From Nitriliruptoraceae bacterium (lineage in GTDB: Bacteria; Actinomycetota; Nitriliruptoria; Nitriliruptorales; Nitriliruptoraceae), in assembly GCA_007120465.1 (NCBI GenBank), contig SKNO01000044.1:1-45457 (forward strand): a DNA stretch of 45,457 bases, written 5' to 3'. This document shows, piece after piece, positions 1 through 45,457 of this stretch; the stretch's first letter is position 1, and the number at the start of each line of letters is the position of its first letter. The notes below the pieces were generated by a model, which worked only from the letters and a program-made list of their open reading frames with translations, was not told where the DNA came from and ran no database searches. A program made the position numbers and the translations under genes.

Positions 1-1060
1 CGACGATGCCGCCCGGTGGCAGCGAGAAGGTCAGGTCCTCGTACAGCAGCTTGTCGCCGAAGCCCTTGGCCACCGACTCGGCGTCGACCACCACCGAGCC
101 CAGCCGCGGCCCGTCGGGGATCATGATGATCGGCTTGGTCACCTGCTTCGGACGCTCACGCTGCAGCAGCGTCTCGTAGGCCTGGATGCGCGCCTTGGCC
201 TTGGTGCGCCGGCCTTGCGGGCTCTGCTTGACCCAGTCGGCCTCCTCGGCGAGCTGGCGCTGGCGGGCCGACTCCTCGCGCTCCTCCTGGCGCAGCCGCT
301 CCCGCTTCTGCTCGAGCCAGCCGGAGTAGTTGCCCTGGAACGGGTAGCCCTTGCCGCGGTCGAGCTCCAGGATCCACTCAGCCACCTCGTCGAGGAAGTA
401 GCGGTCGTGGGTGATCGCGACCACCATCCCGGCGTAGTCCTGCAGGTGACGCTGCAGCCAGGCCACCGAGTCGGCGTCGAGGTGGTTCGTCGGCTCGTCG
501 AGGAGCAGGATGTCGGGCTTGGACAGGAGCAGCCGACACAGGGCGGTGCGGCGCACCTCGCCGCCGGACAGGGTCGTGACGTCGTCGACGTCCGGGACGC
601 GGAGCGCGTCCATCGCCACCTCGATGTGGCGGTCGAGGTCCCAGGCGTCCGCGGCGTCGATCGCGTCCTGGACCTCGGCCATCTCCTCGTAGACGCGCTG
701 CATCTCGTCGTCGTCGAGGGGTTCGGACAGCTTCGCGGTCAACTCGTTGTACCTCGGCACCAGGGTGGCGACCGCGCCGAGCCCCTCCAGCACGTTCTCC
801 CGGACCGTCCTCGTCGGATCGAGCTCCGGCTCCTGCGGGAGGAAGCCGACGGAGTAGCCCTTCGCGGGCCAGGCCTCGCCGTCGAACCGGGTGTCGACCC
901 CGGCCATGATCCTGAGCAGCGACGACTTGCCGGCGCCGTTGGGGCCGATCACGCCGATCTTGGCGCCGGGCAGGAACGACAGCCAGATGTTGTCGAGGAT
1001 CTGCTTGCCGCCGGGCACCGTCTTCGACAGGCCCTTCATCACGTAGCAGTACTCGGCCAC
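1..1060 (-). CDS. ettA: Energy-dependent translational throttle protein EttA (ABC-F ATPase), C-terminus outside window
   Basis: Reverse-strand translation from GTG: [81 protein letters not shown]...[33 protein letters not shown]. Walker A, ABC signature and ABC-F linker visible. Not in the supplied ORF track because it runs off the edge. Confidence 0.93.
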   Translation of the reverse strand, partial: [353 protein letters not shown]

Positions 1061-1613
1061 TGCGGGCTCCAGGATCGCGGATGGATTCGAGGTGGGTTCG
1101 ACCTCCCGAGGCTAACGGCGGTCACGACGTGACGCAGGAGCAGGTCATGCAGTACGGACGATGGGTCCCGTGATCGCGCGATGGTGAGCGTGAGCTTCCT
1201 CGTCGGGCTGACCACCACCCTGGCGTGGGGCAGACCCTGGACCCCTGGGGGTGCTCAGCGGCGCTCCGAGCGAGCGTCCGAGAGTGCGCCCGGCCCGAGG
1301 AACCGGCCGTCACACCAGCGCGACGTCGAGCGCGACGGGCGCACGATCGCTTGAGCGGGCGGGGACGACGCCTAGCGTCTGACGTGCTGGCTGCGGCGAG
1401 CCTCACATCCTGACACCCCCGCGGACATCGGGAGCCTGCGGGAGGCCGCGTTAGGGGGTCCCAGCACTCGCATCGACCCTCGTCGACCCGTCAAGGGTGA
1501 TCGCTCGTCGGGGCGGGCCGCATCCTGCCCGACAGGTGGGTTGTGCAACAGGCACCGCAGGGCGGGGGCTCGCGGGTCGGGTCTCCCGTCGACGACACGA
1601 CGGAGGGCTCGAC

Positions 1614-3029
1614 ATGTCACGCAGGTCCGTACTGTCCCTGCTGGCCATCGCTGCACTGGTGGTCGGTCTCATCGGCGCTGCGGGCGCGCCACCCAACGCA
1701 GCATCCGGTCCAGACGCGGCCGACGAGGATCGCTACCTCGTCGTGTTCCGCGGCCAGGGCGTACCCAACAACGCTGACGCCATCGTCAGCAACGCCGGAG
1801 GCTCACTCGTGAGCACGCTCCCAAGCGTCGGTCTCGGATTCGCGACCTCCGCAGATCCGGGCTTCGCTGATGCACTCCGCAGCAGCGACCGCGTCGCCGA
1901 GGTCGATGTGGAACCGCGATACGCCCTGCCCGAGTCCGTCACCGGCCATGCCGTGGCGACCGGAACGGATCCCACCGAAGCAGCGTTCTGGGACCTCCAG
2001 TGGAACATCCGTCGCGTCCACGCTCCTGAGGCGTGGGAGACGACCACCGGCAGCCACGACACCGTGGTCGCGGTGATCGACACCGGGGTGGCATGGAACC
2101 ATCCCGACCTCGCTGCAAACGTCGTCTACGCGGCCTGCTTCTCGACGCCAGCGTGGGAGTGCAGCGAGTACCCGGACCTGCACTGGCACGGCACTCACGT
2201 TGCCGGGACCGTCGCCGCAACCGGAGCCGTCGGCGTCGCTGGCGTCGGACCGGATCTCGGGATCGCGAGCTACAACGTCTTCGAACTCATGGAGGTCGAC
2301 GAGGATGAGTTCGCCGTCCTCGCTTCCTTCGAGGCGATCGCCGCAGCGATGCTCGATGCTGCCGACCAGGGCTTCGACGTGATCAACATGAGTCTCGGCG
2401 CGTTCATCGACATGGCCGACGGCCGTGATACCGCGGCCACGTGGACCGCCGTCCAGCGCGTGGGAGAAGCGGTGCAGCGTCAGGGCGTGACGACGATCGT
2501 CTCGGCCGGGAACGCAGCCTTCTCCCTCAACGGCCGCGTGAAGTCGGTTCCCGGTGGGGTCGCCGCGAACACCAACGTGGCGGCCACCGGCATCCGTCCC
2601 GACCCGGCCTTCCCGCAGGAAGGCGCCTTCGACGTGCTCGCCTTCTACAGCAACTTCGGCGCCTCGGTCGAGATCGCCGCTCCCGGCGGAGACTGTGGAC
2701 TGCCCGATAGCTGCGACCCGGCGACCCGGCCACCGAACTTCCTCGACTACACCATCCTCAGCACCTTCGTCGTGCTGTCCGTCACGCATCCGGACGACAT
2801 CCCTCCGTGTGTCGACACCGAGGACTGTCCGGTGACGTGGGGATTCGCGATCGGCACGAGCATGGCCGCGCCTCACGTGTCCGGCGTCGCCGGACTCGTG
2901 CGGGACGAGTTCCCCCACTTCAACGCCAACCAGGTGGCGAACCAACTGACGCGGACCGCCGAGCCCCTCGGTGACCGCCAGCTCTTCGGCCACGGGATGG
3001 TCGACGCACACGCCGCTGTGACCCGCTGA
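1614..3029 (+). CDS. Secreted S8 (subtilisin-like) serine peptidase
   Basis: MSRRSVLSLLAIAALVVGLIGAAG signal peptide; catalytic motifs VAVIDTGVAW (Asp), HWHGTHVAGT (His), GTSMAAPHVSG (Ser). ATG at 1614 preferred over the ORF-track start at 1497. Confidence 0.92.
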   Translation: MSRRSVLSLLAIAALVVGLIGAAGAPPNAASGPDAADEDRYLVVFRGQGVPNNADAIVSNAGGSLVSTLPSVGLGFATSADPGFADALRSSDRVAEVDVEPRYALPESVTGHAVATGTDPTEAAFWDLQWNIRRVHAPEAWETTTGSHDTVVAVIDTGVAWNHPDLAANVVYAACFSTPAWECSEYPDLHWHGTHVAGTVAATGAVGVAGVGPDLGIASYNVFELMEVDEDEFAVLASFEAIAAAMLDAADQGFDVINMSLGAFIDMADGRDTAATWTAVQRVGEAVQRQGVTTIVSAGNAAFSLNGRVKSVPGGVAANTNVAATGIRPDPAFPQEGAFDVLAFYSNFGASVEIAAPGGDCGLPDSCDPATRPPNFLDYTILSTFVVLSVTHPDDIPPCVDTEDCPVTWGFAIGTSMAAPHVSGVAGLVRDEFPHFNANQVANQLTRTAEPLGDRQLFGHGMVDAHAAVTR

Positions 3030-3041
3030 TCCCGCACCCAG

Positions 3042-3075
3042 CCGGCGGTGGGTGACGATCGTCACCCACCGCCGG
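3042..3075. promoter_or_regulatory. Perfect 34-bp palindrome CCGGCGGTGGGTGACGA|TCGTCACCCACCGCCGG (terminator-like hairpin or operator)
   Basis: Left 17 nt is the exact reverse complement of right 17 nt; lies 12 bp after the protease stop. No T-tract. Confidence 0.7.
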
Positions 3076-3187
3076 TCACGGGAGCACAGTGCGAGATGGC
3101 CACCGCGGTCATCCCGCCGCCATCGCAACGACGTGTCACCGACGCGGCGTCCGGCCGACCAGCGCCGTGCGCATACCCTGCGCGGCC

Positions 3188-4669
3188 ATGCCCCGCTTCG
3201 CCGCCGCTGCGCTCGTGTTCATCTCGTCCGCCGCCGTCCTGGTCCTGGAGATCCTGGCCGTGCGGCTGATGGCGCCGTACGTCGGCGTGACCCTGGAGGT
3301 GTACACGGCGATCATCGGCGTGGTGCTCGCCGGCATCGCCGTCGGCTCGTGGCTCGGCGGGAAGTCGGCCGACCGGGTCGATCCCCGGACGATCATCGGT
3401 CCACTGATCGTGGCCGGCGGGATCCTGTCGTTCGTCACGATCCCGCTGGTCGATGGGCTCGGCGCCGGGCTGCGTGGGGCCGGACCGACCACGACCACGG
3501 TCATCACCTTCCTCGCGTTCTTCGCACCCGCGGCGGTGCTGACCGCCGTCACCCCCGCGGTGATCAAGCTGCAGCTCGCGTCGCTCGACGAGACCGGGCG
3601 GGTCGTCGGGCGGCTGTCGGCCATCGGCACGGCGGGCGCCATCCTCGGCACCTTCGTGACCGGGTTCGTGCTGGTCGCGGCCCTGCCGACCCGGCCGGTC
3701 ATCCGGGGCCTCGGGGTGCTGCTGGTGCTCCTCGGGTTCGCGGTCATCGTGTGGCTCCAGCGCTCCCGGTCGATCCCCGTCACCACCGTCGCGCTGGTGC
3801 TCGCCGGCGGCGCCTTCTCCTTCGCGGCGAGCCACCCGTGCCAGTACGAGTCGGCGTACTACTGCGCCTACATCGAGCACGACGAGGAGCGCGCGAACGG
3901 GTACGCGCTGTGGCTCGACACGCTCCGGCACAGCTACGTCGACCTCGACGACCCGACCCACCTCGAGTTCACCTACACCGCCTGGTTCGGCGACGTGATC
4001 ACCGCGATCGCGCCGGACGGTGAACCGCTCGACGCCCTGCACATCGGGGGCGCCGGCATGACGATGCCGCGCTACCTGCGCCACGAGCACCCCGGCTCCG
4101 CCTCGACGGTGCTGGAGGTGGACGAGCTCCTGGTCGAGCTCTCGGAGGAGCGGCTCGGGTTCGACGCCGGCAGCGACATCGAGGTGGTGGTCGCCGACGC
4201 GCGGATGTCGATCCGGCAGCTCGACGACGCGGTCTTCGACCTGACGATCGGGGACGCCTTCGGTGGCGTGGCGGTCCCCTGGCACCTCGCGACCCGCGAG
4301 TTCACCGCGGAGGTGCAGCGCACCTTGCGCCCCGACGGGGTGTACCTGATGAACGTGCTCGACTACGGGCCCCGCCGGTTCCTCCGGGCCGAGATCGCGA
4401 CGGTCGCCGACCTCTTCACGCACGTCGCCGTGCTCGGCCGCGAGGGCTCGTTCGGGCCGACGGCGCCGGGGATCGGCGGCAACTTCGTCGTGATCGCCTC
4501 CGACGCGCCGCTGCCCTTGGACGCGATCGAGGAGGCGAACCGGGACCGCCGCCGCACCGACGACCTCCTGCATGGTGAGGAGCTCACCGCCTTCGTCGGC
4601 GACGCGATCGTCCTCACCGACGACCACGCCCCCGTCGACCAACTGCTGACCGCCCACCCCAGTCGGTGA
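3188..4669 (+). CDS. Fused membrane-domain/spermidine synthase-like protein
   Basis: N-terminal multi-TM half (FAAAALVFISSAAVLVLEILAVRLMAPYVGVTLEVYTAIIGVVLAGIAVGSWLGGKSADR) followed by a synthase-like domain (LDALHIGGAGMTMPRYLRHEHPGSASTVLEVDELLVEL...DLTIGDAFGGVAVPWHL). Confidence 0.88.
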   Translation: MPRFAAAALVFISSAAVLVLEILAVRLMAPYVGVTLEVYTAIIGVVLAGIAVGSWLGGKSADRVDPRTIIGPLIVAGGILSFVTIPLVDGLGAGLRGAGPTTTTVITFLAFFAPAAVLTAVTPAVIKLQLASLDETGRVVGRLSAIGTAGAILGTFVTGFVLVAALPTRPVIRGLGVLLVLLGFAVIVWLQRSRSIPVTTVALVLAGGAFSFAASHPCQYESAYYCAYIEHDEERANGYALWLDTLRHSYVDLDDPTHLEFTYTAWFGDVITAIAPDGEPLDALHIGGAGMTMPRYLRHEHPGSASTVLEVDELLVELSEERLGFDAGSDIEVVVADARMSIRQLDDAVFDLTIGDAFGGVAVPWHLATREFTAEVQRTLRPDGVYLMNVLDYGPRRFLRAEIATVADLFTHVAVLGREGSFGPTAPGIGGNFVVIASDAPLPLDAIEEANRDRRRTDDLLHGEELTAFVGDAIVLTDDHAPVDQLLTAHPSR

Positions 4670-4699
4670 CCGCTGGCAGCGAGCGCGCGACCGTGACGG

Positions 4700-4915
4700 T
4701 CAGTCGAGCTCGGGCATCGGGACCGGTTGCGGGCGCGGCTTGCAGGTGCCGCAGCTCAGCGCGTCCTCGGTGACGAGGGCCTCGGCCCGCTCACGGTCGT
4801 GGCTGCGGTAGACGGCCAGCACGAAGGGGGCGAAGCCGGCATGGTCCTCGCACAGCCCACGGCCGCAGAAGCGACAGGTCCCTCGGGCGGGACGGGTGCA
4901 GAAGAAGCAGGTCAC
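4700..4915 (-). CDS. Small Cys-rich zinc-binding-like protein (DUF2180/B-box-like pattern)
   Basis: MTCFFCTRPARGTCRFCGRGLCEDHAGF...CGTC; CxxC...CxxCxxxxCxxH pattern; GTG start, 52 bp downstream of the M50 gene on the same strand. Confidence 0.6.
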   Translation of the reverse strand: MTCFFCTRPARGTCRFCGRGLCEDHAGFAPFVLAVYRSHDRERAEALVTEDALSCGTCKPRPQPVPMPELD

Positions 4916-4966
4916 GGTGTCCTCGCAACGGTGTGGTCGGTCACGGAGAGATCCGGAGGCAGCCGG

Positions 4967-7900
4967 TCAGCGGCTGATCGTGATGGTCAGGGGGAAGCGT
5001 CGGCTGGTGCCGCCACCGTCCGCCACGACGTCGAAGGTGCGCTCTCCCGGCGAGGCTCCGCGGGCAGCCGTCACCGTCAGCCGCAGTGTGGCCGGGTCGT
5101 CATCGACGTCGACCTCGCCGGTCCCGTTCGCCCACATGCACGTCAGGTCCTGGGGTAGGTCGGCGCAGCGCAGCGTGACCGTGCCCACGAAGCCGTCCTC
5201 GGGCGTCACCGTGCAACTCGTGTGTGTGTTGCTGCCCGGGCCGACGGTCAGGCTCGCCGGGGTGCACGCCAGCCCGAACCCGGGATCGGGTTCCGGCTCC
5301 GGATCGGGGTCGGGCTCCGGATCGGGATCTGGTTCGGGGTCGGGCTCCGGGTCGGGGTCGGGCTCCGGATCGGGGCCTGGGTCGGGGTCGGGCGCGGGTT
5401 GCGTGCCGGGCGACGGATCGGGCGACGACCCCGGGCCGGGGATCTCGCCAGGATCCTCCCCCGGCTCCTCCCCGGGGTCTGCCGTCGCGGTCTCCGGGAC
5501 CAGCTCGGGCTGGGACACCGGGTCCTCCACGGCGCCAGGGCGCCGGGGGGCCTCCTCCGACGGTGGGCCGTCTCGATCTCCGGGGGCTCCAGACGGTGCT
5601 GGCCCCGCCACCAGAGCGACGCCCTCGGCTGCGCCCGCGCCCGGACAACCACCGCTCGGCCCCTCCGTGGGCATCGGCACCCCGTCCAGCGTCACGTGAC
5701 CGTGCTCGATGACGAGGCGGCCGGGATCGAGCGCGAAGGCGGCCTCCCCGAGGGACGAGACGTCACGACCCGTGACCGACACCGCCAGACCGAGGGGCAG
5801 GAACGCTGCTCGGTCCACCCGGGTGTCCGCGAGGATGCGTCCGCGCTGCAGCGTCAGCGACGCCTCGGGGAGGGTGCGATCCGGGATCCACCATCGCTCG
5901 CTCGGCAGGTGCCGACGCGTCAGCGTCCCGAGTTCCACGATCGCTCCGGCGCAGAGCACCTGGGTGGCACCGCCAGCGAAGGTGAGCGAGGCGAGCGCGC
6001 CGTCGCCCACCTCGACGCGGTCGTCGGGGCCGACGGTCCGTCGCGCGCCAACCGCCAGCAGGGTGCGGCCAGGGCCGTCGGTCTGGATCCGCACGTCGCC
6101 GCGGAGGACCTCGAGCAACGCGCGATCGTCGGGGATCTCCGCCCACCCCGTGCCGGGAGCCAGGGCCAGCGGGATCGCCAACAGCGCGAGGAGCAGCATC
6201 AGCGCGACGAGCCTGGCGAGGCGGCGCTGCAACCGCCGGTCGACCTCGTCATCGCTCGGCGCCGGGACGGCGGTCGGCGGTGGCCTCACGGGGACGTGGG
6301 CGTCCTCGCCGTGGGTGCCATGAGCCGGTGGGTGGCCGTCCACGGCCGGAGGCGGCGCGTCCGCGCCGAACAGGGTGAGCCGGTCGAGCTGCGGCACCTC
6401 CCACGCCTCGACGGAGGTCCGTGCCACCGCGCGCAGGGGGCGGTCCGGACTCACCGGCACGAGCAGGTCACCACGCCCGAAGACCGTGCCGTCCTCGCCG
6501 AGCACCGTCCCGCTCGCGATCACGGCACCACGGTCGGGGTCGTCGAGGCTGACCGTCGTGTCCGGCGGCCACGAGACCGGACGGAGTCCACGCAGCAGCG
6601 CTTCCCGGGACTCGTCGTCGATCCCGGCGAACGCGGGTGCCCCGGCCAGCAGTGCTTCCGCGTCCGCGCGGTCAGCCGGCACCGGACCCACCAGCGGCCC
6701 CACGATCCGGGCGAAGGCAGCCGCCGGGATGCGCAGCAGCCGCGTCCCGGCAGCCAGCCACACGAGCGAGGGAGCAACGCCCGCGAGCGCGGCGCGGCTG
6801 CCGACCAGATGGCCCGGACCGGCGCGTGCCCGCACCGTCCCCGGCGGGTCGCCCGGCCGCCGCCCTTCCAGCGCGCCCTCCACGACCACCAGCACGTCCC
6901 GGTCGGCAGCGTCGAGGTGGCGGACCACCTCGCCGCGACGGGGATCGAACCACCTCGACTCCGCTGCGAGGTCCCCGAGCGCCTCGGACGGCAGCGCACC
7001 GAGCCGTGAGGCCTGGAGCGAGCGCAGACGGTTCGGCGCGTCCGCCTCGATCGCCCGCTCGTGCCGGCGGCGACGGGCAGCGGCGAGCCGGCGCCCCATC
7101 CACCGCAGGACCCCGTGGACCACCGGCGCGAACAGGCCACCGACGATGAGCACGACCAGCCCGCGTGACACCCAGCCGGCGTGCCAGGCACCCGCCACCA
7201 GCCCGGCGACCCGGTCCCGCCACATCCGCACCGCGATGCCCAGGAAGACCACCAGCCACAGCGCGGCGAGGAAGCCGTACATCGTCACGAACCGGCCCTC
7301 ACGGTCCAGCCCGGCCCAGCCGAGCGAGCGGGTGCGGACCGTGCGGACCAGCGAGGCGATCCCCCGTGCCCGCAGGTTGGGGATCTCCAGCCAGTCCATC
7401 GCGAGGTAGTACCCGTCGAGGGCCATGAGCGGGTTCAGGTTGAACAGCGCGTTGAGGTACCACATGAACGCGAGCCGGAACGCGACCGGCGACAGCTCCG
7501 GCCAGACGAGCGCGGCGAGCTGCAGCAGCCCCGCCATCATCAGTGCCGACAGCGGCCCTGCGGCGCTGGTCAGCAGCCGCGCGCGCCGGCCCTTCATCCA
7601 CACGTCGGTGGTGTCGACGAAGGCCGAGGGGATGCCGAAGTAGAACAGGAACCCGATGGCCGGGACCCGCCGCCCGGCGTGCTTGACCGCCAGCGCGTGC
7701 CCCACCTCGTGGGTCACCAGCGCCAGGATGTTCAGCCCCAGTAGCAGGGCGCCACCGGTGGCGTAGGAACCGCCGGCGAGCAGCAGGCGCTCGGCGCCGC
7801 CGATCCACGTCGTCACGAACAGGACCAGGCCGGTGAGCGCGAGGAGCCCGACCACGATCGCCCCGGCGCGGGTGAACAACCACCGCCCGATCGCGCGGTA

Positions 7901-8425
7901 CAGCAGGTCCGCCGGACGGTCGAAGTCGGCCAGGACGATGCGCCGCCCCTTGGCCGCCTCCACCAGTCCGCGTCCGACGCGGGACCCGTGGTGCCGATGG
8001 ACGCGTTCGAGCGGGCGGAAGGCGTCCACCGGCAGCTCGGCGAGCATCCGGTTCGCCGCGAGGTCCGCGACGGTGCGGGTGACCTGTTCGGGCGCGAGCC
8101 GGCCGCTGATCCGGACGAACTCCCGCACCAGTTGCGCGACGGTGCGGGTGCCGTCCATCAGGGTGGCGAGATCGCGTTCCTCCGGCGAGAGTCGGACGTA
8201 GGCCGCCTCCCGGTCGGGCGAGCGCAGCATCACGTAGGGCTGGCCGCGCACCGACGTGAGGCGCGCCTCCTCGATGCCGCTGCGCAGGTGCGGCCGGGCC
8301 TTCGCGGGGTTGAGCCGCTCGACGACCGCGTCCCACAGGTCCGCGTCGGCGGGACCGGTGGGGCGACCGGGCGCACGGCCGGCCAGAGCCTCCCACAGGC
8401 TCACCCGGTCCCGCGTGACCTCCAC
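4967..8425 (-). CDS. Giant multidomain membrane protein: PqqD/RRE-like N-terminus, M50 (site-2-type) metalloprotease, two degenerate cyclic-nucleotide-binding-like domains, TM, FecR-like domain, PD/PE-rich linker, C-terminal Ig/BACON-like domain
   Basis: N-term YVRLSPEERDLATLMDGTRTVAQLVREFVRISGRLAPEQVTRTVADLAANRML; THEVGHALAVKHAG and NPLMALDGYYLAMDWLEIPNL metalloprotease motifs; VEGALEGR..GTVRARAGPGHLVGSRAAL; LLEVLRGDVRIQTDGPGRTLLAVGARRTVGPDDRVEVGDGALASLTFAGG; PDPEPDPDPE repeats. GTG start at 8425. Confidence 0.85.
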   Translation of the reverse strand: MEVTRDRVSLWEALAGRAPGRPTGPADADLWDAVVERLNPAKARPHLRSGIEEARLTSVRGQPYVMLRSPDREAAYVRLSPEERDLATLMDGTRTVAQLVREFVRISGRLAPEQVTRTVADLAANRMLAELPVDAFRPLERVHRHHGSRVGRGLVEAAKGRRIVLADFDRPADLLYRAIGRWLFTRAGAIVVGLLALTGLVLFVTTWIGGAERLLLAGGSYATGGALLLGLNILALVTHEVGHALAVKHAGRRVPAIGFLFYFGIPSAFVDTTDVWMKGRRARLLTSAAGPLSALMMAGLLQLAALVWPELSPVAFRLAFMWYLNALFNLNPLMALDGYYLAMDWLEIPNLRARGIASLVRTVRTRSLGWAGLDREGRFVTMYGFLAALWLVVFLGIAVRMWRDRVAGLVAGAWHAGWVSRGLVVLIVGGLFAPVVHGVLRWMGRRLAAARRRRHERAIEADAPNRLRSLQASRLGALPSEALGDLAAESRWFDPRRGEVVRHLDAADRDVLVVVEGALEGRRPGDPPGTVRARAGPGHLVGSRAALAGVAPSLVWLAAGTRLLRIPAAAFARIVGPLVGPVPADRADAEALLAGAPAFAGIDDESREALLRGLRPVSWPPDTTVSLDDPDRGAVIASGTVLGEDGTVFGRGDLLVPVSPDRPLRAVARTSVEAWEVPQLDRLTLFGADAPPPAVDGHPPAHGTHGEDAHVPVRPPPTAVPAPSDDEVDRRLQRRLARLVALMLLLALLAIPLALAPGTGWAEIPDDRALLEVLRGDVRIQTDGPGRTLLAVGARRTVGPDDRVEVGDGALASLTFAGGATQVLCAGAIVELGTLTRRHLPSERWWIPDRTLPEASLTLQRGRILADTRVDRAAFLPLGLAVSVTGRDVSSLGEAAFALDPGRLVIEHGHVTLDGVPMPTEGPSGGCPGAGAAEGVALVAGPAPSGAPGDRDGPPSEEAPRRPGAVEDPVSQPELVPETATADPGEEPGEDPGEIPGPGSSPDPSPGTQPAPDPDPGPDPEPDPDPEPDPEPDPDPEPDPDPEPEPDPGFGLACTPASLTVGPGSNTHTSCTVTPEDGFVGTVTLRCADLPQDLTCMWANGTGEVDVDDDPATLRLTVTAARGASPGERTFDVVADGGGTSRRFPLTITISR
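5272..5404 (-). repeat. Low-complexity repeat encoding (PDPEPDPDP)n linker
   Basis: Iterated gaycccgayccggar codons; tandem runs of ggctccggatcggggtcg on + strand. Confidence 0.85.
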
Positions 8426-8483
8426 CGTGCTCCCCTCACGTCACGAGCGCCACAACGCCACAGCCGTCCTACGCGCAACCGCG

Positions 8484-9434
8484 TCAGTCGCGCGTGGGTT
8501 CCCCTTGGGCCTCCGGCGCCTCGGGATCCCCGTCGCCTTCCACGACGTCGCTGGACACGTCGATGCCTCCCACGACCTCGATGGTGGGCTCACCGGACGT
8601 CGGATCGAAGCCCTCGTTCTGGATCACGACGGGCTCGATCGGCACCTCGTTGCCCTCGACCTCGGTGGAGGAGTTGAGCTCCGCCAGGTCGTCCGCGCCC
8701 GATCCAGCGGAGCGTCGCACCGGGACGTACATGACCTCGTCGTCCGACGTCGTGCCCTCGGCACGTGCAGGCTCCTCGTCGGCGAGGTCATCGATCGGCG
8801 CCTCGCCGACGGAGGTGCCGTTCGCCGTGAGCCGCGCGAAAGCGTTGAGGGCAGGTTCCACGTCCTCCTCGGGGGTCCGGAGATCGCCGGATCGGTCGTC
8901 TTCGGCCAGCGACGGCGAGTCCGGATCCCCGGTGGACGCGTCCCGATGGAACTGGACCTTGACCCTGCCTGCGGAGTCGGCGCTGTCCGCCTCGTTCCCC
9001 GGCAGGTCGCGCACCTCCGACGGCCCCTGGGCACCTTCGCCGGAACCCCCGGCCCCCACCGGGGACCCTCGGGTCCCCTTCGTCACTCCGGGATCGTGCT
9101 CGTTGTGGTCAGTCCACGCCCCGCCTGGGGCCGCGCCGGGTGCACCACCCTCGGCCGCAGCCGTCGGAGCCGCGAGGTCCGCATCGGCCGTGGGGCTCGA
9201 GCCGCCTCCACCGCCGGCGAAGCCGAGGAGCACCCCGAAGATCGCCGACTTGCTCGTGCGCCGCTCCACCCCGTGCTCGCTGGCACCACCGTCGTCCAGG
9301 CTCGCGGCCAGCACCTCCAGGTCGCCTTCCTCGAGCGAGTACCCGGCCAGGGCCACAGCGGGATCGTCCGCGAGCGCATCCCGGAACGCCGCATCGGTCA
9401 CCAGCCGTTCGAGTACGTCGTCGATGTCGGACAT
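8484..9434 (-). CDS. Leader-module paralogue 1 (316 aa), candidate substrate/precursor-like protein
   Basis: MSDIDDVLERLVTDAAFRDALADDPAVALAGYSLEEGDLEVLAASLDDGGASEHGVERRTSKSAIFGVLLG...; same N-module as 9461-10411 and 12136-12477. ATG at 9434 with upstream GGGAGG. Confidence 0.8.
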   Translation of the reverse strand: MSDIDDVLERLVTDAAFRDALADDPAVALAGYSLEEGDLEVLAASLDDGGASEHGVERRTSKSAIFGVLLGFAGGGGGSSPTADADLAAPTAAAEGGAPGAAPGGAWTDHNEHDPGVTKGTRGSPVGAGGSGEGAQGPSEVRDLPGNEADSADSAGRVKVQFHRDASTGDPDSPSLAEDDRSGDLRTPEEDVEPALNAFARLTANGTSVGEAPIDDLADEEPARAEGTTSDDEVMYVPVRRSAGSGADDLAELNSSTEVEGNEVPIEPVVIQNEGFDPTSGEPTIEVVGGIDVSSDVVEGDGDPEAPEAQGEPTRD

Positions 9435-9460
9435 CGTCGACCTCCCTTCAGCGTCGGCCG

Positions 9461-10411
9461 TCATCGGTCGGTGTCCTGCCGCCCGGCCGCGTCATCGAGC
9501 GCGTCGTCGGGATCCGGTGGTGCGCTGCTGCTCTCACCTTGCATGTCCGAGCCGTTGGCTTTGAGGAAGAGGTGCACGGTCTCCGCCTCCTCGGTCTGCT
9601 GCTCGGCGACGAGGTCGGGAGGCTCGGTCCGTGGTCCGTCAGCGGGACCTGCCGGATCCTGATCCCGGGGCGGCGACGCCTCGTCCTCCTCGGCCTGCCC
9701 CTCGCTGAGTCCGGCTTCACTCGCAACCATCTCAGGCTGCGACGGAGGCGGATCCGACTCGCCTTCGACCCCCTCCAGCTCGAGGTAGGCGTCGAAGTCC
9801 GGCTCCGGTTCCTGCGGCGCCACGAGGCGGTCTCCGTTCGCCTCACCTTCCAGCCCCTCCGCCGTCGCGTCGACCTCCGGCAGGGCCCGGGTGTCGGACG
9901 CCTGGACGAGTTCGCCGTCCGAGCGGAGACCTGCCGGGCCTCGAGCTGTCTCTCCCGAGGCGGCTGCCGGGTTGGCTGGGTCGGAGATGTCCAAGAGGAG
10001 GGCACCGCTCTCCACGTAACCGGGATGAGCCGCCTCCTGTTGGGCGAACGCATCCTCCACGTCCGGCGGCGCCCCGATCCTGCTCGCGTCGGCGGCGTCA
10101 CCTTTGGAGGAGAGGCCCGTCGCGACCGAGGTGGGACCTTCGTCATCGGGAGCGACGAGGTCGGGCTGCTCGCCGGCACCGACGCCGGTGCCGGACAGTA
10201 ACGCGAGGGCCTGGAACAACGCGGACTTGCTGGACCGCTGCTCGACGCCGTGATCGCTCCCCTGCCCCTCGTCGAGCGTCGCTGCCAGGACCGCCAGGTC
10301 GTCCTCCTCGAGGACGTAGCCGCCGAGCGCAGCCACGGGATCGTCCTGGAGCCGTGTCCGGAACGCCTGGTCGGTCACCAGCCTCTCCAACACCTCGTCC
10401 ACATCGGACAT
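9461..10411 (-). CDS. Leader-module paralogue 2 (316 aa), candidate substrate/precursor-like protein
   Basis: MSDVDEVLERLVTDQAFRTRLQDDPVAALGGYVLEEDDLAVLAATLDEGQGSDHGVEQRSSKSALFQALALLSG...; ATG at 10411 with GGGAGG upstream. Confidence 0.8.
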   Translation of the reverse strand: MSDVDEVLERLVTDQAFRTRLQDDPVAALGGYVLEEDDLAVLAATLDEGQGSDHGVEQRSSKSALFQALALLSGTGVGAGEQPDLVAPDDEGPTSVATGLSSKGDAADASRIGAPPDVEDAFAQQEAAHPGYVESGALLLDISDPANPAAASGETARGPAGLRSDGELVQASDTRALPEVDATAEGLEGEANGDRLVAPQEPEPDFDAYLELEGVEGESDPPPSQPEMVASEAGLSEGQAEEDEASPPRDQDPAGPADGPRTEPPDLVAEQQTEEAETVHLFLKANGSDMQGESSSAPPDPDDALDDAAGRQDTDR

Positions 10412-10490
10412 CGCCTCGCCTCCCTCTCTGGGCCAGGGACGTGCCGCCCGACCGTGAGCGGCATCGATGCTGACATCCTCCTGTCCCAGA

Positions 10491-10514
10491 GACCTCCGCC
10501 ACCTGGCGGAGGTC
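10491..10514. promoter_or_regulatory. 24-bp palindrome copy 1: GACCTCCGCCACCTGGCGGAGGTC
   Basis: 11-bp arms GACCTCCGCCA/TGGCGGAGGTC; 80 bp upstream of the 10411 start; matches copies at 12631 and 13421. Confidence 0.7.
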
Positions 10515-10539
10515 GAAGGAGGATCCGCGTCCCGGCCGG

Positions 10540-11358
10540 TCATCGCCCGAGGAGCCCGTCCACCGCTCCGGCCAGGTGGAGCATCCCCGGATACGTGGCC
10601 GCGAAGGCCCAGACGAAGTGGTTGAGCCGCATCACCACGGCGATGCCGAGGTGGAGCAGGAGCCCCGCACCCACGAACAGCAGCGTCGTCCGCACCCCAC
10701 CGAGCACCGCGATCGGTGCTGAGCACTCGACGGCGATGACCACCCACGACAGTCCGCGGGAGACGCATGGATGGGCGCGCAACGCCGATCCCACGCGCGG
10801 ATGCCCGAACGCGCGGGTGCTCAGGATGCTGGACAGGGCGTCACCGCTGCGCCACCGCGCCGAGACGAGCTTGGTCCACCCCGCAGCGGTGTACGCCAGC
10901 ATCCCCTGCGCGCCCACGAACCATAGGGCCACGTCCCTGGCCAGCGGGCCGCTGGCGAGGTAGTAGGCGACCCCACCGACCAACACCAGGGTCAGCATGC
11001 GGTCGCCGGCATCGATCCCGTGGCCGAGCCGCAGGACCAGGAGCAGGTGAACGGTGAGGACCACCACCAGCCAGGGCAGGGGCTCGAAGGCGGCCCCGGG
11101 CAGGAGGAGGACGGCGACCGCGAGCACCTGCCCCGCGACCAGCCACGACATCCCGGCCGCGCCGTACACCACCTGCAGGGCGCGGCCCGGCGCGCCACAG
11201 CTCGTCGACCTGAGCCCGGTCCGCAGGATGCCCCAGTCGAGGATCCCGCCAACACCGAGCTGGGCGCGCAGACCCGACAGCTCGAGCGCGACGAGCCCGG
11301 CGCCGACACCGGCCATCAGCACCATGGCCGAAGCCAGCGACTCCGGAGGCGGGCTCAC
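10540..11358 (-). CDS. HTTM-like / SdpB-like multi-pass membrane protein
   Basis: AYTAAGWTKLVSARWRSGDALSSILSTRAFGHPRVGSALRAHPCVSRGLSWVVIAVECSAPIAVLGG...GIAVVMRLNHFVWAFAATYPGMLHLAG; many TM segments; GTG start. Confidence 0.72.
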   Translation of the reverse strand: MSPPPESLASAMVLMAGVGAGLVALELSGLRAQLGVGGILDWGILRTGLRSTSCGAPGRALQVVYGAAGMSWLVAGQVLAVAVLLLPGAAFEPLPWLVVVLTVHLLLVLRLGHGIDAGDRMLTLVLVGGVAYYLASGPLARDVALWFVGAQGMLAYTAAGWTKLVSARWRSGDALSSILSTRAFGHPRVGSALRAHPCVSRGLSWVVIAVECSAPIAVLGGVRTTLLFVGAGLLLHLGIAVVMRLNHFVWAFAATYPGMLHLAGAVDGLLGR

Positions 11359-11367
11359 CGACCCACC

Positions 11368-11889
11368 TCAGGACGGCAGTCGGTGGTAGGCGGACAGGAA
11401 CGTGGGTTCGACCTCGGGCCGTCCCTGGGGGTTGCGAACGCGGACCTGCGCGATCAGGAACTGGCGGCGCCGCGTCGCTGGACCGGCGGCGACCCGGCTG
11501 ACGCGTCCCAGGAGCAGCAGGTAGGGCACCTGCACGAGCATCTGCTGGGCGGGCAGGCGATGCACGGCCACGCTCAGGCTGTCGGACAGGGCGATCGTGG
11601 CACTCTCCACCCGCTTCGTCGGGTTCCAGAGCCACGGGACACGACCACGGGGCGGATCCGGTAGTTCACGCCAGGGCGTGCAGCCGCCGGTGACCTCGAC
11701 GTCCCGGTACAACATGACCCGATCGGCGTCGATCGGTCGGGGGCCGAACACCGCCCAGCGCGGGAGCAGACCGAGCCGGTCGGCGATCCGAAGCCGCCGC
11801 AGGGGTCTCTCGGGCCCGAACTGTGCGAGGAGGGTCACGACGAACCAGACGCCGAGCGCGACCACGAGGAGGCTGTCGGCGGTCCTCAT
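11368..11889 (-). CDS. Single-TM-anchored protein of unknown function, partner of the HTTM-like gene
   Basis: MRTADSLLVVALGVWFVVTLLAQFGPERPLRRLRIADRLGLLPRWAVFGPRPIDADRVMLYRDVE...; ATG overlaps stop of the upstream ORF (CGATGA). Confidence 0.7.
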   Translation of the reverse strand: MRTADSLLVVALGVWFVVTLLAQFGPERPLRRLRIADRLGLLPRWAVFGPRPIDADRVMLYRDVEVTGGCTPWRELPDPPRGRVPWLWNPTKRVESATIALSDSLSVAVHRLPAQQMLVQVPYLLLLGRVSRVAAGPATRRRQFLIAQVRVRNPQGRPEVEPTFLSAYHRLPS

Positions 11890-12146
11890 CGTGACGGCTC
11901 GCAGAGCAGGCGTTGACGGATCCGGACCAGTGCCGTGACATCGAGGCCGGGATCGACGTCCGAGAGCATCGTCAGCGCTTCCTGCGGGAGCGGTCCCGCC
12001 AGCGCGTCCCGGCGCAGGTCGACGAGCCGGGGCGGCACGGGCGGGGCAGGTCCCTCGCGCTCGCTCGAGGTGGTCACCTGATGACGGGCGCGAGTCCCAC
12101 CGGCCGATCGAACAGCCACATCGACCCCCACGCGTTCAGGCGGCAC
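11886..12146 (-). CDS. Small protein of unknown function, translationally coupled to 11368-11889
   Basis: PPRLVDLRRDALAGPLPQEALTMLSDVDPGLDVTALVRIRQRLLCEPSR*; stop overlaps next start; exact start uncertain. Confidence 0.5.
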   Translation of the reverse strand: MPPERVGVDVAVRSAGGTRARHQVTTSSEREGPAPPVPPRLVDLRRDALAGPLPQEALTMLSDVDPGLDVTALVRIRQRLLCEPSR

Positions 12147-12477
12147 TCGTGCCGATGTCGCTGCCCTCGATCCCGGGTTTCATGCTCCGAGCCGACCGCG
12201 GTGCACGAGGCAGGTCATCGAGGCTCCCCGGGTCCTCACCGCCGCCGGCGAACATGTCCCCGGCTTCCGTGAGCGCGGCGAACAGCGTCGACTTGCTCGT
12301 GCGCTGCTCGACCCCGTGCTCGCCACCCTCAACGTCATCGAGGGTGGCGGCGAGGACCTCGAGATCCTCGTCGAACAGCACGTAGCCGGACACCGCGGAC
12401 GCCGGATCGTGCCTCAGCTGGTCCCGGAACGCCGGGTCCGTCACCAGCCGTTCGAGCACCTCGTCGATCCCTGCCAT
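12136..12477 (-). CDS. Leader-module paralogue 3 (short form, 113 aa)
   Basis: MAGIDEVLERLVTDPAFRDQLRHDPASAVSGYVLFDEDLEVLAATLDDVEGGEHGVEQRTSKSTLFAALTEAGDMF...SDIGTSAA. Confidence 0.8.
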   Translation of the reverse strand: MAGIDEVLERLVTDPAFRDQLRHDPASAVSGYVLFDEDLEVLAATLDDVEGGEHGVEQRTSKSTLFAALTEAGDMFAGGGEDPGSLDDLPRAPRSARSMKPGIEGSDIGTSAA

Positions 12478-12630
12478 GACCAACTCCTTGCGTTCAGGAC
12501 CTCGTGCGATCGCGTGGCCGGCGAGCCCACCGGACGACGCAACGGTCTTGGGACACCCGGGAGAGGTCGCGCTACCCGCACCGGACCGCGCGACCTACCG
12601 AGGCACATCCTGCATCACCCACCGCATCGG

Positions 12631-12654
12631 AACCTCCGCCACCCGGCGGAGATC
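12631..12654. promoter_or_regulatory. 24-bp palindrome copy 2: AACCTCCGCCACCCGGCGGAGATC
   Basis: CTCCGCC-ACCC-GGCGGAG core; 154 bp upstream of the 12477 start. Confidence 0.65.
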
Positions 12655-13288
12655 AGTCCACGTCGGCGCAGATCGCGTAGACCCCGATGTCAGACTGCTG
12701 CGTGCTCTCCCGGATGCGGATCGTCCAGCCCGTGCCGTCGGTGGTCGGCCGCGAGCGCGAGACGTGCAGACGGTTCGCCGGCGCCGTCCGGTTCGGATGC
12801 TCGTAGCCACCGCCGAGGACCTTCTTGCCGTCAGGGCAATTGACCGTCAAGTTCCCAACGAGTCCGAGTCCCGAACCCACTACCTCGATGCTGACACGCT
12901 CCCAGCCGGAGATGCCCGCCGGACCCTGCGGCCCTTCGGGTCCCTGTGGACCCTCGGGTCCCTGTGGACCTTCCGGGCCTTGCGGACCCTCGGGCCCCTC
13001 CGGACCTTCGGGGCCTTGGGGGCCTTCCGGCCCCTGCGGACCCTGGGGTCCGACGATGTTCCACTCGACGGCGACCTCGCTGGGCTTGCAGTCGGCGGCG
13101 TCCGTCACGATGCGCGTCATCCCGTTGTTCTGCTGCACGCAGGCGTGGATCGTGTTGGCGTCGTGCGCCGCGATCGCCGCTCCCGCGTACACCAGCGCGA
13201 TGGCCAGCGCGGCGATGACCGGGACCGCCAACACCCGACGGCGTCGTGCTCTCACGCCAGGCTGCGGACGTGCTCTCTGGACCTCCAT
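12653..13288 (-). CDS. Membrane-anchored/secreted collagen-like (Gly-X-Y) repeat protein
   Basis: [42 protein letters not shown]...[46 protein letters not shown]...; RBS AGGAGGG before ATG at 13288. Confidence 0.85.
12918..13052 (-). repeat. Collagen-like GPQ/GPE coding repeat
   Basis: Runs of ggaccctcgggtccctgtgga-type 9-bp units encoding Gly-Pro-Gln/Glu. Confidence 0.85.
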
Positions 13289-13420
13289 GGCTTGCGTCCC
13301 TCCTGTTCGAACGGTCCCCGGCACGGTCGCCGGGGACGGTCACCTGCATGGACGCGCCGGAGTGGCTCCGCCGTGCCCGCGGTTCCCGTGCCGATCACCC
13401 TCCGCCGCTCCCACCACCGC

Positions 13421-13444
13421 AACCTCCGCCGGCTGGCGGAGATC
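13421..13444. promoter_or_regulatory. 24-bp palindrome copy 3: AACCTCCGCCGGCTGGCGGAGATC
   Basis: CTCCGCC-GGCT-GGCGGAG core; in the divergent intergenic region between the collagen-like gene and the AAA-LuxR gene. Confidence 0.7.
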
Positions 13445-13503
13445 CCCTGGGAAAGCCCGTCGCCTGCGGGTAGTGTTCTCCTGTCGGGAAGACGGGGCTC
13501 GGG

Positions 13504-16404
13504 ATGGCTGTCCTCGTCGGGCGGGCGCAGGAGCTCGCGGAACTGGATGCCTGCGTGGCGGCGGCGTCGGATGGCACCGCCCAGTTCGCCGTGCTCGAGG
13601 GCGTGGCCGGTATCGGCAAGACCCGTCTCCTCGAGGAGACGCTCGGCGGCATCCACGGCTCCACGACGGTCATGCTCCAGGCCTCGGCGGAGGAGCTGGA
13701 GAGCGCTCGCCCGTTCGGTCCGCTCGCACGTGCCCTCTCCAGCAGCACGGCGGTCTCGCCGGCGACGGCGCAGCTGGTGGCCGGAGCGTCCTCCGGCAGC
13801 TTCGCTCCCTCCGACACCTCGCAGTTCGGGGTGATCGACGCGATCCTCGACCAACTCGAGATCATGGCGTCCTCCGCACCGGTCGTGCTCAGCATCGACG
13901 ACCTGCAGTGGGCCGACCCCGCCACGATCCAGACCCTGCTCGCGCTGCTGCAGCGTCTCGCCGACCTGCCGATCGCCGTGCTGCTAGCGCTGCGACCCCT
14001 GCCCCGTTCACCACAGCTCGAGCGGCTGATGGAGGCGGCGCTCGCGCACCCGAGCCGCCACCTCCACCTGCGTGCCCTGGACGACCACGAGGTAGCTGAC
14101 CTCCTTGCCGAGGCGCTGGCCGCGCAGCCGGGGCGCTCGCTGCGGGCGCAGGTACGTCGCGCCGGCGGCAACCCCTTCTACCTCCATGAGCTGGTGCGAG
14201 CCCTCGACGAGGAAGGCGCCATCGAGGTCCGCGATGGCCGGGCCGAGGTCATCGACAGCACGTTCCCGGCGACCCTGGGCAGCACGATCCTCCGCCATCT
14301 TCGCTTCGTGGAGCCGGCGACGATCGAACTGCTCAGCCACGCGGCCGTCCTCGGAACGACCTTCAGCGCCGACGACCTGGCCGCCCTGACCCGGCGCCGC
14401 GTCGACGAACTGGTCGACCCGCTGCGTCACGGCATCGAGGCCGGCGTGCTCCACGACCGGCCCGACGGCTTCGCGTTCCGGCACGACCTGGTCCGCGAGG
14501 CGCTCTACGGTCGCCTCCCCCACGGCATGCGAGCCCGGCTCCACCTCGAGGCAGCTCGTGCCCTCGCCGACATCGGCGCCCTCGCGGCCCGCGTGGCCAC
14601 CCACCTCGCGATCGGAGCACAACCGGGCGACCGTGAGGCGATCGCGCTGCTCCGCCAGGCCGCGGTCGAGATCATGATGACCGCGCCGGACATCGCCGAG
14701 GGGTTCGCGCGACGCGCCATCGGGCTCTCGGCTCCCGGTGAGCCGGAACACGATCAGACCCGCGCCGACCTCGTCACCCTGCTCGTGTCCTCCGGGCGGC
14801 CGACGGAGGCCAGGGCCCTGGCGACGGAGCTCCTCGCGGACCCGCACGACCGCGCGGTCGACGGCCGGGTGCGCTTCACGCTCGGACAGGCCTCCTTCCT
14901 CGTCGGTGACCTGGCCGACGCGGTCGACCAGATGCACCTGGCCGCCAGCGACCCGTCGCTGACGGCCGCGGAACGGTCCCTGGCACTGGCTGAGGCGGCC
15001 ATGGTGCAGCTGTTGGCGTCCGCCGATCTGGCCGGGGCGCAGACCGATGCGGAGGCCGCTCTCGCGGCCTCACGCGGCGCCGGCGACCCGATCGGCGAGT
15101 CGATGGCCCTGTGCGTCCTCGCAGGCGTCGCGCAGTTCCGCGGCAACGTCACGCAAGCGAGACGGGTCGTCGAGCAGGCCACCAGCCTGGGTGGTCGGAC
15201 CGTGCCGATCGAGCCGGGGACGCTGAACTCGGCGCTGCGGGACCCGCACATGTTCCGCGGCATGGTGCTCGTCGACGCGGACGAGTTGGATGGGGCCACG
15301 GAGGCGTTCCGTGCCGGCAGCGCGATCAGCGCCGCCCGTGGGGTCGCGGGCCGTGGTCACTTCTACCACTACTGGCAGGGGTACCGGCACTACGTCGCCG
15401 GGGCCTGGGACGACGCCCTCGCGGAGCTGCAGACCGGGCTGGCCGTCGCCGACGAGATCGAGAACCGGCGCGGTGTCCTGGCGGCCCATGCCCTCACCGG
15501 GCTCATCGCCCTGCACCGCGACGACCTCGAGGTGGCTGCCGACCACGTCGCCCGCAGCGAGGCACAGTTCGCCGCCGACGGTCCGGACTTCGGTGCCGAG
15601 TGGATGCTCCTCGGACGCGCGCTGCTCCACGAGGCCGAGGGCGCGACCGGCGACGCGTGCGCGCTGCTGGCCGGGGTGTGGTCCGCGCTCGAGGAGCTCG
15701 GATCCCGGTTCCACTACCGCAGCCTCGGTGTGGACCTGACCCGTCTCGCGGTGGCGACCGGTGACGTCGCGACGGCAGGCCGGGTGGTCGACGCCCTCGA
15801 GGGGTTCGCAGAGCAGGAGCCGCTGGCGACGATCCGCGGCGCTGCCCTCCACGCCCGGGGGCTGCTCGAGGAGGCGACCACGGCACTGGTGGAAGCGGCG
15901 GAGCTGCTGCGGACCGGCCCCCGGCCCCTGCCGAGCGCGAAAGCACTGGAGGATGCGGCCGACGCGCTGGCACGGGACGGCCACGTAGACGCGGCGCGCC
16001 AACACTTCCTCGACGCCCGTCGCACCTACGAGGAACTGGGGGCGGTACGGGAGACGCACCGGCTCCTCGCACGCATGCGTGCCGCGGGGCTGCACGCGGG
16101 CGCGCGGGGCCCGCGCCGGCGTCCCGCCCACGGGTGGGACAGCCTGACCGCGACCGAGCGTCGCGTCAGCGAACTCGTCGCCCAAGGACTGTCCAACCCA
16201 CAGATCGGCGAGCGACTGTTCGTCTCGCGGCGCACGGTGCAGACCCACGTCTCCAACGTGTTCCGCAAGCTCTCGCTGGCATCCCGTGCGGAGCTGGCCG
16301 CCGAGGTCGTCCGTCGGCAACGTGGCGTGGCCGCTCCACCGAACGTCGATGCGGACGGCCCGGCGGACCTCTCCGAGGCCGCGCCCGAGCCGACCGGAGG
16401 CTGA
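13504..16404 (+). CDS. Large AAA/TPR LuxR-family (LAL-type) transcriptional regulator
   Basis: [13 protein letters not shown] Walker [24 protein letters not shown] Walker B; C-terminal [54 protein letters not shown]. Confidence 0.93.
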
Positions 16405-16406
16405 CC

Positions 16407-16610
16407 GTCGCCGGCGGCATCCTGGCGTTCGTCACGATCCCGCTGGTCGATGGGCTCGGCGCCGGGCTGCGGGGTGTCCGGCCGACCGCGCCAGGCATCG
16501 GCGGTAACGTCGTGGTGATCGCCTCCGACGCCCCGCTGCCCCTCGACGCGATCGTCCTCACCGACGACCACGCCCCGTCGATCAGCTCCTCACCCCACCC
16601 GACACGCTGA
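16407..16610 (+). pseudogene. Internally deleted remnant of the fused spermidine-synthase-like gene (3188-4669)
   Basis: VAGGILAFVTIPLVDGLGAGLRG+VRPTAPGIGGNVVVIASDAPLPLDAI+VLTDDHAP...HPTR* reproduces three separate blocks of the intact protein, in order and in frame. Confidence 0.85.
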
Positions 16611-16620
16611 GGGAGCGGAC

Positions 16621-17292
16621 ATGGACCTCTCGCACCGGACGCTGGCGGCAACGTGCATGATGGCTGCGGCGCTGCTGGCGGGCTGCTCGGACGGCGAGGC
16701 GATGGACGATCAGCCGGAGGTTGCCGACGAGCAGCCGGCTGAGGACGCCGCAGCCGACCGCGATCCGAGCGAGCTCGACGACGACCTCCCACCGGCCGAT
16801 CCGCTCGCGCTCGAGGCGCTCTACGGCGACGAGCTCGCGGAGCTGGGGGTCCACCTGACCGACCGCGGCGGACTGATCGACCGCACCGGGGGCTACGAGT
16901 CCTCGTCGGAGGGCACCCACCTCGCGCTGTACGTCGCACCGATCGGTGACCGCACCGACGACGAGTACGTCGACGGCATCGTCGAGCTCGCCCGACTCTT
17001 CCTCCCCGACGTGTTCGACCGCTGGCCGGGACTGGAGACCTTCGACGTCTGCCAGGAGCTGCCGGAGGACGAGGAGACCGGCTACGTCTCCACCGTGACC
17101 CAGATCGACATCGGGCGGTCGGCGGCCGCCGACCTCGACTGGGACACGGTCGAGCTCGCGGACCTGGTGCGGGCATCCGAGGTGGACGAGACCTTCGCGC
17201 TTCGGGTGATGGGGGATCTGCAGATGCACCCGAAGGTGATCGAGGCGCAGCGGACCGCAGGCAACGGTGGCCGAGACGGCTGGGGTTCGTAG
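16621..17292 (+). CDS. Lipoprotein of unknown function
   Basis: MDLSHRTLAATCMMAAALLAGCSDGEAMDD (lipobox LLAGC). Confidence 0.8.
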   Translation: MDLSHRTLAATCMMAAALLAGCSDGEAMDDQPEVADEQPAEDAAADRDPSELDDDLPPADPLALEALYGDELAELGVHLTDRGGLIDRTGGYESSSEGTHLALYVAPIGDRTDDEYVDGIVELARLFLPDVFDRWPGLETFDVCQELPEDEETGYVSTVTQIDIGRSAAADLDWDTVELADLVRASEVDETFALRVMGDLQMHPKVIEAQRTAGNGGRDGWGS

Positions 17293-17421
17293 GCGGCATC
17301 CGCGGTCGTGGACGGTGTTCGGGGGTCTCCGCGGAATCCCGCCACCCCGGGGCCACCAGGACCGGACCGTCCTCTGGCTTCCTGGCGACCGCGGAGGTGC
17401 ACGACTAGCCTCGCCCGTTCA

Positions 17422-17448
17422 GGTCACCGAGCTGGGGCTGCGGTGACC
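17422..17448. promoter_or_regulatory. Inverted repeat/hairpin GGTCACCG-N11-CGGTGACC upstream of 17514 gene
   Basis: 8-bp perfect arms, 66 bp before the start codon. Confidence 0.5.
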
Positions 17449-17513
17449 GTCTCCCCCTCAAGGTGGGTGGGGCAACGGAACAGGGGCGTCCAACGCGCTC
17501 CGAGGAGGAACCC

Positions 17514-18401
17514 ATGAGTCGACCCGAACCGATCCCGACACGGCCCGGCTGGCGCATGCTGAGTGGCTTGGCAGCCGCCGCACTGCTCGCGGCCTGGATC
17601 GTCCTGCCGACCACCGGAGCCCATGCTGGTATCGGCGCCGACTACGACGTCGATGTCAACGTCGTGCTGACCGAGAGCGACGAAGCCCTCGAGTTCACCT
17701 ACGAGTACACCGTCTCCGTCACCGACGGCGAGGTCGAGTGCGAGACGGACATCGCGATCTACGTTCCCCCTGACACCGAAGGCGAACCGCCCGAGGCGCT
17801 CGACACGACGATCATCGTGAACGAGACCGACGACACGTCGGGGACCTTCATCCTGCCCGACCTCGAGGGCGGCGGGTACGACCTCCTCGTCGTGGTTGCC
17901 ACCTGCACCGTCTTCGACGACGGGGTCGAGATCGGCGAGTCCCAGCACGGCGACTTCGTCGAGGCCGCCTTCGCACGGCTCCTGATCGACAAGGAGGTGG
18001 AGGGCGACGTGCCGGCCGGCACCACCTTCACCGTCGAGGTCGCGTGCGAAGAGGGGGAAGGGGTCGCAGTCGCCGACGTCGGCCCGCAGGACGAGCACGA
18101 CGGCCAGACGGCCGTGTACGAGCGGCAGTTCGGCGCCGATGGCGGCAGCGACGTCGTCTACTTCTACGGTCCCGCCGACTGCATCATCACCGAGACCGAG
18201 GACGGCGGCGCGGAGTCGACCTCGATCGAGCCCGACGAGGTCGAGATCAGCGATCCCGAGGACTTCTCCACGGTCGTGACCAACACCTTCCCTGAGGCCG
18301 AGGAGGAAGAGGAGCCGGTCGAGGAGGAAGAGGAAGAGGAGGAGATCGAGGAGGCCGAGCCGGCCGAGCCGGTCGAGGAGGAGCCGGACTACACCGGCTG
18401 A
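17514..18401 (+). CDS. Secreted protein with DUF5979-like domain and acidic C-terminal tail ending PDYTG
   Basis: Signal peptide MSRPEPIPTRPGWRMLSGLAAAALLAAWIVLPTTGAHA; LLIDKEVEGDVPAGTTFTVEVACEEG...ADCIITETEDGGAES; tail EIEEAEPAEPVEEEPDYTG*. Confidence 0.8.
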   Translation: MSRPEPIPTRPGWRMLSGLAAAALLAAWIVLPTTGAHAGIGADYDVDVNVVLTESDEALEFTYEYTVSVTDGEVECETDIAIYVPPDTEGEPPEALDTTIIVNETDDTSGTFILPDLEGGGYDLLVVVATCTVFDDGVEIGESQHGDFVEAAFARLLIDKEVEGDVPAGTTFTVEVACEEGEGVAVADVGPQDEHDGQTAVYERQFGADGGSDVVYFYGPADCIITETEDGGAESTSIEPDEVEISDPEDFSTVVTNTFPEAEEEEEPVEEEEEEEEIEEAEPAEPVEEEPDYTG

Positions 18402-18493
18402 CGCCGACCACCTTCCTCACCCTGGATGCCGGGAGCCACTGGCCCCGGCATCCGTCTTGCGCGACACTGCGCGTTCACCGTTGGGGGTGCAAC

Positions 18494-19687
18494 GTGACCG
18501 AGCAGCGACCGGCCACCGAGGCCGAGGACGAACCCGACCAGCCGCAGAGCCATCCCGGTCGGCCGCCGATCGACATCACCGCCGTCGACCTCGGCGGCGA
18601 CATGGTCATGGTGACCGACCGGTCCGGCACGATCGTGGACGTCAACGACGCCTTCGTGCTGGCCACCGGGTACGCCCGCAAGGAGGCGATCGGCGCCACA
18701 CCGCGGCTGCTGAAGTCCGGCCTGCAGTCCGACGAGGTCTACCGCGAGCTGTGGTCCACGGTCCTCGGCGGCCAGGTGTGGAAGGGCGAGCTGGTCGACC
18801 GGCACCGTGACGGGAGCCTGCGCACCTACCGGGTCGCGATCACCCCGATCCGCGGCAGCGACGGGCAGGTCACCCACATGGTGTCGGTCCAGCGCGACAT
18901 CGCCGCCCAACGCTCACACCCGAGTGGCGCCACCGGCGTCGGGGAGCTGCACACCAACGCCGAAGGTCGCTGCAACTTCGTCGACACCGAGGCGGCGCGC
19001 CTGCTCGACGCCCGCCCCGAGGACCTCTACGCCTCCGGGTGGGAGACCCGGATCCCCAGCGACGACGCCGACGCGATCCACGAGAGCATCCAGGCCGCGC
19101 TCTCCACCGGCCGGCGACAACGGCTGGACGTGCGCACCCACGCCGACCGCTGGCTGCACCTGGAGATCGGGCTGGTCACCTCGCAGCCCGTGTCTGGCTC
19201 CTCCAACGCTGGCGACGGCCGGCCCCGTTCCGGCCATCCCGGCGGGATCACCGGGACCAGCTGGCTCCTCGAGGACATCACCGACCAGATGGAGGCCCAC
19301 GCCCGGCTCGCGCGCCGCGACGCGCTGGTGACGACGCTGCTGACCGCGATCGAACACCCGGTCGCGTTGGTCAACGCCGACGGCACCGTGATGGCGACCA
19401 ACCCGGCGTGGTCCCGCGGTGACGTCGACCTGCACCCCGCCCTCGGCTCGTCGCCCGGGGACGACCTCCCGGAGGGGCTGCGAACCCTCGCCGACCGCGG
19501 ATCCGAGCAGGCCGAACGGCTCGCCCGACACGTCGGCGACCACCTGCGCGGCCTCCCGCCGACCACCCGCCCACTCCAGGACATCTCGCTGCTGCCGCTA
19601 CCGACCGAGCAAGGTGGGCTGCTGATCCGGGTCCACGTCCCGTCGCCACCCCGGCGGCAGGACAACGGCGCCGAGGTGACCGGTTAG
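18494..19687 (+). CDS. PAS-domain protein without recognisable output domain
   Basis: GDMVMVTDRSGTIVDVNDAFVLATGYARKEAIGATPRLLKSGLQSDEVYRELWSTVLGGQVWKGELVDRHRDGSLRTYRVAITPIRGSDGQVTHMVSVQRDI; no kinase, GGDEF or HTH motif seen downstream. Confidence 0.8.
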   Translation: MTEQRPATEAEDEPDQPQSHPGRPPIDITAVDLGGDMVMVTDRSGTIVDVNDAFVLATGYARKEAIGATPRLLKSGLQSDEVYRELWSTVLGGQVWKGELVDRHRDGSLRTYRVAITPIRGSDGQVTHMVSVQRDIAAQRSHPSGATGVGELHTNAEGRCNFVDTEAARLLDARPEDLYASGWETRIPSDDADAIHESIQAALSTGRRQRLDVRTHADRWLHLEIGLVTSQPVSGSSNAGDGRPRSGHPGGITGTSWLLEDITDQMEAHARLARRDALVTTLLTAIEHPVALVNADGTVMATNPAWSRGDVDLHPALGSSPGDDLPEGLRTLADRGSEQAERLARHVGDHLRGLPPTTRPLQDISLLPLPTEQGGLLIRVHVPSPPRRQDNGAEVTG

Positions 19688-19717
19688 GTCGACCGGCGCG
19701 GCCCCCCAGCTGCCCCA

Positions 19718-20467
19718 CTACAGCTCGCGCCTGCTGGTCCGCTGCACCGCCAGGGCGAGCAGCCCGACCGTCGCGACGAGCGTGACCCCGACCGCCCGGA
19801 GGTACTCCGGCGCGCTCTCTCCCGCCGCCAGGGCGACCACCGCCGACAGCAGGGTGCTGGGCAGCCACGGGCTGACGACGTCGATCACCCCGACGATGGG
19901 GATCACCAGCAGCGCCGCGACCGCCACGAACACCGTCGCGAGCTGGCTGCGCATGAACCCGGCCACGGCCGCGACCATCGCCACGGCGAAGGCGAGGTAG
20001 AGCACCCCGTACAGGGTGCCGACCACGAGGCCGCCGAGGGGCACCCCACCGATCAGCAGCTCGGTCGTGACCGCCGCGACGACGGTCCCGAGGACCAGCG
20101 CCAGCGCCGCAGCAGCCGTGACCACCACGTAGCGCGGCACGATCAGGTCGCGGGCGTGGGGCACCCGCGTGCGCAGGAACGCGGCGGCTTCGGGCCGCGC
20201 GTCCACCGCCAGCGCGCCGGCAGCGATCACGATCACCGCCAGCAGCCCGAGCTGTGAGGTGTTGCTGACGAACTGCACGATCCCGTCGAGGGGTGTCGGG
20301 TCGGCGAAGGTGATCGTCATCTCCTCGGTGGCGAACCGCTCGAAGATCTCGCCCATGTACCGCGCGGTGAAGGGGCCGAGCAGCCCGAAGAAGGCGTAGA
20401 GGCCGAGGACGGCGATGCCACGCGCCGTGCGCGTCAGCCGCGCCAGCTCCAGCCGCCAGAGGGTCAC
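19718..20467 (-). CDS. ABC-2-type transporter permease
   Basis: GTG start overlapping the ATPase stop; LWRLELARLTRTARGIAVLGLYAFFGLLGPF and further TM segments. Confidence 0.82.
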   Translation of the reverse strand: MTLWRLELARLTRTARGIAVLGLYAFFGLLGPFTARYMGEIFERFATEEMTITFADPTPLDGIVQFVSNTSQLGLLAVIVIAAGALAVDARPEAAAFLRTRVPHARDLIVPRYVVVTAAAALALVLGTVVAAVTTELLIGGVPLGGLVVGTLYGVLYLAFAVAMVAAVAGFMRSQLATVFVAVAALLVIPIVGVIDVVSPWLPSTLLSAVVALAAGESAPEYLRAVGVTLVATVGLLALAVQRTSRREL

Positions 20468-21678
20468 GAGGTCAGCTCCAGGAAGGCCGACTCCAGGTCG
20501 GTCGCGGGCGTGAAGGCCGCCAGCCGGGCTCCCTCGGCGGCGACCAGCGTCGGGATCGCCCGTTCCGCCTCGGTCGCGTCGGACACGACGATCCGCAGCC
20601 GGCCGGGCGCCAGCTCGGTCAGCTCGGTGACCCACGGCTGGTCCTCGAGGGTGCGTCGCAGCGTCCCCGCCTCGCCCCGGACGTGGAGCAGGTACGCGGT
20701 GCTGGTCCGGGCGAGCAGTTCGGAGATCGGCCCCTGGAAGCGCAGCACCCCGTGATCGATGACGCCGACGACGTCGCACACCTGCTGCACGTCAGCGAGC
20801 ACGTGGGTCGACAGGATCACGGTCGTCGTGCCGGACAGCCGGCCGATCAGGTCCAGCACCTCACGCCGCCCCGCCGGGTCCAGCGCCGAGGACGGCTCGT
20901 CCAGGATCAGCAGGTCGGGGGCGCTCACCAGCCCCGCCGCCAACCCCAGCCGCTGGAACATCCCGCGGGAGAACCCGCCGACCCGGCGATCGGCCGCATC
21001 CTCGAGGCCCACCTCGGCGAGGACCTCCGAGTTCCGTGCGGCGGGCAGGTCCGGTGCGGTCAGGGTCCGGGCCAGGTCAACGACCTCGACGGCCGTCAGC
21101 CACGGCTCGAACCGTGGGGTGTCGACCACGACACCGACGCGTTCCCGGGCCACCTCGACGTCGAGGTGGCCGTGGGTGGGGCGGCGCAGGCCAGCGAGGA
21201 TCGACAGCATCGTCGTCTTGCCTGCCCCGTTCGGTCCGATCAGGCCGTAGATGGCGCCACGGGGGACGCGCAGGTCGACGTCTCGGAGCGCCCACAGCTC
21301 GCCGTAGCGCTTGCCGAGGTCGTGGGTCGTGACGATGGCGTCGGTCACGGCCGACCCGGCGGTCGGGGCATCGTGGCGGGGATCCAACACCTCGACGTCG
21401 CGGAGGACCGGCGCCGCCCCGTCACCGTGGTCGGGCGCAGCCGGCTCCTCCGTCGCGCGCCAGTCACGTCCGGTCCGGGGACCGGGGACGCGCCCGATCG
21501 TGAGGTAGAGGATCGCGCCGATGGGGAAGCTGACGAGGACGATGATCAGGGCCCAGGCAGTGCGCGGGAGCTGTGTGACGTCGTGACGGGCGAGGTCGAT
21601 CAGGGTGGCCACGATCCCGACGATGCCGATGCCCGCCAGCGCCCACACGGCTGTCGGGACCTCCGCGAGCTCGTTCAC
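20464..21678 (-). CDS. ABC transporter ATP-binding protein with N-terminal PLDc_N-like two-TM extension
   Basis: N-term VWALAGIGIVGIVATLIDLARHDVTQLPRTAWALIIVLVSFPIGAILYLTIGRVPGP; then GLIGPNGAGKTTMLSILAGL, VGGFSRGMFQRLGLAAGLVSAPDLLILDEPSSALDP. Confidence 0.88.
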   Translation of the reverse strand: MNELAEVPTAVWALAGIGIVGIVATLIDLARHDVTQLPRTAWALIIVLVSFPIGAILYLTIGRVPGPRTGRDWRATEEPAAPDHGDGAAPVLRDVEVLDPRHDAPTAGSAVTDAIVTTHDLGKRYGELWALRDVDLRVPRGAIYGLIGPNGAGKTTMLSILAGLRRPTHGHLDVEVARERVGVVVDTPRFEPWLTAVEVVDLARTLTAPDLPAARNSEVLAEVGLEDAADRRVGGFSRGMFQRLGLAAGLVSAPDLLILDEPSSALDPAGRREVLDLIGRLSGTTTVILSTHVLADVQQVCDVVGVIDHGVLRFQGPISELLARTSTAYLLHVRGEAGTLRRTLEDQPWVTELTELAPGRLRIVVSDATEAERAIPTLVAAEGARLAAFTPATDLESAFLELTS

Positions 21679-21830
21679 GTCACCTCCTCGCCCCCCCGCA
21701 GCGCGCTGCGTCAGGCACCACGCCCCACGCTACGGCCAGGGTGTGCGCCGACCAGGGAGGATGGTCCCGGCCAGACGTGCCGACCGGCGGGGCGACGACC
21801 GGGATGCGGAGCAGCCCGGCGACGGGGCGG

Positions 21831-22922
21831 TCAGCTCGGCACACCCAGGTGCGTGACGGTCTCGTGCATGCGGTCGAGGACGTGGTTGGAGAACAGCCCG
21901 GCGACCAGTTCGCCCCGACTCGAGACCCCGGCCTTCTCGTAGATCGCCTTCAGGTGGTCGCGGACCGTGTGGGCGGAGATCGTCAGTTCGCTGGCGATCT
22001 CCTTGGTGCTCATCCCGCGGCACAGCGCGAGGACGATCTCGGTCTCGCGGGGGGTGAGGCCGTAGGAGTCGAGCAGGATCCGCGCCAGGTCGTCGGGACG
22101 GGCGGTGTCCACCGTGACGGCGACCCGGTCGGGATCGCCCTCCATCGGGGTGACGTGCAGCCGCAACCACCGTCCGCTGCGGCTGCGGACCTGGGTCGTC
22201 AGGCTGGTGGCCGTCCGGGTCGAGCGGACCTTGGCGGCCGCCACCTGCACCAGACTCGGGACGTCACCGTCGATCTCGTCGACCCGGAGGTCGTCGAGCA
22301 GCGCCTGTCCGCCCGCGCTCATCGCGATCACCGCACCCTCGCCGTCGAGGACCAGCACCACCGGCGGCTCGACGCTGGACTCGGCCATGATGCGGCCGTG
22401 GGCGTGGCGCAGCACGGTCGTCGCCACGGGCACCAGCGCGCGAACGTCCGTCAGCTCACCCGCGGTGAAGGGTCCGTCCTCCGCTGGCCGGAGGAACACC
22501 CCGACGGCGAGGCAGGAGGTCCCGGCCACGAACGCGACCCGGAGCTCGTCTCCGACCCCGAACGTCGCGTAGAGACGGCTGAACCGGGGGCTGCGGCTGA
22601 GCTCGCCATCGACCGTCTCGTGCAGCGTGGCCACGGGGTCCACCCGGCGGGCCAGGTCGCTGAACTTGTTGAAGTCCGGATCGGCCAGCTCGTTGTCCCA
22701 GAACGGCCCACAGTCCTCGGGCGCGAACCCCTGGACGGTGCCCCCCGAAGGCAGGTGGGTCTGAGGGTCGGTGGTCATCACCGCGCAGTGGTCGAAACGA
22801 GCGACCGCATGGAAGGCCTCGACGATGGCGTCGCACACCTCGGTCGCGGTCGGCTCCCGCGCGTCCAACGCGAGGAGCCGATCGCGAGCCCGCGTGAACG
22901 CCACCACTCCCATGGTCGGCAT
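21831..22922 (-). CDS. LuxR-family transcriptional regulator (GAF-like N-terminus)
   Basis: C-terminal HTH YGLTPRETEIVLALCRGMSTKEIASELTISAHTVRDHLKAIYEKAGVSSRGELVAGLF. Confidence 0.88.
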   Translation of the reverse strand: MPTMGVVAFTRARDRLLALDAREPTATEVCDAIVEAFHAVARFDHCAVMTTDPQTHLPSGGTVQGFAPEDCGPFWDNELADPDFNKFSDLARRVDPVATLHETVDGELSRSPRFSRLYATFGVGDELRVAFVAGTSCLAVGVFLRPAEDGPFTAGELTDVRALVPVATTVLRHAHGRIMAESSVEPPVVLVLDGEGAVIAMSAGGQALLDDLRVDEIDGDVPSLVQVAAAKVRSTRTATSLTTQVRSRSGRWLRLHVTPMEGDPDRVAVTVDTARPDDLARILLDSYGLTPRETEIVLALCRGMSTKEIASELTISAHTVRDHLKAIYEKAGVSSRGELVAGLFSNHVLDRMHETVTHLGVPS

Positions 22923-23114
22923 CCTACGGCGGGCACGTCAACCGCGGCCATCCCCCGTCTGTGGGGGGCCACCCCCTCGGATGGGGCGACCGGCCATCGC
23001 TTCTGGGGATACCCGCGCGCGCAGCGTCTGCGTACCGTCCTCGGCGGTCCGGCGCATCGCGCCACGCAGCCGCCTGGACGAGCCGCTGGCGACCCAGATC
23101 GAGGAGACGACCCG

Positions 23115-23657
23115 ATGTCCATCCCCCGCCCGCTGACCCCTCTGGTCCTGCTGCTGGCACTCGCCGCCGGCTGCAGCTCCGGTGACGCCACGACCGCCGA
23201 GCCCGACCCGGCGGCCGCCGAGGCCGAGGTCGTCGAGGTCACCCTGGTCGACTTCGCCTTCGAGGACCTGCCGGGATCCGTGCCCGCTGGGACCCGGTTC
23301 ACCGTCGTGAACGAGGCCGAGCGCGAGCTCCACGAGCTGGTCGCCTTCCGCCTGTCCGACGACGACGAGCGCTCGGTCGAGGAGCTCACGGCGCTGTCGC
23401 CGGTGGAGCTGGTCGAGGCGCTCGGCGAACCGACGACGGTGCTGCTGGCCGAACCCGACGGCCCGGTGATCCCGGCGGTGGGTGACGGCACCCTCGACGA
23501 ACCCGGCCGCTATGCCATCATGTGCTTCATCCCGACGGGGGTCGAGCCGGCGGTGTACCTCGAGGCGGCTGCGGAGACCGAGGAGGGGCCGCCGCAGGTC
23601 GATGGTGGTCCACCCCACTTCGTGCACGGCATGTACGCCGAGCTGACGGTGGAGTGA
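23115..23657 (+). CDS. Lipoprotein, cupredoxin-like
   Basis: MSIPRPLTPLVLLLALAAGCSSG lipobox; EVVEVTLVDFAFEDLPGSVPAGTRFTVVNEAERELHELVAFRL. Start at 23115, not the ORF-track 21741. Confidence 0.8.
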   Translation: MSIPRPLTPLVLLLALAAGCSSGDATTAEPDPAAAEAEVVEVTLVDFAFEDLPGSVPAGTRFTVVNEAERELHELVAFRLSDDDERSVEELTALSPVELVEALGEPTTVLLAEPDGPVIPAVGDGTLDEPGRYAIMCFIPTGVEPAVYLEAAAETEEGPPQVDGGPPHFVHGMYAELTVE

Positions 23658-23662
23658 CGGCG

Positions 23663-23989
23663 ATGACCGCCGCCCGCCTGCGCCTGCGCTGCCCGCGCTG
23701 CGGGCCGGTGCGGGTGGCGGTGGGCGCGGCGGTGGTGCACCACAACCGCGAGGACGGGTTCCGGCTGCTGCAGGCGAGCTGCCCCGACTGCGCCGAGGTG
23801 GTGGTCACCAACGATGCGGAGGTGGTCGACCTCGCCGTCACGTCGGGGGTGTGCGTGCGTGAGCTGCTGCCCCCGGCGCCGGCGTTGACCGACGCCGACG
23901 TGGACCGCCTCCACGCCGCCCTCGACGACGAGGAGTGGGTCGCCCGGTTCCTGGACGGTCCGGCGCCGGATCACGACCCGGGAGACTGA
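23663..23989 (+). CDS. Small zinc-ribbon-like protein
   Basis: MTAARLRLRCPRCGPVRVAVGAAVVHHNREDGFRLLQASCPDCAEVVV; two CxxC pairs. Confidence 0.65.
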   Translation: MTAARLRLRCPRCGPVRVAVGAAVVHHNREDGFRLLQASCPDCAEVVVTNDAEVVDLAVTSGVCVRELLPPAPALTDADVDRLHAALDDEEWVARFLDGPAPDHDPGD

Positions 23990-24037
23990 CCGTCCCGGCG
24001 GCCGTGCGGACGGACCACAGGGCCGACCATCTGACCA

Positions 24038-24157
24038 TCACGGTACGTCGAGGTCGAGCTCCACGATCGAGGCGAGCAGCTCGAAGTCCCCGTCCGCCGC
24101 GAGGATGCTCGCGCCGTGACCGAGCGTCTGTGGATGACGAAGGTTGGTCGTCGCTGA
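24038..24157 (-). pseudogene. Possible C-terminal remnant of a PIN-domain (VapC-like) toxin
   Basis: Reverse frame ...NLRHPQTLGHGASILAADGDFELLASIVELDLDVP* with no start codon, directly after the permease stop. Confidence 0.25.
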
Positions 24158-24949
24158 CTACGACAGGTCGCGCCGGTCGAAACGCCAGAGGCCCACACCG
24201 GCCGCGGCGATGGCGACGGCGTACAGCAGCGCGAGCCACCCCCACGCGACACCGTGCGTCACCGGCTCGGTGCCCGCCGACCAGTACCACGGCGACAGCC
24301 AGCTGAGCAGCTCGAGCCCGTCGACGAGGTTCGCCACGCCCTGCATCACGTACCCCGCGACGACCACGCCGAGACTGACCGACAGCGCGGGAGCGCGTCG
24401 GCCGACCGCCGCCCCGACCCCGAAGGCCAGGCCCAGGGCGAACACGGCGAGGGCGTGCGCGTGCACCGACGCGGCGAGGACGTTGCCCAGCGGCACCGCG
24501 AGGTCGAAGGCGAGGACCAGCACCGCGACGATCGCGAACAGCACCAGCGCCAGCGCCGTGATCAGCAGCGTGACGGCGGCGAGCTTCTGGCCGGCGATCC
24601 GCAGGCGCGACACCGGCGCCGTGAACAGCACCGGGAGGGTCCGGCCCTCCTCCTCGCCGGCGATGGTGGCGGCTCCGAAGGTCACCGCCGCGGCGAGCAG
24701 CACCACCGGCCCGAGGAGGTTGAAGATCGTGCCGTGGAGGTAGTTGGACGGCTCGGCGAACTCGCTGCCCATGAACGCGGCGAGCGCCTCCGGGATCGCC
24801 TCGGCGTACACCGCCATCTCGTCGGCCATCGCCGGGTACACGGAGACGTACATCGCGGTGACCGCGACCACGGCGATCGCGTACAGCACCGTCGCCCGGA
24901 GGCGGTCCCCGATGGTGCGGGCGAACACGCTGGAGAGCATCGCCATCAC
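24158..24949 (-). CDS. ABC-2-type transporter permease
   Basis: Six-TM permease pattern with EEGRTLPVLFTAPVSRLRIAGQKLAAVTLLITALALVLF; ATG overlaps the ATPase stop. Confidence 0.87.
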   Translation of the reverse strand: MMAMLSSVFARTIGDRLRATVLYAIAVVAVTAMYVSVYPAMADEMAVYAEAIPEALAAFMGSEFAEPSNYLHGTIFNLLGPVVLLAAAVTFGAATIAGEEEGRTLPVLFTAPVSRLRIAGQKLAAVTLLITALALVLFAIVAVLVLAFDLAVPLGNVLAASVHAHALAVFALGLAFGVGAAVGRRAPALSVSLGVVVAGYVMQGVANLVDGLELLSWLSPWYWSAGTEPVTHGVAWGWLALLYAVAIAAAGVGLWRFDRRDLS

Positions 24950-25851
24950 CTCCCACTCGCCGCCGGGCGGTAGTAGGCGAGGAACAGCTCCTCGAGGTCA
25001 GGCTCCTCGCTGATCACGTTGATCGGCCGGTGCTGCGCCGCGAGCATGATCGCGCCGCCGACCGGCCCCTCGATCGCGAGCCGCAGGACCGTGCCGTCGC
25101 GGTCCACCTCGGCGGCCCGCACCCCGTCGAGGGCGAGGAACGGTTCCGGAGACACCACCTCGGGGAAGTCGAACTCCAACCGGCGGATCGCCTTGTGCTT
25201 GAGCTCCTCGACCCGCTCGGTCACGACGAGCGCGCCCTCGCGGATGATGCCGACCCGGTCGGCGACGCGCTCGACCTCCGAGAGGGTGTGGCTGGACAGG
25301 AAGACGGTTCGTCCCTCGGCGCGCACCTCGCGGACGAGGGCCTGGAACTCCTGCTGCACGAGCGGGTCGACCCCGACGGTCGGCTCGTCGAGGATCAGCA
25401 GCTCCGGCCGGTGCATGAACGCCGCGACGAGCGGCAGCTTCTGGCGGTTGCCCGTGGACAGCTGACGGATCGGCCGGTCGAGCTCCACACCGAAGCGCTC
25501 CACCAGCGCGTCGCGCTCCGCGGTGTCGACCCCGCCACGCAGGTTGCCGAGGTACGCCAGGAACTCGCGCCCCGTGAGACGCGGGTACAGCAGCATGTCG
25601 CTCGGCAGCAGCCCGATGCGCCGGCGGATCGCCATCGGCTCGCGCTGGGCGTCGAGACCGAGCACCTCGGCCCGTCCCGACGATGGCCGGATGTGGTCGA
25701 CGAGCAGCCGGATCGTGGTGGTCTTGCCCGCACCGTTCGGCCCGAGGAACCCGAACACCTCACCACCGGGCACCTCGAGGTCGACGTCGACGATGCCGCG
25801 GGCCTTGCCGTAGTACTTGGTCAGACCCTCGGTACGGATCGCGATGCCCAT
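24946..25851 (-). CDS. ABC transporter ATP-binding protein
   Basis: MGIAIRTEGLTKYYGKARGIVDVDLEVPGGEVFGFLGPNGAGKTTTIRLL...RQLSTGNRQKLPLVAAFMHRPELLILDEPTVGVDPL. Confidence 0.92.
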   Translation of the reverse strand: MGIAIRTEGLTKYYGKARGIVDVDLEVPGGEVFGFLGPNGAGKTTTIRLLVDHIRPSSGRAEVLGLDAQREPMAIRRRIGLLPSDMLLYPRLTGREFLAYLGNLRGGVDTAERDALVERFGVELDRPIRQLSTGNRQKLPLVAAFMHRPELLILDEPTVGVDPLVQQEFQALVREVRAEGRTVFLSSHTLSEVERVADRVGIIREGALVVTERVEELKHKAIRRLEFDFPEVVSPEPFLALDGVRAAEVDRDGTVLRLAIEGPVGGAIMLAAQHRPINVISEEPDLEELFLAYYRPAASGR

Positions 25852-26163
25852 GGCAGGCTCCTGACCGTGCAGGCAGGCGGCGTCACGGGTCCCGACGGAC
25901 ACGCGTCAGGGACGCAGCACGACCCCCGCCGACACCCCTCAGGGTGGCGTGGGGGACTCGACCGGCACAGCGGCGAAGGGCCCCGCCGACCGGGCCGAAG
26001 GACACCGGGAGTCGGCCCCAGGGTGGTCGCGGTCGACCGCGCGCCCGGAGGCGGGTCGGCTCCTGCCCTCCGAGGCCGTTGGACCCCTTCCCTCGGGTCC
26101 AGGTGCCGTGGTCGCTCCCTCGCCCCACGACGACGATCGCGGAGACGATCCTGGAGGTCACCG

Positions 26164-27552
26164 ATGGAGAAGCGCCGCAGCTGGGCCGAGCCGTTCCGCA
26201 TCAAGGTGGTCGAGCCGATCCGCATGACCACCGCGGAGGAACGGGAACGTGCGATCGCGGAGGCCGGCTACAACTCGTTCCTGCTGCGCTCCGAGGACGT
26301 GTACATCGACCTGCTGACGGACTCGGGCACCTCGGCGATGTCCGACCACCAGTGGGCCGCGCTGATGGTCGGTGACGAGGCGTACGCAGGCAGCCGCAGC
26401 TTCTACCGCCTGGTCGAGGCGGTGGAGGAGGTGTACGGCTACCAGGAGCTCGTCCCCACCCACCAGGGCCGGGGCGCCGAGCACATCCTGAGCCAGATCC
26501 TGATCGAACCCGGCGACGTGATCCCTGGGAACATGTACTTCACCACCACCCGGTTCCACCAGGAGTACGCGGGCGGGCGGTTCGTCGACGTGATCGTCGA
26601 CGAGGCGCACGACCCGTCGAGCCTGTACCCCTTCAAGGGCAACTTCGACCTCGACAAGCTCCAGGCGGTGATCGACGAGCACGGTGCGGCGCGGATCCCC
26701 TACATCTCCTTCGAGACCAACGTGAACATGGCCGGCGGTCAGCCGGCGTCGATGGCGAACCTCAGGGCGACCTACGAGCTGTGCCGGCAGCACGACATCC
26801 TGATGATCCTGGACGCGACGCGAGCCCTCGAGAACGCCTACTACATCCAGCAGCGGGAGGAGGGCTACGCGGACCGCAGCATCGCCGAGATCCTGCGTGA
26901 GATCTGCTCCTACTCCGACGGGGCGACGGTGTCCTCCAAGAAGGACAACCTCGTCAACATCGGTGGCTTCCTGGCGTTGCGCGACCTGGACCTGGCGACG
27001 CGGGCGCGCAACCTGCTGGTGGCCTTCGAGGGGCTGCAGACCTACGGCGGCATGTCGGGTCGGGACATGGAGGCCCTGGCCACCGGGATCCGGGAGATGG
27101 TCTCGACCGACGATCACGTCCGTGCCCGGGTGGGGCAGGTCGAGTACCTCGGCGACCTGCTGATCGAGGCCGGCATCCCGGTGGTGCGCCCGATCGGCGG
27201 TCACGGGGTGTTCCTCGACGCGCGGGCGATCCTCCCCCACCTGACCCAGGACCTCTTCCCGGCGCAGGCGCTCACCGCCGCCCTGTACGTCGACGGCGGC
27301 GTCCGCGGCATGGAGCGCGGGATCGTCTCCGCCGGCCGGGACCACGAGACCGGCGAGCACCACTACCCCAAGCTCGAGCTGGTGCGCCTCGCGATCCCCC
27401 GACGGGTCTACACCCAGGCCCACATGGACGTCGTCGCGGAGTCGATCATCACCGTGCACGAGCAGCGCGACCGCATCGGCGGACTGCGCTTCACCTACGA
27501 ACCGGACGAGCTGCGCTTCTTCCAGGCCCGCTTCGAACCGATCCCCACCTGA
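26164..27552 (+). CDS. Tyrosine phenol-lyase / tryptophanase family (beta-eliminating PLP lyase), TPL-like
   Basis: AEPFRIKVVEPIRMTTAEERERAIAEAGYNSFLLRSEDVYIDLLTDSGTSAMSDHQWA...PTHQGRGAEHILSQ...GNMYFTTTRFHQE...SSKKDNLVNIGGF...VRGMERGIVSAGRD. Confidence 0.93.
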   Translation: MEKRRSWAEPFRIKVVEPIRMTTAEERERAIAEAGYNSFLLRSEDVYIDLLTDSGTSAMSDHQWAALMVGDEAYAGSRSFYRLVEAVEEVYGYQELVPTHQGRGAEHILSQILIEPGDVIPGNMYFTTTRFHQEYAGGRFVDVIVDEAHDPSSLYPFKGNFDLDKLQAVIDEHGAARIPYISFETNVNMAGGQPASMANLRATYELCRQHDILMILDATRALENAYYIQQREEGYADRSIAEILREICSYSDGATVSSKKDNLVNIGGFLALRDLDLATRARNLLVAFEGLQTYGGMSGRDMEALATGIREMVSTDDHVRARVGQVEYLGDLLIEAGIPVVRPIGGHGVFLDARAILPHLTQDLFPAQALTAALYVDGGVRGMERGIVSAGRDHETGEHHYPKLELVRLAIPRRVYTQAHMDVVAESIITVHEQRDRIGGLRFTYEPDELRFFQARFEPIPT

Positions 27553-27676
27553 CCCTCGCACACCGCCCGACGGCGTCGCAGCGACGAGCTGACCTCGCCC
27601 AGGTGTGGCGTCCGGGGCCCGCCTGGCGATCGTGGGGGGTTCCGGGCATCATCGCCGCAGATCCCACACGATCCGC

Positions 27677-27720
27677 GGTCGGAGGCCGGTCGGGGGCAGG
27701 TCGGAGGATGGTCGGGGGCA
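27677..27720. repeat. 22-bp tandem duplication composed of four ~11-bp GGTCGGRGG units
   Basis: ggtcggaggccggtcgggggca / ggtcggaggatggtcgggggca. Confidence 0.85.
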
Positions 27721-27918
27721 GACAGCCGTGGTCCGCGCCGGCTCGATCGGCCGACGGCCCCCGTCACGCGCAGGACCTCCAGCGTTAGGGTTGCGTCCGA
27801 GGATCCGCCCCTGGCGGTGCGTCGTGCACCCGGCACGGTGGCGGAGCCCTCGCTCGTGCTGACGTCCGGCCGGGGCCGTACGACGCTCCCCGGCCCGGGG
27901 AGCCCGGGGGAGCGACGC

Positions 27919-29550
27919 ATGGCCGCAGGAGAGACCCTCGCCAGCGCCCGAGCGCGCTACCGGCAGCAGCGGTGGCGGGAGGCGTTCGCCGGGTTCCAGG
28001 CCGCCGATCGCCAACACCCCCTCGACCCCGAGGACCTCGAGTCGCTCGGCACCGCGGGGTACCTCGTCGGCGAGGACGACGCCTCCACCTCGGCGTTCGA
28101 GCGGGCGCACCACGGGTTCCTCGCCCGCGACGACGTCACGGGGGCGGTCCGCGCCGCCTTCTGGGCCGCCTTCGGGCTGCTCAACCGCGCCGAGGTGGCA
28201 CGCGGCGGCGGGTGGCTGGCTCGCGCGCAGCGCCTCGCCGACGAGCACCGCCTCGACACGGTCGAACGCGGGTACCTGCTCGTCCCGGTCGGCCTGCGCG
28301 CCCTCGACGAGGGCGACCCGGCCGCGGCGGCTGCCGCATTCGGCCGTGCGCTGGAGATCGGGGAGCGCTTCGGGGACCCTGACCTCACGGCGATGAGCCG
28401 GCTCGGGAGCGCAGAGGCCACGATCCTGACGGGACGGATCGCCGAGGGGCTGTCCCAGCTCGACGAGGTCATGGTCGCGGTGACCACCGGCGAGGTCTCC
28501 GCCGTGGTCGCCGGAACGGTCTACTGCGCGGTCATCCTCGCCTGTCGCGACGCCTTCGAGCTGCGGGGTGCCCGCGAGTGGACCCTCGCGCTCAGCCGGT
28601 GGTGCGAGGCGCAGCCGGACCTCGTGCCGTTCCGCGGGCAGTGCCTCGTCCACCGCTCCGAGATCATGCAGCTCCAGGGGGCCTGGGCCGACGCGCTCCA
28701 CGAGGCGGAGCGGGCCCGCGCCCAGCTGTCGGACCCGCCGCATCCGGCCGTGGGCATGGCCTACTACCAGCTCGGCGAGCTCCACCGGCTGCGCGGGCGC
28801 GCAGCGGAGGCCGAGCAGGCCTACCGGGACGCCGGACGCTGGGGCCGGCAGCCCCAGCCGGGCCTGGCGTTGCTGCGCCTGGCTCAGGGGGAGGTCGACG
28901 CTGCCGTCGGCGCCATCCGACGGGTGCTGGACGACAGCCGTGATGCTCTGACCCGTGCCCGGATGCTGTCGGCCGCCGTGGAGATCCTGCTCGCCGCGGG
29001 CGACGCCGCCGCGGCACGGACGGCCGCGGACGAGCTCTCCGCGATCGCCGCTGCTCACGCCACACCGCTACTCGAGGCGTTGGCCCGGGACGCGGCGGGC
29101 ACCGTGCTGCTCGACGCGGGCGAGGCGCGGGCCGCCCTCACGCCGCTCGAGGAGGCGAGCGCGCGGTGGCACGACCTCGACGCCGTCCACGAGCACGCGC
29201 GCACTCGCGTGCGCTACGCGCTGGCGTGCCGCGCCCTCGGTGACGAGGACACCGCGGCGTTGGAACTGCGCGCGGCCCACGCCGTGTTCGACGAGCTCGG
29301 CGCCGCTCCCGACGTCGGCCGGGTCACCTCGCTGCTCGGAACATCCGCTCCGCCACCCGTCGGGTTGACGCCGAGGCAGCTCGAGGTCCTCGCGCTCGTC
29401 GCTCAGGGCCGCACCAACCGGGAGATCGCGGCCGAGCTCGTCGTCAGCGAGCACACGGTCCGGCGCCACCTGCAGAACGTGTTCGTCAAGCTCGGCGTCT
29501 CCTCCCGGGCGGCCGCCGTCGCGCACGCCATCGAACGCGGTTGGGTCTGA
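27919..29550 (+). CDS. LuxR-family regulator with TPR-like N-terminal region
   Basis: C-terminal HTH VGLTPRQLEVLALVAQGRTNREIAAELVVSEHTVRRHLQNVFVKLGVSSRAAAVAHAIERGWV; ATG 27919. Confidence 0.88.
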   Translation: MAAGETLASARARYRQQRWREAFAGFQAADRQHPLDPEDLESLGTAGYLVGEDDASTSAFERAHHGFLARDDVTGAVRAAFWAAFGLLNRAEVARGGGWLARAQRLADEHRLDTVERGYLLVPVGLRALDEGDPAAAAAAFGRALEIGERFGDPDLTAMSRLGSAEATILTGRIAEGLSQLDEVMVAVTTGEVSAVVAGTVYCAVILACRDAFELRGAREWTLALSRWCEAQPDLVPFRGQCLVHRSEIMQLQGAWADALHEAERARAQLSDPPHPAVGMAYYQLGELHRLRGRAAEAEQAYRDAGRWGRQPQPGLALLRLAQGEVDAAVGAIRRVLDDSRDALTRARMLSAAVEILLAAGDAAAARTAADELSAIAAAHATPLLEALARDAAGTVLLDAGEARAALTPLEEASARWHDLDAVHEHARTRVRYALACRALGDEDTAALELRAAHAVFDELGAAPDVGRVTSLLGTSAPPPVGLTPRQLEVLALVAQGRTNREIAAELVVSEHTVRRHLQNVFVKLGVSSRAAAVAHAIERGWV

Positions 29551-29686
29551 GGCTCGCGGCGGGGTCTGCGGGACGGCGTGGTACGGACGAACCACGCGGG
29601 CGGACGCGCAAGGTTGGCACGTCCGGGCGAAGAGGCCCGCGGACCCCGTCCGTAGCGTCGGCTCCGTCCCCGCGGAAGGAGCAGAC

Positions 29687-30592
29687 GTGGCGCCGCAACG
29701 ACCGTCCCGCAGCGACCACCTCGACACGCCCCCGGCAGCCGACCCCCGCAGCGCCCTGCTGTCGGGCGTCCCGGTGGCCGAGCGCACGGTCCGATGCGCC
29801 GGCGTCTCGACCGCCGTGCTGGAGGGGGGCGACGGACCACCGCTGATCCTCCTCCACGGCCCTGGCGAGTCCGCCGTGAACTGGCGTTGGTGCATCCCCG
29901 AGCTCACGACGACGCACCGGGTGATCGCCCCCGACCTCCCGGCCCACGGGTCGTCCGACCGTGGCAGCCGCCCCTTGGACGAGGACCTGGCGCTCGACTG
30001 GCTGGACGAACTGATCGACGCCACGTGTCCCCCACCGGCGGCACCGCCGGTGCTCGTCGGGCACGTCCTCGGTGGCGCGATCGCCGCCCGGTTCGCCGCG
30101 GCGCGTGGGGACCGGCTCGGTCATCTCGTGCTCGTCGACTCGCTCGGCCTCGCCCGCTTCCGGCCGTCGCGACGGTTCCTCACCGCGTTCGTCCGGTTCG
30201 TCGCCCGGCCCTCCGAGGCGACCTACACCCGTTTCATGGACCAGTGCGCGTACGACCTCGATGCGCTGCGGACGGAGATGGCCGGCGACTGGACCGCCTT
30301 CGTGGCCTACAACCTCGCCCTCGCTCGTTCCCCCGAGGCGAAGGCAGCCGGGGGCCTGTTCCGTCGGGTGGGCATCCCGCGGATCCCCGAGGCCACGCTG
30401 TCACGGATCCGGGTCCCCACCACCCTCATCTGGGGTCGGCACGACCGTGCCCTCCGCCTGCGCATCGCCGAGCGGGCGAGCGAGCGGTTCGGCTGGCCGC
30501 TGCACGTGATCGAGGACGCCGCGGACGACCCTCCCCGCGACCAGCCCGAGGCGTTCCTGCGGACCCTGCGGCGTGTCCTCGACCCGTCCTGA
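29687..30592 (+). CDS. Alpha/beta-hydrolase fold protein, catalytically atypical
   Basis: PLILLHGPGESAVNWRW...VIAPDLPAHGSSDRG...VLVGHVLGGAIAARFA...LIWGRHDRALR...VIEDAADDPPRDQPEAF; GTG start with GGAAGGAG RBS. Confidence 0.88.
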   Translation: MAPQRPSRSDHLDTPPAADPRSALLSGVPVAERTVRCAGVSTAVLEGGDGPPLILLHGPGESAVNWRWCIPELTTTHRVIAPDLPAHGSSDRGSRPLDEDLALDWLDELIDATCPPPAAPPVLVGHVLGGAIAARFAAARGDRLGHLVLVDSLGLARFRPSRRFLTAFVRFVARPSEATYTRFMDQCAYDLDALRTEMAGDWTAFVAYNLALARSPEAKAAGGLFRRVGIPRIPEATLSRIRVPTTLIWGRHDRALRLRIAERASERFGWPLHVIEDAADDPPRDQPEAFLRTLRRVLDPS

Positions 30593-30652
30593 CCGGGCCC
30601 CCACGCACCGATCCCCTGCACGATCCATCCGCCAGCACCGGAAGGTAGGACC

Positions 30653-31486
30653 ATGACCGCACTCGAGCACGTCGTCACCGCGGAGGCGTGGGACGCCATC
30701 GCCCCGGACTACGACCGGCTGGTCACGCCCGGCGGGTCCCGGGCGGTCGCGGAGGAGGCACTCGACCGCATCCAGCCGGCGCCGGGCAGCCGGCTCCTCG
30801 ACGTCGCCTGCGGCAGCGGGGCACTGGCCCTCGCGGCCGCCCGGCGGGGTGCGCAGGTCCTGGGCGTCGACTTCTCCCCGACCATGATCGAGCGGCTGTG
30901 TGCCCGCGCCAACGACGAGGGGCTGCCCAACGTCGAGGGTGAGGTGATGGACGCCCACGACCTCGCATTGGACGACGACACCTTCGACGTGACCGCATCG
31001 CAGTTCGGGGTGATGCTCGTGCCCGACCAGCCGCGTGCGCTGCGCGAGATGGTCCGGGTCACCCGGCCCGGCGGCACGGTGCTGGTGGTCGCCTACCGAC
31101 CACCACCGGAGGTGGAGTTCCTCGGCTTCTTCCTCAGCGCTGTCCAGGCGGTGGTGCCGGGGTTCACGGGTCCGCCCCCCGACGAGCCGATGCTGCCCTT
31201 CCAGGCTGCCGACCCCGAGGTCCTCCAGGAGCGGATGGCCGCCGCCAGGCTCCACGACATCACGATCACGGCGGGCGTCGAACCGCTCGACTTCCGCTCC
31301 GGCGATCACCTGTGGGACTGGATGATGCACAGCAACCCGATCCCAGGGGCACTCACCGCCGACCTCGACGACGGGCAACGCATCGAGGTGCGACGGGTGC
31401 TGGACCGGATGCTGCGCGAGCGCGCGGCCGGCCCTGGCCCGGCGACGCTCACCGCCGGGGTGAACGTCGCCGTCGGCACCGCGTGA
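30653..31486 (+). CDS. Class I SAM-dependent methyltransferase
   Basis: GSRLLDVACGSGALALAAARRGAQVLGVDFSPTMIERLCARANDEGLPNVEGEVMDAHDLALDDDTFDVTASQFGVM. Confidence 0.92.
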   Translation: MTALEHVVTAEAWDAIAPDYDRLVTPGGSRAVAEEALDRIQPAPGSRLLDVACGSGALALAAARRGAQVLGVDFSPTMIERLCARANDEGLPNVEGEVMDAHDLALDDDTFDVTASQFGVMLVPDQPRALREMVRVTRPGGTVLVVAYRPPPEVEFLGFFLSAVQAVVPGFTGPPPDEPMLPFQAADPEVLQERMAAARLHDITITAGVEPLDFRSGDHLWDWMMHSNPIPGALTADLDDGQRIEVRRVLDRMLRERAAGPGPATLTAGVNVAVGTA

Positions 31487-31543
31487 CGCCTCACGCACAG
31501 ACCACTCCCTGCCCTGAGGGATCGCGCCGACGGAGCTGACAGC

Positions 31544-32161
31544 ATGAGCCGCTGGTACCGGTTCTGGTACGGGGTCGGCGTCACCCCGTGGGAGTCCGAC
31601 ACCCCGACGCTGGCGGGGCAGATCGACGGATTGGTCGCCGACGTCGAGGCTCGGCGCGGTGGACCCGACGGACGGGCGCTCGACCTCGGCTGTGGCACCG
31701 GCCGGTGGTCGATCGCGCTCGCCCGGCGCGGCTGGCAGGTCACCGGGGTCGATGTCGTGCCGAAGGCGATCCGTGCCGCACGTCGACGCGCCGACGAGGC
31801 TGGTGTGGACGCGGACTTCCTGTGCGGTGACGTCACGGCGCTCCGGGACGCCGGGCTGGCCACCGGGTTCTCACTCCTGCTGGACGTCGAGTGCTTCAAC
31901 CACCTCGACGATGACCAACGTGGGGCGGTGGGGCGGGAGATCGACGCGCTCGCGACCGACGACGCAGAGCTGCTGCTCCTGGCCTGGACGCGTGCCCGTC
32001 GGGGGCCGCTCCCACCGGGCGTCGACCACCCGGACCTGCGCCGCACGTTCCCTCGATGGCGGATCGCCGAGGAGCGCCCGTACGACGGCGAGCTGCCCGC
32101 CCCGCTGCGCCGCGCCGCCCCCACCTGGTACCGCCTGGTCCGGTCCGACGGCGGTGCGTAG
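31544..32161 (+). CDS. Class I SAM-dependent methyltransferase
   Basis: GRALDLGCGTGRWSIALARRGWQVTGVDVVPKAIRAARRRADEAGVDADFLCGDVTAL. Confidence 0.9.
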   Translation: MSRWYRFWYGVGVTPWESDTPTLAGQIDGLVADVEARRGGPDGRALDLGCGTGRWSIALARRGWQVTGVDVVPKAIRAARRRADEAGVDADFLCGDVTALRDAGLATGFSLLLDVECFNHLDDDQRGAVGREIDALATDDAELLLLAWTRARRGPLPPGVDHPDLRRTFPRWRIAEERPYDGELPAPLRRAAPTWYRLVRSDGGA

Positions 32162-32276
32162 CGGGCCGCGGCCCGAGTTGGCCCGCGAGCCGCGGTGTGT
32201 GAGCGCGCATCCGCAGGTCACGGCGACCGGTTCGGGGGAGGCCCACAGGCCTCCTCCGAACCTGCACGCTGGATGG

Positions 32277-33560
32277 TCAGCCGGTGTAGTCCGGCTCGTC
32301 CTCGACGGGCTCGGCCGGCTCGGCCTCGTCGATCTCCTCGGGCTCCTCCTCCGGCTCGTCCTCTGGCTCCTCCACCACGGGGACGAACTCGAACGCCCCG
32401 ACGTCGCAGGTCTCCGGCAGCTTCCGGGCCTCGCCGCGCTGGTCGGTCGCCGGGCACAGGTCGGTGTCGCCCCCCTCGTACGCCGGCGATCCCTCGCCGA
32501 TCGCGTGGGTTGCCGTCGGGCCACCGTTGTCACCCAGCGGCTCCAGTTGCGGGTCGGTCTCTGCCTGGTCGCCGTCCTCGGCGAAGCCGCAGGTGTCGTC
32601 GTCGACGACGTTGTGGCCCTGCGAGGTGACGATCCCGAAGCCCGTGCAGTTCGCTGGGGTCGCGCCGTCAGATCCGGTGTTGCCGGCGAGGATCGTGTTG
32701 CGGACCGTGACCTCGGTGACCTCGTCGGTGAACACGCCTCCACCCGCGTTGTCCGCGATCGTGGAGTTGGTGATCACGAGGTCCGCGTTGAACGTACCGG
32801 CGTAGATCGCTGCCCACGGGATCTCCCGCGAGGTGGCCGTGTTCCCGCTGAACGTCGAGTTGACGATGTCGATGCCGTGCGCATCGTTGGCGTTGAGGTA
32901 CACGGCGCTCCCCGCAACCGCGGAGTTGCCGGTGAAGGTCGATCCGGAGATCGTCACCGCACCGAGGTCGAGCCGGCCCTCCACGGCTCCGATCGCCCCA
33001 CCGGACGCGGCGGTGTTGCCCGCGAAGGTGCTGTTGACGACCTCGAGGGAGGGAGGCGACGGGGTGCCGTTCGGCGAGACGGACGCGAGCAGGATCGCGC
33101 CTCCGACGTTCTCCGGGTACTCCGCACCGGAGACGTCACCGCCGGTGAGGGTGAGGTTGTCGATGGTCAGCGCGGCGCTCCAGACGGTCAGGATCCGCGT
33201 GTCTGCCGGCTGCTCGATCGTCGCGCCGTCGCCGAGCCCGACGATCGTGAGATCCTCGTGGACGCGGAGCGCGCCGTACTCGGCCGACGCGTCCAGCGTG
33301 TAGGTCCCCTCGGGGAGCTCGATCGTGGTGTGGCCGGTCTCGTGGTTCGCAGCCTCGATGGCGTCCCGCAGCGTGCAGGGACCGGCCCCGCCGTTGCAGT
33401 TGTCCGGGTCGGGCGGACTCCAGGTGTCATCGAAGGTGTCGACGACGATCGTCGAGGCCTGCGCCGGCGTCGCAAGAGCGACGAGCACACCGGCGAGCAA
33501 CACGCCGATGGCCAGCGGGATGGTGACCGCGCGCAGGCGCGCGGCGGCGGAACGGTTCAT
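32277..33560 (-). CDS. Secreted parallel beta-helix protein (choice-of-anchor-Q-like), acidic tail ending PDYTG
   Basis: MNRSAAARLRAVTIPLAIGVLLAGVLVALATPAQASTIVVDTFDD; repeated NSTFAGNTA/GSTFTGNSA/NSTFSGNTA units; DQRGEARKLPETCDVGAFEF; tail EIDEAEPAEPVEDEPDYTG*. Confidence 0.87.
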   Translation of the reverse strand: MNRSAAARLRAVTIPLAIGVLLAGVLVALATPAQASTIVVDTFDDTWSPPDPDNCNGGAGPCTLRDAIEAANHETGHTTIELPEGTYTLDASAEYGALRVHEDLTIVGLGDGATIEQPADTRILTVWSAALTIDNLTLTGGDVSGAEYPENVGGAILLASVSPNGTPSPPSLEVVNSTFAGNTAASGGAIGAVEGRLDLGAVTISGSTFTGNSAVAGSAVYLNANDAHGIDIVNSTFSGNTATSREIPWAAIYAGTFNADLVITNSTIADNAGGGVFTDEVTEVTVRNTILAGNTGSDGATPANCTGFGIVTSQGHNVVDDDTCGFAEDGDQAETDPQLEPLGDNGGPTATHAIGEGSPAYEGGDTDLCPATDQRGEARKLPETCDVGAFEFVPVVEEPEDEPEEEPEEIDEAEPAEPVEDEPDYTG

Positions 33561-33632
33561 GGTTGATGCCCCTTGTGCGTGGACGACCCCGTCAACCGCA
33601 GCTCGTGCCGACGGTCGAGGGTCACATGACGA

Positions 33633-33656
33633 CGCCGCGCAAGCCCCTGCGCGGCG
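33633..33656. promoter_or_regulatory. Hairpin CGCCGCGCA-N6-TGCGCGGCG in 5' region of the beta-helix gene
   Basis: 9-bp perfect arms, 73 bp upstream of start codon. Confidence 0.5.
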
Positions 33657-33738
33657 ACGCCGGACCGTAGGGGCCGACGACAGCCGCCGCAACGACCCAC
33701 GCCACTCGCCGACGGCAGCGAGCGTGACGGTGGAGCCC

Positions 33739-34593
33739 TCAGGTACCGCTGTCCGGATCGGGGCAGGGCTCGTCGCTCGGCCGGACGGGAGCCTGCAACT
33801 CGACCACCCACTCCGCAGCGCCGTCGGGCGCGTCGAGGTAGATCTGTCGGTGCACCCCGAAGGGGATGAGACCGTGCTCGTCGGTGGCCACGTCGAAGGT
33901 GAGCCACGCGTCGGCGATGCCCGCCGCCGGTCCACGGTGGACCACCGTGGCGGCCATGTCGACCGCTGGGAGGTCGACGATCTCCACGCCGTCGATCGGT
34001 CCCACCTCGTCATCGATGGGCACCCCCGCGGCGACATCGATCCTCGAGCCGTCGGGGTGGCCGTGGTAGGTGCGGATCCCGCGACCCTCGACCCGTCTTC
34101 CCGCCGCGGTCAACCGCTCCCGCAGTGTCTCGAACAGGGGACCGACCGCGGCCGCGATCTCCGTCGTGTCGTTCACCTCGGCGCTGACCTGGGCGAGGCG
34201 CAGGGCCGGCAGCGGCTTGATCTCCAGGGTCTGGTTCGTCATGGTCAGTCCGCGCTCGATCGATGTCAGGCGCCTGCCCACCTCCGCGAGCCGCTCGGTG
34301 TCGGCTTCGATCCGCTGGGTCACTTCGGCCTGCCGGAACCGCAGCAGATCCCGCAGCTCCGCGATCGAGATCCGTTCGTCGAGGATCTCCCGGCACTGCT
34401 CGAGGGTGAAGCCGAGCTCCTTCAGGGCGATCAGGGCGTTGACCCGCCCGATCTGCGACGCCGTGTACCACCGGTAGCCGGTCCGCTCATCCACCCGGAC
34501 GGGCGTCACGAGGCCCAGTGCGTCGTAGTGGCGGAGCATGCGCACCGAGACGTTCGTGTGCCGGGCCAGGTCTCCGATGCTCAACATGCCCAT
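33739..34593 (-). CDS. MerR-family regulator with GyrI-like effector-binding domain
   Basis: MLSIGDLARHTNVSVRMLRHYDALGLVTPVRVDERTGYRWYTASQIGRVNALIALKELGFTLEQCREIL. Confidence 0.92.
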   Translation of the reverse strand: MGMLSIGDLARHTNVSVRMLRHYDALGLVTPVRVDERTGYRWYTASQIGRVNALIALKELGFTLEQCREILDERISIAELRDLLRFRQAEVTQRIEADTERLAEVGRRLTSIERGLTMTNQTLEIKPLPALRLAQVSAEVNDTTEIAAAVGPLFETLRERLTAAGRRVEGRGIRTYHGHPDGSRIDVAAGVPIDDEVGPIDGVEIVDLPAVDMAATVVHRGPAAGIADAWLTFDVATDEHGLIPFGVHRQIYLDAPDGAAEWVVELQAPVRPSDEPCPDPDSGT

Positions 34594-34762
34594 CAGTCCA
34601 CCACATCACATCGTGTCAGGGTCAAGCACTCCCGCGCCGATGGCCCGTGCCGCTCGACCCGCCCGGGGTCCCGAGCCGTGGCGACAGCACCCTGGCACCG
34701 CACGGGTCCGCCCGCCCGGTCCCGCGTGCGGCGCCTCCCCCTCCCAGGCAACAGTCAGAACT

Positions 34763-34786
34763 GTAACATACCAATGAGTATGTTAC
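34763..34786. promoter_or_regulatory. AT-rich inverted repeat GTAACATAC-CAATGA-GTATGTTAC, candidate operator/promoter
   Basis: 9-bp perfect arms, 17 bp upstream of the 34804 start; AT-rich island in high-GC DNA. Confidence 0.75.
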
Positions 34787-34803
34787 CTTCGTGGAGGTCA
34801 CGG

Positions 34804-36243
34804 ATGGAGTTCTGGGGTCGCACGCGGGAGTTGCAGCGGCTGCACGGCGAACTCCGACATGTGCGCGCCAGCGGCACCGGACGGATGCTCGCCATCCGTG
34901 GGCGCCGCCAGGTGGGCAAGTCCCGCCTGCTGACCGAGATGGTGGAACAGGCAGGCGTGCCGTACCTGTACACCACCGCGGTCAAGAACGAGGTCCCGGC
35001 GATGCAACTCGAGCGGGCCATGTCCGACCTACACACCTCCCGTCGTCCCCTGCCGGCTGTGGAGGTCGCGTTCGCAGCACCTGCCACCAGCTGGACCGAC
35101 CTGTTCGCACGCCTGCCGATCGCGCTCGACGGCGAGCCCGCCATCGTCGTGCTCGACGAGTTCCCGTGGGCCACCGAGACCGACGACTCCCTCGAGGCGG
35201 TCCTGCAGCACGCGTGGGACGGCACGCTCGAGCACCTCCCCGTCCTCCTCATCCTCGTCGGGTCCGACCTGACGATGATGGAGCGGCTCACCGAGCACGA
35301 CCGGCCCCTGTTCGGCCGCGCCCACGAGCTGGTCGTGGCCGCCCTCAACCCCGCCGAGACCGCGGAAGCGCTCGGTGCCCGCGACCCCGTCGACATCCTC
35401 GACGTCTACCTGACCACCGGCGGCTACCCACGACTGCTCGTCGAAGCGCGCCGGCACCCGAACGCGCGCAGCTTCGTCGTCGCCCAACTCGCCGACGACC
35501 ACTCGCCGCTGTCCATCACCGGACAGCGGATGCTCGACGCAGAGTTCCGTGACGCGGAGCAGGCACGCACGGTTCTCGAAGCGATCGGTGCCGTCGAGGT
35601 CGGCCACCCGACGTTCTCCAGCGCCGTCGGCAACCTCGGAGGAGGCGACGCCGCCAAGACCGCGGTCACCCGGGCACTCAAGCCGCTCCTCGACATGAAG
35701 AGGGTCGTCGCGATCGACGTTCCCGTCGGCACCGATCCCCGCAAGACGAGGACCCGCCGCTACCGGATCGTCGATCCGTACCTGCGGTTCTGGTTCCGCT
35801 ACTGCCGCCCGAACCTCGCCGACATCGCCCGCGGCCGTGACGACATCGCCGTCGGCCACTACGACCGCGACTACTCCTCGTGGCGCGGCAAGACCATCGA
35901 ACCCATCGTGCACGAGGCGGTGTCCCGCGCGGCCCGCTTCGACGATCGGTTCGCCGCCCTCGAGCGGGTCGGCGCATGGTGGGACCGCACCGGCCACCAC
36001 GAGTACGACATCGCCGCCACCACCCACGGCGGCACCATCGCCTGGCTCGGAACCATCAAGTGGCGACCGAACCAGCCGGTCACTGCCGCTGAGATCGCCG
36101 CCCTCGCCGAAGGACGTGCGACCGTGCCAGACGCGGCTCACGCCCGGCTGCTGGCGGTCTGCCCGGCCGGCGCCGCCGAAGGGTCTGGTCCCGACGCGAC
36201 CTTCGAGGCGGCTGACATCGTCGCCGCCTGGCGGCCAAGGTGA
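34804..36243 (+). CDS. AAA ATPase (archaeal-ATPase/DUF234-like ATP-binding protein)
   Basis: MEFWGRTRELQRLHGELRH...MLAIRGRRQVGKSRLLTEM...AIVVLDEFPWA...LYLTTGGYPRLL... C-terminal RYRIVDPYLRFWFRYCRPNLADI. Confidence 0.87.
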   Translation: MEFWGRTRELQRLHGELRHVRASGTGRMLAIRGRRQVGKSRLLTEMVEQAGVPYLYTTAVKNEVPAMQLERAMSDLHTSRRPLPAVEVAFAAPATSWTDLFARLPIALDGEPAIVVLDEFPWATETDDSLEAVLQHAWDGTLEHLPVLLILVGSDLTMMERLTEHDRPLFGRAHELVVAALNPAETAEALGARDPVDILDVYLTTGGYPRLLVEARRHPNARSFVVAQLADDHSPLSITGQRMLDAEFRDAEQARTVLEAIGAVEVGHPTFSSAVGNLGGGDAAKTAVTRALKPLLDMKRVVAIDVPVGTDPRKTRTRRYRIVDPYLRFWFRYCRPNLADIARGRDDIAVGHYDRDYSSWRGKTIEPIVHEAVSRAARFDDRFAALERVGAWWDRTGHHEYDIAATTHGGTIAWLGTIKWRPNQPVTAAEIAALAEGRATVPDAAHARLLAVCPAGAAEGSGPDATFEAADIVAAWRPR

Positions 36244-36463
36244 CAGCCCGCCCTCGCGCCGTCCCGACATCGCCTCGCCCCACCAGCCGCCGCCGTTCGG
36301 CTCGTCAGGTCGTCGACATCGAGCGGGATCCGACGCCGTCGCCCCGCGACCGACCGGCAACCCCTTCGCGACCGGCGGTAGCCTGCCCCGCACCGTGTCG
36401 TGCGTGGATGGAACGCGTTCCATGACGCGCGGTACCTCACGCGGAGCTTCCCGCGGAGGCCCC

Positions 36464-36536
36464 GCCCTCGTAGCTCAGGGGATAGAGCAGCGGTTTCCTA
36501 AACCGCGTGTCGCAGGTTCGAATCCTGCCGAGGGCG
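36464..36536 (+). tRNA. tRNA-Arg(CCT)
   Basis: GCCCTCG TA GCTC AGGGGATA GAGC A GCGGT TTCCTAA ACCGC GTGTC GCAGG TTCGAAT CCTGC CGAGGGC G: complete cloverleaf, anticodon CCT. Confidence 0.95.
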
Positions 36537-36604
36537 CGTCACGCGCGCCGCCCGACCCCGTGGACCGGCGGCCGCAGCCAGAGCGACCGACGGAGGGGCT
36601 CCTG

Positions 36605-37564
36605 ATGCGGGTGCTGGTCACCGGCGGAGCCGGCTACATCGGCTCCACCACCGCAGCGGCGCTGCTCGCCGCCGGACACGAGGTCACGGTCGCCGACGAC
36701 CTGAGCACCGGCCACCGGGACGCGGTCCCCGACGGCGCGCGCCTCGTCCAGGTGGACGTCACCCTCCCGGACGCGATCGAACCGGTGGTCGCCGACGGTC
36801 GCTTCGACGCCTGCGTGCACTTCGCCGCGCTGATCGAGGCCGGCGAGTCGATGCGGGCTCCCGAACGGTTCTTCCAGCGGAACACGGCGGGCACCGCCAC
36901 CCTGCTGTCCACGTTGCTCCGCCACGGGGTCGAGCGCTTCGTGCTGTCCTCGACCGCCGCCGTGTACGGCGAACCGGAACGCGTCCCGATCCGTGAGGAC
37001 GACGCCCTCGAACCGACCAACGCCTACGGCGAGTCCAAGCTGCTCGTCGAGCGGATGCTCGCCTGGCACCACAGCATCCACGGGCTGCGGACGGCGGCCC
37101 TGCGCTACTTCAACGCCGCGGGCGCCGACGGCGTGCGCGCCGAGCGACACGATCCGGAGACCCACCTGATCCCCCTGGTCCTCCAGGTCGCGCACGGCCA
37201 GCGGGAGGACATCTCGATCTTCGGCACCGACTACCCGACCCCCGACGGCACCGCGGTGCGCGACTACGTCCACGTCACCGACCTCGCCGATGCCCACGTC
37301 CGTGCGCTGGAGCGGCTCGACGTCCACGGCACGCTCACGTGCAACCTCGGCAACGGCACCGGCTTCAGCGTCCGCGAGGTGATCGAGGCCGCTCGGCGCG
37401 TCACCGGCCACCCGATCCCGGCCGCCGAGGCAGCGCGTCGTCCGGGCGATCCCGCGACGTTGGTCGCGTCCTCCGACCGGGCGCGGCAGCTGCTCGGGTG
37501 GGAACCGCGGTTCCCCGACCTCGATCGCATCGTCGCGGACGCGTGGCAGGTCACGACCCGCTGA
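36605..37564 (+). CDS. galE: UDP-glucose 4-epimerase
   Basis: MRVLVTGGAGYIGSTTAAALLAAGHEVTVADDLSTGH...SSTAAVYGEPERVPIREDDALEPTNAYGESKLLVERML. Confidence 0.92.
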   Translation: MRVLVTGGAGYIGSTTAAALLAAGHEVTVADDLSTGHRDAVPDGARLVQVDVTLPDAIEPVVADGRFDACVHFAALIEAGESMRAPERFFQRNTAGTATLLSTLLRHGVERFVLSSTAAVYGEPERVPIREDDALEPTNAYGESKLLVERMLAWHHSIHGLRTAALRYFNAAGADGVRAERHDPETHLIPLVLQVAHGQREDISIFGTDYPTPDGTAVRDYVHVTDLADAHVRALERLDVHGTLTCNLGNGTGFSVREVIEAARRVTGHPIPAAEAARRPGDPATLVASSDRARQLLGWEPRFPDLDRIVADAWQVTTR

Positions 37565-37595
37565 CCCGCGCGATCGGCGGGGCCGGGGCCGCGAG

Positions 37596-39275
37596 CTACT
37601 CGGGGAGCTCGACCTTGCGGAACAGCGGGTGCGGCTCACCGAGCACGGTGCCGGTCGCGAGCTCCTCGCGCCGCCATCCGCGGCCGTTCAGCTCGCCGTC
37701 GCCGCCGACCCAGGTGTCGAGCGTCGCCGAGGCGAAGGGCACGAACGGCGCGAAGGCCAGCTTCAGCCCGTTGATCGCCTGCAGCGCGGCCCACAGGGTG
37801 GTCGCGGTGCGGGCGAGGTCGGTCTTCACGGTCTTCCAGGGTTCGAGGGCGTTCAGGTAAGCGTTGGTCTCCTGGGCACCGTGCAGCGCGCGCCTGAGCG
37901 CCTGGCGCAGCTCCACGCGCTCGAGCAGATCCTGCTCCTCCGCGAGCACCTGGTCGATCGTGGCCAACAGCGCGTGGTCGCGCTCGTCCAGCGCACCCGG
38001 ATCAGGCACCACACCGTCGAGGTTCTTGCGGGTCATCGCCAGCACCCGGTTGACCAGGTTGCCCCAGGCGGCGACCAGCTCGTCGTTGATGCGGCGGACC
38101 AGCTCGTCCTCGGCCAGGTCGGTGTCGGCGTACTCCGGCAGGATCGTCGACAGGGCGTAGCGCAACTCGTCGGCCGGGAAGACGTCGAGGTAGTCCAGCA
38201 GCGACCGGCCGACCCCACGCGACTTCGACGCCTTGTCACCGCGGAAGGTGACGTACTGGTTGGCGGGCACGTTGGTCGGCAGGTTGAGCGGCCGGTCCGC
38301 ACCGTCCGAGTAGCCGAGCAGGTAGCTCGGCCAGAACACGGCGTGGAAGGGGATGTTGTCCTTGCCGATGAAGTAGTGGCTCTCGGCGGACGGATCCTCC
38401 CACCAGGCCCGCCAGGCGTCAGGGTCGCCCTGGCGCTGCGCCCACTCCTTCGACGCCGACAGGTAGCCGGTCACCGCCTCGAACCACACGTAGATGCGCT
38501 TCTGGGACGCCTCGGTCGAGATGTCCAGCTCCGGCGGGATCGGCACGCCCCACGCTAGGTCGCGGGTCACCGCGGTCTCGATCAGGCCGTCCTTGACGAA
38601 GCCCTTCGCCCAGTTGATCACGTGGGGCCGCCAGCCCTCGCGGGTCTCCAGCCAGGTGAGCAGCTGCTCCTGCAGCCGCGGCAGCAGCAGGAAGTAGTGC
38701 TCGGTCTCGCGCGGCTCGGGGGTCACGCCGGTGAGCTTGGACCGCGGCTCGATCAGGTCGACGGGGTCGAGGGTGCGTCCGCAGCTCTCACACTGGTCGC
38801 CGCGCGCCTGCTCGTAGCCGCAGCTCGGGCAGGTCCCCTCGACGTAGCGGTCGGGGAGGAACCGGCCGGCCTCGGGGTCGAAGAACTGCTCGGTCTTGCG
38901 GGTGTCGATGTAGCCGTTGGCGTGCAGCGTGCGGAACAGGTCCCACACCACCTCGCGGTGGTTGTCGGTCATCGTGGTGGTGAACAGGTCGAAGCTCACC
39001 CCCAACCGGTCCCACTGCTCGTGGAAGCGCGGGTTGTAGCGCTCGACGATCTCGGCGGGGCTGACCCCCTCCTGGTCGGCCTTGACCGTGATCGGCGTGC
39101 CGTGCGCGTCGGTCCCCGACACCATCAGCACCCGGTTGCCCGCGATGCGGTGGTAGCGGGCGAAGATGTCCGCCGGCAGGTAGCACCCGGCGATGTGCCC
39201 GAGGTGCGACAGCCCGTTCGCGTAGGGCCACGCGACGGCGACGAGGATGTGGCGGTCAGCGGTGGAGTCGCTCAT
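37596..39275 (-). CDS. metG: Methionyl-tRNA synthetase
   Basis: VAVAWPYANGLSHLGHIAGCYLPADIFARYHRIAGNRVLMVSGTDAHGTPI...FRGDKASKSRGVG (KMSKS-like); CPSCGYEQARGDQCESCG zinc motif. Confidence 0.95.
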   Translation of the reverse strand: MSDSTADRHILVAVAWPYANGLSHLGHIAGCYLPADIFARYHRIAGNRVLMVSGTDAHGTPITVKADQEGVSPAEIVERYNPRFHEQWDRLGVSFDLFTTTMTDNHREVVWDLFRTLHANGYIDTRKTEQFFDPEAGRFLPDRYVEGTCPSCGYEQARGDQCESCGRTLDPVDLIEPRSKLTGVTPEPRETEHYFLLLPRLQEQLLTWLETREGWRPHVINWAKGFVKDGLIETAVTRDLAWGVPIPPELDISTEASQKRIYVWFEAVTGYLSASKEWAQRQGDPDAWRAWWEDPSAESHYFIGKDNIPFHAVFWPSYLLGYSDGADRPLNLPTNVPANQYVTFRGDKASKSRGVGRSLLDYLDVFPADELRYALSTILPEYADTDLAEDELVRRINDELVAAWGNLVNRVLAMTRKNLDGVVPDPGALDERDHALLATIDQVLAEEQDLLERVELRQALRRALHGAQETNAYLNALEPWKTVKTDLARTATTLWAALQAINGLKLAFAPFVPFASATLDTWVGGDGELNGRGWRREELATGTVLGEPHPLFRKVELPE

Positions 39276-39362
39276 GGACCCAGCCTACCGACGCCGCGGC
39301 ACGCACCAGCGCTCACGACCGCGTCGACCGGCACCCGCGGTGACCCCGGGCCGACACCCGCG

Positions 39363-39803
39363 TCAGCCGGCGGTCGATCCCAGCCAGGCGAAGGGCATCC
39401 ACGGCAGGTTGCGCAGCACCCAGAACGCCACGAAGGTGGCCGCGATCGCGTACCCGGCCGCCGGGGACAGGGCCACCGGGGTCGGGCGCCGCCCCAGGCG
39501 GAAGCGCAGCCACCCGAGCCACGCCAGCGCCAGGAGCGGCAGCGCCACGACCGTCAGCACGTTGTGTTGCAACGCGAGGCTCAGGTCACCCTGGGTCAGC
39601 GCGTACAGGGCGCGGGTGCCGCCGCACCCCGGGCAGTCCAGCCCGGTGACCGTCCGGAAGGGGCAGCCGGGGGACAGGTGACCCCGCAGCTCCGGGTCCA
39701 TCAGCCCGACCGTGCCCGCGACCGCGAGCGCCCCCGCGCCGACGACCACCGGCGCCACCCAGGCGGGGAGCGCGGCGCGGGTCCGGTGCAGGGTGACGAG
39801 CAT
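39363..39803 (-). CDS. DUF2752-like membrane protein
   Basis: CPFRTVTGLDCPGCGGTRALYALTQGDLSLALQHNVL. Confidence 0.85.
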   Translation of the reverse strand: MLVTLHRTRAALPAWVAPVVVGAGALAVAGTVGLMDPELRGHLSPGCPFRTVTGLDCPGCGGTRALYALTQGDLSLALQHNVLTVVALPLLALAWLGWLRFRLGRRPTPVALSPAAGYAIAATFVAFWVLRNLPWMPFAWLGSTAG

Positions 39804-39809
39804 GACGCC

Positions 39810-40286
39810 TCACATGAAGAACAGCGGGGCCATCCCGGCCGTGAACAGCACGATCCAGCCGACCCAGAACAGCACCCCCAACGCCGCCGAGATCAGCGTG
39901 AACGTCTTGGCCGTGCCGGCCTTGTCGCGCGCCGCCCCGTAGTTGCCGTTGTTGATCTCGGTCTGCGCCTGCGAGGAGAACACGATGGCGACGATGCCCA
40001 GCGGCAGACAGCACAGCAGCGTGGCGACGATCGACTGCCACAGCCAGGTGTCGATGCTCGGGGCCGCGCTGCCCGCACCGGCCGTGGCGAAGGTCGGCTG
40101 CCCCGTGCCGGGTGGCTGGCCGGCGCCTGGTGGCGGCCCCGAGGGCGCCGGTGGTGGCCCTGACGCCGGAGCGATCGGCTCGGAGCGATCGGTCCACGCC
40201 GTGCCGTCCCACCAGCGGCGGTGGCCCGGCCGCTCGGGATCGTCGTACCACCCTGGCGGTGGGCCGCCTGCACCCTGCTCTGACAT
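39810..40286 (-). CDS. DUF2510 + CD225/dispanin-like membrane protein
   Basis: PPGWYDDPERPGHRRWWDGTAWTDRSEP then SIVATLLCCLPLGIVAIVFSSQAQTEINNGNYGAARDKAGTAKTFTLISAALGV. Confidence 0.85.
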   Translation of the reverse strand: MSEQGAGGPPPGWYDDPERPGHRRWWDGTAWTDRSEPIAPASGPPPAPSGPPPGAGQPPGTGQPTFATAGAGSAAPSIDTWLWQSIVATLLCCLPLGIVAIVFSSQAQTEINNGNYGAARDKAGTAKTFTLISAALGVLFWVGWIVLFTAGMAPLFFM

Positions 40287-40384
40287 CGGTTCCCCTGACG
40301 TGACGATGCGCGCACGCTAGACCATCCGGCCGCACCCGGCGCGGATGCGGGACACCTCGATGTCGCTGCGACGGCGGGCCGGGG

Positions 40385-41713
40385 CTACCCGTCCCGGTGC
40401 GCGTCCTCGGCCACCTGGATCGCGCGGATCCGGTCGGTGTCCGCGAGGTGGTCGGGGAGGTAACCGGCGAGGTCCTCGTCGCCCTCCTCCGCCTCGGTCG
40501 GCGCCACGACCCGCTCGTCGGGCAGCACCGTGAGGACCTCGTCGGCGTACCGGCGCGCCGCAGCGAACAGGTCCAGGTCGGACCCTTCTTCCGCGGACCA
40601 GCGATGCCAGTGCTCGAGCACCTCGTGGAACACCTCGGCAGGCTCGCGCCGGCCCCGCAGCTCCTCCGGGACGATCTCCAGGGTCGGTTCGAAGGAGCGT
40701 TCCAGCCAGCGGTGCGCGATCACCGACTCCGGGAGCGCCCGCCCCTCCGCCTGCTGCAGCCAGGCGCCGAAGTTGTGGATGTCGTTGAGCAGGCGGCGTG
40801 CCTGGTTGTCCTGGACGTCCAGCCCCGTCAGCTGCCGCAGGATGCGGCGGTAACGGCCCGGCTCCAGCACGTGGGTCTTGAGCTTCATCCGGGTCAGACC
40901 CGGCTCGTCCTGCACCAGCTCGAGCTCCTCGACGTCGTAGCCGAGCTCGTTGATCCGGCGGAGCCGCTCGTGGATGCGGTAGCGCTCGTCGTCGGCGAAG
41001 ACCTCGTCGGTGGTGAGCTCCGCCCACAGCCGCTCGTAGCGGGTCTGGAGCTCCTCGGTGAGCTCGACGGGGTCCACCTCGGGCGAGAGGACGCCGGCGG
41101 CCTGCAGGTCGAGCAGCTCCCCGGCGGACTTCTCCATCGCGAGGTCGACGTCCATCTGCCGCTGGCCGCGCGAGAGCTCCTCGTGGAGCTCGCCGGTCTC
41201 GGCGTCGACGAGGTAGGCCGCCAGCGCGCCGGCGTCGCGACGGAACAGGGTGTTGGACAGCGAGCAGTCGCCCCACAGGAACCCGTTGAGGTGCAGGCGC
41301 ACCAGCAGGTGGACCAGGGCGTCGAGCATCGGTTCGCGCAGCGTCCGGTGCTCCTGACGCAGGAACAGCAGCCGGTAGGGCACGGAGTACTCGAGGTGTT
41401 CGGTGATCAGCGCGGCCTCGAGTGGTTCACCGTCGGGTGTCTCGCGTCGGCTGACCACGCCGACCACGCGGACGCACGGCACCTCCTCCTCGGCGAGGTA
41501 GCGCAGGAAGCGCCACTCCCGCAGGGCGTAGCGGCGCGGCATCTCCTTCAGGTGGTAGAGGCGGTGGTCGTAGCGCACGGTGCGGACCACGTGGCGGTGG
41601 ATACCCATGGGCATCTCGATCAGCCGCTCGTGTTCCCAGTCCGCGAGGGGCTCGTTCCACGGCAGGTCGAGGAAGTCGGGGTGCCCGGTCCGGGTGGTCA
41701 GCTGGAAGCGCAC
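40385..41713 (-). CDS. DUF4032-like kinase-fold protein
   Basis: ALVHLLVRLHLNGFLWGDCSLSNTLFRRDAGALAAYLVDAETGELHEELSRGQRQMDVDLAMEK. Confidence 0.8.
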   Translation of the reverse strand: MRFQLTTRTGHPDFLDLPWNEPLADWEHERLIEMPMGIHRHVVRTVRYDHRLYHLKEMPRRYALREWRFLRYLAEEEVPCVRVVGVVSRRETPDGEPLEAALITEHLEYSVPYRLLFLRQEHRTLREPMLDALVHLLVRLHLNGFLWGDCSLSNTLFRRDAGALAAYLVDAETGELHEELSRGQRQMDVDLAMEKSAGELLDLQAAGVLSPEVDPVELTEELQTRYERLWAELTTDEVFADDERYRIHERLRRINELGYDVEELELVQDEPGLTRMKLKTHVLEPGRYRRILRQLTGLDVQDNQARRLLNDIHNFGAWLQQAEGRALPESVIAHRWLERSFEPTLEIVPEELRGRREPAEVFHEVLEHWHRWSAEEGSDLDLFAAARRYADEVLTVLPDERVVAPTEAEEGDEDLAGYLPDHLADTDRIRAIQVAEDAHRDG

Positions 41714-41795
41714 GCACCACCCTCCCGGCCGCCGGGACCCACGACGAGGTGCACGTCGCGGCCGCGCCGTCGGCGCGGCCGCGACGGCGTCTGGC

Positions 41796-42713
41796 TCATC
41801 CCTTGACGGATCCCGCCGTCAGACCACGGACGAAGAACCGCTGCAGCGCGAAGAACACGAACAGCGGGACGACGATGCTGATGAAGGCACCGGAGGTCAG
41901 CAGGTGCCAGTCCTGTCCGCGTGACCCGACCAGTTCGGCCAGCTCGATCGTGACCACGGAGTTGCGCACCATGAACACCAGGGCGACGAGGTAGTCGTTC
42001 CAGGTCCACAGGAACTGGAAGATCGCGAAGGCGGCCAGTGCGGGCACCGACAGGGGGATGATCAGCCGCCAGAAGGTCTCGAAGTGGCTCGCGCCATCGA
42101 CCTTCGCGGACTCGATCACCTCCCGTGGCAGTGAGCCGATGTAGTTGCGGAGGATGTACACCGCGAGCGGCATCCCGAAGCCCGCATGGGCGAGCCACAC
42201 CTTCACGAAGTCGCTGGTGATCCCCAGGTTGACGTACAACCGGGTGATCGGGATGAAGGCCACCTGCAGCGGAACGACCAGCAGGCCGACGAACAGCACG
42301 AACAGCCACTCACGCCCGGGGAACTCCATCCACGAGAACGCGTACGCCGCGAAGGCTGCGGCCAGGATCGGGATCACCGTCGCGGGGACCGCCACGGTCA
42401 GCGAGTTGATGAACGCCTCGCCCATCCCGACGTCGAGCACCTGCCGGTAGTTGTCCAGGGTGACGTTGAAGCCCTCGCCGGTGAAGATCGTCCACCAGCC
42501 GCTGGTGCGGGTGAGATCGCGATCGCGGAAGGAGGCGACCAGCAGCCCCACCGTGGGGATCGTCCAGATCGCGATGACGATGAACAGCCCGAGCCGGACC
42601 GGCCAGGTGGCGCGCGTGGACTCCTTGGGGGGCGCGAGCTTCGGCTCGGTGCCTCCCACGGCTTCGTCGCTGACGGCGGTGTCCGACGCCGGGGTCGGTG
42701 TGGCGGCGGTCAT
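41796..42713 (-). CDS. Carbohydrate ABC transporter permease
   Basis: EAA-like loop ESAKVDGASHFETFWRLIIPLSVPALAAFAIFQFLWTWNDYLVALVF; overlaps upstream permease by 4 bp. Confidence 0.93.
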   Translation of the reverse strand: MTAATPTPASDTAVSDEAVGGTEPKLAPPKESTRATWPVRLGLFIVIAIWTIPTVGLLVASFRDRDLTRTSGWWTIFTGEGFNVTLDNYRQVLDVGMGEAFINSLTVAVPATVIPILAAAFAAYAFSWMEFPGREWLFVLFVGLLVVPLQVAFIPITRLYVNLGITSDFVKVWLAHAGFGMPLAVYILRNYIGSLPREVIESAKVDGASHFETFWRLIIPLSVPALAAFAIFQFLWTWNDYLVALVFMVRNSVVTIELAELVGSRGQDWHLLTSGAFISIVVPLFVFFALQRFFVRGLTAGSVKG

Positions 42714-43699
42714 CGCAGGGCCTCCTGCTCACGGAACCGGCGGATGTTGATGTACATGAACGGCAACGTCAGCACCATCAGCGCGACGACCACGACCGAT
42801 GCGCGGCCCTGGTCGCGGTACGTGAAGAACTGGTCGAAGTAGACGTTGGCGATCACATCGGTGTTGAAGTTCCCGTTGGTCATCACCCGCGGGATGTCGA
42901 AGATCTTCAGCACCAGGATCAGGATCGTGGTGGTCACGACGACGATCGTGGACCGGATCTGCGGGACGGTGACCCGCCAGAAGATCTGGATCTCGGTCGC
43001 TCCGTCGATCCGGGCGGCCTCGATCGTGTCCTCCGGCACGTTCTTGATCGCGGCGGAGAGCAGCACCATCGCGAACCCGGCCTGCAACCAGATCATCACC
43101 ACCATCAGCGCGAAGGTGTTCAGTCGCAGGGTCTGGTTCTGCAGGATCGGCGTGTCCATCGGGTTGCCGAGCGCCTGCGCGATCGCCGCGATCATGCCGA
43201 TCTGCGGCTGCCCCGGGACCCGCCAGGTGTAGATGAACAGCCAGATCGTCGACGCCCCGACGAAGCTGATCGCCATGGGCATGAAGATCATCGACTTGGA
43301 GACCTTCTCCCACGTGGCACTCAATCGGTCGGCCAGCACCGCGACCAGGAGCCCCACGGCGACCGCGAGGGTCGGCACGAAGACGATCCACAGCAGGTTG
43401 TTGAAGAACGCGTCACGCAGCGCGGTGTTGGTGAGCAGGTAGTCGTAGTTGGCGAGGGTCCAGTGCTCGTCCGCCGTCCCGATGCGGGTCCTGAAGCTGT
43501 CGATGAACGTGATCACCGACGGGTACATCAGGAACACGCCGACGACGATCAGCGCCGGACCGATGAACACGTAGGGCCGGAACAGCTCCTCCAGACGTTT
43601 CGGCAGCCGCTCGACGAGCGTGTTCAGGACCCAGAACAGCACCACGATCCCGCCGACGCCCAGCGCGATCGCCCCAAGGCCGGATGCGAGGTTTCCCAA
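42710..43699 (-). CDS. Carbohydrate ABC transporter permease
   Basis: EAARIDGATEIQIFWRVTVPQIRSTIVVVTTTILILVLKIFDIPRVMTNGNFNTDVIANVYFDQFFTYRDQGRAS. Confidence 0.93.
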   Translation of the reverse strand: MGNLASGLGAIALGVGGIVVLFWVLNTLVERLPKRLEELFRPYVFIGPALIVVGVFLMYPSVITFIDSFRTRIGTADEHWTLANYDYLLTNTALRDAFFNNLLWIVFVPTLAVAVGLLVAVLADRLSATWEKVSKSMIFMPMAISFVGASTIWLFIYTWRVPGQPQIGMIAAIAQALGNPMDTPILQNQTLRLNTFALMVVMIWLQAGFAMVLLSAAIKNVPEDTIEAARIDGATEIQIFWRVTVPQIRSTIVVVTTTILILVLKIFDIPRVMTNGNFNTDVIANVYFDQFFTYRDQGRASVVVVALMVLTLPFMYINIRRFREQEALR

Positions 43700-43786
43700 G
43701 ACGTCCCTCCCTCTCTGCCGTGGGTGGTGGGCCCCCGAACCGGGGGCCCACCACCGCCTGGCGACGTCAGGTCATGGTCTAGCAGG

Positions 43787-45139
43787 TCAGCTCGGCCACG
43801 ACTCGTCGATGTTGCGGAGTGCGGTGTCGAGATCCTCGCCACCGCGGCTGATGTAGTTGACCATCTCCGTCCAGAACGACCCGGCGCCGACAGCACCCGG
43901 CATCATGTCGGAGGCGTCGAACCGCGCGAAGTCGGCGTTCGCGACGATCTCACCCTGTGCGGCGAGAGACTCGTCGGCGTACGCGGAGGTGTCGAAGTCC
44001 TGGAAGGGCGACAGCCAGGCACCCTCGGCGCCCCACGGCTCGCCGGACTCCGGCGTCGAGAAGTACTCGAAGAACTCGGCGACGCTCGGGTTGTCGGTGT
44101 ACGCCACCGCCAGGTCACCGGCGATCAGCACCGGTGCACCCTGGCCCGAGGCCTCGATCTCCGGCAGGTAGAAGAAGTCGACGTCCTCACCGATCACGGT
44201 GCCTTCAGGCATGAAGCCGGCGATGAAGCTCGCCTGACGGTGCATCATGCAGTTGTCCTCGAACAGGCCCAGCACGGCGTCGCCGAACGAGGTCTGCAGG
44301 ATGTTCGGCGGACCACCGAAGACCATGTCATCCCCGAACCAGATCGGGTCCATGTAGTCCTCGATCGCCTGGCGCACCTCCGGGGAGTCGAAAGGCAGGT
44401 CGTTCGCGATCCAGTCGTCGTAGGCCGCACCGCCGTGCAGGCGGAGCATGATGTCCTCGATCCAGTCGGTCGCGACCCAGCCGGTCGCGTCCGCGGACTC
44501 GACACCGATGCACCACGGGGTGTTGCCGTCAGCGATCATCTGCTCGCTGAGGTCCATCATCTCTTCCCACGTCTGGGGGATGTCGTACCCGAACTCGTCG
44601 AACACGTCCGGGACGTACCACACGAGGGACTTCAGGCTCAGCCGCAGCATCAGGCCGTAGAACTCGTCGTTCCAGATGCCGAGGTCCACGAGACCGTCGA
44701 CCATGTCCGCACGGAGCTGGTCGAGGTCGAGGACGTCATCCTGGGGGAAGGCGAGACCCTGGTCGATCAGGTCGCGCATCAGCCCCGGCTGCGGGTGCAG
44801 CAGGATGTCCGGCGGCGCGCCACCCTGGACGCGGGCCACGGCGAGCTGCTCGAAGTCACCGGTCCCGGTCTCCTGGATCTCGATCCCCGTCTCCTGGCTG
44901 AACCGGTCGAAGGCGGCCACCAGGCCGGCCACGTCGGTGTCACCGGTCATGGCGTGCAGGATCGACAGGGTGCCCTCCTCACCGCCGACATCGACGTCCT
45001 CCGCGCCCTCGAGATCCTCGTCGACGGGGACGTCCTCGTCCGGCGGAACCTCCTCGGGTTCGCCACAGGCGGCGGCGAACATGGCCAGTGCGGTCATGGC
45101 GGCGAGCACCCGCCACCAGCGTGTGCGTGTCGTTCTCAC
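43787..45139 (-). CDS. ABC transporter extracellular sugar-binding lipoprotein
   Basis: VLAAMTALAMFAAACGEPEE lipobox; DILLHPQPGLMRDLIDQGLAFPQDD...; AAGGAG RBS 7 nt before GTG at 45139 (alternative ATG 45154). Confidence 0.9.
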   Translation of the reverse strand: MRTTRTRWWRVLAAMTALAMFAAACGEPEEVPPDEDVPVDEDLEGAEDVDVGGEEGTLSILHAMTGDTDVAGLVAAFDRFSQETGIEIQETGTGDFEQLAVARVQGGAPPDILLHPQPGLMRDLIDQGLAFPQDDVLDLDQLRADMVDGLVDLGIWNDEFYGLMLRLSLKSLVWYVPDVFDEFGYDIPQTWEEMMDLSEQMIADGNTPWCIGVESADATGWVATDWIEDIMLRLHGGAAYDDWIANDLPFDSPEVRQAIEDYMDPIWFGDDMVFGGPPNILQTSFGDAVLGLFEDNCMMHRQASFIAGFMPEGTVIGEDVDFFYLPEIEASGQGAPVLIAGDLAVAYTDNPSVAEFFEYFSTPESGEPWGAEGAWLSPFQDFDTSAYADESLAAQGEIVANADFARFDASDMMPGAVGAGSFWTEMVNYISRGGEDLDTALRNIDESWPS

Positions 45140-45151
45140 GTTCCACTCCTT

Positions 45152-45203
45152 CATCGCGGTCGTGCATCGCGGTCGTGCATCGCGGTCGGGCATCGCGGTC
45201 GGG
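45152..45203. repeat. 13-bp tandem repeat x4: CATCGCGGTCGKG
   Basis: catcgcggtcgtg catcgcggtcgtg catcgcggtcggg catcgcggtcggg immediately upstream of the solute-binding protein start. Confidence 0.9.
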
Positions 45204-45344
45204 CTCGACCGTCGTTCACTCGTCCTACGCCGAGCGTGCACGCCCGTCACGGGGTGCCGCTCGGGGTCTGTCGAAGTCGTCGGCGTCTGTGGGTCGATCC
45301 TCCTGGGTCGTCGGTCCGCACCCGGGCGCGTCGTCTCGTGGGAG

Positions 45345-45457
45345 TCAGCGCAGGGCCTGGCCGGTCTCGATGTCGAAGAAGTGCAGCTGCTCGGTGCGTA
45401 CCCCCACGTCCTTGGTCTCCCCGGTACGGGCCGGCTCACGGGGCTCGTAACGGGCCA
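45345..45457 (-). CDS. ABC transporter ATP-binding protein (UgpC/MsmK-like), C-terminal fragment at window edge
   Basis: Reverse translation ARYEPREPARTGETKDVGVRTEQLHFFDIETGQALR*, typical TOBE-type C-terminus. Confidence 0.75.
   Translation of the reverse strand, partial: ARYEPREPARTGETKDVGVRTEQLHFFDIETGQALR

Follow-up and report, generated by a model that had tools for sequence, protein, structure and literature searches.

A conserved actinobacterial cassette of an RRE-like/M50 protease fusion, a 71-residue protein and leader-bearing proteins: a possible leader-guided processing system at the membrane

The window analysed here, a stretch of 45,457 nucleotides, is one whole contig (SKNO01000044.1) of the draft genome of a Nitriliruptoraceae bacterium (80.5% complete, 294 contigs, 3.26 Mb). 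The open reading frames of a minus-strand block at 4700–13324 and of a divergent LAL gene at 13504–16404 were verified, and the following features were assigned.

4700–4915, minus strand: Znf71, a zinc-finger protein of 71 aa, with four Cys/His metal-ligand pairs and the C-terminus PRPQPxxMPExD
4967–8425, minus strand: M50 fusion, 1152 aa, from family matches and AlphaFold
8484–9434, minus strand: paralogue 1, a module-bearing acidic protein of 316 aa without Cys or TM helix; Os1348-type leader match
9461–10411, minus strand: paralogue 2, a module-bearing acidic protein of 316 aa without Cys or TM helix; Os1348-type leader match
10491–10514, no strand: palindrome GACCTCCGCCACCTGGCGGAGGTC, 5' of the unit paralogue 2 – paralogue 1 – M50 – Znf71
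10540–11358, minus strand: HTTM/SdpB-like membrane protein, accessory here
11368–11889, minus strand: 173-aa protein with one N-terminal TM helix; homologues lie beside HTTM genes
12136–12477, minus strand: paralogue 3, a short module-bearing protein of about 113 aa; leader match, syntenic orthologue in a second genome of the genus (G002)
12631–12654, no strand: palindrome copy, 5' of paralogue 3
12653–13324, minus strand: collagen-like protein with an N-terminal hydrophobic segment
13421–13444, no strand: palindrome copy between the divergent collagen-like and LAL genes
13504–16404, plus strand: AAA-LuxR (LAL) regulator

Paralogue 2 is the first gene of its unit and Znf71 the last. Relative to the preliminary description, the starts of the three paralogues are amended to 9434, 10411 and 12477, and the 71-aa gene at 4700–4915, which had been overlooked, completes the gene set. 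A subtilase-family protease gene lies about 1.7 kb past Znf71 on the opposite strand (window 1497–3029, plus strand).

The fusion is composed, in order, of an RRE-like domain, an M50 core, two cNMP-like domains, a TM helix, a possibly FecR-like beta domain, a linker and an Ig-like end. The full-length AlphaFold model (mean pLDDT 68, pTM 0.52) is usable for the single domains and not for their arrangement. The N-terminus had been called PqqD-like from the translation, and the identification holds: residues from about 30 to 130 are modelled as a b3a3 fold (core pLDDT mostly 70–90) that matches the RRE of TbiB1 among solved structures (TMt 0.61, probability 0.99, E = 0.03), and the ApyI RRE family is matched by 14 of 22 fusion members (best E = 3.7e-5). 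The RRE profile matched no PDB sequence. The M50 ligands of the window fusion, HEVGH and NPLMALDG, conform to the patterns HExxH and NPxxxLDG. Its Pfam M50 and cNMP matches are weak; the two cNMP-like barrels modelled at about residues 480–680 have the double-domain CNB fold (PKA-R tandem CNB, E = 2e-10), and Pfam cNMP models match 16 of the 22 members. No canonical Arg-containing phosphate cassette was seen by eye in the consensus of the cNMP alignment. In the model, a single TM helix (726–755) is followed by an extracytoplasmic, beta-rich domain (769–913), a disordered Pro/Asp-rich linker and a terminal beta (Ig-like) domain. The extracytoplasmic domain may be FecR-like, a name for which the Pfam evidence is a weak match in one member of 22 (E = 0.042). 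The proposed PqqD-like/M50/cNMP/FecR architecture is retained in its first three parts and weak in the fourth.

The best curated family for the fusion is the daptide M50 protease (NF041824; E = 7e-39), which is also the closest family in all 22 members. Its representative MpaP is described in PMC10036551 as a leader peptidase that works within the membrane and depends on an RRE. Like MpaP, the fusion combines an RRE with an M50 membrane core; unlike MpaP, it also carries a pair of cNMP-like domains, a TM helix and a possibly FecR-like domain, and it scores 134 bits against a cut-off of 300. The cassette described below also differs from daptide systems in conserving no MpaB, C, D or M genes and in having proteins, rather than short peptides, as its putative substrates. 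The epipeptide protease EpeP/YydH, which is thought to cleave and export (PMC10885120), shares with the fusion the adjacency of an M50 metalloprotease gene to a precursor gene, but the fusion scores 47 bits against the cut-off of 225 for that family (NF058609) and no epimerase gene is conserved in the cassette. In pearlin pathways, the membrane M50 proteins TglG and TmoG act on leader-like scaffold peptides and free single modified amino acids (PMC10885120); the pairing of a membrane M50 with leader-like sequences recurs here, whereas pearlin genes are not conserved beside the cassette.

The three minus-strand paralogues have about 70 N-terminal residues in common, a module visible in the DNA as three direct copies of a 207-nt repeat, 71–73% identical. 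In a genome search each paralogue exceeds the cut-off of 40 bits of the Os1348/NHLP model NF038399 (44.2, 41.2 and 40.1 bits); hmmscan gave 37.5, 41.0 and 40.5 bits against the same curated cut-off. The initial likening of the module to RiPP leaders is thus borne out in that it is a recognised leader-type domain, though not of the types first named: no Nif11 model matched it, and at 23–26 bits it missed the gathering cut-off of 48 of Frankia_peptide (PF14407), so that the Franean1_4349 type was dropped in favour of the better-fitting Os1348 type. Os1348 itself is an 85-aa protein whose cluster contains GNAT, HExxH-domain and SagB-type genes (PMC7726476). The leader domain here resembles such NHLP-clan precursors closely enough to exceed the curated cut-off, but the proteins that carry it are of 113–350 aa, and no GNAT, HExxH-domain or SagB-type genes are conserved beside them. 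In the window paralogues the leader helices lead into the motif ExRxSKS and a brief hydrophobic stretch, and the remainder is acidic; the proteins contain neither Cys nor a TM helix. The motif ExRxxxS is present in all 40 module loci.

The proximity of the module genes to the fusion is not peculiar to this genome. A scan baited only with the fusion recovered full-length homologues in 20 genomes of Micromonosporaceae (45–52% identity over about 950 residues, 62–78% in the RRE-like part), and in 19 of these loci the fusion is followed by a module-bearing protein, mostly within 0.5 kb. The one exception, Virgisporangium (L061), has a module gene and Znf71 side by side elsewhere in the genome, unlinked to the fusion. 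When Znf71 was used as bait, all 40 loci fetched had the M50 fusion as the immediate upstream gene, and 20 of them have a module gene downstream (at one locus after another 2 kb or so). The two baited sets overlap and together comprise 53 distinct fusion sequences including that of the window; outside the window, physical linkage of the M50 gene to the module gene holds in each of 39 cassette loci that carry a module, some genomes having been sampled twice. Among more distant M50 homologues, five (in L064, L092, L099, L101 and L105) have an adjacent module gene, but the majority of these distant homologues have none nearby. Conserved linkage within the cassette, which the preliminary description had no means to check, is strong.

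Znf71 is the most conserved component and an obligate partner of the M50 fusion. It is 68–73% identical between the window and Micromonosporaceae, where it lies between the fusion and the module protein and was found in 81 of 201 sampled genomes, in exactly one copy each. It has no Pfam match over cut-off, and its invariant tail is a candidate ligand of the RRE. A plasmid search with Znf71 gave no match, and a plasmid location of the cassette was rejected on these grounds. The conserved cassette consists of the fusion, Znf71 and a module protein, and is smaller than first proposed. The HTTM-like gene with its partner, the collagen-like gene and the LAL gene, initially counted among the members of a single maturation system, were discarded as core components: they are absent beside the cassette in 60 other loci, save for a single LAL-type match (28% identical, about 5 kb from the cassette in L055).

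The proteins headed by the module are diverse. In Micromonosporaceae they measure about 240–370 aa; the middle part is rich in Ala and Gly, and the C-terminal domain contains DxDxDG three to five times, a repeat that may serve extracellular calcium binding. In an Anaerolineae locus (L064, 465–1286, plus strand) the module gene sits directly upstream of the M50 homologue and encodes the module followed by about a dozen tandem 13-residue repeats (RGGEELTGVPAID); in another relative the module stands ahead of a Gly-rich chain. The leader is thus joined to varied proteins, and the size and DxDxDG-repeat domain of the Micromonosporaceae substrates make the output of the cassette look like a protein rather than a modified peptide. 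Another module gene adjoining an M50 homologue (L035, 2552–3987, plus strand; the same gene as in L099) continues, as judged by eye, into zinc-ribbon-like cysteines and an M23-like stretch.

The HTTM-like gene was recognised as such from a match to the SdpB family TIGR04033 (E = 6e-5; 22.7 bits, below the cut-off of 178) and from a homologue annotated HTTM; homologues also occur on actinobacterial plasmids. Its neighbour, the 173-aa protein, matches no Pfam model and NCBIfam only at chance level; it is 33% identical to the product of the gene preceding HTTM in Rhodococcus, it also lies beside HTTM in L192 and L194, and the plasmids on which its homologues adjoin HTTM genes are those of Rhodococcus, Streptomyces and Tsukamurella. 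Since the pair recurs on actinobacterial plasmids without the cassette, it is a separate unit brought in here. Glu carboxylation occurs in the HTTM/GGCX superfamily, and a true RiPP pathway with new chemistry, in which the HTTM/SdpB-like protein would act on the C-terminal parts of the precursors, for example by carboxylating Glu, would account for the placement of the pair between module genes and for the Glu/Asp-rich precursors. We consider it quite improbable, as the pair was found in no other cassette locus, none of the conserved cassette genes encodes a tailoring enzyme, the window precursors have no Cys and in most species the precursors exceed 230 aa. The arrangement recalls SdpAB in that an HTTM-type protein and a small TM partner lie near precursor-like genes; it differs in the low SdpB score and in that the pair is separable from the cassette.

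What ties the HTTM, collagen-like and LAL genes to the cassette here is the palindrome. As noted at the outset, it recurs at each transcription unit of the block, and a search of the 3.26-Mb genome with its 24-bp form (core CCTCCGCCN4GGCGGAG) found exact matches at three places, all in the window, compared with none for the reversed control. Palindromes with one mismatch precede a fourth module paralogue on contig C258 and lie between the LAL and collagen-like genes of G002. In G002 an exact copy also occurs inside a coding region on contig C7 with no module nearby, which shows that chance copies exist; two same-genus genomes have neither an exact site nor a module match. A role as plain terminator was rejected as the sole one, given the copy between divergent genes both here and in G002. 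The collagen-like and LAL assignments are sound (Pfam Collagen, E = 3e-9; Pfam AAA_16 and GerE), and G002 has the module gene (L110: 3981–4364, orthologous to paralogue 3), the collagen-like gene and the LAL gene (68% identical) in identical order. These genes look like a genus-level regulon that LAL likely controls, possibly by binding the palindrome.

Twenty of the 40 Znf71-baited loci lack a module gene downstream, and these form one clade. No module was found anywhere in these 20 genomes and two more, in a run of 22 that held no positive genome, although the same query found the module in four of four others. The HExxH motif is intact in every module-bearing locus; in the module-less clade it is intact in 10 of 20 loci and broken in the other 10 (YELGH, REYAR, REWAR, REFAR, HELAR, QEFGH and QECGH). 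On a fusion tree built with the HExxH columns left out, the module was lost once and HExxH changed state five times, always within the module-less clade (p about 0.009 if changes are proportional to branch length). In four module-less loci a leaderless short DxDxDG-domain protein adjoins a fusion with broken HExxH, a suggestive arrangement that would fit a protease whose task is to handle the leader on these proteins. Because the module was lost only once, the correlation is suggestive and no proof; a comparison of independent module-loss/HExxH-loss pairs was unusable, the tree holding a single pair.

The RRE is retained in all module-less genomes (58–69% identity), and together with the intact HExxH in half of them this indicates that the fusion has another substrate or role as well, and that module processing cannot be its sole job. 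The same facts could be taken to mean that the module is only a docking tag, holding proteins at the membrane on the fusion while the protease serves other substrates; that HExxH is never broken in the presence of the module, and that all five changes fall inside the module-less clade, leads us to think this rather unlikely. Persistence of the fusion and Znf71 without the module is also compatible with transmembrane signalling, the fusion being a sensor with an M50 activity that answers to a signal from outside, the module proteins and Znf71 its cytosolic partners or regulators, and processing a signal rather than maturation. The domain order, with FecR-like outside, cNMP-like inside and a TM helix between, agrees with such a role, and a link between FecR and S2P is known, RseP cleaving FecR (PMC8144685). 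In most Micromonosporaceae loci a gene for a membrane HtrA-type protease lies upstream; this could be counted in favour of signalling, but may be plain synteny. Moreover, no sigma factor belongs to the cassette, the module is of the RiPP-leader type and the DxDxDG domain looks made for the outside. We give signalling a low probability. As an observation in its own right, a membrane-anchored HtrA-type serine protease gene lies close to the cassette, on its upstream side, in L046 (5764–7554, plus strand) and in 32 of 40 Znf71 loci, in many of them with a two-component system also nearby; this may reflect synteny or a site-1/site-2 protease pair.

These results incline us, by a little, towards a leader-guided membrane processing cassette in which the module docks on the RRE-like domain and the M50 core trims the protein. 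The linkage and the single module loss with HExxH decay support an RRE-guided M50 acting on module proteins, and do not show it. The NHLP/Os1348-type helices would dock cytosolic acidic or Gly-rich proteins on the N-domain of the fusion, the M50 core would cut at the membrane, at or just after the ExRxSKS/hydrophobic stretch, and the C-terminal protein would be released and perhaps exported. Znf71 would be a constant structural or regulatory partner, the cNMP-like and extracytoplasmic FecR-like domains would regulate or scaffold the fusion, and in this genome the cassette would stand under one palindromic operator with LAL, the HTTM pair and the collagen-like gene. The assignments by sequence and fold, the linkage, the correlated loss and the specificity of the operator are what the data show; binding, cleavage and its site, export and regulation are steps that we infer. 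Against processing, the window substrates have no TM helix, unlike classical S2P substrates. A fuller version, in which RiPP-like maturation at protein scale proceeds on entire proteins, folded or repetitive, by leader cleavage in the membrane and Sec-independent export with Znf71 as a dedicated component, seems to us unlikely.

Small modified peptides are the setting in which RREs and NHLP-type leaders are known; in this cassette both are combined with a protease fusion of sensor-like build and with proteins several hundred residues long, an arrangement for which we found no published description. The cassette may trim and release whole proteins as bacteria trim small antibiotic peptides, and the protein-scale version, if true, would give actinobacteria a Sec-independent export route. 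Many of the species with the cassette are culturable, which opens the claim to direct tests, and nature supplies the controls in loci that have the module, loci that lack it and loci whose protease is broken.

The fourth module copy of this genome, on contig C258, lies near a LAL fragment and adjoins a gene whose product is a right-handed beta-helix protein that has repeats of the Chlamydia-PMP type and ends in an LPATG-like sequence (L013, 630–3467, plus strand). Downstream of this paralogue is a frame-broken, truncated relic of the M50 fusion (L013, 3400–4030, minus strand), comprising its first 90 or so residues joined to unrelated sequence; the pair of module and fusion was therefore at one time present twice in this genome.
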